From contig CASDXV010000002.1 of assembly GCA_949285255.1 (NCBI GenBank), forward strand, positions 62,001 to 126,000: a stretch of 64,000 nt of DNA. The letters run 5' to 3'. Of the stretch, positions 1-64,000 are shown one piece after another (the first letter of the stretch is position 1; each line of letters starts with the position of its first letter). This DNA is from an uncultured bacterium (GTDB lineage: Bacteria; Cyanobacteriota; Vampirovibrionia; Gastranaerophilales; Gastranaerophilaceae). The translations under genes and the position numbers were made by a program. A model generated the notes under the pieces. That model did no database searches and was not told the origin of the DNA. It saw only the letters and a program-made list of their open reading frames with translations.

Positions 1-2523
1 ATTAATATCTGCAAGGTATTTAAGCTTGCTTAAATCGCTTTCTTCTTCTACCATATGAACAAGCAGCCTTACATCATCTTTTTTTACACCTTTTGAAAAA
101 CCGTATTGATAAAGGTCTTCATCATCATTTATTTTAGTAAAATTAACTACTTTGTATTCTCTGCCGTCAGATGATTTCTCGACAGGAATTTTTGCAGGCA
201 TTACTACCTCTGTTGAATAAACAGCATTACCGCTTTGATTAATTTTATCTGTTTTATCTTGTATAGGCTGCATTCTATATGGGTTTAAACCGTCACAGTA
301 CTGACTGAAAAGAGATGAACCTACGCCTAATAAATCGGCTCTGGCGAATATTTGTGCAACTTTAAAATCCTGAGGTCTTCTAAACATAAAAGCAGGAGTA
401 TCAGCGTCACAACATCCGGTATTGTAGTCTTCAAACCAATGGTGATTTTTTATTAATTCAAAAACTCTATCTGAAATTTCAGAGCCGATATTTAGTTTAT
501 CGAGTATAGATTTTACATAATAAGCGCTTGTATTCTGATGCCCCCTATCCACGACGCCATCAGCCTTACCCAAGTCATGAAAAAGCGCCATTAACTTGAG
601 AGAAGTTCTCGAGGTAGGATTAAGCTCTTTATACATAGGATTTGAAATACAACTGTTTAATACAACAAGGGTGTGTATGTCATTTGAATAGATGTGTGTT
701 GGGTTTTGGGGTTTTCCTATTGAATTTATAAACTCGGGAAAAGCTGAAATGATTGTATTTAGACAATCATCGAGTTCACTTGAGCCTGTTTGGGCTTTAT
801 TTGAGTGCAAAAAATTATAAGTTATATCATACACAGCCTTTTCTTGAGGAGAATTTAAATTGAGTTTATTTAATCTTAAAAGACCGTTATAACCCGTAAT
901 TTCATCATTTTTAATAACGGGAATTATACCGAGTTTAGAGTATACTTCCTCCCTTTTTTGCTTATCAAGGGTTTTTGTCAGTTTATTTAAGTCATCTATG
1001 TAGGCATTTCTGGAATACGACAATGGTATACCGCTTTTACCAAATGACCTTATAAGCCTGTCGTTTTCTATAAGCACATTTTCAAAATTTGTTAAAGAGG
1101 GGTCATAGCCATCTTTTGCGCTTTCTGCTACAGGCACATTTGACAAGAATTTCTGAAAAAGCCTTACTACATTTACTTTTGGTACATCTATTGCAACATC
1201 GGAACCCATTAAAGAAGCCTCAAGAGATAGTGCCGCTTTTTCAAAATAAGGGTCTTTAATGTTCAATATTTCAAATTTGTCCCTTATACCCTTAAACTTT
1301 GATGCCATCTCGATACGTTTGATTAACGGCAGGTCAAAAGTGTTTGAAATAGAGTAAATATCAATATAAGCGCGTCTTTCATCCCAGTCCAAGAATTTAG
1401 TGTTTTCAAAAAGCTTATCTGCAGTTTTATCATCCATATTAACAAGTTTTACAACATCATCAACAAAAAGCGGGGAAGAGTATCCGACAATACTTGGCAC
1501 TCTTTGTGCGCCTTTATCTATATAATTAATTGCGCGATTAAATTTTATTTCATCAAGTTTTGCAAGGGACAAAATATCATATGCGCTTATATAATCATTT
1601 TCTTGTACCCTTGAATCAATATACACTTTAGCCCTTTGCATTTGTTCTTCATCTAAATCAGACAGCTCATCAAGTCTGTTTAGCTCTATTGCAACAACGT
1701 TTTTAAAGCAGTCTTGAAGATTCATAAAATACTTAGCCTTTTCCCACTTGTCTTCTTTTGCCAATGCCAAATTTTTAATAGAGTTTGACGCACCATAGAA
1801 GCTCAAGAATGTCTTTTCCTCAAGTGCTTTGTAGTATCCTAAAAGCTCTTCCATGCGAGCTTTAACCGTTTCAAAGTCGGTATCAGTGTGCATAATATCT
1901 TTAATTGCAGAACCGCTCAGCTTTTCCTTGAAACATTTTTTAAAATCATCATTATATTTTTTCAGATATTCAAGTTTTCTAAAATACTCTTCATCCCCAT
2001 TTACCATATCAAAAAAAGATTCACTAAAAGCATAATCATCACAATATGGAGCAATTTTTTTAATCTGCTCTTTATCTAAAATAGGAACAAGGGGGAAAGA
2101 ATCTAAATCAACAGCATCAGGAAGAGAAATTTTTGAAAAATTCTCGATATTTTTACCATAAATTTCAAGTTCTTTTTTACCTAAAGAAAGTAAATCAAGA
2201 CCATGTTCATTTAGCTCTTTAACTATTTCTTGAGGTGTGGAGTTTTCATAGTATTCCATGATGGTTTTTGCAAAGTAGTCTTCATCACCCGAGATAGCCT
2301 TAAACAATTTTTTTAAAAGTTCAATCTGTCCAATTGTTGCATTTGGCAGCTCAAGATAATCCCTTACCCACTTATCAAGCTTTGGGTCAGACTTACCGTT
2401 TAGTGCCAGAGGACTCTTTTGAGATTTTTCAAAGGCGTCTTTAGCGCAAAATACAACCGGCAAAGACTTTTTTGGAGTTTTATCTTGTTTTATGGTATAA
2501 AAATCTATCGGCTTTACGTTCAT
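1..2523 (-). CDS. Large HD-domain protein (C-terminus beyond window)
   Basis: An open frame of 841 codons runs from the ATG at 2523 to the window edge without a stop, so the C-terminus is missing. About 640 residues of mainly charged helical sequence precede an HD-type metal-dependent phosphohydrolase signature: the HDLGK motif at residues 649-653 and further histidines at about 662 (HQNTS) and 694-695 (NHHWF). HD domains hydrolyse nucleotides or phosphoesters; the substrate cannot be read from the sequence. The N-terminal long domain matches nothing I recognise. The N-terminus (MNVKPIDFYTIKQD) has no signal peptide. The gene points away from the polysaccharide island and is separated by 43 bp from the FkbM gene upstream of it on the same strand. 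HD assignment is good; any function beyond that would be a guess. Confidence 0.75.
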   Translation of the reverse strand, partial: MNVKPIDFYTIKQDKTPKKSLPVVFCAKDAFEKSQKSPLALNGKSDPKLDKWVRDYLELPNATIGQIELLKKLFKAISGDEDYFAKTIMEYYENSTPQEIVKELNEHGLDLLSLGKKELEIYGKNIENFSKISLPDAVDLDSFPLVPILDKEQIKKIAPYCDDYAFSESFFDMVNGDEEYFRKLEYLKKYNDDFKKCFKEKLSGSAIKDIMHTDTDFETVKARMEELLGYYKALEEKTFLSFYGASNSIKNLALAKEDKWEKAKYFMNLQDCFKNVVAIELNRLDELSDLDEEQMQRAKVYIDSRVQENDYISAYDILSLAKLDEIKFNRAINYIDKGAQRVPSIVGYSSPLFVDDVVKLVNMDDKTADKLFENTKFLDWDERRAYIDIYSISNTFDLPLIKRIEMASKFKGIRDKFEILNIKDPYFEKAALSLEASLMGSDVAIDVPKVNVVRLFQKFLSNVPVAESAKDGYDPSLTNFENVLIENDRLIRSFGKSGIPLSYSRNAYIDDLNKLTKTLDKQKREEVYSKLGIIPVIKNDEITGYNGLLRLNKLNLNSPQEKAVYDITYNFLHSNKAQTGSSELDDCLNTIISAFPEFINSIGKPQNPTHIYSNDIHTLVVLNSCISNPMYKELNPTSRTSLKLMALFHDLGKADGVVDRGHQNTSAYYVKSILDKLNIGSEISDRVFELIKNHHWFEDYNTGCCDADTPAFMFRRPQDFKVAQIFARADLLGVGSSLFSQYCDGLNPYRMQPIQDKTDKINQSGNAVYSTEVVMPAKIPVEKSSDGREYKVVNFTKINDDEDLYQYGFSKGVKKDDVRLLVHMVEEESDLSKLKYLADIN

Positions 2524-2566
2524 ACTATTTTAAAAACAAAAGAAAAATAATATTTGCACCATAAAA

Positions 2567-3706
2567 TCAATACAGTTCAGAAGGTATTGCATATAAAACA
2601 GTCTCCAGCTTATTTTCGCTATAATGCCCGAGTCTGAAGATATAATCTTTAAGGCTTTTAGCTAAAAATACGGGTATATCAAGAAACTGTTCATTGGAAT
2701 GATAAATAGAAACTGCAAGCTGCGGCCTTTGAGCAACAATTGTCTTAAGCCCTCCCTTAAGCGCATTTATCTCTGAATTTTCAACATCCATTTTTATAAA
2801 ATCAATTTTAATATCTCTATTTGCAGCAAAATTATCAATAGTATCTGTCTTTATGGTTATTATTCTTTGCGGTCTGTTGAAATCCGTTTTAACCGATACT
2901 ATTCCTGAGCCTATTTTTGCTTCAAGTTCTTCGCGAAATTCTATTTCCGTTTGCTTATCCCAAAGTCCCTTAGAAATAATTTCTATACGGCTTTCTCTTT
3001 TTATAATATCTTCTAAAACAGGAGCTTTAAAAGACTCATAACAGGGCTCAAAAGAATATACTTTCTTGCAGTTTGGAAATTTTTTCAAAAACATTAAAGA
3101 AAACAGTCCGTCATAAGCTCCTGCATCTACAACCGTCTTTATTACTTTTTGATTAATATGTTCAAAATAATGCTTAATTGAATAAGAATTACCTGAACCG
3201 TAACCTCTTATAATTTCGCTGTGATTTTCTCTAAAATATTTCCCTATATTCTCATTGTCATGATTTTTAAATCTGCATTCTGCCAGCAAACTGTATAATT
3301 TTTTGTCTTCTTCAAAATCAAAAACATCCAAAACCTTTTGACTATCAGGCATTTTAAGAACAGATGCGCTAATCTCATCAAAAGATTTTTTATCTATCTT
3401 TATTACATTTTTTACTCCCATAGACTCAAGCAAAAGCTCCAGATAATATCTTGAAGTATACGATGTAACTATTGCGGTATCTATTTCATCAACCCTATCA
3501 AAAACTTCAGTCGGTTTATATACCGGTATATTTAACATTTGAGCGCTCTTGTTTGAATCTAAAAAAAACAAAATGTTTATATCTTTTCTATATTCTTTTA
3601 TCAACTCAAACATTTTAACCGCTATATTATTAGAGCCGTAAATACATACATTTGCCCCGTTTTTAATACCTTTAATCAACTCCAGAGTATTTTTAAAACA
3701 ATTCAT
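2567..3706 (-). CDS. FkbM-family methyltransferase with N-terminal Rossmann-like module
   Basis: 379 residues. Residues 16-75 form a Rossmann-like module (NVCIYGSNNIAVKMF, then LFFLDSN), of the kind that precedes many surface-sugar enzymes. Residues 190-345 are a class I SAM-dependent methyltransferase of the FkbM type: motif I DAGAYDG at 194-200, SFEP at about 218-221, and FIKMDVENSE at 303-312. FkbM enzymes O-methylate sugars or polyketides and are common in capsule, LPS and S-layer glycan clusters. The start has a clear GAGGG Shine-Dalgarno in a 63-bp gap shared with the divergent paralogue at 3770. The two proteins share domain order and a near-identical C-terminal tail (RPQ-A-SIYH ... 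LGHYS ... ETVLYAIP), so they are duplicates. Family assignment is firm; the acceptor sugar is unknown. Confidence 0.85.
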   Translation of the reverse strand: MNCFKNTLELIKGIKNGANVCIYGSNNIAVKMFELIKEYRKDINILFFLDSNKSAQMLNIPVYKPTEVFDRVDEIDTAIVTSYTSRYYLELLLESMGVKNVIKIDKKSFDEISASVLKMPDSQKVLDVFDFEEDKKLYSLLAECRFKNHDNENIGKYFRENHSEIIRGYGSGNSYSIKHYFEHINQKVIKTVVDAGAYDGLFSLMFLKKFPNCKKVYSFEPCYESFKAPVLEDIIKRESRIEIISKGLWDKQTEIEFREELEAKIGSGIVSVKTDFNRPQRIITIKTDTIDNFAANRDIKIDFIKMDVENSEINALKGGLKTIVAQRPQLAVSIYHSNEQFLDIPVFLAKSLKDYIFRLGHYSENKLETVLYAIPSELY

Positions 3707-3769
3707 AAACCCTCACCGTAAAATAATAAAACACGATAATTATAATACAAATTATGTTATTATTTTTTT

Positions 3770-4891
3770 ATGTTTAAAAAATATTTAACCGATTTTAATA
3801 AAAACTCTACAGTTGCAATATACGGCACTAACTACTTTGCCCTTAATATACTTAACTGCATAAAAAACAAACGGCCGGATATAAAGGTTGTTTTTATATC
3901 AGACAATACAGGCAACAACTTTATTAAAAATGAAAAATTATACGAACTTTGTGAAATTGTTAACATTAAAAATTCAATTGAGTGTGTCATTATAGCTTCT
4001 TACTCTAAATTATTTGAAATAAAAGAATTCCTCAGCTATTTTAATATCGCATATAAAATACCGAGCAAAAAAGATGAGATATTTTTTAAAGTAGAAAAGT
4101 ATATAGAAAAACAAAAATCAGTACTTGATATATTTGAAAATGATGCTGATAGAACCCTATACAACATCCAGTGGAAATCAATATGCAGCGGGGATTATAA
4201 CAATAGCGAACAATATGTAAAAAATACCCACGGTATCTCAAGGTACACGCTTTTGAGAAATTATTCCAAACAGTATTTGGAGTTTATAAACAAAGATGCG
4301 ATAAAAAACATGATAGATGGCGGTTTTTTTAATGGCATAAACTCATTTGTTTTTAGACGAGAATTTAAAAATCTGGAAAAAATATATGCTTATGAACCGC
4401 TTTATGAAAAATTTAAAAATAAAAATTATGACCCGTTTATAAAAAACGACAAGCGAATTGAGATAATCCCAAAATGCCTTTGGTCTTGTTCTTGCGATAT
4501 AGAATTTTGCGAAAACCAAAACTACAACTCCGCCTCGCGGATACTGGGGACAAAAGGGGCTGATTTTGTAAAATCATTTGAAAACACTCAAATCCTGCCC
4601 GCTGTATCAATCGATGAAGAAAAAGACAAACAAAATCTGCCAAAAATTAACTTCATTAAACTGGATGTGGAAGGCTCAGAGCTCAATGTGTTAAAAGGCG
4701 GGTCGTTAACGATAAAAAAAGAACGCCCGCAAATGGCAATATCAATATATCACACCATTGATGATTTCATTAATATCCCGCTATACTTAAATGAAACTCT
4801 GCAAGATTATATATTTCATCTTGGACACTACAGCTACGACCTTTGCGAAACAGTGTTATACGCTATTCCCAAAGAGCTTATAAAAAATTAA
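3770..4891 (+). CDS. FkbM-family methyltransferase, divergent paralogue
   Basis: 373 residues with the same architecture as the divergent gene at 2567-3706: an N-terminal Rossmann-like module (STVAIYGTNYFALN, VVFISDN; residues 13-48), a linker containing VLDIFE, and an FkbM methyltransferase domain. Motif I is DGGFFNG at 183-189 rather than the usual D-x-GA-x-x-G, and a central NFIKLDVEGSEL motif is intact. The changed motif I may mean altered SAM binding or a different acceptor. A TATAAT at 3741-3746 lies upstream. It is the first gene of a plus-strand run that continues into the glycerophosphotransferases, so it probably decorates the same glycan. Membership of FkbM is clear from the second motif and from paralogy; activity is less certain. 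Confidence 0.8.
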   Translation: MFKKYLTDFNKNSTVAIYGTNYFALNILNCIKNKRPDIKVVFISDNTGNNFIKNEKLYELCEIVNIKNSIECVIIASYSKLFEIKEFLSYFNIAYKIPSKKDEIFFKVEKYIEKQKSVLDIFENDADRTLYNIQWKSICSGDYNNSEQYVKNTHGISRYTLLRNYSKQYLEFINKDAIKNMIDGGFFNGINSFVFRREFKNLEKIYAYEPLYEKFKNKNYDPFIKNDKRIEIIPKCLWSCSCDIEFCENQNYNSASRILGTKGADFVKSFENTQILPAVSIDEEKDKQNLPKINFIKLDVEGSELNVLKGGSLTIKKERPQMAISIYHTIDDFINIPLYLNETLQDYIFHLGHYSYDLCETVLYAIPKELIKN

Positions 4892-4899
4892 GGGGCTTT

Positions 4900-6195
4900 A
4901 TGTACATACCTTTTGAAACAATAGGCAAAACAATTGCACTTTTTTGTACAAAAAACGCAAAAAATAAAGTTTTAGATTATTTTATGGAACTAAAAACAGT
5001 ACAAAACTGCAAATATATTGAGAAAAACTATAAAAAGGTCATAAAAAAATTAAAAAAGGTAAAAAACAAAAGAAAACTAAGGGTTGCATTTTTATGCAGC
5101 GATGAAACAAAGTGGAAATGCGAAAGTCTTTTTAAATCGCTTGAAAAAAGCGAACATTTTAGTCCTTTTATTTTGGTCACAAAAAGCGATGCGCCCAAAA
5201 ACAGCAGTAAGCAAATGAACTCAAAAGAGGTTCTTGATGTTTACAACTTTTTTACTAAAAAAGGATTTAAAACATATTTTGCATATGACACATTGAAAAA
5301 TAAATTTATACCGATAAAAAAATTCAAACCGGATTTAATTTTTTACCAGCAGCCTTGGTATAATAATACACAACAAGGCCCTGTAGTGTCATCAAAATTT
5401 GCCCTTACATATTATGTGCCTTATTACATAACAAATGTTTCAAGCCCTATGGAGTATAACTTACGTTTTCACAGATACATACAGCACTACTATGTTTTAA
5501 ACGAAATTATTAAAGACTTTTATTCACAAAGAATGAAAAATAAAGGCAAAAACCTCAAAGTTGTCGGGCATACCCAGCTTGATTACTATTTAACAAATAA
5601 ATGCGCAAAGGATTGCAAAAACTATGTAATCTATGCGCCGCACTGGTCAATAAATTATCCTCAGGAAAACTATGCAACATTTGAATGGAACGGCAGGGAG
5701 ATATTGAATTTTGCAAAACAACACCCTGAAATAAACTGGGTTTTTAAGCCGCATCCGATTTTAAAACACAGATTATTGACACAAAATGTAATGACAGAGG
5801 ATGAAATAGAAAATTATTGGAACGAGTGGAAAAATGCTGGGCTTGTTTATGAGGGTGGAGATTACATGGAATTATTTACAAATTCAAAGGCAATGATATG
5901 TGACTGCGGTTCGTTTTTAACAGAATATTTGCCTGTGAATAACCCCCTTATAAGACTTGTTTCAAAAGATGCATATCCTTATAATCCATCCGCTCAAATC
6001 GTTGTAAGTGCATATTATAGCGCCTCTAACCTACAAGAGTTATATGAACTTTTAGATAAAGTTATTTTAAAAAACATGGATACAATGGAAGAAAAAAGAA
6101 AAGAAATAATAAAAAAACTTAATTTAAATTCCAATAATGCCGCACTAAACATACTAAACGACCTAAAAAATGAGCTTGACATCAAATATCCATAA
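4900..6195 (+). CDS. CDP-glycerol glycerophosphotransferase-like enzyme
   Basis: 431 residues of the TagB/TagF (Glyphos_transf) type, which transfer glycerol-phosphate from CDP-glycerol to a lipid-linked acceptor at the inner membrane. Typical elements are YAPHWSIN, the W-V-F-KPHP motif and the CDCGSFLTEYL motif near the C-terminus. I place the start at the ATG at 4900, which has AAGGGGC five bases upstream; a longer in-frame reading from 4843 would overlap the previous gene and lacks a ribosome-binding site. It is a close paralogue of the C-terminal part of the next gene (shared FYQQPW, NKGKNL, GHxQLDY, NYWNEW). A TagD-type cytidylyltransferase two genes downstream would supply CDP-glycerol. 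Whether it primes or polymerises cannot be decided from sequence. Confidence 0.85.
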   Translation: MYIPFETIGKTIALFCTKNAKNKVLDYFMELKTVQNCKYIEKNYKKVIKKLKKVKNKRKLRVAFLCSDETKWKCESLFKSLEKSEHFSPFILVTKSDAPKNSSKQMNSKEVLDVYNFFTKKGFKTYFAYDTLKNKFIPIKKFKPDLIFYQQPWYNNTQQGPVVSSKFALTYYVPYYITNVSSPMEYNLRFHRYIQHYYVLNEIIKDFYSQRMKNKGKNLKVVGHTQLDYYLTNKCAKDCKNYVIYAPHWSINYPQENYATFEWNGREILNFAKQHPEINWVFKPHPILKHRLLTQNVMTEDEIENYWNEWKNAGLVYEGGDYMELFTNSKAMICDCGSFLTEYLPVNNPLIRLVSKDAYPYNPSAQIVVSAYYSASNLQELYELLDKVILKNMDTMEEKRKEIIKKLNLNSNNAALNILNDLKNELDIKYP

Positions 6196-6227
6196 AAAGT
6201 ATATTATTCTTATGAAAGGGCGACTAA

Positions 6228-7913
6228 GTGGGTAGTGATTTTTCTAAATACGTTGAGGAGATAAATTTTAAATCTCAATATAGAAATTTGATTAAAAAAT
6301 TAAAAAATAAAAAAGTTTTAATATACGGAGCAGGCAGCTTTTTTCAATACATTAACAGCAACTATGACTTATCAGCTTTAGATATAGCAGGCATAAGCGA
6401 TTTAAAATTTGTCGAAGAAGAATACGGCAAGGATTTTTTAGGGTATAAAATCATACCTTTTTCAAAAATAAAATCACAAAAAATTGATGTAATTTTACTT
6501 ACAATACAACATTACAAAAAAGTTTGGCTGGATTTTGAAGCAAATTTATTCTACGAAACTGATTTTAAGATATTTCCACTGGCAAAACAAAATAAAGAAC
6601 TCGAGTCTAAAAATTTATACAGCCCAATAGTACTCCTTCACAGAGTCAACTGGAAAAAAATACTTAAAACCAAAAGAAAGCTGCCGATTTTGCTAACAGA
6701 ATTAGATTATATAAGCAAAATCAAAGCTATGGAAACGGTTGAACATAATTCAAAAAAAATATTATCCAAACTGCAAAAAAAGGTAAGAAAAAACAAAATA
6801 AAAGTTTGCTTTACTCTTCACCAGGCATCCAAATGGAAGTGCGAGACTATATATAAACTCTTGGATGAAAGCGAGCACTTTGAACCATACATAATTGTCA
6901 CCATACCCGACGTTAACAATCCCGACTATCCCAGTATTAAAAAATCCCACTTTGAGCAAACTGTGGAATTTTTCAAAGAAAGAAATTATAGAGTTATTGA
7001 AGGATACGATTGGAAAAAAAGACAATACATACCCTTTAAAAAATTTAAACCTGATATTATCTTTTATCAGCAGCCATGGGATGTACAAAAAAAACAAGCT
7101 CCTCTTGTGGCGTCAAAATATTCACTAACTTTTTATGTTCCGTATTTTATTGCAAATGCGGGTAATGAAATTGAATACGGGCTTGATTTTCATCTGCATT
7201 TATATCGTCACTACATTTTAAACAAGGAAATTTATGATTTTTATTCCTCAAAAATGTTAAACAAAGGCAAAAACCTAAGAATTACAGGGCACCCCCAGCT
7301 TGATTATTTTTATTTAAATAGAGACGAAATAGACAACGCGCAAAAAAAATATGTAATATACGCACCCCATTGGTCCATAAATGTGCCCGTTGAAAATTAT
7401 TCAACCTTTTTGTGGAACGGCAAATATATTTTAGAATACGCAAAGTCCCACCCTGAGATATCTTGGGTATTTAAACCTCATCCGATATTAAAATACAGGC
7501 TAAAGAATCAAAAAATTATGTCTGATGATGAAATTGAAAACTATTGGAATGAATGGGAAAAAATAGCAACAGTGTATGAAACAGGCGACTATATGGACTT
7601 TTTTAAGCATTCATATGCAATGATTACAGACTGCGGTTCATTTCTAACAGAGTTTTTCCTCGCAAAACAGCCTGTTATTCACCTTGTATCAAGCAATGCC
7701 ATTCCATATAACCCCTCGGCTGCAAAAATTGTAAAAACATATTATCAGGCACACAACATTGATGAGCTCGAAAATTTCCTAAAAACGGTTATAATAGATA
7801 AAAACGATTATTTAAAAGAAAAAAGACTTTCTTTGCTGCAAGAAATGAAACTTGACAGTTGTTATGCCGCAAAAAATATTGTTGACGACATAAAACAGGA
7901 ATTAAGGCTATGA
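6228..7913 (+). CDS. Rossmann-like module fused to CDP-glycerol glycerophosphotransferase
   Basis: 561 residues starting at a GTG with GAAAGGG upstream. Residues 1-125 are a Rossmann-like module (KKVLIYGAGSFFQ, then IAGISDLKF), nearly the same as the free-standing protein at 8317-8721. Residues from about 150 onward are a CDP-glycerol glycerophosphotransferase domain with YAPHWSIN, VFKPHP and TDCGSFLTEFF, paralogous to the gene at 4900. The stop overlaps the start of the TagD-type gene by four bases (ATGA), so the two are translationally coupled. Coupling of transferase and CDP-glycerol synthesis supports glycerol-phosphate transfer as the true chemistry. The role of the N-terminal module is unknown; nucleotide or sugar-nucleotide binding is a guess from the GAG motif. 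Confidence 0.85.
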   Translation: MGSDFSKYVEEINFKSQYRNLIKKLKNKKVLIYGAGSFFQYINSNYDLSALDIAGISDLKFVEEEYGKDFLGYKIIPFSKIKSQKIDVILLTIQHYKKVWLDFEANLFYETDFKIFPLAKQNKELESKNLYSPIVLLHRVNWKKILKTKRKLPILLTELDYISKIKAMETVEHNSKKILSKLQKKVRKNKIKVCFTLHQASKWKCETIYKLLDESEHFEPYIIVTIPDVNNPDYPSIKKSHFEQTVEFFKERNYRVIEGYDWKKRQYIPFKKFKPDIIFYQQPWDVQKKQAPLVASKYSLTFYVPYFIANAGNEIEYGLDFHLHLYRHYILNKEIYDFYSSKMLNKGKNLRITGHPQLDYFYLNRDEIDNAQKKYVIYAPHWSINVPVENYSTFLWNGKYILEYAKSHPEISWVFKPHPILKYRLKNQKIMSDDEIENYWNEWEKIATVYETGDYMDFFKHSYAMITDCGSFLTEFFLAKQPVIHLVSSNAIPYNPSAAKIVKTYYQAHNIDELENFLKTVIIDKNDYLKEKRLSLLQEMKLDSCYAAKNIVDDIKQELRL

Positions 7914-8320
7914 AAAAAGTGCTTACATACGGGACATATGACCTATTACATGTAGGACACATAAACATTTTAAAAAAAGCAAAAGAACTTGGTGACTACT
8001 TAATTGTAGGCTTATCGACCGATGAATTTAACGCCATAAAAGGAAAAAAATCATTCTACACCTATGAACAGAGAAAAACCATTCTTGAAGCAGTAAAATA
8101 TGTAGACTTGGTAATTCCTGAGAAAACTTGGGAACAAAAAACAGACGATGTTAAAAAATACAATATAGATATTTTTGTTATGGGTGATGACTGGGAGGGA
8201 AAATTTGACTTTTTAAAAGAATACTGCGAAGTTAAAATCCTGCCCCGCACTCCTGATGTTTCAAGCACATCAGCAAGAAACTATCTCGATGAAGCATATA
8301 AAACCCTTCTAAAATCCTAA
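7910..8320 (+). CDS. tagD: Glycerol-3-phosphate cytidylyltransferase
   Basis: 136 residues, close to the usual length of the family (about 130). It makes CDP-glycerol from CTP and sn-glycerol 3-phosphate. Visible nucleotidyltransferase motifs are YGTYDLLHVGHINIL (the HxGH site) at the N-terminus and RTPDVSSTSAR at the C-terminus, matching the RTxGxSTT signature of this enzyme. Start is the ATG overlapping the upstream stop. The only sensible consumers of CDP-glycerol in the window are the three glycerophosphotransferase-like genes at 4900, 6228 and 11590. The 3' end overlaps by 4 bp the convergent gene at 8317-8721. A related cytidylyltransferase (ethanolamine-phosphate or ribitol-phosphate) is possible, but size, motifs and context favour glycerol. 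Confidence 0.9.
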   Translation: MKKVLTYGTYDLLHVGHINILKKAKELGDYLIVGLSTDEFNAIKGKKSFYTYEQRKTILEAVKYVDLVIPEKTWEQKTDDVKKYNIDIFVMGDDWEGKFDFLKEYCEVKILPRTPDVSSTSARNYLDEAYKTLLKS

Positions 8321-8721
8321 ACCTTTTCAAAATAAAGTTTTAATAAGTATTTAAAAGTGGGCGAAAGAAGCGGTACTATAGGGATATTTTTGTTTTTTGA
8401 GTTTTTCAAAATATTGTTTTCTATAGATTTTGCAACATCCAAATCGTTAAGCAGTGCAATTATAATTACATCGCATTCAAACTCTTTCATATCATCAGGC
8501 GCTATTGCTCTAAACTTGGTCGTATTAGATGAAATATCGTTAGCAAATTTCATATCAGAAATTGCGACGATGTTTAAACCTGAAATATCATATTTTTTGC
8601 AAATTAAATCAAAAAATGTTCCCGCACCATAGATTAAAACTTTTTTACCTTTATATTTTTTTGCAATTTTATCTATCTGTCTTTGAGCGTTAATCTCTTG
8701 TAAATATTTTTCTAAATCCAT
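8317..8721 (-). CDS. Stand-alone Rossmann-like module protein
   Basis: 134 residues consisting of little more than the module found at the N-terminus of the protein at 6228: the stretch KKVLIYGAGTFFD, followed by YDISGL and AISDMKFA, corresponds residue by residue to KKVLIYGAGSFFQ, YDLSAL and GISDLKFV. GAGTFF resembles a dinucleotide- or nucleotide-binding glycine loop. No catalytic domain follows. It is the only minus-strand gene inside the plus-strand polysaccharide run, converging on tagD and sharing an 81-bp divergent gap with the glycosyltransferase at 8803. It could be a partner that acts in trans, or a fragment left by domain shuffling. The open frame is intact and has GAGG ahead of the ATG. 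Confidence 0.65.
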   Translation of the reverse strand: MDLEKYLQEINAQRQIDKIAKKYKGKKVLIYGAGTFFDLICKKYDISGLNIVAISDMKFANDISSNTTKFRAIAPDDMKEFECDVIIIALLNDLDVAKSIENNILKNSKNKNIPIVPLLSPTFKYLLKLYFEKV

Positions 8722-8802
8722 AATCAGCTATCCTCAAAGTTGCAACCGATACTAATTTTATTTTTTTATTATATAATAAATATTATTTTGCGGAGAAGAA
8801 TT

Positions 8803-9978
8803 TTGCATTTTACGAGAGTAAAGTTTACTTTATATGAAAGATTTTTAAGAGAACTAAGAAAAAAAATCATTGCACAAAAGACAAAAAAAGAATGTCTGAA
8901 CTTCATTAAGAAAAACAACCCCAAGAAAATATTGATTATGAATTCTTCTTCATATGCAAAAGGGATGTTTAAACAACGCTCTCACCATTTTGCAGAGCTT
9001 TTATCACCTTATTTTGATTTAGTTTTATACAAAAGTTTAGCAGATGATGGTATTGTAAACTGGCAGAAAAATATATGGCTGACAAAATGGATTCCAAATG
9101 CAAAATTTGAAAATATTGAAGTGTATTACTATACCACTTCTGTCAATCAATACCCCTACAAACTCAATAAAAAACACATAAAAAACAAACAGAAATTGAT
9201 ATATGACTACATGGATGAGATGAGCGAGGATATATCCCGCAATAAAGACACAATACTTTTGTGGAAAAATCTGACAAAATTAAACCCGACATTATGTATA
9301 GCCTCATCCGATAAGCTGTTTAATGACCTAAAAACAACTCACCCCAAGGTAAATAAAGTCCTTGCAAAAAACGGCGTTACAATAGAGCATTTTGCAATAG
9401 AAAAAGACTACAACAAAATACCAAGCGACCTAAAACACATCGTAGATTTAAAAAGGCCAATAGTAGGGTATTGGGGCCATTTTGGCAATTGGATTGATAT
9501 AGAATTGCTAAACAAAGCAGCCAAGATGCGTCCTGATTATTCCTTTGTATATATAGGCAAAAATTTCAATTCAAAAGTGGACAAGCTGGAACTTTTGCCA
9601 AATGTTTATATTTTAGGCAGAAAAGATTACTCTATTCTCCCCCAATACGGTGTTTGGTTTGACTGTGCAACTATTGCCTTTAAATCGGGTGAAATTGCAA
9701 AGGCTACTTCTCCTGTCAAATTATATGAATACATGGCGCTTAAAAAACCTGTTGTCTGCACAAAAGACTTGAGGGAATGTTATAACTACACAGGTGTTTT
9801 AATCGCGCAAAACGAGGAAGATTTTATCAACAAACTCGATGAGGCAATTAAAATTTCAAAAGACGAAAATATAAGAAACGAATTGCTAAGACAGGCTCAA
9901 AAAGAATCCTGGCAAGAAAAAGTAAAAACTATTGTAGAAGAACTGAATTTAGAGGAAATATATGACAAACGGGTATAG
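8803..9978 (+). CDS. Glycosyltransferase, GT4-like
   Basis: 391 residues from a TTG at 8803 preceded by GGAGAAG with 5-6 nt spacing. An upstream TTG at 8740 is in frame but would place the TATAAT at 8772-8777 inside the gene and has no ribosome site, so I reject it. The protein resembles GT-B retaining transferases: GYWGHFGNWID at the start of the C-terminal domain and ATSPVKLYEYMALKKPVV, the E-x7-E-like nucleotide-sugar site. It would add a sugar from an NDP-donor to the lipid-linked polymer at the cytoplasmic face of the membrane. A TATAAT box lies 25 bp before the start. It overlaps the next gene by 17 bp, so they form one operon. Donor and acceptor are not predictable. Confidence 0.8.
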   Translation: MHFTRVKFTLYERFLRELRKKIIAQKTKKECLNFIKKNNPKKILIMNSSSYAKGMFKQRSHHFAELLSPYFDLVLYKSLADDGIVNWQKNIWLTKWIPNAKFENIEVYYYTTSVNQYPYKLNKKHIKNKQKLIYDYMDEMSEDISRNKDTILLWKNLTKLNPTLCIASSDKLFNDLKTTHPKVNKVLAKNGVTIEHFAIEKDYNKIPSDLKHIVDLKRPIVGYWGHFGNWIDIELLNKAAKMRPDYSFVYIGKNFNSKVDKLELLPNVYILGRKDYSILPQYGVWFDCATIAFKSGEIAKATSPVKLYEYMALKKPVVCTKDLRECYNYTGVLIAQNEEDFINKLDEAIKISKDENIRNELLRQAQKESWQEKVKTIVEELNLEEIYDKRV

Positions 9979-11593
9979 CCTTAAAGCCAAGCTGGCAAGA
10001 AAAGTTTTTTCAAAAATACAACAAAGAAAAAAGCAAAAACAATATTTAAAATATTTTAAATTCAACAAAAATGTAGATTTGCTTTCGGTGTACAAAAATT
10101 CCAGAAAATGGATACTGAACAATACCGTCAAAAACAAAGGAATAAGACCAACGGTAGATATAAACGGCACGCTGAATGATATTGCCTACCCTGAAGTCAG
10201 CGGCTATTATATACCCTCACTTTTAAAATTTGGTTTTAGAGATTTAGCAAAACAATACGCAAGCTGGCTTTTATCCATTCAACACGAAAACGGCGCATGG
10301 CATGATTATCTGGATAAAGCCCCTTATGTCTTTGATACCGGACAAATTATAAAAGGCTTAATTGCAATATACCCGATAATGCCTGAGGTAAAAGACTCTG
10401 TTATAAGAGCATGTGATTATATAATCTCGCAAATTCACGATGATGGCAGATTACCCACCCCATCAAATGACTTTTGGCCGGAAAATATCTGCACCGAGCT
10501 TATTCATCTGTATTGCTTAAGTGCTCTTGTAGACGCGGGAGAATTATTCAACCGCCCTGACTATAAAACTGCGGCATATAAGGTTCTTGAATATTACAAA
10601 AAAAATAATTTGGAACAAATACTTGATTTTCATACATTGTCGCACTTTTATGCGTATATGATTGAAGCGCTTGTTGATTTAGGAGAAATCGAACTTGCAA
10701 AAACAGCAATGGATAAAATTGCAAAAATACAAAAGAAAAACGGCTTTATTCCCGCATACAAAAATGTCAACTGGACATGTTCCACAGGATTATTCCAGTT
10801 TGCACTTATATGGTATAAATTAGGAGAAAAAACAAAGGCTGATTTAACTTTTGATTATGCTTGCAGCTTGCAGACAAAAAACGGTGGCTGGCTTGGCAGC
10901 TACGGCAAAGGTGCAAATTACGCACAGTACAGAGAAATTTCTTGGGCGGCAAAATATTTTCTTGATGCCCTGAATTTAAAGATATCATCTCACTTTGCAA
11001 GAACAGTTGACAAAAATGTACCAAAAATGGGCGGAACTTACCCTCTTTCAGATTATATAAGCGACAATGACGGCAGATTAAAATTAATCCTTGAAAAAGT
11101 AGAAAGCTGCTTAAACCCTAACGAAAAAATTGTAGATATAGGCTGCGGACTGGGAAGAATTTTAAAAAAAATTGCCGCAAAAAGAAGCGATTTAGATATA
11201 TACGGGGTTGATATCGCACAAGAAATTATTGAAAAACTGCCCGATAAAATTCACGGTAAAATCGGCTCATTGCTTCAAATTCCTTTTGAGGACAATTTTA
11301 GCGATTTTACTATGACAACAGAAGCGCTTGAGCACGCCTTGGATATTGAAAACGCAGTTAAAGAACTGGTTAGAGTTACAAAAAAGGGCGGCAAGGTTTT
11401 AATTATTGATAAAGATATTAAAGCAAAAGGCGCGCTTGAAACGCCGCCTTGGGAACAGTGGTTTGATAAAGAAGAACTAAAAAATATAATGACACAGCAG
11501 GGTCTAAAAGTAGAGATTATTGAAAATGTTCCTTACGGAAATAACAACTGTGCTAACGGGCTCTATGTTGCTTGGTTTGGAGAAAAGCTATGA
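9962..11593 (+). CDS. Alpha/alpha-toroid domain fused to SAM methyltransferase
   Basis: 543 residues. Residues about 60-350 show repeated helical elements with Q-x-x-x-G-x-W-like spacings (SIQHENGAWHDYL, SQIHDDGRLPTP, LQTKNGGWLGSYG), typical of the terpenoid-cyclase/prenyltransferase or glycoside-hydrolase alpha/alpha toroid. Residues about 385-520 are a class I methyltransferase with VDIGCGLGR at about 391-399 and a later EALEHALD segment. The toroid lacks an obvious DxDD squalene-cyclase motif, so a sugar- or lipid-linked substrate seems more likely than terpene cyclisation. GAGG lies six bases before the ATG, inside the preceding gene. The stop overlaps the ATG of the next gene (ATGA). The domain pairing is unusual; methylation of the growing polymer is the natural inference. 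Confidence 0.75.
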   Translation: MTNGYSLKAKLARKVFSKIQQRKKQKQYLKYFKFNKNVDLLSVYKNSRKWILNNTVKNKGIRPTVDINGTLNDIAYPEVSGYYIPSLLKFGFRDLAKQYASWLLSIQHENGAWHDYLDKAPYVFDTGQIIKGLIAIYPIMPEVKDSVIRACDYIISQIHDDGRLPTPSNDFWPENICTELIHLYCLSALVDAGELFNRPDYKTAAYKVLEYYKKNNLEQILDFHTLSHFYAYMIEALVDLGEIELAKTAMDKIAKIQKKNGFIPAYKNVNWTCSTGLFQFALIWYKLGEKTKADLTFDYACSLQTKNGGWLGSYGKGANYAQYREISWAAKYFLDALNLKISSHFARTVDKNVPKMGGTYPLSDYISDNDGRLKLILEKVESCLNPNEKIVDIGCGLGRILKKIAAKRSDLDIYGVDIAQEIIEKLPDKIHGKIGSLLQIPFEDNFSDFTMTTEALEHALDIENAVKELVRVTKKGGKVLIIDKDIKAKGALETPPWEQWFDKEELKNIMTQQGLKVEIIENVPYGNNNCANGLYVAWFGEKL

Positions 11594-13383
11594 TACCAGT
11601 GTCTTTTAAATACAGTATTACAAGGCATTTAAAAAAAATTATAGAACATAACAAAAAGGAAAAAATACGCTCAATAACCAGCTTATATACAAATGATACG
11701 GCTTTATACAGGGAAACTTTTATATCTTTTAAAAACAAACTCCTTGTTAAAAAAGCTCAAGAGGGAGATTGGGGCTATTTTATATCACATCTTGCTCAGC
11801 AAGACTATAAACATCAGGATTTGTGGCATGATGAGTATTTTGAAAACCGCTACGGTATGCAAAAAATATATGAAATAATAAAGAACAAGCCTGAGCAAAA
11901 CTTAAAAATTCTTGATATTGGCTGCGGCAACTGTCAAATGCTCAATAAATTAAAAGAATTGGGGCATAAGGTCTATGGCTTAGACTTATCACCAATAAGA
12001 GTACTTAAAAACAGAAAAAAACTTAGAAATATTGAATTTGGCTATGCGGAAGAAATTCCTTTTGAGGATAATTTTTTTGACATTGTAATTGCCCAAGAAG
12101 TTTTAGAACATGTTTTAGATTTAAAAAAAACATTGGGTGAAATAAAAAGAGTGCTCAAAAACAACGGCGAAACCTACATCCAAGTACCGTGCAAAAATTA
12201 TACCGAATCAAACAATCACCTTAGACTCTTTAGCATAGAAACGCTCAATTTTTGGGTTAATAAATACCTTAAAGTTAAGGACATTCAAATTGTTCCATAT
12301 AAAACAAACAGGGCTGAAAACAACATTTTTTTAAGTGCCATAAAGAACGATAAAATTGATGTAGAATTTTACCTTATGGATTCTTTTGAAATTTACCAGT
12401 ATTTACCAATCTACAGTGCTCTAATAAATAAAGGTTATGACGCTAAATTTGTCTGCGAACCGCCTGAGAATAACATGGCAAAAAATTGGTTTGATTTCGA
12501 AAATTCAAAAAAAATATTAGACGAATTAAATTTAAAATACACTCAAAAATCAAACCCTTACGCAAAATTTGCTATAACAACACAAAGAGTATACTACTTA
12601 AGTAAATATCTAAACTTTAAAATCAATCTGCAGTACGGAGTAGGGTTAAATAAAACAAATTTTTGCAGCACAAAACGTGCTACGGAAGGCTTTGACGCAA
12701 GATTTATTTATGGTGAATACACAAAAAATAAGATTAAAAATTATATAGATGAAAATTATATCTATGAAATAGGCTTGCCAAAATACGATTTATACTTTAA
12801 AAATCCGCCTCAAAAAGAACAAATAAAAAACCAACTTGGCATAAATACAAATAAAAAGGTGCTGGTCTATTTCCCGACTTGGGATGAAGACAGCTCAATT
12901 ATACCTTTTTATGAGGAATTAAAAAAACTAAAAGAAAGGTATTTTGTCGTTACAAAAGCACATCATTGCACCTTTAGAAGACCGGAGAAAATACAGGACT
13001 TGCAAGCCCTGTATGAAATTTCAGACATTGTGCTTGAGGGAAATTACAGTTTTTCAAATGCTGCTGCAATTGCTGACATTGCACTTATTGACGCAAAAAG
13101 CGGTGCAACTTGCGAAGTACCGTATCTTAACAAAAATATTCCTATATTGTATCTTTCCGTACAAAAAAAATTGAGAGAGTACTTTTATGAAGATATTTTT
13201 GAATTTGGCTATTTAACAAATGAAAAAGACAAAATACTTGAATATCTTGAAAAAATTGAAAGTTTTGATAAATTTGTCCAAAAAAGAGCACAGAAAATAA
13301 GCTACTATATAGGTCCATCTGACGCAAATTCGACAAAAAGAGCACTTCACGCTTTTGGGGATATACTTAAAAAAACAAAATAA
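11590..13383 (+). CDS. SAM methyltransferase fused to glycerophosphotransferase-like domain
   Basis: 597 residues from the ATG at 11590, which overlaps the upstream stop and has GGAG at 11579-11582; a reading from the TTG at 11572 is possible but lacks spacing. Residues 95-220 are a class I methyltransferase (ILDIGCGNCQ near 107-115, IPFEDNFFDIV, QEVLEHVLD). Residues about 250-590 resemble the CDP-glycerol glycerophosphotransferase fold: NTNKKVLVYFPTWDED near 420, VTKAHH in place of KPHP, and DAKSGATCEVPYLNKNIPIL for the C-terminal motif. KAHH instead of KPHP marks it as divergent from the two paralogues upstream. It probably couples transfer of a polyol-phosphate with methyl capping, which would stop chain growth; that is inference. 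It is the last gene of the polysaccharide run. Confidence 0.75.
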   Translation: MIPVSFKYSITRHLKKIIEHNKKEKIRSITSLYTNDTALYRETFISFKNKLLVKKAQEGDWGYFISHLAQQDYKHQDLWHDEYFENRYGMQKIYEIIKNKPEQNLKILDIGCGNCQMLNKLKELGHKVYGLDLSPIRVLKNRKKLRNIEFGYAEEIPFEDNFFDIVIAQEVLEHVLDLKKTLGEIKRVLKNNGETYIQVPCKNYTESNNHLRLFSIETLNFWVNKYLKVKDIQIVPYKTNRAENNIFLSAIKNDKIDVEFYLMDSFEIYQYLPIYSALINKGYDAKFVCEPPENNMAKNWFDFENSKKILDELNLKYTQKSNPYAKFAITTQRVYYLSKYLNFKINLQYGVGLNKTNFCSTKRATEGFDARFIYGEYTKNKIKNYIDENYIYEIGLPKYDLYFKNPPQKEQIKNQLGINTNKKVLVYFPTWDEDSSIIPFYEELKKLKERYFVVTKAHHCTFRRPEKIQDLQALYEISDIVLEGNYSFSNAAAIADIALIDAKSGATCEVPYLNKNIPILYLSVQKKLREYFYEDIFEFGYLTNEKDKILEYLEKIESFDKFVQKRAQKISYYIGPSDANSTKRALHAFGDILKKTK

Positions 13384-13465
13384 AATTGCTCATATAAACA
13401 ATGTATATTTAGCTCATAAACTCTATGGCAAACAATATTGCATTATAATTGTTATGAGGTGAAAT

Positions 13466-15493
13466 ATGGCGAAAAAAGTTCAATCTGTAGAACCAAACAT
13501 TGCAGAATTAGCAAACGGGTGGTTAAAATCATACGGTCTGGATTATAAATTAGAACAAGAAAATCTAAATACAGAAATTGATAAAGCGCTAAACAACTAT
13601 TTTTCAAAAAATGGCGGCAAAGGCGGAAACAGACCTGATACAAAATTATTGCTGCGAGATAAAAACCAAAAAGACTATCCTATTTTAATAGAGTATAAAG
13701 GCTATATAGATAAACTGGAAAAACTTGATACTAACGGTTTTATTGCAAACAGGAATGATAAAAACGAACTAAATTTCAAAAATATTAAAGAATATGCGGT
13801 AAATGGCGCAGTTCACTACGCAAACGCGATTTTACAATATACAAATTATACAGATATTATTTCCATAGGAATTACAGGGTGTAAAAACGAAGATGGAAAA
13901 CTCTTATACAAAATTGGCGTTTACTATGTCTCAAAAAGCAATTTCGGTATGGGACAAAAAGTTGACAACTACACAGACCTTTCGTTTTTATCAAAAGATA
14001 ATTTTGACAATTTCATCGAGAAAATTAATTTACTGAGTTTAAGCCCTGAAGAACTGGAACAGCGCAAGGCCATAAAAGAAGCAGAAATCAACAAAAGCCT
14101 CATTAAACTAAATAATGACATTTATAAAGAAGAAAAAGGACTTGGCGAAAGCGACAGGGTGTATCTGGTAGCAGCCTCAATAATAGCAACGCTTGGAATT
14201 CCAAACAAAGTCGCACCGCTTGACAAAGATGAGCTAAAATCATTAGACGAGGACGGAAATCGTGACGGCGATATAATTTTGCGCAAGATTAATGCTTTTT
14301 TAAGTAACAAAGAAATTCCCAAAGACAAAAAAGATTTAATCATAAGAACTCTGCAAAATACTCTGACTACCGAGAATATAAATAAAGTAGAAAAAGGAGA
14401 AACACAGGTCAAAAGAGTTTTCACAAAAATTGTAGACGACTTGGGTTCTTATTATAAGATAGGCTTGACAACAGATTTTACCGGCAAACTGTTTAACGAA
14501 ATGTACAGTTGGCTTGGTTTTTCTGAAGACAAATTAAACGATGTGGTTCTAACACCTTCATATGTAGCAAAATTATTGGTAAAACTTGCCAGAGTCAACA
14601 AAGACTCTTATGTTTGGGATTTTGCAACAGGTTCTGCAGGGCTTTTGGTTGCAGCAATGAATGAAATGCTAAACGACGCCAAAGAAATGATTAAATCGCC
14701 CAAAGAACTTTTAGAAAAAGAATTACTAATCAAAACCGAACAACTTTTAGGACTTGAAGTATTACCAAGCATATATATGCTTGCCGTATTAAATATGATT
14801 TTAATGGGCGATGGAAGTACAAACATACTAAATAAAGATTCTTTAAGAAACTTTGACGGTAAATACGGATTTGGAAAAACAAAAGAAAAATTCCCTGCAA
14901 CAGCGTTTATATTAAACCCTCCATATTCTGCAGCTGGCAACGGAATGATTTTTGTAAAAAAAGCCTTAAGTATGATGAATAAAGGCTATGCGGCAGTGAT
15001 TATACAAAGCTCAGCCGGAACAGGCAAAGCAACAGAGATAAATAAAGAAATTCTGAAAAATAATACTTTACTGGCAAGTATTAAAATGCCTAATGATTTA
15101 TTCGTTGGTAAATCCAGTGTTCAAACGTATATTTATGTATTTCAAGTTGCGCAAGCACACGAAAAAGATAACGTAGTTAAATTTATTAATTTTACGGAAG
15201 ACGGATACACAAGAACAAACAGAAAAAAATCCAGCGTAAACTTAAAAGATACAAACAACGCTAAAGAGCGCTATCAGGAAGTAGTGGATTTAGTCAAATA
15301 TGGCAAGAAAAAACTGCATTATTTATCCGAAAATGATTACTACGAAGGCTCTATTGACCCCCAAAACGGTGCAGATTGGAACCAAAGCGCCCCAATAGAC
15401 ACAACTCCTACGGAAGAAGATTTCAAAAAAACAGTGGCCGATTACCTAAGTTGGAAAGTTTCAACAATATTAAAAGGGGAAACGTATGACTGA
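13466..15493 (+). CDS. BcgI-like fused endonuclease / N6-adenine methyltransferase
   Basis: 675 residues, close to the length of BcgI subunit A. The N-terminus has a PD-(D/E)xK nuclease pattern: D58 in RPDTK and E76-Y-K78 in ILIEYKG. From about 340 the protein is an N6-adenine DNA methyltransferase of the type I HsdM class: SAM motif FATGSAGLL near 388 and catalytic NPPY near 483. Both activities in one chain, plus a separate specificity gene overlapping by 8 bp, is the layout of type IIB enzymes such as BcgI, which cut on both sides of a bipartite site. ATG with GAGGTG upstream; a TATAAT lies at 13444-13449. It sits between the glycan island and a tRNA gene, a usual site for acquired defence genes. 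Confidence 0.85.
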   Translation: MAKKVQSVEPNIAELANGWLKSYGLDYKLEQENLNTEIDKALNNYFSKNGGKGGNRPDTKLLLRDKNQKDYPILIEYKGYIDKLEKLDTNGFIANRNDKNELNFKNIKEYAVNGAVHYANAILQYTNYTDIISIGITGCKNEDGKLLYKIGVYYVSKSNFGMGQKVDNYTDLSFLSKDNFDNFIEKINLLSLSPEELEQRKAIKEAEINKSLIKLNNDIYKEEKGLGESDRVYLVAASIIATLGIPNKVAPLDKDELKSLDEDGNRDGDIILRKINAFLSNKEIPKDKKDLIIRTLQNTLTTENINKVEKGETQVKRVFTKIVDDLGSYYKIGLTTDFTGKLFNEMYSWLGFSEDKLNDVVLTPSYVAKLLVKLARVNKDSYVWDFATGSAGLLVAAMNEMLNDAKEMIKSPKELLEKELLIKTEQLLGLEVLPSIYMLAVLNMILMGDGSTNILNKDSLRNFDGKYGFGKTKEKFPATAFILNPPYSAAGNGMIFVKKALSMMNKGYAAVIIQSSAGTGKATEINKEILKNNTLLASIKMPNDLFVGKSSVQTYIYVFQVAQAHEKDNVVKFINFTEDGYTRTNRKKSSVNLKDTNNAKERYQEVVDLVKYGKKKLHYLSENDYYEGSIDPQNGADWNQSAPIDTTPTEEDFKKTVADYLSWKVSTILKGETYD

Positions 15494-15992
15494 ATACAAA
15501 ATATTTAAGATAGAAGATTTATTTGATTCACAGAATGGTAATGTAGATATTCAACAATACCACATTAACAACAAAGGATGTTTTGTAATTAGCTCCGGGT
15601 TACAAAACTACGGAATAATCGGAAAAACCGACTTGAATGCAAAAATTATTAAAAAAAACACAATTACAATAGATATGTTTGGCAACCCTTTTTTTAGAGA
15701 TTTTGATTATAAAATGGTTACCCATGCAAGAGTTTTTTCAATTTCCTATAAATTTAAAGAGATAAATTATAAAGAAGGATTGTATTTTACAACTTTATTA
15801 AAATTCTTAAAAAAAATTTTTTCCTATGACAATATGGCAACTTGGGACAAGATAAAAACACTTGAAATCAAATTACCTATAAATAAAAACAACGAAATTA
15901 ATTACGAATATATTCAACAATATATAGAAACAGTTGAAAAAGAACAAATAATCAAACTCTCTAACTACCTTAATGGTAAAATAAAAAAATAA
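15486..15992 (+). CDS. Half-size specificity (S) subunit of the restriction-modification system
   Basis: 168 residues, with one target-recognition domain (IFKIEDLFDSQNGN at the start, HARVFSISYKF in the middle) and one C-terminal helix (TVEKEQIIKLSNYLNGKI) of the type that spaces two recognition domains in HsdS proteins. Full S subunits have two such halves and about 340-400 residues, so this is a half-S. It could dimerise and recognise a palindromic bipartite site, or be the remnant of a recombination. The start overlaps the methyltransferase-nuclease gene by 8 bp with GGGG upstream. No second half is visible downstream: the sequence to 16144 is AT-rich and non-coding. Confidence 0.75.
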   Translation: MTEYKIFKIEDLFDSQNGNVDIQQYHINNKGCFVISSGLQNYGIIGKTDLNAKIIKKNTITIDMFGNPFFRDFDYKMVTHARVFSISYKFKEINYKEGLYFTTLLKFLKKIFSYDNMATWDKIKTLEIKLPINKNNEINYEYIQQYIETVEKEQIIKLSNYLNGKIKK

Positions 15993-16076
15993 ATCACAAA
16001 ATAAAGCTATTTATAAATACAATACTATTTATTGTAAAATAAAAAAGCTTCAAAAACCTTGAAACCCTCTTTTGAT

Positions 16077-16092
16077 AAATGGTTGCGTGAGC
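16077..16092. repeat. Imperfect copy of the tRNA-fMet 3' end
   Basis: The 16 bases here match 16142-16157, the 3' terminus of tRNA-fMet including its CCA, at 15 of 16 positions and in the same orientation. Direct duplication of a tRNA 3' end is the typical footprint of tyrosine-recombinase integration. No integrase is present in the window, so this would be a relic. Confidence 0.5.
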
Positions 16093-16112
16093 CTGTATAA
16101 GGAAGCTCCATA

Positions 16113-16140
16113 TTAAAAAAGACTCTCTTGTGAGAGTCTT
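16113..16140 (-). terminator. Intrinsic terminator after tRNA-fMet
   Basis: A perfect 9-bp stem (16119-16127 with 16132-16140, loop TTGT). Read on the minus strand it is followed by a run of T residues and sits directly beyond the tRNA 3' end. Confidence 0.75.
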
Positions 16141-16144
16141 AAAA

Positions 16145-16221
<77 letters not shown>

Positions 16222-16340
16222 ATATTATCGCTTACATCCCATTATTAAACGCTAAAAATAAAAATTCAACCCTTAATTTTCTTTAATTTTTACCAAACTT
16301 CATTAAACTTTTTTATCCACTTTATGTTAAAATACAGCTT

Positions 16341-16958
16341 ATGAAAGGCTTGAGTAAGAAAAAGATTTACTTCATAACATTCCTATCCATAGCACTTTTG
16401 TGTACTTGCGGTTTTCTCTGGGCATGGTTTGTTACCCGCGATATAAGAAAAAACGTCGCAGGAGCGCTTAATCAAGCCCAAAAAGTTGAAGTAAAAAACC
16501 TTATTCTGACCGAAACAAAAAACCAAAAAAAATACTGGGAACTCTACGCCAAAACGGGCAGCTACGACAGTTCAATGCAAACTGTCGTTCTCACAGGCAT
16601 TATAGGCAACTTTTATGATGAAAACAAAAACGTCGCTCTAAGCTTTGAATCTCCAAAAGGAACTTACCGCGACAGCGACAAAAACGTAACTTTAGAGGGC
16701 GAAACATTAATAGTATCAAAAGATGGCTCCTCTATTCTTGCCGATAAAATCGAATGGGGAGGCAAAAACACTGATATCATTGCCTCGGGTAATGTAAGAA
16801 TTGCAAAAGATGAAGATTTCTCCACCGTGAGCGAAAAAGCCGTTTTCAACTCTGATTTTACTTTCTTTAAAATAATCGGAGACTCTCAGGTTAAAATATT
16901 TGCCAAGCAAGGCGAAAACCAAGAAAAAGTAAACCTATTCAACACTAAAGGAAAATAA
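16341..16958 (+). CDS. lptC: LPS export protein LptC
   Basis: 205 residues. One N-terminal membrane helix (about residues 9-30, IYFITFLSIALLCTCGFLWAW without charged residues) is followed by a periplasmic beta-rich domain, the LptC layout. It would receive lipopolysaccharide from the LptBFG transporter at the inner membrane and hand it to LptA. The family is recognised by topology, size (E. coli LptC is 191) and the LptA-like gene directly downstream. Stop and next start are adjacent (the ATG follows the stop codon immediately), giving an operon with lptA, lpxI and lpxB. It is the first gene after the tRNA and probably carries the operon promoter within 16222-16340. Confidence 0.85.
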   Translation: MKGLSKKKIYFITFLSIALLCTCGFLWAWFVTRDIRKNVAGALNQAQKVEVKNLILTETKNQKKYWELYAKTGSYDSSMQTVVLTGIIGNFYDENKNVALSFESPKGTYRDSDKNVTLEGETLIVSKDGSSILADKIEWGGKNTDIIASGNVRIAKDEDFSTVSEKAVFNSDFTFFKIIGDSQVKIFAKQGENQEKVNLFNTKGK

Positions 16959-17918
16959 ATGAAGAAAATATTTCTTACAATAGCACTAATAGCTTTTACA
17001 ACAATGTACGCAAATAGCGCCAATGTTGTGATTGAAGCTAAAAAACAAACAATAAAAATGGACCAGAACAAAGGCTTTTTTGAAGGCAATGTTCAAGTCA
17101 GCGTAGGCGACATAAAGGTAAAAAGTCCCCGCGCAGAGCTTGATTTAGACCCTGTGAGCAAAAAACCCTCACTTGCGACATTTTTCGACAACCCGTATGC
17201 TTTTCAAAATAAAGAAAACAAAAAACACGAAATTAAAGCCGACATAATAAAAGTATCGCTAATCAAAAAAAGCGTTCTGGCGCAAGGCAACTCACAATCA
17301 ATAATGATGGAAAACCGCCAGCCCATTATGACAATTAACGCTGACTCTCAAGAGTACGACACGAATACAAAACTTATGAAAGCAGACGGCTCTGTTGTTA
17401 TTCACTACCAAGACCTTGAAACTTTTTCAAACAAAGCAAGCGCTATTGTTGACAAATCAGGCAACATTGAAAACCTCAAGCTTATCGGCAATGTTGTTAT
17501 GAAAGAAAAAGCAAATGTCATAAAGGGCAACATGTTTGAATACATCCCACAAAGAGAAGAATTTCAAGTATCCGGCAACACCTCATCTGATGTGACTTTT
17601 GAAGACGGCACAAGAGTTTATGTAGAGGCCAGATACCAGCAGTTCAACAAACTCACAAGCGCCCTTGTTGCAGGCGGAAACGTAAAAGTAAAATACAAAG
17701 ACTACTTTGCCCAAGGGCCAAAGGCTCAGCTTTTTGTTGACCCAAAAACCAATAAGCCTAATACCGTGATTTTCACGGGACGCTCAAAAATCACAAGCGA
17801 GGGTTCAACTGTTGAAGCCGACAGGATAAAAATGACACTCAATCCAAAAGCGTTTTTTGCTGACGGAAACGTAAAAACAAGTATTTCTCAAGACGGTAAT
17901 ATGGAGATTATGCCTTAA
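16959..17918 (+). CDS. lptA: LptA/OstA-like periplasmic LPS-transport protein
   Basis: 319 residues with a cleavable signal peptide (KKIFLTIALIAFTTMYANSA, cleavage near 21). The rest consists of repeated OstA-type beta strands: KKQTIKMDQNKGFFEGNVQV, followed later by INADSQEYDTNTKLMKADGS and VEADRIKMTLNPKAFFADGN. LptA forms a beta-jellyroll bridge that carries LPS across the periplasm. It is longer than E. coli LptA (185), implying roughly two OstA units in one chain. AAGGAAAATAA precedes the ATG. Position between lptC and lpxI supports the call. Confidence 0.85.
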   Translation: MKKIFLTIALIAFTTMYANSANVVIEAKKQTIKMDQNKGFFEGNVQVSVGDIKVKSPRAELDLDPVSKKPSLATFFDNPYAFQNKENKKHEIKADIIKVSLIKKSVLAQGNSQSIMMENRQPIMTINADSQEYDTNTKLMKADGSVVIHYQDLETFSNKASAIVDKSGNIENLKLIGNVVMKEKANVIKGNMFEYIPQREEFQVSGNTSSDVTFEDGTRVYVEARYQQFNKLTSALVAGGNVKVKYKDYFAQGPKAQLFVDPKTNKPNTVIFTGRSKITSEGSTVEADRIKMTLNPKAFFADGNVKTSISQDGNMEIMP

Positions 17919-17921
17919 ATT

Positions 17922-18740
17922 ATGAACATAACACTTGAAAACAAACAATGCTTAATAGCAGGTGATGGGTTACTGCCCGTTAAAATGGCTCAAAGTGCTA
18001 AAGAAAACGGATTTGAAGTTATTGCAATTTCACTTTCTTCAGACAACTGCAAAGAGCTTCAAAAGCACTGTTCAAAAGTCGTTTCGCTTGGTTTCGGGCA
18101 AGTTGAAACAATAGAAAAATTACTTAAAGACGAGGGCATAAAACAGCTCACTTTCTTAGGCAAGGTTTCAAAAACTATGCTCTTAAAGCGACCCAAACTT
18201 GAACCTAAAGCCATAGAATACATTAAAGAAGCCTTTAAATTAAACGATGACGCTATTATGTTAAGGATTGTGGAAGAGCTTGAAAAAATCGGCGTCAGCG
18301 TACTTGACCAGACAATATTTATCAAAAATCTTATGGTGCAAAAGGGTGTTCTTACAAAATGTTCACCGACCCAAGAAGAGCTCTATGACATAGAATACGG
18401 CTATAAAACAGCCAAAGAAATGGGCAAGCTCGACATCGGCCAATCTGTTGTTATGAAAAACCGCATGATTATGGCAGTTGAGGCGATTGAGGGAACGGAT
18501 AAGTGCATTAAAAGAGGCGCAAAACTTGCGCGCGGCAAGGGTGCTGTTGTGGTAAAAGTTGCAAAACCCAATCAAGACAAGAGATTTGACATACCAACAG
18601 TTGGTATCAGAACCCTTAAAACTATGCGCAGATACGGTGCAAACGTGCTTGCGCTTGAGGCAGGAGAAACAATTATAGTAAATCAAAAGGAAATGATTGA
18701 CTACGCTAACAAGCACAAAATATCAATCATAGCGGTTTAA
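17922..18740 (+). CDS. lpxI: UDP-2,3-diacylglucosamine pyrophosphatase LpxI
   Basis: 272 residues, the usual length for the LpxI (DUF1009) family. LpxI hydrolyses UDP-2,3-diacylglucosamine to lipid X in lipid A synthesis and replaces the unrelated LpxH of E. coli. The N-terminal segment (LIAGDGLLPVKMAQSAKENG) and the C-terminal segment with AVEAIEGTDKCIKRG, ARGKGAVVVKVAKPNQD and DIPTVG are characteristic. The gene lies directly upstream of lpxB, which uses its product. Cyanobacteria and alphaproteobacteria also use LpxI. High confidence. Confidence 0.95.
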   Translation: MNITLENKQCLIAGDGLLPVKMAQSAKENGFEVIAISLSSDNCKELQKHCSKVVSLGFGQVETIEKLLKDEGIKQLTFLGKVSKTMLLKRPKLEPKAIEYIKEAFKLNDDAIMLRIVEELEKIGVSVLDQTIFIKNLMVQKGVLTKCSPTQEELYDIEYGYKTAKEMGKLDIGQSVVMKNRMIMAVEAIEGTDKCIKRGAKLARGKGAVVVKVAKPNQDKRFDIPTVGIRTLKTMRRYGANVLALEAGETIIVNQKEMIDYANKHKISIIAV

Positions 18741-18741
18741 T

Positions 18742-19857
18742 ATGGCAAAAAAAATATTTATTATTACGGGTGAATCATCAGGGGACAAGCACGCCTCAGG
18801 CGTTGTAAGAGAACTAAAAAGACTAAATCCTGATGTAATTATAGAAGGTATAGGCGGTCAAAACCTTAAAGAGCAAGGCGTAAAATTGTTTTCCGACCAT
18901 TCTAAAATGGGAGGCATAGGACTTACACCAAAACTTATAATTGACCATTTTACTTTAGGCAAAAGAATTGTAGATTATCTTAAAAACTCCTTTAAGCCTG
19001 ATTTAGTGCTGCTTGTAGACTATGGAACTTTTAACCTTGCGATTTCAAAATTCCTTAAAAAAGAAGGCTTTAGGGTGTTTTACTTTATCCCGCCTCAAAT
19101 TTGGGCGTCAAGAAAATGGCGCATCCATACAATTAAAAAGAATATTGATAAAGTCTTTACAATCTTTCCTTTTGAAGAAAAAATGTATGAAAAAGAGGGT
19201 ATAAACTCCACTTTTGTCGGTCATCCTCTGAATTTTGAACTGCCTGAGGCAGCTAATAGAGAAGAGTTTTTCACTCGCCACGGTCTTGATAAAAACAAGC
19301 GCCTTGTAAGCGTTTTTCCCGGTTCAAGAATGTTTGAGATAAAATATCTCCTTAAAATATTTACGGGTGCGGTAAAAATAATAGAGAAAATCTGCCCCGA
19401 TGTGCAGTTTGTATTTTCTCATGCAAAAAACCTTAAAGATGACGCTTTTAGCGTGGATTACAAAACAATAAAAGGCGAAAATCAAGCACTTTTGAGCGTT
19501 TCAGACGCTCTTATTCTGGCATCGGGCACGGTAGCGCTTGAAGCGGCACTATACAACACTCCTATGATAATTGCTTATCGCGGGCCTTTATTTTTCTACT
19601 TGATTTATCTGATTGTAAGAAGCATTAAAAACGCCTGCCTTGTAAATATAATTACAGGAAAAGACATAGTAAAAGAGTTTTTAATGTATGATGCTAAGTC
19701 AAAAGATATAGCAGATGAAATAGTTAAGCTTTTAAATGACAACAACTACAGAGAAAAGCAAATACAAGGTTTAAAAGAAGTAAGCTCAATGCTTGGCGAT
19801 AAGCACTGTGTTGAAGAAGTAGCAAAATTAATAAATACGGAACTTACGGGGGAATAA
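18742..19857 (+). CDS. lpxB: Lipid-A-disaccharide synthase LpxB
   Basis: 371 residues of the GT19 family. It condenses UDP-2,3-diacylglucosamine with lipid X to form the lipid A disaccharide at the inner membrane. Motifs seen are GESSGDKHASGVV near the N-terminus, PPQIWASRKWR, PFEEKMYEKEG, FVGHPL, PGSRMFEIKYLL and ASGTVALEAALYNTPM in the donor-binding domain. Length matches the family (about 380). One base separates it from lpxI and from pgsA, so translation is continuous. With lptC, lptA and lpxI it shows that the cell makes an outer membrane with lipid A. Confidence 0.95.
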   Translation: MAKKIFIITGESSGDKHASGVVRELKRLNPDVIIEGIGGQNLKEQGVKLFSDHSKMGGIGLTPKLIIDHFTLGKRIVDYLKNSFKPDLVLLVDYGTFNLAISKFLKKEGFRVFYFIPPQIWASRKWRIHTIKKNIDKVFTIFPFEEKMYEKEGINSTFVGHPLNFELPEAANREEFFTRHGLDKNKRLVSVFPGSRMFEIKYLLKIFTGAVKIIEKICPDVQFVFSHAKNLKDDAFSVDYKTIKGENQALLSVSDALILASGTVALEAALYNTPMIIAYRGPLFFYLIYLIVRSIKNACLVNIITGKDIVKEFLMYDAKSKDIADEIVKLLNDNNYREKQIQGLKEVSSMLGDKHCVEEVAKLINTELTGE

Positions 19858-19858
19858 A

Positions 19859-20446
19859 ATGGCAAATATAATAACTCTTTCAAGAATTTTTATGGTCTTT
19901 ATTGTTGTTGCGCTTTTATTTATGCACAACAATAACGCAACACTTTTAGCCGTTATTTTAACGGTTTTTGTAATGTGGTTTGACGGACTTGACGGCTATG
20001 TTGCAAGAAAGTTCAATGAAACCTCAAAACTCGGCGCAGTTCTTGATATTATGGGCGATAGAATTGTAGAAAATGTTTTCTGGATAGCATTTTGCGCTAT
20101 GGGCTGGATAAATGTCGCTATACCGATAATTGTCCTTACAAGAGGAATAGTAACGGATTCTCTCCGCTCGCTTGCGCTTGCACAAGGCTACACCGCTTTT
20201 GGTGAAAAAACAATGATGCAGGGTAAAATTGCAAAATTTATCGTTGCTTCAAATTTCTCAAGATTCACATACGCACTATGCAAGGCAGTAGCGTTTTTAT
20301 TTATTATCGCGGGACATCTGCCCTTTAATTATGACCACAACGTACTTACAATAGGTATAGTCTGCGCTTGGATTGCAGTAGCATTTTGCGTTTTAAGGGG
20401 AATACCGGTTATAATCGAGAGCAAGAGATTTTTTGAAGTAAAATAA
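19859..20446 (+). CDS. pgsA: CDP-alcohol phosphatidyltransferase (PgsA type)
   Basis: 195 residues of integral membrane protein with the CDP-alcohol phosphotransferase signature DGLDGYVARKFNETSKLG-x3-D-x3-D (residues about 41-66). It would transfer phosphatidyl from CDP-diacylglycerol to glycerol 3-phosphate to make phosphatidylglycerol phosphate. The length and the cluster favour PgsA over PssA or cardiolipin synthase. GGGGAATAAA precedes the ATG. It competes for the same glycerol 3-phosphate used by the TagD-type enzyme upstream. Confidence 0.85.
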   Translation: MANIITLSRIFMVFIVVALLFMHNNNATLLAVILTVFVMWFDGLDGYVARKFNETSKLGAVLDIMGDRIVENVFWIAFCAMGWINVAIPIIVLTRGIVTDSLRSLALAQGYTAFGEKTMMQGKIAKFIVASNFSRFTYALCKAVAFLFIIAGHLPFNYDHNVLTIGIVCAWIAVAFCVLRGIPVIIESKRFFEVK

Positions 20447-20447
20447 A

Positions 20448-20924
20448 ATGCAAAAAAAATTCCTTAACATAGTAATGATAGAACCTGAAATACCGCAAAA
20501 CACGGGCAATGTAGCGCGTCTTTGCGCCTGCTGCGGAGCAAAGTTGTTTTTGTGCGGAAGATTAGGATTTTCTATGTCAAGCAAATACCTCAAGCGCTCG
20601 GGGCTTGATTACTGGGATAAAGTAGAGATTGAACACCTTGTAAGCTTTGAGGAACTTACAAACGAATTTCCCATCAAAGATAATAACTACTATTTTTTCA
20701 CCACAAAAGGAGAAAAAAACTACACACAAGTAAACTACAAAGACGGTGATTTTATCGTCTTTGGGCCTGAAACAAGAGGACTTAGCGATGAGATTTTAAA
20801 CAAATACAAAAATAATCTTGTTACAATCCCAATGATGGAAAACACAAGGAGCTTAAACCTCTCAAATTCAATAGCAATAGGAGCATACGAAGTCATAAGA
20901 CAGCTCGGGCATTTAGGAGAATAA
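20448..20924 (+). CDS. trmL: tRNA (cytidine/uridine-34 2'-O)-methyltransferase TrmL
   Basis: 158 residues, a SPOUT-fold methyltransferase. It methylates the ribose of the wobble base in tRNA-Leu. The knotted SAM site is visible as EIPQNTGNVARLCACCGAKL at the N-terminus, VFGPETRGL in the middle and IPMMENTRSLNLSNSIAIGA near the C-terminus, all typical for TrmL/YibK. Length matches (157 in E. coli). The 1-bp gaps on both sides put it in the lipid A operon although its job is unrelated. Confidence 0.92.
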   Translation: MQKKFLNIVMIEPEIPQNTGNVARLCACCGAKLFLCGRLGFSMSSKYLKRSGLDYWDKVEIEHLVSFEELTNEFPIKDNNYYFFTTKGEKNYTQVNYKDGDFIVFGPETRGLSDEILNKYKNNLVTIPMMENTRSLNLSNSIAIGAYEVIRQLGHLGE

Positions 20925-20925
20925 A

Positions 20926-21822
20926 ATGGATAATAATATTTCAATAACAAAACTCACAAAAGAAATAGTATCAAAGTTTCTGCCCCAAAGGGTACAGGTG
21001 TCTAACAAAGGAACATACGGCAATGTGCTAAATATTGCAGGTTCTATGTTCTACCCCGGAGCTGCTTATTTAAGCTCAATTTCCGCCCTTAAAGTAGGCG
21101 CAGGCGCTGTTATGCTTGCAAGTGCAAGCGATGTAATACCCCTTGTTGCCTCAAACTCACCTGATATAACCTTTCTTGACTTAGGTCAAAGCCCAGTTGG
21201 CACTATTCCAAAAGACGGCATAAAATACCTGGACGGTGTTGCAAACTCTCATGCGGTATCAATCGGCTGCGGTCTATCCACCCTTGGCGGAACAAAAAAC
21301 TTTGTAATGAGTTTTTTACAGAAACACATTGAATCTCAAACACCCATTATAATTGACGCCGATGCGATAAATATTTTATCGGGTACTAATAAAAAACTCT
21401 TCCCGCTAAATTCTATAATAACGCCTCATCCGCTTGAACTTTCAAGGCTTCTTGAGGTTGATGTAAAAGAAATTCAGTCTAATAGAATAAAATGGGCTTG
21501 GGAGGCAAGTAAGTATTTTGACTGCATAGTGCTTCTAAAAGGTCATGAAAGTGTAATTGCAGTACCTAACGGAAAAATATTTATAAATCCGACAGGAAAT
21601 TCCGCACTGTCAAAAGCAGGTGCAGGAGATGTCCTAACCGGTATGATTGCAGGGCTTTGCGCTCAAGGTGCAACGCTTGAAAATGCCGCTTGTCTTGGAG
21701 CATATCTGCATGGGCTCTGTGGTGAAATTGCAAGTAAAACTCAAGGCGAGTACTCAGTCCTTGCATCAAACTTACCAAATATAATACCTATGGCGATTAA
21801 AGAGATATTAACTGCAGGGTAA
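20926..21822 (+). CDS. nnrD: ADP/ATP-dependent NAD(P)H-hydrate dehydratase
   Basis: 298 residues matching the stand-alone C-terminal (YjeF-C, ribokinase-like) half of Nnr. It repairs damaged NAD(P)H hydrates. Key elements are GTYGNVLNIAGSMFYPGAA near the N-terminus, DADAINIL, TPHPLELSRLL, KGHESVIAV and the NPTGNSALSKAGAGDVLTGM anion-hole segment. The epimerase half is not fused here. GGAGAATAAA precedes the ATG. It is the last gene of the operon; the non-coding repeat region follows. Confidence 0.9.
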   Translation: MDNNISITKLTKEIVSKFLPQRVQVSNKGTYGNVLNIAGSMFYPGAAYLSSISALKVGAGAVMLASASDVIPLVASNSPDITFLDLGQSPVGTIPKDGIKYLDGVANSHAVSIGCGLSTLGGTKNFVMSFLQKHIESQTPIIIDADAINILSGTNKKLFPLNSIITPHPLELSRLLEVDVKEIQSNRIKWAWEASKYFDCIVLLKGHESVIAVPNGKIFINPTGNSALSKAGAGDVLTGMIAGLCAQGATLENAACLGAYLHGLCGEIASKTQGEYSVLASNLPNIIPMAIKEILTAG

Positions 21823-21862
21823 ACGCGCGCACCCTTAGGTTTTTTCGCCTGTGCAATTAAAA

Positions 21863-21923
21863 TTGCCACATGCGCACTTCACACACCATAGACTCGCTTG
21901 CTCTCAGCGCGCACAGTCGTGCT
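21863..21923. repeat. 61-bp direct repeat, copy 1
   Basis: Identical over 61 bp to 22022-22082, offset 159 bp. The unit is GC-rich, contains TGCGCAC and AGCGCGCACAG and encodes nothing credible. Confidence 0.9.
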
Positions 21924-22021
21924 CGTAGTGCACGGACTTGCTTTAAGCAAGTCCTATCGCACCGGCTTACGCCTTCGAGCTGCGCTCGGGTACGGTTCGT
22001 GCTTTGTGCCAAGCTCTTCGC

Positions 22022-22082
22022 TTGCCACATGCGCACTTCACACACCATAGACTCGCTTGCTCTCAGCGCGCACAGTCGTGCT
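22022..22082. repeat. 61-bp direct repeat, copy 2
   Basis: Second identical copy. It is followed three bases later by the 16-bp motif CTTCGAGCTGCGCTCG (22086-22101), which also occurs at 21973-21988 between the two copies. Confidence 0.9.
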
Positions 22083-22102
22083 GCGCTTCGAGCTGCGCTC
22101 GT

Positions 22103-22136
22103 AAAAAAAACGGCTCGATGCGTTCGCATTGAAGCC
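22103..22136 (-). terminator. Intrinsic terminator of rmuC
   Basis: On the minus strand an 11-bp stem with one bulged A (arms in 22111-22121 and 22126-22136, loop of 4) is followed by eight T residues. It lies about 120 bp beyond the rmuC stop. Confidence 0.8.
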
Positions 22137-22253
22137 GTGATGGATAGAATTAGTATTACGGAGTTTATAGAGGAGTTTACATCTGCATTAAAGCATGTAA
22201 ATTTTTCAATTTGTTAGTTTTTTCCATTTTTTGTCAATTAATTTTACAAAAAT

Positions 22254-23468
22254 TTACATAGATGTTTCTATAAGCTCTTCGTTTTCCTCTTCAAGATACT
22301 TCTGCTCTATTGCACCCGCGGGCGATACGCCAAATTCTTTCAATTTATTTGTACTTGAGAACAATCCGCCCTTGCCGCTAAGTGACTTTAGTACGGAATC
22401 AAAGTTTTTCTGCACGGTTGCAAAACTTGTCTTTAATTTTTCCATATGAGAAATTAGCGTTACAACTTTTGAGAAAATATTATCCCCGAGCTTTATTATC
22501 TCTCTTACGTTTTTCTCCTGATTTTTCTGTGCCCAAGAGTATTTAATAACCCTTAAAGTGGCAATAAGTGAGGCAGGGCCTACTATTATAACTTTCTTTT
22601 TGTATGCATCCTCAACAATTTTAGGATTTGAATAGATATAGTTAATGCATGCTTCAACAGGTACAAACATTAGCGTAAAATCAGGTGTAGCAAGCCCTTC
22701 AAGGTTATCATACTTTCCGCCAAGTTCGTTTATTCTATCTTCAATTGCACTGTAGAACTGCTTTAAATACCTGTTTTTTTCTTCTTCATCCTCACTGTTT
22801 ACAAGCTCTATAAAGTCCACAAGCGACATTTTTGAATCTATAACTATGTTTTTATTGTTGTCAGGATAGTAAACAACGGCATCCGGAGTAATTTTATTGC
22901 TATCAGGGTCAATATTTGAGCGAAAGCCCTTTTGTGTAACGTAAATACCGTTTGGACTATCGGCTTTATTTTCAAGCCCCGATGATTTTAAAATATTTTC
23001 TAAAATCATCTCGCCTAAAAGCCCTCTTGTTTTTGAATTTTCCTTAAAAGCGCGCGCAAGTTCCTGAGCTTGAGTTCTTATAAGATTATTTTCATTTGTA
23101 AGAGATTTTATCTGCTCTCTTATAATATTTGTATTTTGCACGCCTGAAATGTTAAACTCTTCAACTTTCTTTTGAAACTCGCTCATACGCTCTTTTAGCG
23201 GCGCAAGCTGGGTATCAAGGCGCTTTAGATTCTGTTCCTCGAGCATTTGCTGCTTATCTAAAAGTGCGGAATTTGCAAGATTAACAAACTCTTCTTTTAT
23301 GGTATTACACAGCTCTTGAGTAGTTTTATGTCCCTCAAGAGAGCTCTCAAGCTGCGCTTCAAGCTTTGCCCTATCGAGTTCGTATTTTAATTTTACATAT
23401 CTTCCTGCAAGAAAATATGTAATAATGCAACCTGATAAAAAACATAAAATATTAATTAAAACTGACAT
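22254..23468 (-). CDS. rmuC: RmuC-family DNA recombination protein
   Basis: 404 residues from the ATG at 23468, which has GGGGG five bases upstream. An in-frame extension to 23531 would run through the tRNA-Arg gene and is rejected. The N-terminus is a membrane helix (VLINILCFLSGCIITYFLAG), followed by a coiled coil to about residue 130 and the RmuC nuclease-like domain (GILGEMILENIL-like segment TRGLLGEMILENILKSSGL, then PDAVVYYPDNNKNIVIDSKM, where D and the K of DSK fit a PD-(D/E)xK core). RmuC limits inversions at short inverted repeats, of which this very neighbourhood has several. It follows tRNA-Arg by 16 bp on the same strand and may be co-transcribed. Confidence 0.9.
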   Translation of the reverse strand: MSVLINILCFLSGCIITYFLAGRYVKLKYELDRAKLEAQLESSLEGHKTTQELCNTIKEEFVNLANSALLDKQQMLEEQNLKRLDTQLAPLKERMSEFQKKVEEFNISGVQNTNIIREQIKSLTNENNLIRTQAQELARAFKENSKTRGLLGEMILENILKSSGLENKADSPNGIYVTQKGFRSNIDPDSNKITPDAVVYYPDNNKNIVIDSKMSLVDFIELVNSEDEEEKNRYLKQFYSAIEDRINELGGKYDNLEGLATPDFTLMFVPVEACINYIYSNPKIVEDAYKKKVIIVGPASLIATLRVIKYSWAQKNQEKNVREIIKLGDNIFSKVVTLISHMEKLKTSFATVQKNFDSVLKSLSGKGGLFSSTNKLKEFGVSPAGAIEQKYLEEENEELIETSM

Positions 23469-23484
23469 AATCCCCCTTTTATAC

Positions 23485-23558
23485 TGCGTCCGATGGGAGT
23501 CGAACCCATGACCTCTGGCTTCGGAGACCAACGCTCTATCCGACTGAGCTACGGACGC
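23485..23558 (-). tRNA. tRNA-Arg (CCG)
   Basis: 74 nt on the minus strand: GCGTCCG acceptor 5' half, D-arm AGCTCAGTCGGATAGAGC, anticodon loop CTCCGAA giving anticodon CCG, T-arm GGGTTCGACTCCC, and 3' half CGGACGC-A. CCA is not encoded. Acceptor stem pairs fully. Its 5' end is duplicated downstream on the plus strand (see repeats). Confidence 0.93.
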
Positions 23559-23587
23559 GCAAACTATCTTATTAAACTGTCAAACCG
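23545..23587. repeat. 43-bp repeat including tRNA-Arg 5' end, copy A
   Basis: Covers the first 14 nt of tRNA-Arg and 29 bp upstream of it. It recurs at 23657-23699 with a single T/C difference. This copy belongs to the functional tRNA. Confidence 0.9.
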
Positions 23588-23592
23588 TCCAG

Positions 23593-23606
23593 AGCTCAGT
23601 CGGATA
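23593..23606. repeat. Inverted copy of the tRNA-Arg D-arm
   Basis: AGCTCAGTCGGATA here is the perfect inverse of 23537-23550 inside the tRNA. Together they could form a 14-bp stem across the tRNA promoter region. Confidence 0.8.
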
Positions 23607-23624
23607 TATTTGAACTCTCGCAAA

Positions 23625-23660
23625 CTTCGTTCACTCGGTGAGCTTCGTTCACTCGGTGAG
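23625..23660. repeat. Two tandem 18-bp units
   Basis: CTTCGTTCACTCGGTGAG occurs twice head to tail (23625-23642 and 23643-23660), running straight into the second 43-bp copy. Confidence 0.9.
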
Positions 23661-23699
23661 CTACGGACGCGCAAACCATCTTATTAAACTGTCAAACCG
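23657..23699. repeat. 43-bp repeat with tRNA-Arg 5' end, copy B
   Basis: Second copy of the tRNA 5' end and its upstream flank (42 of 43 bp identical). The remainder of the tRNA is absent, so this is not a gene, but it may duplicate the tRNA promoter region. Confidence 0.9.
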
Positions 23700-23731
23700 C
23701 CAAACTAAACACTACGATCATATCACAAATT

Positions 23732-23763
23732 AAAAAAGCGGTCTTTGCCTAAACAAAGACCGC
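23732..23763 (-). terminator. Intrinsic terminator of the oad operon
   Basis: Perfect 10-bp stem GCGGTCTTTG/CAAAGACCGC (23738-23747 with 23754-23763), followed on the minus strand by TTTTTT. It lies 18 bp beyond the oadB stop. Confidence 0.9.
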
Positions 23764-23781
23764 AAATTTATGGTTCTACAA

Positions 23782-24951
23782 CTATTGGCAGATTGAAAGC
23801 AGAACACCTGCAGCAACAGCTGAACCAATAACACCTGCTACGTTTGGACCCATAGCGTGCATTAAAAGGTAGTTGTTAGGATTAAACTCAAGACCTACCT
23901 TGTTAACTACACGTGCTGCCATAGGAACCGCACTAACACCAGCCGCACCGATAAGAGGGTTGATAGGTGTTTTTGAGAATTTGTTCATAATCTTACCAAA
24001 TATTACACCCATACCTGTTGCAAAGCTGAAAGCTAACAAGCCAAGTACAAGGATATATAGAGTTTGAACAGTTAAGAACTGACTTGCTTGAAGTTTTGAA
24101 CCAACTGACAAACCAAGTAATATTGTAACGATATTGATAAATTCATTTTGCAGAGTTTTAGAAAGTCTTTCAACAACGCCTGATTCTTTACATAAATTAC
24201 CAAATGCAAGAGCACCGACAAGCGGACAAGCATCCGGAAGAAGAATTATGCAAAGACCGAGTACCAAAAGCGGGAACACGATTTTTTCACGTTGTGAAAC
24301 TTCTCTCATTTGAGTCATTTCAATTAATCGTTCTTTTTTAGTTGTAAACATTTTCATAATAGGAGGTTGAATAATCGGAACAAGAGCCATATATGAATAT
24401 GCAGCAACTGCGATTGCACCTAACAATTCAGGAGCAAGTCTTGAAGTAACGAAAATTGATGTAGGGCCGTCAGCACCGCCTATGATACCGATAGACGCTG
24501 CTTGAGGAAGTGTAAAACCAAGAAGCAGCGCAAAAAGCAAAGTTGAGAAAATACCAAACTGAGCCGCACCACCTAACAAGGCAGTTTTAGGGTTAGCGAT
24601 AAGAGGACCAAAGTCAGTCATAGCGCCGACACCCATAAAGATAAATAACGGGAACAGACCTGCGTGAATACCTGCTTCATAAACTATGCCCAAAAAACCT
24701 TTAGGGCCTGCTATATCGCACACGGGAATGTTTGCCAAAATACCGCCAAATGCAATAGGTACAAGCAAAAGAGGTTCAAATTCTTTTTTAATACCTAAGT
24801 ACAAAAGTACAAGACAAACAAGGAACATAATAGGTGCACCGTACATGTGCATTATCTGCTCTGCACCCGAGAGGTTAGGGTCAGCAGGGAGTATCATGTT
24901 GTATATCCCTGTTGACTTCCATAAGTTTGCAAAAATATCTGTAAAGTTCAT
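23782..24951 (-). CDS. oadB: Na+-translocating decarboxylase, beta subunit
   Basis: 389 residues of integral membrane protein of the OadB/GcdB/MmdB family. This subunit releases CO2 from carboxybiotin and moves Na+ outward across the cytoplasmic membrane. The conserved [21 protein letters not shown] segment is present (about residues 157-177), as is the C-terminal [18 protein letters not shown] region and a glycine-rich final helix. GGAGGT precedes the ATG. It directly follows the alpha subunit gene (11-bp gap). The substrate is set by the alpha subunit. A strong terminator closes the operon. Confidence 0.93.
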
Positions 24952-24962
24952 CTAATACCTCC

Positions 24963-26756
24963 TTAACCCAATGTAACCAGAACTTGGCCGTTTTTAACCT
25001 GTTCGCCTACATTTACGTCAATTGAAGCAACTTTACCTGATTTAGGTGATTTGATTTCAGTTTCCATTTTCATAGCTTCAAGTACCAAAAGTACATCGCC
25101 TTCTTCAATCATATCGCCTTCAGATACATTAATTTTAAGAACTGCACCCGGCAGAGCTGCTTTAATAGGAGTAGCATCAGATGAGCTAACGCCTTCTTTT
25201 GCTTCGATACCGTCTTTAACGGAGATATCATAAGTTTTTCCGTTAACAACAGCTTTATTGCCTTCAATTCTGACTGCGTATTTTTTGTTATTAACGCTAA
25301 CTGTGTAACCTTCAGGTTTATCTTCCATATCGCAAGCGGCTTTCATATTCGGGTCAATTTTTCTTACGCCGATTTGACCTTTGCCTTGTAGGAACATAAT
25401 ACCTTTTTCTTTACAAGCAGCTGCGATAAAGATATTTTCTTCAGTTTCTTCAAGATTTGCTTCTTTAAGCATTTTCTTAGCAGCTTCGATACCTTTGTTG
25501 GGGTCTTTGTCGTTAAGGTCAACAACAAGTTCTTTCGTAGGTTGAAGTCCCAGTTGTTCTTCAGCCATTTTTACAACTTCTGGGTCAGGTTCACAAGGAG
25601 TTTTACCAAAGTAACCAAGAACCATTTTGCCGTAACCCTCAGTCATTTTCTTCCAAGCGCCAAACATTACGTTAGAATATGCTTGTTGGAAATAGAACTG
25701 AGAAACAGGAGTAACAGATGTTGCAAAACCGCCTTTTTCAACGACTTCTTTCATAGCTGCAACAACTTCGGGGAATTTATCCATTGTGCCGTTATCTCTC
25801 ATCATTTGAGTGTTAGCGGTAAGCGCACCACCCGGCAGAGGAGATGAAATAATAACAGGGTTAACTGCCATAGCTTCAGGAGGCAGGAAGTAGTCTTTCA
25901 TACATTCTTTGAAAATTTCTTCTGTTTCAAGAATTTTTTCTACGTCAATACCCAAATCGTATTCAGTGCCTTTTAGAGCATGCCACATAGAAACGATATC
26001 AGGTTGAGCAGTACCGCCTGAAACAGGTTTCATAGAAAGGTCGATACCGTCAGCGCCACCGTCAAGTGCAGCAAGGTAAGCAGCAAGACCTGTACCTGCT
26101 GTTTCATGAGAGTGGAAACGAATATGAGCGTCAGGGCCCAAGATTTCTCTTGTTCTCTTGATTGTTTCATATACTTTTCTTGGTGAAGATGTACCTGATG
26201 CATCTTTGAATGCCAAAGATGTAAAAGGAATACCTGCGTCTAATATAGAGCGAAGAACTCTTTCATAAAACTCAACATCATGAGCACCGCTGCAGCCAAT
26301 TGGAAGTTCCATCATAGTGATTGTAACTTCGTGATTCAGACCGTTATCAACGATACATTGACCTGAGTAGATAAGGTTGTTTACATCGTTTAGTGCGTCA
26401 AAGTTACGGATTGTTGTCATACCGTGTTTTTTGAACATTTTAGCGTGAAGGTTGATGATATCACGGGGTTGAGAATCAAGACCTACCACGTTAACACCAC
26501 GGGCAAGTGTTTGAAGATTAACATCAGGACCAACGGTTTTTCTGATTGTGTCCATCATATCAAAAGCATTTTCGTTGCAGTAGAAAATAGGTGATTGAAA
26601 ACGAGCACCGCCACCTACTTCAAAGTGTCTTAAACCTGCATTTACGGCAGATTCAAGAGCAGGCAAAAAATCTTTTGTGAAAACTCTTGCACCGTATACG
26701 GATTGAAAACCGTCACGGAACGAGGTATCCATAACTTTAATTTGTTTTTTTGTCAT
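24963..26756 (-). CDS. oadA: Oxaloacetate decarboxylase-type alpha subunit with biotin domain
   Basis: 597 residues. Residues 1-290 are an HMGL-like carboxyltransferase TIM barrel with metal ligands (DTSFRDGFQS near the start, FKDASGT, HSHETAG near 215-221). Residues 300-430 are the PycB/OadA conserved domain. The C-terminal 70 residues are a biotin carrier domain with EAMKMETEIKSP; the lysine between the two methionines takes biotin. It would move the carboxyl group of oxaloacetate to biotin. DGFQS and HSHETAG deviate from the usual DAHQS and HCHATTG, so a related 2-oxo acid or carboxylic acid substrate is possible. GAGG lies before the ATG. The gene order with oadG and birA supports a Na+ pump. 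Confidence 0.88.
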   Translation of the reverse strand: MTKKQIKVMDTSFRDGFQSVYGARVFTKDFLPALESAVNAGLRHFEVGGGARFQSPIFYCNENAFDMMDTIRKTVGPDVNLQTLARGVNVVGLDSQPRDIINLHAKMFKKHGMTTIRNFDALNDVNNLIYSGQCIVDNGLNHEVTITMMELPIGCSGAHDVEFYERVLRSILDAGIPFTSLAFKDASGTSSPRKVYETIKRTREILGPDAHIRFHSHETAGTGLAAYLAALDGGADGIDLSMKPVSGGTAQPDIVSMWHALKGTEYDLGIDVEKILETEEIFKECMKDYFLPPEAMAVNPVIISSPLPGGALTANTQMMRDNGTMDKFPEVVAAMKEVVEKGGFATSVTPVSQFYFQQAYSNVMFGAWKKMTEGYGKMVLGYFGKTPCEPDPEVVKMAEEQLGLQPTKELVVDLNDKDPNKGIEAAKKMLKEANLEETEENIFIAAACKEKGIMFLQGKGQIGVRKIDPNMKAACDMEDKPEGYTVSVNNKKYAVRIEGNKAVVNGKTYDISVKDGIEAKEGVSSSDATPIKAALPGAVLKINVSEGDMIEEGDVLLVLEAMKMETEIKSPKSGKVASIDVNVGEQVKNGQVLVTLG

Positions 26757-26787
26757 AATTTTATCCTCTTTTTAATAACTACTAAAA

Positions 26788-27042
26788 TTAACGCTTGTTT
26801 AAAACAGCGGCAATCGCTACGGCAATTTCATCAACTCCGCTTATGGCAGGTTTTTTACCTGAAGCAGCTTGAGGAACAACCGCAGGAAAGAGCTGGTTTA
26901 ATTTTTTAACAATTGCGCCCATTACAAACATAGCCGCAACAAGTACTACAAGAAACATAAATACTACAGCCATGCCTGCAAGCATAACTATAACGCCCTC
27001 TTCAAGAAGATGAGCGAGGTTTTGCACTAAACTCTCTAACAT
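26788..27042 (-). CDS. oadG: Decarboxylase gamma subunit
   Basis: 84 residues with one membrane helix (about residues 17-43, VIVMLAGMAVVFMFLVVLVAAMF without charges) and a charged C-terminal tail, the size and topology of OadG/MmdD. OadG anchors the alpha subunit to the beta subunit. Its ATG lies inside the 3' end of birA (7-bp overlap) with AAAGGAG upstream. OadG proteins are poorly conserved, so the call leans on topology and on position just before oadA. Confidence 0.82.
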   Translation of the reverse strand: MLESLVQNLAHLLEEGVIVMLAGMAVVFMFLVVLVAAMFVMGAIVKKLNQLFPAVVPQAASGKKPAISGVDEIAVAIAAVLNKR

Positions 27043-27602
27043 ATCATTTCTCCTTTGTTTCCGTTAAGTAAAAAATCTTCCCAATCGTTTTTGAAATTAT
27101 CCAAAAGTTTATTCAAAAACTCATTTTTATCCACTCTTAAACCTGTTTCAATATACACCGAAGTAGCTGGAATATCAATATTTTTAACTTCATTTTCATC
27201 AAGGTTTAAGTTAGTTCCTATACCCACTATCACACCTTTAAAGTCATTACCCGAGAAAACCGACTCTGCAAGTATGCCTGAGATTTTCTTACCGTTTATT
27301 AAAACATCATTAGGGTATTTAAAAGCGGGCTTGAGTCCGTATTGTTCAAGAGTTTGAGCAACCTTAAAACTGGCATAGCGTGTAAGTTCGTTTAGGTGTT
27401 CAATGTTTTGGGGCTTTAAGACAATAGAAATATAAATATTTCCGCCGTTATTTAAACTTGAATACCACTTGCGCTCAAACTGACCATGACCTGAAGTTTG
27501 AATATCGGCACTTACTACCTCAAAATCATTAAGGGTTTGAAGGTTTTTTCTTGCCCAAGCGCTTGTAGAATCTATCTCATCCAAGTGTATAATTTTATGC
27601 AT
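27036..27602 (-). CDS. birA: Biotin--[biotin carboxyl-carrier] ligase
   Basis: 188 residues comprising only the catalytic core of biotin protein ligase; the DNA-binding domain of the bifunctional BirA is absent, so it cannot act as the biotin repressor. Motifs are DEIDSTSAWARKNL at the start, SGHGQFERKWYSSLNNGGNIYISI (a variant of the GRGRxxRxWxS loop with GHGQ in place of GRGR), KYPNDVLINGKKISGILAE (the KWPND lysine) and GIGTNLN. It biotinylates the lysine of the OadA biotin domain encoded just downstream. The 7-bp overlap with oadG means ligase and substrate are made from one message. Confidence 0.93.
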   Translation of the reverse strand: MHKIIHLDEIDSTSAWARKNLQTLNDFEVVSADIQTSGHGQFERKWYSSLNNGGNIYISIVLKPQNIEHLNELTRYASFKVAQTLEQYGLKPAFKYPNDVLINGKKISGILAESVFSGNDFKGVIVGIGTNLNLDENEVKNIDIPATSVYIETGLRVDKNEFLNKLLDNFKNDWEDFLLNGNKGEMIC

Positions 27603-27611
27603 GACTTTATC

Positions 27612-28466
27612 TTACAACAAACAAATTTTTGAGCCAAACAATTTTGCACTTGCTCCAAAAGGTACGGCAATATTGTTTTTCCCATGGGTTATATCAAACC
27701 CGTAAACACAAGGTACAGCTATCTTTTGCGAAAAGTCACAGAGTGTATTTTCAACCTCTTTTAATTCTTGTTTTGAAATTCCTAAAAATTCGCCAAAAAC
27801 TACGCCTTTAATTTTTTCTTTCAAATCAGAATTTCTGTAAATCTCAACAAGCATTCTGTCAATCTTATAAGGGGGTTCGCAAATATCTTCAAGAAAAAGT
27901 ATTATATCATTCTTTGGCAGGTAATTTTTTGCACCGAAGAGTGAAGCAATAGTGGCTAAATTTCCTCCCCACAATACACCTTGCGCCTCGCCCTCAAATA
28001 AGACCTTATGTTTCTTTTTAGGTTCAATTGTTTTTTGATTGTTTATTTTTTCAATATCTAAATTACAAAAACCGTTTAAAAGCATTGGCGCATGCAGGCT
28101 TATAAGTTCTGCTCGAGAATAAAAAGCTGCAAGAAAAGCGCTTGAATCAGAACTTCCGATAAATAACTTTTTGTTATTTTTTATAATGTCATAGTCTATA
28201 AAATCTAAAAGTCTAATCGCCCCGTAACCGCCTCTTGAGCAGAGTATGGCATCAACTTCATTATCCAAAAAAGCGGCGTGCAAATCATCCAGTCGTTCTT
28301 TGTCGCTGCCTGCAAGAAAACCCTCGTTATTTAGAGCATTTGGAAAAACTTTTACCTTAAAGCCTTTTTGCTTTAAGGTTTCTATGTTTTTAAAAAAAGA
28401 CTCTTTGTCCAAAACCGGCCCTGAGGGCGATATAATACCTATAGTGTCGTTATATTTAAGTTTCAT
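27612..28466 (-). CDS. ldcA: LD-carboxypeptidase (peptidase S66)
   Basis: 284 residues. Cleaves the L,D bond before the terminal D-alanine of murein tetrapeptides in peptidoglycan recycling. The fold is shown by GIISPSGPVLD at the N-terminus, CSRGGYGAIRLLD, the GSSDSSAFL segment with the nucleophilic serine, LEDICEPPYKIDRML with the acidic residue, and the C-terminal ITHGKNNIAVPFG with the catalytic histidine. No signal peptide, so cytoplasmic. A TATAAT ends 6 nt before the ATG with no ribosome site, giving a probable leaderless message. It heads the operon that continues to oadB with 9 bp before birA. Confidence 0.9.
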   Translation of the reverse strand: MKLKYNDTIGIISPSGPVLDKESFFKNIETLKQKGFKVKVFPNALNNEGFLAGSDKERLDDLHAAFLDNEVDAILCSRGGYGAIRLLDFIDYDIIKNNKKLFIGSSDSSAFLAAFYSRAELISLHAPMLLNGFCNLDIEKINNQKTIEPKKKHKVLFEGEAQGVLWGGNLATIASLFGAKNYLPKNDIILFLEDICEPPYKIDRMLVEIYRNSDLKEKIKGVVFGEFLGISKQELKEVENTLCDFSQKIAVPCVYGFDITHGKNNIAVPFGASAKLFGSKICLL

Positions 28467-28472
28467 AAATTT

Positions 28473-28478
28473 ATTATA
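28473..28478 (-). promoter_or_regulatory. -10 element of ldcA (leaderless)
   Basis: TATAAT on the minus strand, 6 nt before the ldcA ATG. The predicted transcription start coincides with the start codon. It lies in a 55-bp gap shared with dnaX. Confidence 0.65.
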
Positions 28479-28509
28479 GATTAAAATGAAACAAGAGGCA
28501 TTTTTGTAA

Positions 28510-28515
28510 TATAAT
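28510..28515 (+). promoter_or_regulatory. -10 element of dnaX (leaderless)
   Basis: TATAAT 6 nt upstream of the dnaX ATG, with no Shine-Dalgarno sequence between. Confidence 0.65.
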
Positions 28516-28521
28516 CTTACT

Positions 28522-30243
28522 ATGAGTGAAAATTATTTGCCGCTTTTTAGAAAATACCGCCCACAGTCTTTTAAAGACTTAGTAGGGCAAGAAAACTTGG
28601 TTAAAGCCTTAACTAACGCTATTGAACTTAACCGCATAGCCCATGCATATCTTTTCTGCGGCCCGAGAGGTACGGGAAAAACCTCAAGCGCAAGGATTTT
28701 TGCAAAATCACTCAACTGTGTGGAGGGCCCGACTGTTGAACCCTGTCAAAAGTGCGCAAGTTGTATAGATATAACAAACGCTACGGGTATGGATGTTATA
28801 GAAATTGACGCAGCAACAAACAGAGGCGTCGAGGGGGCGGAAGATTTAATAGCTCAGGTTCACTACGCACCTGTCAGCGGCAAGTATAAAATCTTTATCA
28901 TAGATGAAGTTCATATGCTAACTGCAACGGCGTTTAACGCTCTTTTAAAAACATTTGAAGAACCGCCTGAAAATGTAATTTTCATCCTTGCAACAACAGA
29001 ACCTCACAAAGTTCTTGAAACAATTGTAAGCCGCTGTCAGAGATTTGACTTTAGAAGAATAACCGTTGATGACATCACAAAAAGATTAAGAGAAATTTCT
29101 GACATAGAAAATATTAAAATAACAGATGACGCTCTTTTTTGCATTGCAAAAAATGTATCTGGCGGCCTGAGGGATTCTCTTGCGCTTTTAGATCAGGTAA
29201 GTATTTTAGGCGCAAAAGAAGAAATAACAAAAGACACAATTGAAGAGCTTTTAGGCAAAGTTACATTTGACAGATTGATAAAATTACTTGATTTAATTAT
29301 CGAAGGGGATATTGAAAAATCCCTTGAGCTTATTGATGATATTTACCTTAAAGGCTCTGAACCTCGCAACCTGTGCGAAAACTTTATGGAATTTTTAAGG
29401 AATATAATTATCACTCTAAGCGCTAAAGAGCCTCAAAATATCACTAAATTCAGCGCTTTAACAAAAGAAGACATCCAAACAATTGTAACTAAAAACTACG
29501 ATAAAAACTTAGTTAGCGATATTTTAAACACGGCTATTGAATATTTTAAAGAAGTTAAATTTGCAACTAACCCATACTTGTGGGTGGAACTTATGATAAT
29601 TGAGGCTGCAAGAATTAAAAACGCACCTAAAAAAGTTGAAATTCAACCTGAAATAAGGGTACAAAAACAAGAAGTAAAAACAGTTGTACAACCTCAAGAA
29701 CCTAAAAAAGAAGTTATACAAGAGCCTAAAGAAATTGTACAAGAACAGCCTCAAGAAACTAAAGAGCAAGTACAAATACAAGCACAGAGCGGCTCAGAGT
29801 TTGATATTTGGAGCACCATAGTAAATTCAATAGAAAGTGTTCCTGCTAAATTTTTCTATTCGGGAATGGCAAAACTTGTTGAGATAGATGACAACAGAAT
29901 TATTCTGGGTTTTATTAATCAAAATGTTATAACTCAGGCAAAATCAGAGCTAAAACACAAAGCCTTAATTGACGGAGAAAAAAGAACCTTTGGCGGCAAA
30001 TATGTATTTGAGTTTGTTCAACTTGGAGGGGATATTAAACCTCTTGAGGGCGCTGTAGTTAAACCTGTTGTTAAACCGCAGGTAAAACCTCAAATACAAA
30101 AAGAAGAAAAAACTGTTGAACATAGTACACAGGAAGACAGTGAACCTGCTGAGCAAAAAGTGCAAAGCAAAGTAAATATGTCAACTTACAGCCCGAAAGT
30201 TCAAGAGATGCTTGAGGCATTTAGCGGTAAAATTATTGATTAA
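28522..30243 (+). CDS. dnaX: DNA polymerase III subunit gamma/tau
   Basis: 573 residues. The clamp-loader ATPase: Walker A GPRGTGKTSSARI near 45, zinc site CQKCASC near 79, DEVHMLT (Walker B) near 128, and the sensor-1 LATTEPHK and sensor-2 SGGLRDSL segments. After about 370 come a proline/glutamine/glutamate-rich linker (EPKKEVIQEPKE) and a C-terminal domain for polymerase contact, so it corresponds to the long tau form. I saw no obvious slippery frameshift signal of the E. coli type, but did not search exhaustively. It is divergent from ldcA; the message appears leaderless. Confidence 0.96.
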   Translation: MSENYLPLFRKYRPQSFKDLVGQENLVKALTNAIELNRIAHAYLFCGPRGTGKTSSARIFAKSLNCVEGPTVEPCQKCASCIDITNATGMDVIEIDAATNRGVEGAEDLIAQVHYAPVSGKYKIFIIDEVHMLTATAFNALLKTFEEPPENVIFILATTEPHKVLETIVSRCQRFDFRRITVDDITKRLREISDIENIKITDDALFCIAKNVSGGLRDSLALLDQVSILGAKEEITKDTIEELLGKVTFDRLIKLLDLIIEGDIEKSLELIDDIYLKGSEPRNLCENFMEFLRNIIITLSAKEPQNITKFSALTKEDIQTIVTKNYDKNLVSDILNTAIEYFKEVKFATNPYLWVELMIIEAARIKNAPKKVEIQPEIRVQKQEVKTVVQPQEPKKEVIQEPKEIVQEQPQETKEQVQIQAQSGSEFDIWSTIVNSIESVPAKFFYSGMAKLVEIDDNRIILGFINQNVITQAKSELKHKALIDGEKRTFGGKYVFEFVQLGGDIKPLEGAVVKPVVKPQVKPQIQKEEKTVEHSTQEDSEPAEQKVQSKVNMSTYSPKVQEMLEAFSGKIID

Positions 30244-30253
30244 GTGTAACAAA

Positions 30254-30281
30254 TTGACTAAATATTTATTTTTTATACAAT
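30254..30281 (+). promoter_or_regulatory. Promoter of the Nudix regulator gene (leaderless)
   Basis: TTGACT (30254-30259), a 16-bp spacer and TACAAT (30276-30281). The ATG follows 7 nt later, so the transcript should start at or beside the start codon. Best-formed of the leaderless promoters here because the -35 is also good. Confidence 0.7.
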
Positions 30282-30288
30282 AGGTTAT

Positions 30289-30978
30289 ATGGCAAGAACA
30301 TTTACAGAAACAAAAACTCATGAGGTTACGGTCGACGTTGTTATTTTAACTATCCACAACGGAAAGTTAAAAGTCTTGCTTGTTAAACGTGCAAACGAAC
30401 CTTTTCGCGGAAAATGGTCAATCCCCGGCGGTTTTATAAGATTATCAGAAAACCTTGATGATGCGGCTCTTCGTGTTTTGAAAGAAAAAACAAATGTTCA
30501 AAACATCTATCTTGAGCAGCTCTACACATTTGGCGACCCGCTTCGTTACCCCAACACTAGGGTTATCACCTGTGCTTACTTTGCGCTTCTTCGTGCGGAA
30601 GACATCAAACTTGAAGTTTCAAACAAAGACGAGGTATCCGAAGTTCAATGGCACAGTGTAGAAAAACTTCCCCCGCTTGCGTTTGACCACAAAGAGATTA
30701 TTGAATACTCTCTTAAAAGAACGCGCGAAAGACTTGAACTTTGCCCCATAGCTTTTCAGCTCTTGCCTAAAAAATTCACTCTCACCGAGCTTCAACAATC
30801 ATACGAGTTGATTTTGAAAAAAAGTCTTGATAAAAGAAACTTCAGGAAAAAAATGCTCACATCAAACATCCTTGTTGAGACAAATGAATTTTCTAAACAA
30901 GGTTCAAAACGCCCTGCGGCGCTTTATTCGTTTGATACAATTACTCTTGATTCAAAAAGAGGCCATTTCTTCTCTTAA
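30289..30978 (+). CDS. Nudix-domain protein with C-terminal winged helix (NrtR-like)
   Basis: 229 residues. Residues 1-150 form a Nudix fold; residues 150-229 a winged-helix-like domain (FTLTELQQSYELILKKSLDKRNFRKKML, and a final RPAALYSF strand). This pairing is typical of NrtR, a repressor that senses ADP-ribose and controls NAD metabolism or pentose use. The Nudix box reads G-x5-E-x7-R-V-L-K-E-K-T-N-V: two glutamates and the glycine of the consensus R-E-U-x-E-E-x-G-U are replaced, so hydrolase activity is probably lost while ligand binding remains. No NAD gene is adjacent, so the regulon is unknown. It overlaps the convergent gene at 30975 by 4 bp. Confidence 0.85.
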   Translation: MARTFTETKTHEVTVDVVILTIHNGKLKVLLVKRANEPFRGKWSIPGGFIRLSENLDDAALRVLKEKTNVQNIYLEQLYTFGDPLRYPNTRVITCAYFALLRAEDIKLEVSNKDEVSEVQWHSVEKLPPLAFDHKEIIEYSLKRTRERLELCPIAFQLLPKKFTLTELQQSYELILKKSLDKRNFRKKMLTSNILVETNEFSKQGSKRPAALYSFDTITLDSKRGHFFS

Positions 30979-32273
30979 ATTTCAGAAAGGAATTTTTTAA
31001 TCCATTTTATTGCAATATCTGCTTCATAGGGTTTTGGCAGATAAAAATCAGCGCCTGCGCTTAAGATTTCTTTTTTATTGTGCACCGATGAAGAAAAAAT
31101 AACTTTTGCACTTTGGTTTTGTTGTTGTTTCAATTCTTTTGATACCAAAACACCCTCTTTTGTGTCAATGTCGCCATAATCTATTAAAACTACATCCGGA
31201 CAAAAGTCACGGTAAGTATCAAAAAATTCTTCATAATTAACACAAACCTTAACTTCAATAGAGTTAAGCCTGCATAGCGTTTCAAGCAAAAGAGAAAGGG
31301 CATCGTCTTTTTCCATTATCAAAACTTTATTTTTTGCTTGGCCTTTTTTTACTTCACCATACAACTTTGGTCTGTCTATTACATAAGAAGATTCATTTTT
31401 GTTGCGACAGAGCTTTATAAGTTCAAAAAGCGCATTTATTATCTGCTCATATCCGCTAAATTTGCCCTCACTCACTTCAAGTGCGCAAACTTCAAGCCTC
31501 ATAAGCGTTTCGCGCTCTTCTTCTTTAATATCGGAGCTCAATAGTGTAAATTTATTTTCAAAATCCCTCTCGCTATAAAAACGACTTAATACATTATCAA
31601 AAGCAAAAGTCAAAAACGAAGCCACTTTTTCGGCCTTTTGCATAGTTGTTATTATAATAAATTCATCATCAAAAAAGTGCCCTGCAAAGTCCTGAGGACT
31701 AAGAGAGGAGTTTACTATAGCACCTATTGTCTGAAGCACTTTTTGATAAGCAATCTCACCGTATATCTCGCGATAAATCCCTATATTTGCTATTTTTGCA
31801 AACATAACGGCAGAGCTTTTTGAGCTTAGGCAGAGCTTTTTTAGGGCACGAACGGTAAGACTTTTTTGTGCAAAAAAAGTAACCGGATTAAAAGAATTTT
31901 CCAGATATCTTCTTAAATGCGCCTTTATTCTTGCTTGAAACTCTTTTGCCGAAACGGATTCATCCATAAAATCATCCGCCCCTGATTCAAGAATAGCAAG
32001 TCTGTCCTCAATATCAGATGACTTTGAAACTGCAATAATTACAGGTCTTACATTAAAAGTAAGCGCTCGCATTTTTGCGCAAAAATCAGGCAAATTTTCA
32101 TCAATTGTATCAGATACTATAAGAAGCTCGGGCTCAATTTTTTGAATTTGTCCTAAGGCATCACTTAAAGATGGTATAACATAGACATCCTGCTCAAGCG
32201 CTTCAATGAGTTTTTTGTATTTTATCGAAAGCTCTTTTCTTTTACTTATTATAAAAACAGTTGCGCTATACAT
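30975..32273 (-). CDS. REC / degenerate GGDEF-like / REC response regulator
   Basis: 432 residues. Residues 1-125 are a receiver-like domain lacking the N-terminal acidic pair and the C-terminal K-P (FMDES in its place), so probably not phosphorylated normally. Residues about 150-290 resemble a GGDEF domain in which the signature is HFFDDEF, implying no diguanylate cyclase activity. Residues about 310-430 are a complete receiver: KVLIMEKDDALSLL, VVLIDYG with the phospho-acceptor aspartate, and FYLPKPYEADI with the conserved K-P. The gene begins 1 bp after the histidine kinase stop, so the kinase is the likely phosphodonor. The output is unclear: no DNA-binding domain is present. Confidence 0.75.
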   Translation of the reverse strand: MYSATVFIISKRKELSIKYKKLIEALEQDVYVIPSLSDALGQIQKIEPELLIVSDTIDENLPDFCAKMRALTFNVRPVIIAVSKSSDIEDRLAILESGADDFMDESVSAKEFQARIKAHLRRYLENSFNPVTFFAQKSLTVRALKKLCLSSKSSAVMFAKIANIGIYREIYGEIAYQKVLQTIGAIVNSSLSPQDFAGHFFDDEFIIITTMQKAEKVASFLTFAFDNVLSRFYSERDFENKFTLLSSDIKEEERETLMRLEVCALEVSEGKFSGYEQIINALFELIKLCRNKNESSYVIDRPKLYGEVKKGQAKNKVLIMEKDDALSLLLETLCRLNSIEVKVCVNYEEFFDTYRDFCPDVVLIDYGDIDTKEGVLVSKELKQQQNQSAKVIFSSSVHNKKEILSAGADFYLPKPYEADIAIKWIKKFLSEI

Positions 32274-32274
32274 T

Positions 32275-32994
32275 CTAACCCTTTCTTAAAGCCGCTTTTG
32301 TAGCGCTTTCTACTTCGTATAAGGGTATGTAAATAACAAACTCGCAGAAGTTTTCATCTTTTGAACTGTTAAGTTCAATTTTTCCGCCCATATCATCTAA
32401 GAGATGTTTTGTTATATAAAGCCCCAATCCGCTGCCTTGAGCAGGGCTTTTAAGATAGGTATCAATCCTGTAGAACTTATCAAAGATTTTTTCGTAGTGT
32501 TCTTTTTCAATGTATGTCCCGTAGTTTTTGATACTTATTATTGCGGAGTTTTTATCGTTTTTTAGAGAAATATCTATTTTTTTACTGTCTTTTGAATACT
32601 TAGCTGCGTTATCCAAAACATTTATTAAAACCTGCTGGAGTTTATTAATATCAGCCAGTACAGGCTCTTTTGAACAAAGAGAAATGTTAAAGTCAAAATC
32701 TTTGTAGTTACCTTTAACAAGAGCAACGCAAGAGTTTAATAAAGATGTAATATCTACTTTTTTTAGCACCGTATCGCTAAGACCCGAGTCAATTTTAGAC
32801 ACGTTTAAAACATTTTCCACAAGGTCAATGAGTCTTTGAGATTGTTGAGAAATTATGTTTAAAAACTTTTTTTTCTGCTCGTCACTTAATAAATCCCAGC
32901 TCTCAAGCATAGTTTTTGAAAAACCTTTTATGCTTGTAAGGGGCGTTCTTATTTCATGAGATAGAGTTGAGATAAATTCTTCTTTTATATTCAT
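32275..32994 (-). CDS. Minimal histidine kinase (HisKA + HATPase_c)
   Basis: 239 residues, beginning almost directly at the dimerisation helix: the H-box STLSHEIRTPLTSIKGF starts at residue 9 with H13 as phospho-acceptor. The catalytic domain follows with the N-box NVLDNAAKYSK, FDKFYRID, and GSGLGLYI. There is no sensor, membrane helix or PAS domain, so input must come from a partner protein. A TATAAT ends 6 nt before the ATG and no ribosome site is visible, which argues that the short N-terminus is real rather than mis-called. It is co-transcribed with the response regulator. Confidence 0.85.
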   Translation of the reverse strand: MNIKEEFISTLSHEIRTPLTSIKGFSKTMLESWDLLSDEQKKKFLNIISQQSQRLIDLVENVLNVSKIDSGLSDTVLKKVDITSLLNSCVALVKGNYKDFDFNISLCSKEPVLADINKLQQVLINVLDNAAKYSKDSKKIDISLKNDKNSAIISIKNYGTYIEKEHYEKIFDKFYRIDTYLKSPAQGSGLGLYITKHLLDDMGGKIELNSSKDENFCEFVIYIPLYEVESATKAALRKG

Positions 32995-33000
32995 AAATGA

Positions 33001-33006
33001 ATTATA
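33001..33006 (-). promoter_or_regulatory. -10 element of the histidine kinase gene (leaderless)
   Basis: TATAAT on the minus strand ending 6 nt before the ATG at 32994. Confidence 0.6.
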
Positions 33007-33026
33007 ACCTTTCTTACATCCTGTTA

Positions 33027-33389
33027 TTAAGGATTTAAGTATTTTTTAACAATTTCAAAAAACTCATCCAGTCTTTTTTTGTCATTTATATAAAAATACC
33101 CTACAAGCACTTCAAAAGCCGTTGCAAGAGAGTGGATTTGAGGATTGTTTTTTTTGCCTATGGAAATTTTTAAATTTCTGCCGCGGCGAGTTATTTCTTT
33201 TTCATCTTCAGTTAAAAAACTCTCCAACTCACCCAGCAAATGCGCCTGAAAAGAGGCGTTTACATACTTTACACTAAAATTGTGCATAGCTTTTTGGGTT
33301 TTTGCATTTTTAATACAAATTTCTCTTACAAAAAGCTCCCAAACGGCATCTCCAATATAAGCACATTGTTTTATATCGCATTGAACCAT
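33027..33389 (-). CDS. mrnC: Mini-ribonuclease III
   Basis: 120 residues, the RNase III catalytic domain alone without a double-stranded RNA-binding domain. It matures 23S rRNA in Bacillus. The two catalytic acidic motifs are seen: YIGDAVWELFVRE at residues 11-23 and ATAFEVLVGYFY near 88-99. SFLTEDEKEITRRGRN is the typical middle segment. Mini-III is found in Firmicutes, cyanobacteria and relatives, which agrees with the suggested lineage. An extended -10 (TGCTAAAAT) lies 6 nt before the ATG. Confidence 0.92.
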   Translation of the reverse strand: MVQCDIKQCAYIGDAVWELFVREICIKNAKTQKAMHNFSVKYVNASFQAHLLGELESFLTEDEKEITRRGRNLKISIGKKNNPQIHSLATAFEVLVGYFYINDKKRLDEFFEIVKKYLNP

Positions 33390-33395
33390 AAAGTC

Positions 33396-33404
33396 ATTTT
33401 AGCA
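33396..33404 (-). promoter_or_regulatory. Extended -10 of mrnC (leaderless)
   Basis: TGCTAAAAT on the minus strand, ending 6 nt before the ATG. The same TTGTGCTAA core recurs before the MFS gene and dnaE. Confidence 0.6.
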
Positions 33405-33508
33405 CAATATTTGTTTAATATTTCTTAACAATAGGCTAAAACATGTAAATTGTCACAAAAAACATGACTTTATTTAAGTATAGGAAGTTTATATAGGAAG
33501 ATAATGCT

Positions 33509-34912
33509 ATGGTGAATCAAGTACCATCGTACAACAGTGCATTTGTTAGTTATGCTATGAAATATCTGCAACATGCTGCAGTTGTCGAGCACAAAGACAG
33601 CATAAGCGAGGATATTAAATCATCCCTTACAATGTCACCTTTAATTGCAACTCCAAGTGCTTGGGGAGCATACAACAGTGCAAAAATAGCTAACGGTGCG
33701 GCAGTAAAGCAAAAAGTTAAAACAACTTTTGGTCAAAAAATAGGTAATCTTGGCCAAAAAATACAAAACATACCAACATCAGTAACAAACGGATGGGAAC
33801 ATATTAAAAATATTCCGTCTAATGTATCAACAATAGCTCATAACGTAACTGACGGTCAGGCTCTTACAAGAGCAGCAAATGTCTTTAAAAGCGGTGATGG
33901 TATATTATATCTTGATGACTTATCAAGCGCTATAACAAAAGCTAAAAAAGCAGGTCAAAACGCAGATGAACTGATAAGCCTGAGAAACACTTTAAAAACT
34001 GCTATACAAAATGGCGATAAAACAGACGACATTATAAAAAGCGTGGATATAGCACTTAAAGAAACTGCGCAAACTGCAGGCAAAAAAGGATTATTTTCAA
34101 AAATAGGAGGACTTGTATCTAAACCTATCAAATGGCTTGGAGGAAAAATAACCTCATCAGGCGCCTATAATACAATAAAAAGTGCTGAAAAAGGTGCAGC
34201 GGCAATATCAAAACTCAGTGGCTTTGCTAAAGTAGCAAAAAAAGGCGGAGCCGTATTTGACCTTGTTATAGAAGGCGGCATGCAATTATTTGGAGAAATT
34301 ATTCCCGCCTTTAAAAACGGAGGTGTTGACTCGGGTATAAAACAAATAGGTAAATCAGGTCTTCAAGTAGCAGGCTCGGTCGGAGGTTGGGCACTTGGCG
34401 CAAGTCTGGGTACAAAAGCAGGTGCAGCAATCGGTACGGCAATTTTCCCCGGGGTGGGCACTGCAGTAGGAGCAGCAATTGGTGCTGTTGGCGGTATTAT
34501 AGGAGGTCTTATAGGTTCAAGCTTGCTCTCAGGAGTTGCCAAAAAAATTACCGGAAAATCAGAAAATGAAATAATTCAGGAAGAACAACTTGAGCAGCAA
34601 GCAAATATGCTCGCAAACGATACAAACACTGTTGCACAACTGCAAAGCGCAGTAGCTCAACAGGTACAATATGATATCCAAAGCGGGAATGTAACCAAAG
34701 ATACGGAAAAAATGGCCGAATATCTTCAAAACGTACCGACAAGTACAACCACTCAACCCTCTTTTGGAAGCTTAACAACAAATCAAAACTGGATTGCAAC
34801 AAGTCCTGACGGTACATATGACTTCAGTGTCCCTGATAATGCACTTATGCAGATGGACTACAGCCTCGGTACAAATGCCAACAATGAGGAAGATGAAACG
34901 CAGTTAATATAA
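33509..34912 (+). CDS. Orphan protein with glycine-zipper membrane segment
   Basis: 467 residues; I recognise no family. Residues 1-100 are polar, with repeats such as GQKIGNLGQKIQNIP. Residues about 290-345 are a long Gly/Ala-rich hydrophobic stretch (GWALGASLGTKAGAAIG, then VGAAIGAVGGIIGGLIGSS), a glycine zipper that could insert in membranes or pack helices. The C-terminus is Gln/Asn/Thr-rich and acidic. No signal peptide is evident. The layout (polar N-terminus, glycine zipper, polar tail) recalls pore-forming or surface-delivered proteins, but nothing specific supports that. Short start context with AGGAAG upstream. It stands alone between divergently and convergently transcribed neighbours. 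Confidence 0.7.
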   Translation: MVNQVPSYNSAFVSYAMKYLQHAAVVEHKDSISEDIKSSLTMSPLIATPSAWGAYNSAKIANGAAVKQKVKTTFGQKIGNLGQKIQNIPTSVTNGWEHIKNIPSNVSTIAHNVTDGQALTRAANVFKSGDGILYLDDLSSAITKAKKAGQNADELISLRNTLKTAIQNGDKTDDIIKSVDIALKETAQTAGKKGLFSKIGGLVSKPIKWLGGKITSSGAYNTIKSAEKGAAAISKLSGFAKVAKKGGAVFDLVIEGGMQLFGEIIPAFKNGGVDSGIKQIGKSGLQVAGSVGGWALGASLGTKAGAAIGTAIFPGVGTAVGAAIGAVGGIIGGLIGSSLLSGVAKKITGKSENEIIQEEQLEQQANMLANDTNTVAQLQSAVAQQVQYDIQSGNVTKDTEKMAEYLQNVPTSTTTQPSFGSLTTNQNWIATSPDGTYDFSVPDNALMQMDYSLGTNANNEEDETQLI

Positions 34913-34916
34913 AATA

Positions 34917-35141
34917 TTAATCAATAATTGACTCGAGTGCCTTTATGTTTTCATAGGGCACTCCTGCTTCTGATAATTCCTCTGCAGAAAGTCCAAAAAG
35001 AGTTATTAAATCAAGAGCTTGAACGCGAGCTTCTCTTTTTGGTTTTTTAATCATGGAGAAAACCTCATTAAGCGCACCTTCGCGCGTCATATAAAGTGAG
35101 GAATTTGTTTTATGCAGTATTCTTTTCTTTGCTTTACCCAT
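34917..35141 (-). CDS. Small hypothetical basic protein
   Basis: 74 residues from the ATG at 35141; an upstream TTG at 35162 would add seven residues. The N-terminal half is basic (KAKKRILHK, KKPKREARVQA), the C-terminal half acidic and helical (LFGLSAEELSEAGVPYENIKALESIID), with a run resembling a helix-hairpin or UBA-like fold. No family recognised. It ends 4 bp from the stop of the orphan gene at 33509 and lies 41 bp after the MFS gene start side, convergent to the former. Possibly a nucleic-acid-binding accessory; that is only a guess from charge. Confidence 0.5.
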   Translation of the reverse strand: MGKAKKRILHKTNSSLYMTREGALNEVFSMIKKPKREARVQALDLITLFGLSAEELSEAGVPYENIKALESIID

Positions 35142-35202
35142 TTGAAAAATATTCTGCTCCAAAACTTAGGACTTGTAAAGGCGTTGTATAATTTTGTAAA
35201 AA

Positions 35203-36612
35203 TTAATTTTTTCCCTTGACAACCTTGTCCGAGTCCTTGTAGGCAATAAATGAGAGAACCACACAACAAAAAGCAAAAAACATACCGCATGCCATTGTAT
35301 ATCTGTACGCTTTTAAAAATGAAATATTATATTCAAGTCCTAAATTTTGAAATATATCTCTAAAACTTGCAAAAAGAGTAATGGTTATAGCAACTCCCAA
35401 GATATTTCCCATATTCCTTGACAGAGCCAAAATGCCGCTTGCTATACCAAGCTGCTCCTTATCAACACTTGAAATAATTGCAGTATTGGAAGGAGATTGA
35501 AAAAGCCCGTTGCCAAGTCCCATCATGCCTGATAAAAGCATGATAAGAAAAACAGGTGTGGTTTCATCAAACAGTATAAAAATTGAAAGCGCCGCAAAAG
35601 TTACAATAGGCCCAGCCAATGTCAGATACTTACTTCCGTATTTACCCGCAGCAGAGCCGCTTAAGGGAGCTGTTACCATTAGTACTATAGAATAAGGCAA
35701 AATTATAAGTGCCGTTATAAAAGGTTTGAATTTTAAAATATCCTGAAGATAAAAAGGCAATAAAATAGTATTTGTAAACATCGCCATATAAGATGTCATA
35801 ACCGCAAGATTACCAAAGGTAAAAGGTCTTATTGAAAAAAGATTAAAGTTAATCATAGGATAGCTTATCTTGTGGTCACGATAATAAAAAAGAAAACCGA
35901 AACCAAGGCATATAACCCCCAATGACATTATTTTAAGAGAGCTCCAGCCCCAATGATACCCCTCTGATATTGCAAGCAAAAGCGCAAAAAGGCTTATTGT
36001 AAAGTAGATAAACCCGGGGTAGTCAAATTTTACTTTTTCTTTTTGTGAAACAATAGAGGGAACCATTTTATAAGAGTAATAAACCCCAAATAATGCTATT
36101 GGAATTGATGGCAGAAAAATCGCATGCCAGTTAAAAACCTGTATCAGCATACCGCCTAATGACGGCCCTAAAAGTCCGCCTACAGCAACTAAACACCCGT
36201 TTAGACCAAGTGCCTTACCTCTTTCTTTACCTTTAAATAAAGACGCTATAACAGATGATGCATTTGATATTACAATTGAAGCACCAAGAGCTTCAATGCA
36301 TCTGTAAGTTATTAAAAGAGGTAAAGATTGAGCGGTAGAGTTTAAAAAAGAACCTAAAGCAAAAAGTAAAAAACCTCCTGCATAGAGTTTATTTTTAGGT
36401 ACTAAATCACCGATTTTACCCCAAAAAGGCAAAAAGACCGTCAAAACAAGGGTGTAGGCAATTATTGCCCATTGTACATTAGAGATACTTACCCCTAAAT
36501 CCCTTGCCATAGGATAAAGTGCAAGGTTAACAATGGAGGAATCCAGCATACCAAGGAAATTCCCCGTTGCAATAATGGTAAAAATTACCCATTTGACGTT
36601 ATTAAGCTTCAT
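35203..36612 (-). CDS. MFS multidrug exporter, DHA2 (EmrB/QacA) type
   Basis: 469 residues with about 14 predicted membrane helices. The N-terminal helix carries the DHA2 signature LGMLDSSIVNLALYPMARDLG, with the first-loop GKIGDLVPKNKLYAGG (motif A) and the antiporter motif C segment GLLGPSLGGML. Members export drugs or other hydrophobic compounds in exchange for protons. No TetR- or MarR-type regulator is adjacent. An extended -10 (TGCTAAGTT) ends 6 nt before the ATG; the gene is divergent from the pyruvate-decarboxylase-family gene. Confidence 0.88.
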   Translation of the reverse strand: MKLNNVKWVIFTIIATGNFLGMLDSSIVNLALYPMARDLGVSISNVQWAIIAYTLVLTVFLPFWGKIGDLVPKNKLYAGGFLLFALGSFLNSTAQSLPLLITYRCIEALGASIVISNASSVIASLFKGKERGKALGLNGCLVAVGGLLGPSLGGMLIQVFNWHAIFLPSIPIALFGVYYSYKMVPSIVSQKEKVKFDYPGFIYFTISLFALLLAISEGYHWGWSSLKIMSLGVICLGFGFLFYYRDHKISYPMINFNLFSIRPFTFGNLAVMTSYMAMFTNTILLPFYLQDILKFKPFITALIILPYSIVLMVTAPLSGSAAGKYGSKYLTLAGPIVTFAALSIFILFDETTPVFLIMLLSGMMGLGNGLFQSPSNTAIISSVDKEQLGIASGILALSRNMGNILGVAITITLFASFRDIFQNLGLEYNISFLKAYRYTMACGMFFAFCCVVLSFIAYKDSDKVVKGKN

Positions 36613-36618
36613 ACAAAT

Positions 36619-36627
36619 AACTTAGCA
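36619..36627 (-). promoter_or_regulatory. Extended -10 of the MFS gene (leaderless)
   Basis: TGCTAAGTT on the minus strand ending 6 nt before the ATG, preceded by TTTTTG as at dnaE. Confidence 0.5.
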
Positions 36628-36734
36628 CAAAAATACATCCTCTTTTAAAAATCTTTATATCTTTATGTATATGCACAAAACACAAAATTCGCTATAATAC
36701 AAAAACGTAAAACATACTAAAAGGAGCAACAACA

Positions 36735-38369
36735 GTGGGTATCAGTATTTCAGACTACCTTATTTTAAGGCTGCAAAAATTAGGAGTAAGTGAGTTTTTT
36801 GGGCTTCCGGGCGATTATAACTTTAATATTATAACATCCGTTGAAAATAACCCTGATACAAACTGGATAGGCTGCACAAACGAACTAAACGCGGGTTATG
36901 CCGCAGACGGTTACGCTAGAATTAAAGGCTACGGCGCACTTATAACAACATACGGGGTTGGAGAACTTAGTGCAATAAACGCTATAGCAGGCTCTATGAG
37001 TGAATTTATCCCTGTTATGAAAATAACGGGTGTCCCCTCAACTAAACATATCAGACAAAATACCCTAATCCATCACAACCTGAACACACCTGATTATCAC
37101 GCTTTTATTAACGCCTACTCTAATGTCGTTGAGGCTGCGGCTTTTTTAACAAAAGAAAACGCAAAAGATGAAATAGACAGGCTCATAAACATAATGATTA
37201 AAGAAAAAAAGCCCGTCTATCTGGCACTTCCTATGGATATATGTAATGAAATAATTGACGAAAATTATATTGAATGCACACAAAAAAGTGATGAAAGCTC
37301 ACTAAACTCAGCGCTTGAAGCTGCACTTGATTTAATAAAAAAAGCAAAAAGCCCTGCAATTTTGGCTGATGTGATGATAAAAAGATTTGAAGCAAGGGAA
37401 GAATTTTATACTTTAGCTAAAAAGTCCAACTACCCCGCAAGCACTCTTCTTATGGGTAAAGACATACTAAACTGTGAATTCCCTAACTTTTCGGGCACAT
37501 ACGTCGGAAAATTTGACAACCCTATCGCATACAAAAGCATTAACAACTCCGACTGCCCGATTTTTATAGGGACTGTAATATCTGATATCAATACTCAAGG
37601 CTTTAGCCTTGAAGTTAATCCCGATGACTTTATAAACATACAAGGCAACTACACAATTGTAAAAAATATCATGTATAAAAATGTCCTTATGAAAGATATT
37701 TTGGAAAAACTTGCACAAAATATAGAAAAATCAGAGTCCAAAACCGACTTTGAATACTATTACAAAGATACTCAAGCAAATAAAGAAAAACTAAGCTATG
37801 ACTATTTTTGCGAAAAGTTGCAGGATTTTCTAAATGAGGGGGACAACCTTGTTTGTGAAACAGGGCTTATTAACCTTGCACTTGCAAAATTAAAACTAAA
37901 GAAAAACATAAGCGTAAACAACCAAGTCCTCTGGGGTTCAATAGGCTGGGCAACAGGAGCAACTCTTGGTGTTAGTATTGCCGATAAAAGTAAAAGGACA
38001 ATACTTCTAACCGGAGAAGGTTCTCATCAGCTAAGTGCAACAGAGATAAGTACAATGATAAGAAACAAGCTTAAACCCGTAATTTTTGTAATTAACAATA
38101 ACGGCTATACGATTGAAAGATTACTGTCAGATGACCTGATGGATGAATTTAACAACATTGCAAAATGGGATTATCTGAAACTTCCCTACGTTTTTGGCTC
38201 AAATATATACAGCGCAAGTGTAAAAAATGACCTTGAGCTTGATAATGTGCTAAATAAAATTCAAAATGAACAAAAAGATAAAATGTGCTACATAGAACTT
38301 TGCATGGATACATTTGAAATGCCTGAGCTTGCAAAGAAAGCCTGGGGTCATATTGAGATTAAAAAATAG
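36735..38369 (+). CDS. Pyruvate/indolepyruvate decarboxylase-family TPP enzyme
   Basis: 544 residues beginning at a GTG with AAGGAG upstream. It has the three-domain layout of thiamine-diphosphate 2-oxo acid decarboxylases: FFGLPGDYNF and the catalytic glutamate in CTNELNAGYAADGYAR (about 48-63), the twin histidines HHNL at about 115, and the cofactor segment GEGSHQLSATEIS...NNNGYTIE at about 440-470. The canonical Mg-TPP motif is GDG; here it is GEG, a conservative change. HH is typical of the PDC/IPDC/KdcA branch and not of acetolactate synthase. It would make acetaldehyde or a longer aldehyde from a 2-oxo acid. No alcohol dehydrogenase lies beside it, so the substrate is open. TATAAT at 36693-36698. 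Confidence 0.85.
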   Translation: MGISISDYLILRLQKLGVSEFFGLPGDYNFNIITSVENNPDTNWIGCTNELNAGYAADGYARIKGYGALITTYGVGELSAINAIAGSMSEFIPVMKITGVPSTKHIRQNTLIHHNLNTPDYHAFINAYSNVVEAAAFLTKENAKDEIDRLINIMIKEKKPVYLALPMDICNEIIDENYIECTQKSDESSLNSALEAALDLIKKAKSPAILADVMIKRFEAREEFYTLAKKSNYPASTLLMGKDILNCEFPNFSGTYVGKFDNPIAYKSINNSDCPIFIGTVISDINTQGFSLEVNPDDFINIQGNYTIVKNIMYKNVLMKDILEKLAQNIEKSESKTDFEYYYKDTQANKEKLSYDYFCEKLQDFLNEGDNLVCETGLINLALAKLKLKKNISVNNQVLWGSIGWATGATLGVSIADKSKRTILLTGEGSHQLSATEISTMIRNKLKPVIFVINNNGYTIERLLSDDLMDEFNNIAKWDYLKLPYVFGSNIYSASVKNDLELDNVLNKIQNEQKDKMCYIELCMDTFEMPELAKKAWGHIEIKK

Positions 38370-38410
38370 TTTTATGTTATAATATTCTTCGGGTAAGTAG
38401 TGGAGAATGT

Positions 38411-39325
38411 ATGAAAACGCTTGATGTAGTTGTACCTGTTTACAATGAAGAAGAATGTATCGAAAAAACTCTTGAAAGACTTCTTAATCTTAAAGAGGCT
38501 TTTAAGGGCAAATTAAAAGTAAATTTCATTTTCGTAAATGACGGCTCAAAAGACTCAAGTGCTTACATACTTGAAAAACACGCAAAAGAAGATAAAAGCA
38601 TAAAACTTATTAACTTCTCAAGAAACTTTGGCCACCAAATGGCACTGAGTGCGGGGCTTGATTACTCTAAAGGCGACTACATAGCTATAATAGACGCAGA
38701 TTTACAAGACCCGCCCGAACTTATATATAATATGTATGAAAAATGCCTTGAGGGCTATGATATCGTCTATGGTAAAAGGCTAAAGAGAAAAAGCGAAACG
38801 GCATTTAAAAAACTCACCGCTTGGGGATTTTACAGAACGCTAAAATCTATGTGCAACCTTGATATACCTACAGATACGGGTGACTTTAGATTTATTACAA
38901 AAGACGTCAGAGACGCTTTTAATTCAATGAGAGAAAAACACCGCTTTATAAGGGGTATGATACCTTGGACAGGTTTTAAAAGTGCACCGCTGCCGTACAA
39001 TCGTGATGAAAGAGCAGCGGGAGTCACTAAATACCCGCTTTCAAAAATGCTCAAACTGGCGTTTGATGGCATATTTTCTTTTTCAACAAAACCTGTTGAA
39101 TTTCTTTTCGCACTGAGTATTATTTTATTTATAGCAAGTATTTTTGTCTTAATTGGTTCATTTATAAACGAATTTGAAGAAGAGTGGATAATAAGTTTTG
39201 TACTGACATTTTTAAGCTCTATTCATATGCTTGCTTTTGGAATTTTAGGGCAGTACATAAGCAGAATATACGATGAAACAAGAAACAGACCTTTATATAT
39301 CGTAAAAGATGCAATAAATTTTTAA
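38411..39325 (+). CDS. Polyprenyl-phosphate glycosyltransferase, GT2 family
   Basis: 304 residues. N-terminal GT-A domain: VVVPVYNEEECIEKTLERLL, FVNDGSKDSS, NFGHQMALSAGLDYSKGDY and the metal-binding DADLQDPP. Two C-terminal membrane helices (about 232-255 and 266-290) place it in the DPM1/GtrB/ArnC group, which transfers a sugar from an NDP donor to undecaprenyl phosphate for use outside the membrane. A TATAAT at 38378-38383 and GGAG before the ATG mark an independent start. Its sugar could feed lipid A or the surface polymer encoded at 4900-13383, but they are 25 kb apart. Confidence 0.88.
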   Translation: MKTLDVVVPVYNEEECIEKTLERLLNLKEAFKGKLKVNFIFVNDGSKDSSAYILEKHAKEDKSIKLINFSRNFGHQMALSAGLDYSKGDYIAIIDADLQDPPELIYNMYEKCLEGYDIVYGKRLKRKSETAFKKLTAWGFYRTLKSMCNLDIPTDTGDFRFITKDVRDAFNSMREKHRFIRGMIPWTGFKSAPLPYNRDERAAGVTKYPLSKMLKLAFDGIFSFSTKPVEFLFALSIILFIASIFVLIGSFINEFEEEWIISFVLTFLSSIHMLAFGILGQYISRIYDETRNRPLYIVKDAINF

Positions 39326-39371
39326 AATAAGGGCAATTTTTATCCCTGAGTTGTTTTAGTTAATCTGCATT

Positions 39372-40403
39372 ATGATTAAACAAGTAACAAATAACATTAT
39401 TAACTTCAAAGGAGCAAGTCCTCAAAAAAAAGAGGATTCATATTCCTATGAGCGCCAAAGGTCAAGAAGGACAACTCCATATCAAAACAACACAAGAAAA
39501 ACCGCTCCCAAAGCTACAACAAAAGTCTTTGTCAGAAATTCAAACGGGGATGTTTACGAATACAATCCAAAAATTCGAAACATCAGACCAACAAATAAAA
39601 AGAAAAAGAAAACATCTCCTCTTGCACCAATAGCTCTTGGCGCAACAATTTTACTTGCAGCAGCAGGGTTAAATACCTGCTCAAGACAAGACAATAAACC
39701 TCAAACAGACAATCCGCCATATACAATTATTGAAACAAGTAATGATGTTTTAAATGCCGATAATGAAATTGAGGTAACTCAAGGTGAATTATACACTAAC
39801 TACAGCACTGAAGATATTACAAGCGCAGTTGAAACCATAAGGTCAAATGAAGATTTAAAAGAAGTCTTCTACAATCTTATAGAAACCAAAAACAATATGA
39901 GAAGTGCAATAGATAACCCGATTGATACAATAGAAACCCTTCTTGAACAGCCTTGGGCAGAAGATGTTGAAATTGAACTTGTGTTACCGCAGATTTTCTT
40001 TGAATCATCAGGCATGCACTATCTTAAAGACGGCAGTATAAACTCAAGCTTGGCAGACTGTAACGGCTTTATGCAATTAAGCAAGGCAGCACAAGGTGAT
40101 ATGAACAGAAACCACTTTGCTGATAATGAGCAGGACAGAAATGACCCCTTGGGAAATTTAAAACTCGGCATAGCTTATGATAGCGACCTGTTAAATAAAT
40201 ATTTTAACGATGATATGTTTAGTGCTATTGCAGCATACAATTGCGGCCCGACGAATGCAAAAAACGGTACTTACTACGGCGCAGATGTATATGCAAAGAA
40301 TATTTTAGGCTATTACAATATTTTGAAAAACAATCCTCAATATACACAAATGCTCCTTGACGGAGCACTTGATGAATATCAGGATGAATTTATTTATTAT
40401 TAA
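39372..40403 (+). CDS. Membrane-anchored lytic transglycosylase (SLT domain)
   Basis: 343 residues. A basic N-terminus with INFKGASPQ and a run of lysines (TNKKKKK) precedes one membrane helix (about 82-102), so the N-terminus faces the cytoplasm. The periplasmic part holds a lysozyme-like SLT domain from about 195: PQIFFESSG with the catalytic glutamate at 211, CNGFMQLSKAA, and AIAAYNCGPTNAKNG. It cleaves peptidoglycan between MurNAc and GlcNAc with anhydro product. The gene abuts the convergent flagellar cluster without spacing; a role in opening the wall for the flagellar rod (as for FlgJ) is attractive but unproven. Confidence 0.85.
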   Translation: MIKQVTNNIINFKGASPQKKEDSYSYERQRSRRTTPYQNNTRKTAPKATTKVFVRNSNGDVYEYNPKIRNIRPTNKKKKKTSPLAPIALGATILLAAAGLNTCSRQDNKPQTDNPPYTIIETSNDVLNADNEIEVTQGELYTNYSTEDITSAVETIRSNEDLKEVFYNLIETKNNMRSAIDNPIDTIETLLEQPWAEDVEIELVLPQIFFESSGMHYLKDGSINSSLADCNGFMQLSKAAQGDMNRNHFADNEQDRNDPLGNLKLGIAYDSDLLNKYFNDDMFSAIAAYNCGPTNAKNGTYYGADVYAKNILGYYNILKNNPQYTQMLLDGALDEYQDEFIYY

Positions 40404-40847
40404 TTATTTTCCTATCTCAAGAGCACGACTTGCCATGGCTTTTGTTATTGACATAACACCTAAAGATGCTTCATAAGCTCTTTGAGCCAAAGTTGCATCG
40501 GCTATATCAACCATAGGGTTAACATTTGACATTCTGACATACCCCTCACTGTCAGCGTCAGGATGTCCCGGGCGATAAACTTTCTCTGCAGGTGTCGGGT
40601 CTTCAACAACACCCGTAAATTTAACCCCGCCTTCTAAAAAGGGTATTGTCCCTATGCCAAAAACGTCTTCTTTCATGGTGTTTAACAAACCCGCAAAAGA
40701 TATATCCTCGGTCGCATTAAGTACGGGTATTTTTCTTACATAGTTAGGTGTATCCATATTTGCGACGTTTCTTGCCGCAACTTCAATTCTTTTACCATGG
40801 GCTCTAAGACCGCCCGCACCTACATCAAAAGCATCCATTATGCTCAT
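40404..40847 (-). CDS. flgC: Flagellar basal-body rod protein FlgC
   Basis: 147 residues, near the usual 135-150. N-terminal AFDVGAGGLRAHGKRIEVAA and the rod signature NVANMDTPNYVRK fit FlgC, as does the C-terminal SNVNPMVDIADATLAQRAYE. It is a proximal rod component in the periplasm, exported by the flagellar type III apparatus. AAAGG lies 10 nt before the ATG, in the short gap after flgB. Last gene of the minus-strand flagellar run. Confidence 0.92.
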   Translation of the reverse strand: MSIMDAFDVGAGGLRAHGKRIEVAARNVANMDTPNYVRKIPVLNATEDISFAGLLNTMKEDVFGIGTIPFLEGGVKFTGVVEDPTPAEKVYRPGHPDADSEGYVRMSNVNPMVDIADATLAQRAYEASLGVMSITKAMASRALEIGK

Positions 40848-40863
40848 ATTATATGCCTTTCAA

Positions 40864-41208
40864 TTACTTACCTACGTTAATTACCGTCTTTATTTCAGTT
40901 ATGGTATTTGACATTTGACGAGCAGCAACCGCAAAAAGAATTGAGTTTTTCTGCATAAGTGCAAGCTCATCTTCAGCGCTCAACGCTTGGCTTTGAGGCT
41001 CCATAACACCTGAAGGGCCAAGTTTCTGACTTAATTTTGTCTCTAAATCAGAGTTCATAGTGTTTAGATACTGAGAAAACTCAATATCTTTTCTGACATA
41101 ATTAGGCGTGTCCATATTGGCAATGTTACCTGACACAGCCTCTTGTCTTGCTGCTATCAAATCCAGAAAAAGTTGTGATTTTTGAATAGGGTCAATCGGT
41201 GAATACAT
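40864..41208 (-). CDS. flgB: Flagellar basal-body rod protein FlgB
   Basis: 114 residues. The N-terminal signature NIANMDTPNYVRKDIEF is that of FlgB, and the C-terminal helix ends in MSNTITEIKTVINVGK. FlgB is a proximal rod protein. The sequence NMDTPNYVRK is identical in the adjacent FlgC, where most bacteria have NxNTPGYK; the shared variant points to co-evolution or gene conversion between the two. Order flgB-flgC is the universal one. FliE, normally next, is not in the window. Confidence 0.92.
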   Translation of the reverse strand: MYSPIDPIQKSQLFLDLIAARQEAVSGNIANMDTPNYVRKDIEFSQYLNTMNSDLETKLSQKLGPSGVMEPQSQALSAEDELALMQKNSILFAVAARQMSNTITEIKTVINVGK

Positions 41209-41214
41209 ATTTTA

Positions 41215-41937
41215 TTAATCCCTTATATTAATTGCTTTGTCGTACATATCTCCAACTGCTTTCATTAGCGTTGTTGAAGCCAGAAGTGAAGTGTTAAGAC
41301 GCATAATCTCATCTACCGTTGCAAAAATATCAACATTAGAGCGCTCTATACCGTATTGAGCAATTCTGTTATGGTCTTGTATAAGAACGGTTTCACCCGA
41401 TTCTTCAGTCGCCGCAAAGCGGTTGTTGCCAACTTCTTTAAGCCCCTCTGGATTTGCAAACTGTACAAGAGGAATCGTACCGCAGTATGTGCCCTCTCCT
41501 GCGGGGTCTTTATAGGTGTAGACTTCCCCGTTAGGTCTTATTTCGGTTTTAACGCTTGTAGCATCAATTCTTATGCCGCCGCCGACCAAATCACCCGTTG
41601 TTGTAACAAGATAACCGTCTTTATTCAGCGTAAAAGAACCGTCACGAGTGTAGTATATTTCCCCGCCGACTGATGTAACGGGCATATACCCTGCGCCTTT
41701 TATGCCTATATCAAGAGGGTTTTGAGTCAATTGAAAAGACCCTTGAGCATGGTTTGTGCGAATAGCACCCGAAACATAGCCTTGTTCATCTAAAACATCA
41801 TCAAAACGCATAGCCTTATAGCCATGGGTATTTGCGTTACCTATGTTTTGAGAGTAATATCCGAATTTTTCAAACTGGTGAAGCGTGTTTATCGTGCTTC
41901 GCCTCATTATTCCCTGTAAATTATAACCGCTATACAT
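41215..41937 (-). CDS. flgG: Flagellar rod/hook protein, FlgG-like
   Basis: 240 residues of the FlgE/F/G family: a helical N-terminus with NIGNANTHGYKAMRFDD (the rod signature), the central beta domain with GIKGAGYMPV and YYTRDGSFTLNKDGYLVTTTG, and the C-terminal helix VDEIMRLNTSLLASTTLMKAVGD. The TRDGSF and DGYLVT elements are typical of FlgG and FlgF. Length (about 260 in FlgG) fits. Assigned FlgG because it is closer to consensus than its upstream paralogue. Six bases separate it from flgB. Confidence 0.82.
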   Translation of the reverse strand: MYSGYNLQGIMRRSTINTLHQFEKFGYYSQNIGNANTHGYKAMRFDDVLDEQGYVSGAIRTNHAQGSFQLTQNPLDIGIKGAGYMPVTSVGGEIYYTRDGSFTLNKDGYLVTTTGDLVGGGIRIDATSVKTEIRPNGEVYTYKDPAGEGTYCGTIPLVQFANPEGLKEVGNNRFAATEESGETVLIQDHNRIAQYGIERSNVDIFATVDEIMRLNTSLLASTTLMKAVGDMYDKAINIRD

Positions 41938-41941
41938 TTAT

Positions 41942-42640
41942 CTACGCACTTCCTAATTCTTGTATTGCCCTTGAGAGTTTACTGTTTTGCAACATAAAAA
42001 GCTGTCTGTTGGCGTCAAAATTTCTTTTAACCGGCACAAGCTCCATAAACTCCTGTTGCAACGATACGTTTGAATACTCTAAGCACTGCTGCTCAACGCA
42101 AGGCTCTGTCACTATAGCACCCTCAGAAGATACAACGGCAATTTTACCGGCATCTGCCATTTTTCTTGTTTGAGGGTCAAAAATACTTATACTGCCGTCT
42201 TTTGAGATTTTTACATCCTTGAGTTCAGCAGGCATAATAGGAAAAACTATGGGCTGACCGCCTGCGGATAAGACACTGTGACCCTTGACGCTTAATAAAT
42301 TTCCGTCCTTATCAAGGTGAAATCTTCCGTCACGAGTAAGCTCAATTGTCCCGTCTTTATGCAAAAGCTGAAAATAGCCCTTTTCGCTAAGCGCACAGTC
42401 AAGGGGGCTTTGTGATACTATAATTCTTCCGACTTGATCATCAACTGCGGTAGATAGAGCGTGAACTCCTATATACTGGGCAAAAGATGACACAACAGCC
42501 TCTTTTCTTTGATATCCTACTTTATCTGAGCCCGTAACATTTTCCGAGCCTATGCCCATCATCTCCATACCGAGGTGCATGGCTGAAATTGACATCCCGA
42601 GCCCTGACTTGGATAAACTTACACCGCCTTGTAATCTCAT
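41942..42640 (-). CDS. flgF: Flagellar rod/hook protein, FlgF-like (divergent)
   Basis: 232 residues. Same architecture as the next gene but with a degenerate N-terminal signature (GIGSENVTGSDKVGYQRKEA) and central motifs LSEKGYFQLLHKDG and ELTRDGRFHLDKDGNLLSVKG, ending in a C-terminal helix. It is probably the distal-rod FlgF partner. An AGGAG lies before the ATG. The call between FlgF and FlgG rests on divergence and order and could be swapped. Confidence 0.75.
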   Translation of the reverse strand: MRLQGGVSLSKSGLGMSISAMHLGMEMMGIGSENVTGSDKVGYQRKEAVVSSFAQYIGVHALSTAVDDQVGRIIVSQSPLDCALSEKGYFQLLHKDGTIELTRDGRFHLDKDGNLLSVKGHSVLSAGGQPIVFPIMPAELKDVKISKDGSISIFDPQTRKMADAGKIAVVSSEGAIVTEPCVEQQCLEYSNVSLQQEFMELVPVKRNFDANRQLFMLQNSKLSRAIQELGSA

Positions 42641-42737
42641 TTTTGAGCTGCTCCTTTTTTACGTCACGTCGGCAATATATGGGGTTTATACAGGGAAACC
42701 TTCAAAAAATACTCTATATGACCCAGATATTTTTTAA

Positions 42738-43706
42738 TTATTTTTTTTCAAAAGTCAAATTAGAAAAATCTTTATCTATCTTAAAGACAATTTTTATAAC
42801 CGCATGTGCCATAAGCATAAGCTGAGGAGATATTGCAGATGAGGCAGAAATTTCCGCACGGGCTTTTTTAACCGTATCTTTTGGAATTTCCTTTTTTGTT
42901 GTTTCAACAATCAAACCCGCTTGAATATTGAGGTCTTGAGATTCTTTCTTTAGAACCGCAAGCACCTTTTCGCGCGGAAAATCCTCAATACAGTTAATCA
43001 TAATCTCAACTTTATTATCCTGAGTCATCTCAAGGAGAGCTTTTACATTTGAAAAGTTCATCGTTTCAATAAGTATAGTGACGCTTTGCGCCTCATCATC
43101 AGCGCCTGAAGATGTTTTATCAAAAACATCTATATCAAAATCAAGACTCTCGTCTTTAGAGTTAAGAGGCAGCCAAGGCAGATATAGAAGAATGAAGTTT
43201 TTTAAAGCAGCGGTTGTATCATTTGTTGAAACACTCACAAGACCTAAGGTATTTATTAAATCTTTTAACTGCTGAGTGTCACTTACTCCCATTTTTGCAG
43301 CCTGCGACATAGTCTGCACAAGCTTTTGCAGCGCAGCTTTTGAATTGTCGCTCAACAGTTGTGCCAGAGCATTGAGGTCAATTTTACCGTTTGATAACAT
43401 CAATAAAAGCTGCATATTCTGCGCCGTTGTAACGGTATTATTTGCACTAAGCTGCGATACAACCTGTGCTACATCTTTTGGCATATTAAGCAGCTCTTTT
43501 ACATATTTTGCAGTCTGCTCAACTTCCATAGGGGTCATTTTAAGCTCAGGGGAGAGAGTTTGTTTTTGTGTACTTTGAGCAGTGTTTTGCATGGCAGAAT
43601 TTGCAAAATCCCCTGAAGTTTTAGGAGTTGTGCGCACATTAACCTGATTGTTAATGATATTTGTAATAAGTCTGTTTAAATACCCAGACGGGTTAAAATT
43701 ATTCAT
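42738..43706 (-). CDS. FliK-like flagellar protein (tentative)
   Basis: 322 residues, no confident family. The first 60 residues are Asn/Gln/Thr-rich and probably disordered, followed by helices (MEVEQTAKYVKELLN, MQLLLMLSNG). The C-terminal half has LYLPWLPL and beta/alpha units such as VTILIETMNFSNVKALLEM and KVEIMINCIEDFPREKVL, reminiscent of the FliK hook-length-control C-terminal domain, which acts with FlhB to switch export substrate. The gene lies directly upstream of the rod genes and 20 bp from deoB, and AAAGG precedes the ATG. Position and composition suggest FliK; sequence alone does not prove it. Confidence 0.5.
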   Translation of the reverse strand: MNNFNPSGYLNRLITNIINNQVNVRTTPKTSGDFANSAMQNTAQSTQKQTLSPELKMTPMEVEQTAKYVKELLNMPKDVAQVVSQLSANNTVTTAQNMQLLLMLSNGKIDLNALAQLLSDNSKAALQKLVQTMSQAAKMGVSDTQQLKDLINTLGLVSVSTNDTTAALKNFILLYLPWLPLNSKDESLDFDIDVFDKTSSGADDEAQSVTILIETMNFSNVKALLEMTQDNKVEIMINCIEDFPREKVLAVLKKESQDLNIQAGLIVETTKKEIPKDTVKKARAEISASSAISPQLMLMAHAVIKIVFKIDKDFSNLTFEKK

Positions 43707-43726
43707 TATATGCCTTTAATGATTTT

Positions 43727-44859
43727 TCAGACTATTTCAAGCCATTTTTGTACAATATCGCTTACATAGGTAAAAGACGGCAATATACCTATATTTTCGC
43801 CTTGCAGATTTTTATTATACACTAAAATCGGCACCATTTCACGCGTGTGGTCAGTACCTCGAAAAGTAGGGTCACACCCGTGGTCTGCCGTTATTATAAG
43901 TAAATCATCTTCATCAAGCACATCTAAAATATCTTTTAAATAACAATCAATCTGCTCAATAGCTTCTTTATACCCCTTAGAATCACGTCTGTGCCCAAAG
44001 AGCATATCAGTGTCCACAAGATTTGTAAAAATCAAATCCCATTTCTTTTCTTTTAAAGATTTAAGAGTGGCCTCAAGCCCTTCTTTATTTGAGCCTGTTG
44101 GCATTGCTTCACTGACGCCGGAGTTTACAAATATGTCTTTTATTTTGCCTATGGATAAAACTTTTTTATTGGCGTCTTGAATTTTATTCAATAATGTAGG
44201 CTCAGGCGGAGGAACAGAGTAATCATGCCTGAACTTGCCTATTCTTGTAGGCTTGCCCTCAATCATTTGATAAGGGCGGGCTATTACTCTTGAAACACCC
44301 CAAGTTCCCTCATCAAGGATTTTTCTTGCAATTTTGCACCAGTCATACAAGGTCTCAAGCGGGATTATATCTATATCAACGGCAATTTGAAAAACACTGT
44401 CCGCACTTGTGTAGATTATGGGGAATTTTGTTTTTTTGTGTTCATCGTGTAAATCCTCAATAATTTTTGTGCCAGATGCAGGAATATTACCTAAAATCCC
44501 CTTGCATCCGGTTTGTTTAATAAATTCATCGATAATTTCGGGCGGAAATTCTTTATAAGTTCTAAAAGGATTTTTAAGCACAAGACCCGCTATCTCCCAG
44601 TGGCCCGTTGTTGTGTCTTTACCCTTGGATTTCATTTTCATTATGCCGTATTTAGCCATCGGTGTATCTGTTTTTTTAACACCTTGGATATCTTTAATGT
44701 TACCAAGTCCCAATTTTTCAAAGTTTGGCACATTCAAGCCGCCCTCTTTTTTTGCAAGGTTGCATAGGGTATTGCAAGTTAAATCATCCCCGTACTCGCA
44801 AGCGTCCTCAATAGCGCCTATACCCATAGAATCTATTACAATAATTGCAGCTCTTTTCA

Positions 44860-44860
<1 letters not shown>
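43727..44860 (-). CDS. deoB: Phosphopentomutase
   Basis: 377 residues of the alkaline-phosphatase superfamily. It interconverts ribose/deoxyribose 1-phosphate and 5-phosphate. Metal-site segments are IVIDSMGIGAIEDACEYGD at the N-terminus, KGKDTTTGHWEIAG near 80 with the catalytic threonine, and TADHGCDPTFRGTDHTRE near the C-terminus. The start codon overlaps the decarboxylase stop by one base (TAATG), so the pair is translationally coupled. Its location inside a flagellar operon has no obvious functional reason. Confidence 0.95.
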
Positions 44861-48968
<4,108 letters not shown>

Positions 48969-48977
48969 ATACTTCAT

Positions 48978-49004
48978 GGGGCTTGATAAATCAAGCCCCT
49001 TTTT
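48978..49004 (+). terminator. Intrinsic terminator of ligA-SIMPL
   Basis: Perfect 9-bp stem GGGGCTTGA/TCAAGCCCC with a TAAA loop (48978-48999), then TTTTT. Located 10 bp after the SIMPL stop. Confidence 0.93.
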
Positions 49005-49164
49005 AAATTAAAAACCCCTTGCTTTTTTATGAAATTAATGCTATTTTATCAGTGTAGTTGTTAAGCGATTAGATAACCTTACAGAGAATGGGTTTTACGG
49101 TTTAGCTTAATGATTTGGATGTTAGTTGAAGTGAAGTTTAGCTTTTTAGCATTTTAGGCATTTC

Positions 49165-52100
49165 GTGAAGTATATATTCAACAATAAATATTTAAAAGAT
49201 AACTCTAAACCCGGCAGCTGGCGCCGAGGATACGAGTATTTTCAAAAAGGACAGGTAGAAGAAATCTCCCTTAAAGACTCAACCGTAACGGGAAAAATCA
49301 AGGGTAACTACAAGTCATACTATGAAACATCCATAAAATTCAACAAAACAAGCGCCAAACCCTCCTGCACCTGCCCGCTTGATGAACCTTGGTGCAAACA
49401 CGCGGTTGCGCTTGGTCTTAGCGCACTTAAAGACCACCTTTGGGATGAATTTTTATACGAAAAGCACGACATAACACCTGTTTTTGAAGATGAAGATTTG
49501 CCGATGTGCGAAAACCCTCAGGGCGGATATATTTTCCACTTTAACCCCAAAAGAAGGCAAAATTTCTTCTCCATTCTTGTTATGGACAGAAACACAAAAA
49601 GGGTTATAAGGGATTTAGAGGGCATATTTAAAGCCGTTCTTGAAGCACAAAAAAACGACCCTAATTTTCAGCTGAATAACGCTCAAAAACTTGAGGCTAT
49701 GATGTTTAAGATGCTCCTTAAACAGTCAAGGCTGGATAAAAAATCAGGCTGGTACGATGTTCAGATAAACAAATTTGATGAGTTCTTTAAAATGCTCTCC
49801 AAAATGGAAGATGTAATTGACGCAAAAACTCACAAAAAAATAAGATTTGACAATGAAACCTGGAAACTCTGCCTTGCGGTAAATATTTCATATGTAGGTA
49901 ATGTTCTTTTATCCCTATACTGGGAAAGACCTGACGGAAGCGAAGTTTACCCCTTTGAAGAAATTCGCTATTTCTCAAGACAACTTAAATGGGGCAGATA
50001 TAAGGATGTAATTTTTCAAACCGACGCTCAGGTGTCAATTTTGCCCCAGTATTTAACAAAAGCATCTTTTACGGACATTAAAGACGCTGAGGGCGGAAAG
50101 TTTATATACGAAGAATTGCCCAAATTAAGAAAAATGATGAGCGTATATTTAAGCGAAGAGATGGAAAAGCTCGCATTTGAAAAGCGCCCTCCAAAGTGCA
50201 TAGTAGAGTTAAGTATTGACTATGACCTCTCTCTTAAAGCGTCTTTAGACTTTGAATACGACGGAGTAAGAGTTCCTTATTCAAAAACTCCAAAATCACC
50301 CTATGTCACAATCAAACAGCCCGAGAAAGATTTGCTCTACTGGGTTAAAAGGGATATGCAATTTGAAGAAAGAGCCTATCAAATGCTTCTTGCATGCCGC
50401 TTTGCACCTATGCAGACAAATAACCTCGCACTTGAAAAAGAATATGCCATAGATTTTTATAACTACTACATAAATAAAGCGGGTGAGGGCTGGGAGTTTA
50501 TCGAAAAAGACGACATGAGCCTTTATAAGCTCAATAACAAAGGTTTTGAACTTAAAGCAACAATTGACTTTATAGAAGAAACAACCGATAAATTTGAAAT
50601 CGAGCTCCATGGCGAAGTTGACGGAGAGATAATCGAATTTGAAAAAATTCAAGACTTAGTCTATGAGGGTGCAAAATACTACAACACCAAAGGCAAAGGG
50701 CAAGCTGCAATTCCTGCGGACGATATTTTATCTTTGCTAAAATCTTTTAACACATATGACGTTTACAAAAACGAAGAAGATAAATTCATTGTTAAAACAT
50801 ACCGTGCAGGCGTGGTTTCGGAAATGGAATCGATGGGCGTCAAGCTCAAAATGTCAAGGAAGTTCTCCAAGTTTTGGAAAGAAATTTCAACTTTTTCAAA
50901 CATGGAAAATACTCCCCTGCCAAAAGCTACCGTTGCAACGCTTCGTGAGTACCAAACAAAAGGCTACAGCTGGCTTTGGTTCTTGTATAAATACGGCTTA
51001 AACGGCATTTTGGCAGACGATATGGGTCTTGGTAAAACGCTTCAGACACTTACACTTTTACAGAAAGCAAAAGAAAAAGACGGTAAAGAGCCGACTTTGG
51101 TTATTTGTCCGACATCTGTTGTCTTTAACTGGGAAAATGAAATAGAAAAATTTGCCCCAAATTTAAAATTCCTTGTACTATCAGGAATTGAAAGAAAAAC
51201 GCAATTTAAAAATATTCCAAAATACGATGTTATAATTACCTCTTACGCGCTTGTAAGAAGAGATATCGAGCAGCTTAAAAAATACGAGTTTCGCTATGTA
51301 ATTTTAGATGAATCTCAAAACATCAAAAACGCAACCTCGCAAACTTCAAAAGCCGTAAAAGAGCTAAACGCCAAACACAAACTGGCACTTAGCGGTACGC
51401 CGATTGAAAACAGACTGGAAGAACTCTGGAGTGTTTTTGACTTTCTTATGCCCGGTTTTCTTTTTGATGCAAATGAATTTAACTACAGATACGTTAATCC
51501 TATCGTTGAAAAAGGCGACAAAGCGGTTGAAAGACGACTTAAAGGGCAGATATTCCCGTTCATTCTGCGCCGTATGAAAAGAGATGTTGCAAAAGATTTG
51601 CCTGATAAAATCGAATCGGTTGCATACTGTGAACTTACACCCGAGCAAAAAGACTTGTACTTACAGGTTCTTGACTCTACAAAAGAAGAATTGTTTAAAT
51701 CAATTGAAACAGTGGGACTTGAAAAGTCCAGAATGTCTATTTTCTCTGCACTTCTGCGCTTAAGACAAATCTGCTGCCACCCGAGGTTATACGACAAAGA
51801 GGGTACTTTGGGCATAAATGAATCGGGCAAATTTGAACATTTACAGGAAATGCTCGAAGAAATTATCTCAGAAGGCCATAGGATACTGCTTTTCAGCCAG
51901 TTTGTCGGTATGCTTGATATTATTAAACAGTGGCTTGAAACAAAAGGAATCAAGCACGAATACTTATCAGGCGCTACAAAAAATCGTCAGGAAGTTGTTG
52001 AGCGCTTCAACACTGACCCGACTATTCCTATTTTCCTTGTATCACTCAAAGCAGGCGGTACGGGACTTAACCTTACGGGTGCTGATTATGTTATTCACTA

Positions 52101-52332
52101 TGACCCATGGTGGAACCCCGCTGTTGAAGACCAAGCAACAGACAGGGCGTATCGTATCGGTCAGACAAAGAAAGTTTTTGTATACCGCTTAATTACAAAA
52201 GGCACTGTAGAAGAAAAAATCCAAAGACTCAAGTCCAAAAAACGCTCGCTTGTGGATAGTGTTATTTCAATTGACAGAAACATTGCAAAAACACTTACAT
52301 ATCAAGATATCAAAGATATCTTCAGTGTTTAG
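49165..52332 (+). CDS. SNF2-family helicase with SWIM zinc finger
   Basis: 1055 residues from a GTG (49165); only a weak AGG lies upstream. The N-terminus carries a SWIM zinc finger, CTCPLDEPWCKHAV (about 71-84), the CxC-x(n)-CxH pattern. A long middle region of unknown fold leads to a SNF2 motor: Walker A ADDMGLGKTLQTL near 617, motif II LDESQNIKN (DESQ instead of the common DEAQ or DEGQ), SGTPIENRLEELWSVFDF, and the C-terminal helicase lobe with FNTDPTIPIFLVSLKAGGTG and DRAYRIGQTKKVFVYRLI. This is the bacterial SWIM-SNF2 (HepA-like) type, an ATP-driven DNA translocase. Its 3' end overlaps convergent dnaE by 4 bp. Confidence 0.92.
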   Translation: MKYIFNNKYLKDNSKPGSWRRGYEYFQKGQVEEISLKDSTVTGKIKGNYKSYYETSIKFNKTSAKPSCTCPLDEPWCKHAVALGLSALKDHLWDEFLYEKHDITPVFEDEDLPMCENPQGGYIFHFNPKRRQNFFSILVMDRNTKRVIRDLEGIFKAVLEAQKNDPNFQLNNAQKLEAMMFKMLLKQSRLDKKSGWYDVQINKFDEFFKMLSKMEDVIDAKTHKKIRFDNETWKLCLAVNISYVGNVLLSLYWERPDGSEVYPFEEIRYFSRQLKWGRYKDVIFQTDAQVSILPQYLTKASFTDIKDAEGGKFIYEELPKLRKMMSVYLSEEMEKLAFEKRPPKCIVELSIDYDLSLKASLDFEYDGVRVPYSKTPKSPYVTIKQPEKDLLYWVKRDMQFEERAYQMLLACRFAPMQTNNLALEKEYAIDFYNYYINKAGEGWEFIEKDDMSLYKLNNKGFELKATIDFIEETTDKFEIELHGEVDGEIIEFEKIQDLVYEGAKYYNTKGKGQAAIPADDILSLLKSFNTYDVYKNEEDKFIVKTYRAGVVSEMESMGVKLKMSRKFSKFWKEISTFSNMENTPLPKATVATLREYQTKGYSWLWFLYKYGLNGILADDMGLGKTLQTLTLLQKAKEKDGKEPTLVICPTSVVFNWENEIEKFAPNLKFLVLSGIERKTQFKNIPKYDVIITSYALVRRDIEQLKKYEFRYVILDESQNIKNATSQTSKAVKELNAKHKLALSGTPIENRLEELWSVFDFLMPGFLFDANEFNYRYVNPIVEKGDKAVERRLKGQIFPFILRRMKRDVAKDLPDKIESVAYCELTPEQKDLYLQVLDSTKEELFKSIETVGLEKSRMSIFSALLRLRQICCHPRLYDKEGTLGINESGKFEHLQEMLEEIISEGHRILLFSQFVGMLDIIKQWLETKGIKHEYLSGATKNRQEVVERFNTDPTIPIFLVSLKAGGTGLNLTGADYVIHYDPWWNPAVEDQATDRAYRIGQTKKVFVYRLITKGTVEEKIQRLKSKKRSLVDSVISIDRNIAKTLTYQDIKDIFSV

Positions 52333-55300
52333 CCAAGAGCGCTTACTTCAAGCTCAAGCTTGTCTTTAAATGCACGTTTTAAGTCATCTTCAAGCTGCGG
52401 GTCATTTTTTACCCAGAGATTTGAACTTGTTAACATCTGAACACGCTCATCATCGTCTGCAAAGTCAATAACCACAGGGTCATCGCCTTTATATTTTGCA
52501 AGAACTTCTTTAAGGTAAATATTTTCTTCAAATGCCAAATCTTTAATATATTTAATGGTAACAAGATTTATGCCGCCTATGGGCTTGATGTCTTGAACAA
52601 TTAAATTCACCTGCTCTTCGCGGTTTTGAATTTTTGCTTTTATAATAACTCTTTCTTCAGAGTTCATATAATGTCCGCAGCTCTCAACTGTTTTTGGAAA
52701 AGCTACAACTTCCATTCTGCCCGTTAAATCTTCTATTATTCCTGTTTTTAAAAACTTAGAAGGGTCTTTGCGGGTTGGCTTTTGTACAACTTGAGAGAGC
52801 AAACCGCAGATTGTCACCCCTTTATCATTTTCAGGGTTTTCTAAAATGTCGCTTACCGTGTCTGTTGTAAGGTATTTAAGAGTATCTCTGATTGATGAAA
52901 GCGGGTGAGATGTTACGTATATTCCCAAAAGTTCCTTTTCAAACTGTTGAATTTCAGAATCGGAAAACTCATCGTCAGATGAGCCCAAAAGCTCAAATGT
53001 AGGAATATTAAGCTCTTGCGCCTCCTCGCCAAGAGAGGCAAACAAGCTTACCTGTCCTGTGCTTTGAGCTTTTTTGTCCTTATGGACATACTCTACAACA
53101 TTATCAATATTATCTAAAAGCTGTTTTCTGCTTTTTTCAAGGGTAACAAATGCCCCCGCTTTTATTAAACTTTCTAAAGTTTTCTTGTTTAAGCATTTAC
53201 TGTCAACTCTTGAACAGAAGTCAAAAAAGCTTTCAAACTCTTTGTTTTGGCGCTCTTTTTCAATTTCATCAATAACCGCGCCGCCCACGTTTTTAATTGA
53301 AGCAAGTCCGAAGCGGATATTGTCCCCGTCAGGGAAAAATTGAGAAGAAGATTTGTTTATATCAGGCGGTAAAACCTTGATACCTAAAGCCTGACACTGC
53401 AAGATGTACTGTTGAGTTTTATCCTGATTATCCGCTTGAGAAGTCAAAATTGAGCACATATACTCAACAGGATAATGCGCCTTTAGATAAGCAGTCTGAT
53501 ATGCAACAAAAGCGTAAGCTGCACTGTGACTTCTGTTAAAACAGTACTTTGCAAAGCTTTCTATCTGTTCAAATAGAGCCGCAGCATCAGCGTTTGACAT
53601 GCCGTTTTTTGCGGCACCCTCAATGAAAATGCCTTTTTGTTTTGCCATTTCATCGAGTTTTTTCTTACCCATCATACGACGCACCATATCCGCACCGCCA
53701 AGCGTATAGCCTGCAAGCGTCTGGAATATCTGCATAATTTGCTCTTGATAAACAATTGTGCCGTATGTGTCTTTTAGAATTTTTTCCAAAAGCGGATGAG
53801 CGTATTCGATTTTTTGTCTGCCGTGTTTTCTGTCTACAAAGTCTTTTACCATGCCCGATTCAAGAGGCCCCGGACGAAAGAGCGCAACCAAAGCGCCTAA
53901 GTCTTCAAATACTGTCGGTTTTAAATCTTTTACAAGTTTTTTCATACCGCCTGATTCAAGCTGGAACACACCGTCTGTATCCCCTCTTTTTAAAAGGTCA
54001 AAAGTTTTAGGGTCATCCAGAGGTATTTTATTTATATCAAGGTCAATCCCATGGCGCATTTTAATAAGGTCAAGAGTATCTCTGATAATAGTCAGAGTTT
54101 CAAGTCCCAGAAAGTCCATTTTTAAAAGCCCGAGTTTTTCAATGTGCACCATAGGGTACTGAGTAGTTGTAGCTTTTTCTTTTGAAAGCGCTATAGGTAT
54201 AATCTCATCAAGCGGTTTGTGCGAGATAATAACACCCGCTGCGTGCGTTCCCACCTGGTTTTTAAGCCCCTCAAGGTGGCGAGCTTCATCTACCAGACGG
54301 CGCACCATATCATTTTCATCACAGAGTTTTTTAAGCTCCATACCGTCTTTTAGAGCATCATCAAGTTTTGTCCCCGGTGCAGAGGGTATCATGCCCGCCC
54401 ATTTGTTAGAATCTGAAAAAGGTATGTCATAAACCCTGCAAACTGCTTTAAGTGCAGCCTTTGCAGCAAGCGTACCAAATGTAATAATCTGACAAACGTG
54501 GTCTTCGCCGTATTTTTGAGTAACATAATCTATTACCTCACCTCTACGGCGTTTGCAAAAGTCAATATCGACATCGGGCATCGATATACGTTCGGGATTC
54601 AAAAACCTCTCAAACAACAGATGATGTCTTATCGGGTCAAGTTCCGTTATACCAAGGACATAAGCTACAATACTTCCCGCCGCAGAACCACGACCGGGGC
54701 CTGTAGGAACACCGTGTTCTTTTGCCCAGTTTATAAAATCCCAAGTAATAAGGAAGTACGCAGGGAAGCCCATTTTCTCAATGACACCACGTTCATATTC
54801 GTAGCGCTCTTCTATTTCTTTAGGGTAATTTTCCCCGTATCTTTTCTTTAGCCCCTCACGGCACAAATAATCAAAATAAGAGCTTATAGTATATCCCTCA
54901 GGCACAGGGTATGAGGGCAAATGTGACTTGCCAAGCTCAATATGAACATCGCACTTATCGGCTATTTCTACCGTTGTTTCAATACAAGAGTTAAATGTTT
55001 CTTCATCCATCCACTCAAAAGAGCGTCTTAGCTCTTCTACCGTTTTTACATAAAACTCGTTATTTGAAAATTTAAACCTGTTTGTGTCAGACTTTGAAGA
55101 CTTTGTCTGCTCGCACAAAAGCGTATCATGCCAGAGGGCGTCTTGAGCGCGAAGATAGTGAGAGTCATTTGTAATTACCATCTTCAAGTTAAGCTCTTTA
55201 GCTATTTCAATAAGCTTCGGGTTAGAATCTTTCTGCTCTTGCAGACCGTGGTCTTGAAGCTCTATATAGAAATCTTCACCGAATAAATTTTTATACCACT

Positions 55301-55775
55301 TTGCTTTCTCAAGGGCTTTTTGCTCGTTACCGTCCAGTATATTTCTTGCTACTTCACCTTGAATACAAGCACTCAGGCAAATAAGACCCGATGAGTACTT
55401 CTCAAGTATCTCATGGTTAATCCTTGGTTTATAGTAATACCCTTGAGTCGAGGCTATTGAATCAAGTTTGACAAGGTTTTGATACCCTTGATTGTCTTTT
55501 GCCAACAACACAAGGTGGTAGAGGGTCTTTTTGGTACTTTTATCCTCTATTACATCCCCCTCGCAAATGTAGAACTCACAGCCTATAAGAGGTTTAACCT
55601 CGGGGCATTCTTTTGCATTTAAAACCATATCAATAACGCCAAACATCACACCGTGGTCTGTTATTGCAACTGCGGGCATGTCATTTTCCTTGGCAAAGTT
55701 AAATAAATCTTTTACCTTAATTGCCCCGTCCAGTAGTGAATATTCCGTGTGTAAATGCAAAGGAACGTATTTCAT
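52329..55775 (-). CDS. dnaE: DNA polymerase III subunit alpha
   Basis: 1148 residues, full length for DnaE1. PHP domain with PLHLHTEYSLLDGAIK at the N-terminus; polymerase active site with GPGRGSAAGSIVAY near 360 and MPDVDIDFCKRRRGEVIDYV near 400, whose aspartates bind metal; FNRSHSAAYA further on; the tandem helix-hairpin-helix region; and an OB-fold (GLLSQVVQKPTRK). Replicative polymerase catalytic subunit. An extended -10 (TGCTAAATT) ends 6 nt before the ATG, and there is no ribosome site. Confidence 0.97.
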   Translation of the reverse strand: MKYVPLHLHTEYSLLDGAIKVKDLFNFAKENDMPAVAITDHGVMFGVIDMVLNAKECPEVKPLIGCEFYICEGDVIEDKSTKKTLYHLVLLAKDNQGYQNLVKLDSIASTQGYYYKPRINHEILEKYSSGLICLSACIQGEVARNILDGNEQKALEKAKWYKNLFGEDFYIELQDHGLQEQKDSNPKLIEIAKELNLKMVITNDSHYLRAQDALWHDTLLCEQTKSSKSDTNRFKFSNNEFYVKTVEELRRSFEWMDEETFNSCIETTVEIADKCDVHIELGKSHLPSYPVPEGYTISSYFDYLCREGLKKRYGENYPKEIEERYEYERGVIEKMGFPAYFLITWDFINWAKEHGVPTGPGRGSAAGSIVAYVLGITELDPIRHHLLFERFLNPERISMPDVDIDFCKRRRGEVIDYVTQKYGEDHVCQIITFGTLAAKAALKAVCRVYDIPFSDSNKWAGMIPSAPGTKLDDALKDGMELKKLCDENDMVRRLVDEARHLEGLKNQVGTHAAGVIISHKPLDEIIPIALSKEKATTTQYPMVHIEKLGLLKMDFLGLETLTIIRDTLDLIKMRHGIDLDINKIPLDDPKTFDLLKRGDTDGVFQLESGGMKKLVKDLKPTVFEDLGALVALFRPGPLESGMVKDFVDRKHGRQKIEYAHPLLEKILKDTYGTIVYQEQIMQIFQTLAGYTLGGADMVRRMMGKKKLDEMAKQKGIFIEGAAKNGMSNADAAALFEQIESFAKYCFNRSHSAAYAFVAYQTAYLKAHYPVEYMCSILTSQADNQDKTQQYILQCQALGIKVLPPDINKSSSQFFPDGDNIRFGLASIKNVGGAVIDEIEKERQNKEFESFFDFCSRVDSKCLNKKTLESLIKAGAFVTLEKSRKQLLDNIDNVVEYVHKDKKAQSTGQVSLFASLGEEAQELNIPTFELLGSSDDEFSDSEIQQFEKELLGIYVTSHPLSSIRDTLKYLTTDTVSDILENPENDKGVTICGLLSQVVQKPTRKDPSKFLKTGIIEDLTGRMEVVAFPKTVESCGHYMNSEERVIIKAKIQNREEQVNLIVQDIKPIGGINLVTIKYIKDLAFEENIYLKEVLAKYKGDDPVVIDFADDDERVQMLTSSNLWVKNDPQLEDDLKRAFKDKLELEVSALG

Positions 55776-55781
55776 ATTAAC

Positions 55782-55790
55782 AATTTAGCA
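55782..55790 (-). promoter_or_regulatory. Extended -10 of dnaE (leaderless)
   Basis: TGCTAAATT on the minus strand ending 6 nt before the dnaE ATG, preceded by TTTTTG. Confidence 0.6.
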
Positions 55791-55816
55791 CAAAAAGTGT
55801 CATGAAAAGTCAAATG

Positions 55817-56158
55817 TTACCATTTTTTAAATATGAAAAATACCGCAAGAATTATAAAAAAGAACCCGACAAGGTAGTTCCACTTGAACTGTTCTTTTAG
55901 ATAAGTGACAGAGAATATACTAAATACCACAAGGGTTATGACCTCTTGAATTGTTTTTAGTTGAGCGGTTGAATAAGCGTATGAGCCTATACGATTTGCA
56001 GGCACTTGAAAACAATATTCAAAAAAGGCTATACCCCAGCTAACTAAGATTACAAGCCATAATACACTGCTTTTAAAGCGCAAATGTCCATACCAAGCAA
56101 ATGTCATAAAGACATTTGATATAGTCAATAATACAATTGGTGCAAGCGATTTCATCAT
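55817..56158 (-). CDS. DUF486 / DMT-superfamily small membrane protein
   Basis: 113 residues from the ATG at 56158 (an upstream TTG at 56176 would start inside the TACAAT -10 element). Four membrane helices: PIVLLTISNVFMTFAWYG, VLWLVILVSWGIAFFEYCF, VITLVVFSIFSVTYL and LVGFFFIILAVFFIF. The central QVPANRIGSYAYSTAQLKTI is the hallmark of the DUF486 family, relatives of small multidrug-resistance transporters. Substrate unknown. It is separate from dnaE and has its own promoter within the gap shared with the putative small RNA. Confidence 0.85.
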   Translation of the reverse strand: MMKSLAPIVLLTISNVFMTFAWYGHLRFKSSVLWLVILVSWGIAFFEYCFQVPANRIGSYAYSTAQLKTIQEVITLVVFSIFSVTYLKEQFKWNYLVGFFFIILAVFFIFKKW

Positions 56159-56208
56159 AACCGTTTTATTGTACAACGAAAAAAAATTATAAAAATATGT
56201 AAAATATA

Positions 56209-56237
56209 TTTACATATACTTGCTATTTACATATAAT
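56209..56237 (+). promoter_or_regulatory. Promoter of putative small RNA
   Basis: TTTACA (56209-56214), a 17-bp spacer and TATAAT (56232-56237): one mismatch to the housekeeping consensus with ideal spacing. The start should be near 56244. TATTTACATATA occurs twice, once over the -35 and once over the spacer/-10 boundary, which might be an operator. Confidence 0.65.
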
Positions 56238-56243
56238 TTGAAT

Positions 56244-56358
56244 ATTGTATTTATATGTTTCAAATCTTAATTAAGATTTGAAATTAAAAAAGGTTTGCCC
56301 GTCGTTCCAGACGTCTCAGGGCAAAGGAATCCGCCTCATTTTTTATGGGGCGGTTTTT
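56244..56358 (+). ncRNA. Putative structured small RNA, about 115 nt
   Basis: Between the promoter and an intrinsic terminator there is no open reading frame but strong secondary structure: (1) a perfect 26-bp palindrome, 56258-56283; (2) a stem TTTGCCC/GGGCAAA (56294-56300 with 56319-56325) enclosing a GTC/GAC hairpin (56301-56303 with 56310-56312); (3) the loop GTTCC (56304-56308) can pair with GGAAT (56326-56330), forming a pseudoknot; (4) the terminator. The next gene on the plus strand begins 1.2 kb away, so it is not a leader of a coding gene. No known class fits. Existence as a transcript is inferred from sequence alone. Confidence 0.5.
56331..56358 (+). terminator. Intrinsic terminator of the putative small RNA
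   Basis: 9-bp stem with one G-T pair (56331-56339 with 56345-56353) and a T5 loop, followed by TTTTT on the plus strand. The minus-strand reading has no T-run, so it does not serve the ATPase gene that ends at 56364. Confidence 0.8.
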
Positions 56359-56363
56359 CCGTT

Positions 56364-57563
56364 TTAATATTGATTTATAAACTGCTGCGCAACACGAGGC
56401 GACCTTGACGCCTTTAAAAGCGCAAAGCGCTCAGCTTTTATGTCAAAATCTTCTCTTATGGGAATGTTTTTATCCTGTGCAATTTTTCTTGCAATTTCAA
56501 GGAACTTGTCTTTATTTGGCGCAAGGAAAGTAAGCGTTACGCCGAATCTGTCTGAGAGTGATGCGTTTTCATCAATAGTATCTGCCAGATGAACTTCATT
56601 TCCCTCGCGGGAAGAAAAAGTTTCTTTTACTATATTTCTTCTGTTTGTTGTGGCATAAATCACTATATTGTCGCTTCTTTTTGAAAGTGCACCCTCAAGA
56701 GCTGATTTTACCGCGCTTAGATTTTCATCATCCTGAGAAAAAGACAAATCATCTATAAAAACAATAAACCTAGCAGGGATTTTTGACAATTTATCCAAAA
56801 GCTTATCAAGATTGTTTAAATTACTTTTTAAAATTTGTACAATTTTTAACCCTGAATTTTTAAACTCGTTATAGACGGCTTTAACGCTTGAGGACTTGCC
56901 GCAGCCTCTATCACCGTAGAGTAAAATATTGTTTGCAACTTTTCCGTTAAGCAAAAGCTTTGTATTTTCAATAAGAGTATTTTGCTGAGTTTTATAGTCT
57001 TTTAAGCCATTAAATGTTATATCGTCAGTCTTTTCAACATACTCTAGAACATTATCTTTTGTATAAATAAAAGCGCCGTATTTTGCATAAAGCCCGTAGC
57101 AGTTGGCTTGTACATAAGAACATAAAGTATCGTAGTCAACAACAGGAGTATCTGATGTAAAATCAGAGAGAAGATTTACTATTTCATCAGAATTTTCAAA
57201 CTGTTTTTTCAAAACTTCTTTAATCTTCTGAGAGTTAATTTTTGACAGTTCAAAAAGTATCTCAAGTTCTTTTTTTGCAGCGTTTACAATATTTTCATTG
57301 AGCGGATTTTTTGCTGAAATATTTTTTGTAAAAACATTTTCATCATGTTTAATTAAGTCATTTAAATAAAGAGAAAAATCTCCCTCAAAAGGGCTTTCAT
57401 ATAGCACTTTTAAAAATTTTGAATAATATAAAACAGCCTCACTAAGAGATTTAGCACTGTATGAAAAAACACCTAAAAGGTTGACTATTGCTTTATCTTT
57501 GAGAATGTTTGAGAAAATACTCAAAGTAAAAAGTTTATAATTTAAAATCAAAAGCTCATTCAT
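56364..57563 (-). CDS. DUF815-family AAA+ ATPase
   Basis: 399 residues. The C-terminal two-thirds are a DUF815-type P-loop ATPase: Walker A LLYGDRGCGKSSSVKAV near 208, Walker B RFIVFIDDLSFSQDD near 262, sensor IYATTNRRNIVKETFS and the SLSDRFGVTLTF segment. The N-terminal 180 residues are helical with no recognised domain. The cellular role of DUF815 proteins is unknown to me. A TATATT preceded by TGA (extended -10) ends 6 nt before the ATG. Confidence 0.88.
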   Translation of the reverse strand: MNELLILNYKLFTLSIFSNILKDKAIVNLLGVFSYSAKSLSEAVLYYSKFLKVLYESPFEGDFSLYLNDLIKHDENVFTKNISAKNPLNENIVNAAKKELEILFELSKINSQKIKEVLKKQFENSDEIVNLLSDFTSDTPVVDYDTLCSYVQANCYGLYAKYGAFIYTKDNVLEYVEKTDDITFNGLKDYKTQQNTLIENTKLLLNGKVANNILLYGDRGCGKSSSVKAVYNEFKNSGLKIVQILKSNLNNLDKLLDKLSKIPARFIVFIDDLSFSQDDENLSAVKSALEGALSKRSDNIVIYATTNRRNIVKETFSSREGNEVHLADTIDENASLSDRFGVTLTFLAPNKDKFLEIARKIAQDKNIPIREDFDIKAERFALLKASRSPRVAQQFINQY

Positions 57564-57569
57564 AGCTTA

Positions 57570-57575
57570 AATATA
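57570..57575 (-). promoter_or_regulatory. -10 element of the DUF815 gene (leaderless)
   Basis: TGA-TATATT on the minus strand ending 6 nt before the ATG at 57563. Confidence 0.55.
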
Positions 57576-57634
57576 TCACAAAAAGATTGACCGAAGTATT
57601 TTTTAAAGCTAAACTAAAGACAAATCCATTCTAA

Positions 57635-58645
<1,011 letters not shown>

Positions 58646-58663
58646 GTTCTAAATACAAATACT

Positions 58664-58693
58664 AAAAACGCGCCCTAAAAAGCGCGTTTTTTT
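58664..58693. terminator. Bidirectional terminator between ilvC and fliN
   Basis: ACGCGC (58668-58673) pairs with GCGCGT (58682-58687), flanked by an A-run on the left and a T-run on the right, so it can stop transcripts from both sides. It ends at the fliN stop codon. Confidence 0.85.
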
Positions 58694-58982
58694 ATTTAAT
58701 ATTTTCTATAATTTCTGTTATTTTAACCCCGTAACAGTTATCAAGAGCAACGACCGCACCGCGCGCCACAAGAACAGAGTCAACAAAAATATCAACAGGC
58801 TCTTCTTCTTTATTGTCAAGCATAACAACAGTACCTTTTTCGTAGCGCAAAATATCCCTCAGGGGAACTTTTGTCTTGCCAAGCTGCGCAGTTAATTTAA
58901 CCTCAACATTTGCAATCTTTGCAAGATTTTCAAAATTAAAATCAGGATATGAATTTTTTAATTCTTTCAAATTATCGCTCAT
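58692..58982 (-). CDS. fliN: Flagellar motor switch protein FliN (SpoA domain)
   Basis: 96 residues, consisting of a SpoA domain: NVEVKLTAQLGKTKVPLRDI, GTVVMLDNKEEEPVDIFVD and VLVARGAVVALDNCYGVKITEI. This is the C-ring component that binds FliM and transmits chemotactic switching. Full FliN proteins of E. coli are 137 residues; the absence of the long N-terminus is common outside proteobacteria. It lies 15 kb from the rod genes. TAGAAT ends 6 nt before the ATG and no ribosome site is visible. Confidence 0.88.
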   Translation of the reverse strand: MSDNLKELKNSYPDFNFENLAKIANVEVKLTAQLGKTKVPLRDILRYEKGTVVMLDNKEEEPVDIFVDSVLVARGAVVALDNCYGVKITEIIENIK

Positions 58983-58988
58983 AAAAAT

Positions 58989-58994
58989 ATTCTA
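58989..58994 (-). promoter_or_regulatory. -10 element of fliN (leaderless)
   Basis: TAGAAT on the minus strand, 6 nt before the fliN ATG. Confidence 0.5.
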
Positions 58995-59122
58995 CAACAA
59001 TTTTAAACGCTTTGTCTAACAGTGCCTTGTTATTTACATTTTTTAATATATAAAAGCGCAAAAATTTTTTTTCAGGTATGTTAGATAGGTAGTGTTGTTA
59101 GATATAGAAAAATGAGGATTAT

Positions 59123-61519
59123 ATGCTAAGAGTAACCCCTTATGGTTTTACAGGCAAAGTAAATTTTGGCTCAAAGCGCAAAGAGCAATACCAAAGCAAC
59201 CCTTATCAGGATGATAGAATACAAAAAGAGAGAAATATTTTAACCTCGGCTGATGCGCTTTTATTGTACAGTGCAACAATAAACTCAAAAACAAGAGAAA
59301 TGCTGCAGGAACTTCAAGCAATTGCAGCTAAAGGTTATCCTCGAAACGAACTTAGCGAGCTTGAGTATAAAGCAATTGAAGCATCAAGAAATATCCCTGT
59401 GCCTGTTGAATTCCCAAACCATCCTCTTAGTATATGGGGCGGCTTGTATCTTGATTTGCAGGACGACTTAAAACTCCCATCTTCAACAAAATCAATGATA
59501 ACAAGAGATATTGCAAAAGTTCTAAACGGTGAAACAAAGCCTGATGAAATTACAGACCCTAACGTCTGGTCCATAAGTTACGAGTACACCAACCCTGTCG
59601 GCGGACAAACTGATATTGCCCGTGAAGCTCCCGTAGCGCTAAATAAAGCAGGAGTAAATACAATCGCCATTTCTCCGATGTTTAAAATGAGCGTAAATTC
59701 AAAACCCGTTAATTACCTGAAAAAAGAAGACGGCAAACTCTATTACATAACTCCAAACAATAAAACTCAAGTTGAAAAAGTATATGAAGGAGAATTAAAA
59801 ACCGGCGATAGGGTTGATAAATTAAGTGTATACTACGGTGAATTCGGCCCTGACAAACAAAAGACACTGTTTTTATATGATGATGATATGTTTGACTTTG
59901 GCGACACCAATACCGCTATGGTATATCAAGACTTGCCTCACAGCCCTGAGAGGGTTCGTATGGCACAGTTTAATAATATGACATATGAACTTTTGGCAAA
60001 AGCAAAAGACGGAGAGGTTAAACTGCCTGACGGACAAGAACTGCCTGCGCCCGATAAACTTATAGCCCATGAAGCCTGGCAGTCAGCGGGTCTTTTGTGC
60101 AAAATGCGCCTGTACTCGCGCGCTGAAGATTCAATACACACAAGAAGAAAGGCAACTACGGACTACTTAAGAAACCTTGCAAACAATACTTCCGTTATTG
60201 TCCACAACTTAGGAGATGGCTATCAGGGTCAAAGCTGGGATAAAAATGCTATGCAGGGCTACTTTAATACCCTATACAACGACTTTGCAAGAGATATAGT
60301 ATTAAACAGTTGTATAGCAGATGTCGGAAACAGACAGTTCTTGCTTTTTGGCTCACCCTCTCAAAGAATAGGCTTCTATGAAGATGTACTAAATCCGGCT
60401 CATGCCGCAACAGTACTATCTACAAGCATTGGCCCAGTTTCTCAGGGATATAGATTTGAGCTTGTAAACAAAGGTCTGTCCTCTAAACTTGATACCATAG
60501 TTAAAATAAAAGACGACAGAGGTTCACTTGATGTTTATCCTAACGGTGTTGATAAAAAACCCCTTGCAGCAACAAAAGAAAATGTTTCACAGGTAAATAA
60601 CGACTTGGGTCAAAGACTGGAAGAAATATTCGGTAAAAAAGTAAAAGTTCAACCCTATCTTGAAACATACGACCAAGATATTGATACAATTGATAAGACC
60701 TCTTTTGCAAGGAAAAAACAGTACAATGCAAGGCTTACAAGAGGCTTATTGCTTGACGCCGCAAAAAACAACTCTATACCGACTCCTCTAATTCACGGCT
60801 TTAAAGCCCCTGATTTTTACGAGGGAGAGTATGGAATTGACATTGATAATATCAATGCAACAACTCCCATATTTACCATGGCAAGCCGCCTTGATAATCA
60901 AAAGGGCTTTGACACAATGATTGACGCGTATTCAAAGCTCGTTAAAAACTACAAGGAAAATGACCCCAAAATGCCCGTACTTTTAATATCGGGAGGCGGG
61001 GATAAAAACCTTGCTAATTACATTCAAGCAAAAAAAGATGAACTTGGCACACTTGGTAAGAGAATTTTATTCACACAAAACCGTATTTCAAACTCAGGAT
61101 TACTTTTGTTGAATATGACAACAAGAAACTGCATGCCATCTGACTTTGAACCTTATGGAATATCAGAACTTAAAGGGCTCTACGCAGGCTCTCATGTTAT
61201 AGCAACAGAGGTGGGCGGTATGAAATCTGACGGAGAAATTTCAAGAAAAATATACTCATATGATGGCTACGGTGCAGACAAGGCTAACGCCATAACCGTT
61301 AAAGACTATGAGTTTATGTGTTTAGCTCCTGATGGCGAAAAGGCCTCAATAAGAGAACGCAACTCACAAAAACTCTATAAAGCTATGCAAAAAGACATTA
61401 ATTTAAGCAAAGATGAATCAATCTCTATGGATTTAAATGCACTTAAAACAGATGTAAGCTGGGATAAGGGTGCTATTCAAAACTATATGGATAAAATGAA
61501 AATAAAAATAAGCAAATAA
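59123..61519 (+). CDS. GT5 glycogen/starch-synthase-like glycosyltransferase with N-terminal extension
   Basis: 798 residues against about 480 for bacterial GlgA. The first 150 residues are an extension of unknown fold starting MLRVTPYGFTGKVNFGSKRK. GT5 features follow: YTNPVGGQTDIAREAPVALN (about 155-174; the usual donor loop is K-x-GGLGDV), LIHGFKAP, TMASRLDNQKGFD (R-x-x-x-QKG), and the C-terminal CMPSDFEPYGISELKGLYAG acidic motif with EVGGMKSDGE. It should transfer glucosyl units from ADP- or UDP-glucose to a glucan. The lost lysine of K-x-GGL is unusual and may alter donor binding. GAGGA precedes the ATG. A terminator follows at 61524. Confidence 0.8.
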   Translation: MLRVTPYGFTGKVNFGSKRKEQYQSNPYQDDRIQKERNILTSADALLLYSATINSKTREMLQELQAIAAKGYPRNELSELEYKAIEASRNIPVPVEFPNHPLSIWGGLYLDLQDDLKLPSSTKSMITRDIAKVLNGETKPDEITDPNVWSISYEYTNPVGGQTDIAREAPVALNKAGVNTIAISPMFKMSVNSKPVNYLKKEDGKLYYITPNNKTQVEKVYEGELKTGDRVDKLSVYYGEFGPDKQKTLFLYDDDMFDFGDTNTAMVYQDLPHSPERVRMAQFNNMTYELLAKAKDGEVKLPDGQELPAPDKLIAHEAWQSAGLLCKMRLYSRAEDSIHTRRKATTDYLRNLANNTSVIVHNLGDGYQGQSWDKNAMQGYFNTLYNDFARDIVLNSCIADVGNRQFLLFGSPSQRIGFYEDVLNPAHAATVLSTSIGPVSQGYRFELVNKGLSSKLDTIVKIKDDRGSLDVYPNGVDKKPLAATKENVSQVNNDLGQRLEEIFGKKVKVQPYLETYDQDIDTIDKTSFARKKQYNARLTRGLLLDAAKNNSIPTPLIHGFKAPDFYEGEYGIDIDNINATTPIFTMASRLDNQKGFDTMIDAYSKLVKNYKENDPKMPVLLISGGGDKNLANYIQAKKDELGTLGKRILFTQNRISNSGLLLLNMTTRNCMPSDFEPYGISELKGLYAGSHVIATEVGGMKSDGEISRKIYSYDGYGADKANAITVKDYEFMCLAPDGEKASIRERNSQKLYKAMQKDINLSKDESISMDLNALKTDVSWDKGAIQNYMDKMKIKISK

Positions 61520-61523
61520 CAAA

Positions 61524-61550
61524 AAACCCGCCCTAAAAGCGGGTTTAATT
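61524..61550. terminator. Hairpin terminator between convergent genes
   Basis: AAACCCGC (61524-61531) pairs with GCGGGTTT (61539-61546) around a CCTAAAA loop. T-rich on the right and an A-run on the left, so it may act in both directions. Confidence 0.7.
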
Positions 61551-61760
61551 TTATCTTAAGACACGACGAACATCCGCACAGGGCATTGCCGTTGTGTAGA
61601 TTACAAAGTCATTGAGAGGGGTCATGTATTTTCTTAAAAATTCCTTGTTTTTAATGGGTTCATAACAAACAGTTGAGGGTAGAATTCCTTTCAAATACTC
61701 AACCAGTTCTCTCTGCTCATCCGTTTTGGAATAATCATCGAGTACTTTTACAATATTCAT
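61551..61760 (-). CDS. Small hypothetical protein
   Basis: 69 residues with no recognised family: MNIVKVLDDYSKTDEQREL, then a hydrophobic-charged C-terminal part with one CADVRRVLR tail. It is soluble by composition. The frame is bounded by a terminator on one side and a 90-bp AT-rich gap on the other, and no clear ribosome site is seen. Coding status is likely but not certain. Confidence 0.5.
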   Translation of the reverse strand: MNIVKVLDDYSKTDEQRELVEYLKGILPSTVCYEPIKNKEFLRKYMTPLNDFVIYTTAMPCADVRRVLR

Positions 61761-61852
61761 AACATGCTGAGTTTAACGCTTTTTAAAGTCAAACTCATCA
61801 TGTTTTATTAAAAATTTTACACAACTTTATAAAAAATTACAAAAGTATATAT

Positions 61853-62224
61853 TCAGTTAATAACAGCTATAACCGTGGCAGCCGCAAAAGTGTCCGTATG
61901 CGATAGCGAAACCTTAAAAGAGAGGTTATCGCCTCTTTTTTTACCTATAAGGTTAATTTTAGGCGCTCCGGAGGGAAGATTTTCTACCTCAAAGTCACGA
62001 CAAAAATACCCGTCTACTCCAAGAGAGTGCAGAGCCTTAACACAGGCCTCTTTAGCGCAATATCTGGCACACAGGTGCTGGGCAAAATTTTTTGTCCTGT
62101 AGGAATACTCTATTTCTTTTTTTGTAAAAATTTTATTTATAAAAGGGTCGTCCTTTTGGGTATATTTTTTGAAACGCTCAACATTTTCAACATCTATACC
62201 AAGACCTAAATTTTCTAACTTCAT
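61853..62224 (-). CDS. acpS: Holo-[acyl-carrier-protein] synthase
   Basis: 123 residues, typical size. Transfers 4'-phosphopantetheine from CoA to ACP. N-terminal LGIDVENVERFKK with the Mg-binding aspartate, the CARYCAKEACVKALHSLG segment with the second acidic ligand (KEAxxKAL), and SLSHTDTFAAATVIAV at the C-terminus. It is 9 bp downstream of the isocitrate dehydrogenase gene on the same strand. Confidence 0.95.
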   Translation of the reverse strand: MKLENLGLGIDVENVERFKKYTQKDDPFINKIFTKKEIEYSYRTKNFAQHLCARYCAKEACVKALHSLGVDGYFCRDFEVENLPSGAPKINLIGKKRGDNLSFKVSLSHTDTFAAATVIAVIN

Positions 62225-62233
62225 AATACACTT

Positions 62234-63238
62234 TTATCCGAGATTTTTAATTATTTCATCCCTAAATTCGGTAGTTTTTGCACTTCCGCCCAAATCAGAA
62301 GTTAAAACCCTGCCCTCACGAAGTGTTTTAAAAAGAGCATCCTCAAGTTTTTTTGCAATTTCAAACTCACCTAAGTGCTTTGTCATCTCAATAGCACTCA
62401 ACAAAAGCGCCGTAGGGTTGGCTAAATTTTTACCTTTAATATCAGGGGCACTGCCATGCACAGGTTCAAAAACCGCACAATCAAGCCCGATATTAGCCCC
62501 CTGAGCTACACCTAAACCGCCTATTAAACCGGCGCAAAGGTCAGAAACTATATCACCATACAGGTTGGGCAGAACCAAAACATCAAACTGCGAGGGGTTT
62601 TGCACAAGCTGCATACAAAGATTATCTACAAGAATTTCTCTTGGAGTAATGTCGGGGTATTCTTTTGCAACTTCTCTAAAACATTCTAAAAACAACCCGT
62701 CAGCGAGTTTGCAGATATTTGCCTTGGTAACTGCGCAAACTTCACTTCTGTTGTTTTTAACCGCATAGTCAAACGCCCATTTACAAATTCTTGTTGAGCC
62801 CTGACGGGTGATTAGTTTTATACCCTCAACCCTGTCATCATTTATTTTATTTTCTATGCCTGCGTATAAATCTTCGGTATTTTCCCTAACTACAACTAAA
62901 TCTACATCACTAAATGGTGTTTTTACACCTGGTAGATTTTTTGAGGGTCTTAAATTCGCAAACAAATCAAGTTCGCGTCTTAATTGAACATTTACCGAAC
63001 GAAAACCCTTACCGATAGGAGTTGTTACAGGGGCTTTAAGAGCGACTTTATTTTTTCTTATTGATTCAAGCACGCGATTTGGCAGAGGAACGCCCTCTTT
63101 TTGAACAACGTCAGCGCCTGCGGTTTGCAAGTCCCAGTTAATTTTTAAACCTGCAGCGTCTAAAATTTTTACAACCGCATCTGATATTTCAGGGCCAATG
63201 CCATCCCCGTTAATTAAAGTTACATTATACAAGGTCAA
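62234..63238 (-). CDS. NAD-type isocitrate dehydrogenase (decarboxylating dehydrogenase family)
   Basis: 334 residues of the isocitrate/isopropylmalate dehydrogenase family. GDGIGPEI at the N-terminus, FRSVNVQLRRELDLFANLRP (substrate loop with the serine and arginines), VRENTEDLYAGIE, VDNLCMQLVQNP, LPNLYGDIVSDLCAGLIGG and FEPVHGSAPDIKGKNLANPT. The S-x-N-x-x-L-R loop and ENTEDLYAG favour NAD-dependent isocitrate dehydrogenase over isopropylmalate dehydrogenase, and it is shorter than NADP-type IDH. It overlaps the aconitase-type small subunit gene by 14 bp. Substrate assignment is inference; homoisocitrate or isopropylmalate remain possible. Confidence 0.8.
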   Translation of the reverse strand: MTLYNVTLINGDGIGPEISDAVVKILDAAGLKINWDLQTAGADVVQKEGVPLPNRVLESIRKNKVALKAPVTTPIGKGFRSVNVQLRRELDLFANLRPSKNLPGVKTPFSDVDLVVVRENTEDLYAGIENKINDDRVEGIKLITRQGSTRICKWAFDYAVKNNRSEVCAVTKANICKLADGLFLECFREVAKEYPDITPREILVDNLCMQLVQNPSQFDVLVLPNLYGDIVSDLCAGLIGGLGVAQGANIGLDCAVFEPVHGSAPDIKGKNLANPTALLLSAIEMTKHLGEFEIAKKLEDALFKTLREGRVLTSDLGGSAKTTEFRDEIIKNLG

Positions 63239-63740
63239 AATCTCCGTGTTTTTTCAAGTGTTCAATTAGTCCGCCGTCATTTAAAAGTTTAATCATAACA
63301 TCGGGCAGAGGAGTAATTTTAAGCGTTTCACCTTTTGTAAGGTTCTTTAATACACCGCCTTTTGCATCAAGCTCAAGCTCATCGCCCGCATCGATATTAT
63401 CCGTGTTGCATTCAATAGCCAAAAGCCCTATGTTAATTGCATTTCTGTAGAAAATTCTTGCAAAACTTTTTGCAATAACAGCGCCCACTCCAGCAATTTT
63501 AATAATCTGAGGAGCATGCTCACGAGATGAACCTAGTCCAAAGTTATTTCCCGCTACTACAAAATCTCCCTTTTGCATTTTTGAGGCAAATTCAGGGTCA
63601 GCATCCTCAAGCACATGTTTTGAAAACTCTTCAAGGTTGCTTCTTAAATGAAACAATCTGCCGGGGGCAATATGGTCGGTTGAGATATTATCACCAAACT
63701 TAAAAGCGCGTCCTTTTTTTATTTCCCCGATATTTCCCAT
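63225..63740 (-). CDS. Aconitase-family small (swivel) subunit, LeuD-like
   Basis: 171 residues, the swivel domain that pairs with a separate [4Fe-4S] large subunit. Motifs are FGDNISTDHIAPGR, GNNFGLGSSREHAPQII and the substrate-specificity region ARIFYRNAINIGL. The family comprises isopropylmalate isomerase (LeuD), homoaconitase and two-subunit aconitase. Its partner here is an isocitrate-dehydrogenase-like gene, which hints at a two-subunit aconitase feeding 2-oxoglutarate synthesis. The large subunit is not in the window. GGAGGT precedes the ATG. Confidence 0.82.
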   Translation of the reverse strand: MGNIGEIKKGRAFKFGDNISTDHIAPGRLFHLRSNLEEFSKHVLEDADPEFASKMQKGDFVVAGNNFGLGSSREHAPQIIKIAGVGAVIAKSFARIFYRNAINIGLLAIECNTDNIDAGDELELDAKGGVLKNLTKGETLKITPLPDVMIKLLNDGGLIEHLKKHGDFDLV

Positions 63741-63804
63741 TAATTTTACCTCCAGAATACTTTAATTTTCTTAACTATTATAATACAAATATCGAATTTT
63801 ATAC

Positions 63805-63810
63805 TATAAT
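63805..63810 (+). promoter_or_regulatory. -10 element of tyrA (leaderless)
   Basis: TATAAT ending 6 nt before the ATG at 63817, no Shine-Dalgarno sequence between. Confidence 0.6.
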
Positions 63811-63816
63811 ATTAAC

Positions 63817-64000
63817 ATGTTAAAAATCGCAGTTATTGGTTTAGGGTTGATAGGCGGTTCAATATTAAAATCGCTCAGTCAGAGTGATTGGGAAATCGCC
63901 GCTATTTCAAAATCGAGTTACGACAAAGCAAAAAGCTTCACGCCTTACGCTTCGGATATGATTGAAGACACTAGAGGCGCAGATGTAGTTTTTGTCTGCT
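63817..64000 (+). CDS. tyrA: Prephenate/arogenate dehydrogenase (5' part only)
   Basis: 61 codons from the ATG to the window edge. The N-terminus LKIAVIGLGLIGGSILKSL is the NAD-binding Rossmann motif GxGLIGGS that is almost diagnostic for TyrA, followed by ISKSSYDKA at the second strand and ADVVFVC at the fourth. It would make 4-hydroxyphenylpyruvate or tyrosine from prephenate or arogenate. It is divergent from the aconitase-family gene. The rest lies outside the window. Confidence 0.8.
   Translation, partial: MLKIAVIGLGLIGGSILKSLSQSDWEIAAISKSSYDKAKSFTPYASDMIEDTRGADVVFVC

Follow-up and report, generated by a model that had tools for sequence, protein, structure and literature searches.

The DNA between two minus-strand genes of the window (the whole stretch of 64,000 nucleotides that was analysed) is predicted, from its sequence and its conservation, to hold a genuine autonomous small-RNA gene on the plus strand, with a transcript of about 115 nt. 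The RNA is a new family of a well-known kind with a narrow range: a DNA search found the unit, promoter included, in 11 out of 15 genomes of the genus, at 76–99% identity and each time adjoining the gene dmt. We see about an even chance that it acts as a trans-acting antisense small RNA (sRNA) independent of Hfq. Gastranaerophilales are the non-photosynthetic sister group of cyanobacteria and live in animal guts, and our literature search turned up no study of their small RNAs. The value of the family lies mainly in extending the RNA inventory of this poorly studied group, with no new mechanism; it offers a testable RNA gene with a covariance-backed structure, a clear gain-or-loss history, a candidate pairing region and hosts that lack Hfq.

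The features of the locus are collected in Table 1. We placed the start of the RNA about 7 nt past the −10 hexamer, and its end at or near UUUUUCC. The two promoter hexamers are separated by a 17-bp spacer (56215–56231), and TTTACA-17-TATAAT, of the sigma-70 type, scores highest among the 10 promoter-like sites found within the 2 kb around it (11 out of 12 matches). The gene is divergent from dmt and convergent with the ATPase gene. The first plus-strand gene downstream starts at 57647 (the ORF reads as ilvC), 1.29 kb off and behind the convergent gene, so the RNA is not a leader. An earlier note on this DNA, made from the letters alone, had described the promoter, the 26-bp palindrome, the TTTGCCC/GGGCAAA stem, the GTTCC/GGAAT complementarity and the U-tailed terminator, all of which are present where it placed them; its view of a complete plus-strand unit that gives a free RNA holds as well, given the conserved promoter and terminator and the distance to the next plus-strand gene.

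Table 1. Features of the small-RNA locus, in window coordinates
Feature	Position	Strand	Conservation or support
Upstream neighbour, DMT_6 (DUF486) small membrane protein gene (dmt)	55817..56158	-	Pfam PF04342, E 9.6e-48
Inverted repeat TGTAAA-N5-TTTACA over the −35 box, candidate operator	56198..56214	.	arms in 10/11 relatives
−35 hexamer TTTACA	56209..56214	+	same in 10/11 relatives; TTTATA in G011
−10 hexamer TATAAT	56232..56237	+	same in 10/11 relatives; degenerate in G011
5' segment AATATTGTATTTRTAT, candidate pairing region	56241..56256	+	15/16 columns invariant across the 11 sequences
Small-RNA gene, predicted	56244..56360	+	76–99% identity in 10 other genus genomes; structure counts; fold z = −5.8
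AU-rich 5' hairpin / perfect palindrome TTTCAAATCTTAATTAAGATTTGAAA	56258..56283	+	92.7% of cells paired; two inner pairs compensated
Central stem-loop TTTGCCC (56294–56300)/GGGCAAA (56319–56325)	56294..56325	+	100% of cells paired; two pairs compensated
Proposed pseudoknot GTTCC (56304–56308)/GGAAT (56326–56330)	56304..56330	+	not conserved
Loop motif CCAGAC-N-TCTC, candidate seed	56307..56317	+	CCAGAC invariant in 11/11
Intrinsic terminator: stem 56331–56353, U-tract 56354–56358, conserved CC	56331..56360	+	98% of cells paired; four pairs compensated
Downstream neighbour, DUF815 AAA ATPase gene	56364..57563	-	Pfam PF05673, E 1.2e-77

The predicted transcript folds at −40.8 kcal/mol, 5.8 standard deviations below its shuffles, and the minimum-energy fold consists of the 5' AU-rich hairpin, the central stem-loop and the terminator. 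In the alignment of 11 sequences 95.9% of the cells of this nested structure are paired and eight pairs have changed on both sides (e.g. C-G to U-A in the central stem of G005, G008 and G003). None of 500 shuffled alignments scored as high; related sequences without structure can also beat shuffles, and the slid controls, which retain relatedness, are 33–52% paired. Promoter, transcript and terminator are conserved jointly, and identity drops just past the terminator. Terminator-like sites numbered five against 0.9 expected. In the terminator stem the departures from Watson–Crick pairing are G-U (33) and never A-C (0), or 11 against 0 when two constant GG:UU pairs are left out, which places the terminator on the plus strand.

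No Rfam 15 family matches the region at the gathering score, and a permissive search with six relatives (E up to 5) gave no meaningful match, in agreement with the earlier note, which had assigned the RNA to no known class. A coding role, which the note had also discounted, was rejected: in a frame comparison across the relatives no reading frame of the unit is conserved on either strand. The RNA resembles 6S RNA (RF00013) in being a stable non-coding bacterial RNA gene; 6S RNA, however, is one long bulged hairpin, whereas this RNA has three separate hairpins in 115 nt. A 6S-like role finds no support: the RF00013 covariance model has no match at the small RNA. The sole 6S-like match in the 15 genomes lies on another contig of G005 (L250, G005:C5:23894-24074) and scores 39.7 bits against a cut-off of 46.4; the 6S RNA of the genus is probably divergent.

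The same neighbourhood is found in public records of Candidatus Gastranaerophilales assembled from gut metagenomes, one of them named Galligastranaerophilus. Three genomes of the genus (G001, G004 and G014) lack the small RNA and have the ATPase gene and dmt about 20 nt apart, and the assembly of the fifteenth (G010) lacks the dmt locus. In a sigma-factor tree the three form one clade (support 95/95), with the carriers on the other side together with G010, so that the distribution fits a single gain or a single loss of the RNA on the basis of this one gene tree. Beyond the genus, the core-motif pattern was found in none of 368 genomes of other genera of the family (the 11 genus members are the only hits among 383 family genomes), and a covariance model run on 146 family genomes gave strong matches in the genus only; its weak matches elsewhere (E 0.005–0.1) are mostly unrelated terminators by eye. 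Phage and plasmid records gave no match to the small RNA. Two pattern matches in viral contigs are unrelated sequence without the stem, and were taken as chance.

Two stretches of the RNA, AATATTGTATTTRTAT and the loop CCAGAC-N-TCTC, are conserved beyond the demands of pairing, a pattern typical of stretches that pair with another RNA or bind a protein. CCAGAC stays unchanged although its short partner GTC is altered in G003 and G011, and this invariance without a conserved helix partner indicates a role for the sequence itself. Hfq (PF17209) was found in none of the 15 genomes, with positive controls. With these conserved stretches, no Hfq, and a CsrA for which the single AAAGGA of the RNA would be a poor titrator, we favour an Hfq-independent trans-acting antisense sRNA. 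Transcription from the sigma-70 type promoter would yield about 115 nt of plus-strand RNA with the 5' AU-rich hairpin, the central stem-loop and the intrinsic terminator; this RNA would pair with mRNAs in trans through the loop CCAGAC-N-TCTC and/or the 5' end AAUAUUGUAUUURUAU, without Hfq, and its terminal hairpins may stabilise it. It shares with trans-encoded antisense sRNAs the intergenic position, short length, sigma-70 promoter, several hairpins, U-tailed terminator, unpaired conserved stretch and narrow range, but differs from them in that its genus lacks Hfq and that it matches no Rfam family.

Targets were predicted over nearly the whole of G000 and roughly half of G008 (701 ortholog pairs), and the small RNA did no better than its shuffled versions. 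Full-length accessibility-weighted duplexes did not exceed the shuffles (a weak test, which penalises a folded RNA), and duplexes with the segments were no better than those with shuffled segments. Seeds of 7–9 nt were above the shuffled mean, mostly because the CAT of the terminator loop matches start codons, and the counts of 8- and 9-mer seeds were within the shuffled maximum. Loop matches of at least nine pairs numbered two, against 0.8 ± 1.3 expected. The most plausible single target, to be read as a lead from sequence complementarity, is a sigma-70 family factor, the Shine–Dalgarno region of which (AGGAGATGTCT / AGGAGATGTCTTTTATG) is complementary to AGACRTCTC. Full pairing, with wobble allowed, is found in nine out of 11 carriers (the site is broken in G005 and has a mismatch in G003), and the site is also found in G004, which is without the small RNA. 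In most of the genus a strongly conserved stretch, AAAATTATGGTTAGAAATATTTAGGAGATGTCTTTTATG, also lies some 40 nt ahead of the start codon of this sigma-factor gene (L230–L244), which may be regulated in its own right. Another stretch, TATATAAATACGATATAC, precedes the first gene of a flagellar gene cluster (L192:9790-10092, minus strand, contig C15 of G000); it is conserved in both G000 and G008 and looks like a promoter of the flagellar type. It could form 16 pairs with the small RNA's 5' end; as a target the site was rejected, being AT-rich and promoter-DNA-like, with a duplex energy that one out of 20 shuffles also reached. It is highly improbable, in our estimate, that the RNA is a clade-specific regulator that arose once inside the gene pair and controls the translation of the sigma-70 family factor or of flagellar genes through CCAGAC-N-TCTC in hosts with CsrA and without Hfq.

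A possible, if unlikely, alternative to trans action is that the element serves in cis the minus-strand pair of ATPase gene and dmt, either as an attenuator or terminator between the genes or as an RNA antisense to an mRNA that they share. Where the small RNA is absent the two genes are so close that such an mRNA is plausible, and the small RNA would then be antisense to its spacer. At 56297–56312 the minus strand shows the central stem with a T-run behind it, which resembles a weak intrinsic terminator; this T-run, however, is interrupted in G005 and G012, and the covariation of the terminator fits the plus strand. An attenuator would also leave the conserved plus-strand promoter unexplained. 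In G011, and only there, a 285-aa minus-strand ORF without a Pfam match lies between the ATPase and small-RNA genes (L012:1646-2503), and as this extra gene separates the two, the small RNA is not the terminator of the ATPase gene. Antisense action in cis is possible alongside action in trans.

The palindrome admits another reading: it would act as DNA, an operator lying in the initially transcribed region, and an autoregulated switch would control the small RNA. Its arms, TTCAAAT and ATTTGAA, are nearly invariant with little compensation, and the length is fixed at 24 bp in all 11 sequences; the 5' hairpin could therefore be a DNA operator as well as, or in place of, an RNA hairpin. Perfect palindromes of at least 24 bp are rare in the host genome of 1.6 Mb (only six in the 1.56 Mb used for pattern counts, TTTCAAATCTTAATTAAGATTTGAAA among them). 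Two inner pairs, on the other hand, show compensatory changes, and the pattern TTCAAAT-N10-ATTTGAA occurs once in the 1.56 Mb, so that no regulon is seen. We regard the autoregulated switch as unlikely; RNA hairpin and operator could coincide.

Protein binding by the conserved parts, with titration or modulation of the protein in place of mRNA pairing, is more doubtful. CsrA is one example of such a partner: it is encoded in 14 out of 15 genomes of the genus, and the AAAGGA between the 3' hairpins is present in 10 out of 11 sequences (AAAGGG-A in G012). Titrating RNAs of the CsrB kind, however, carry many GGA sites. The small RNA lacks multiple GGA motifs in hairpin loops: its only GGA lies outside the loops and can pair with the 3' UUCC, and the clade without the RNA also has CsrA. 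We give protein binding in place of mRNA pairing a slim chance.

Least tenable, and extremely improbable, is the reading of the earlier note in which GTTCC and GGAAT form a pseudoknot through which a ligand or protein could act on termination. The complementarity does abut the terminator in the window genome, where stem-loop, downstream loop complementarity and adjoining terminator recall preQ1, fluoride and similar pseudoknotted riboswitches. These, however, have what the small RNA lacks, namely a conserved pairing, a downstream gene to control on the same strand and an Rfam match. The note had named the loss of stem and loop pairing in relatives as a refutation; the relatives keep the stem in all 11 cases and lose the loop pairing in most, so that this refutation applies to the loop pairing and spares the stem. 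The full set of five GTTCC/GGAAT pairs is confined to G000, G002 and G009 (93–99% identical to one another), and in the remaining eight carriers two invariant C-G pairs stay, the middle pair is mostly G.A and the outer pairs fail. As the two C-G pairs are invariant, they are neutral on the question. For this second helix 72% of the cells are paired and convincing compensation, which the note had proposed to look for, is absent. In the minimum-energy fold the GGAA takes as its partner the UUCC that directly follows the U-tract, and a systematic search for helices kept by 80% or more of the sequences gave no alternative pseudoknot with compensatory changes. With the pairing lost in eight out of 11, compensation absent and no conserved alternative, the pseudoknot is not supported, and control of termination by a ligand or protein is left unsupported with it.

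The repeats around the promoter also bear on regulation. The earlier note had taken a doubled TATTTACATATA over the promoter as a sign of it, and two copies are indeed present (56207–56218 and 56224–56235); the relatives carry TATTTATATATA at the position of the second copy, so the exact doubling is local. The inverted repeat TGTAAA-N5-TTTACA is mostly conserved and makes, from its sequence, the better operator candidate; its pattern occurs three times in 1.56 Mb, against 0–1 expected.
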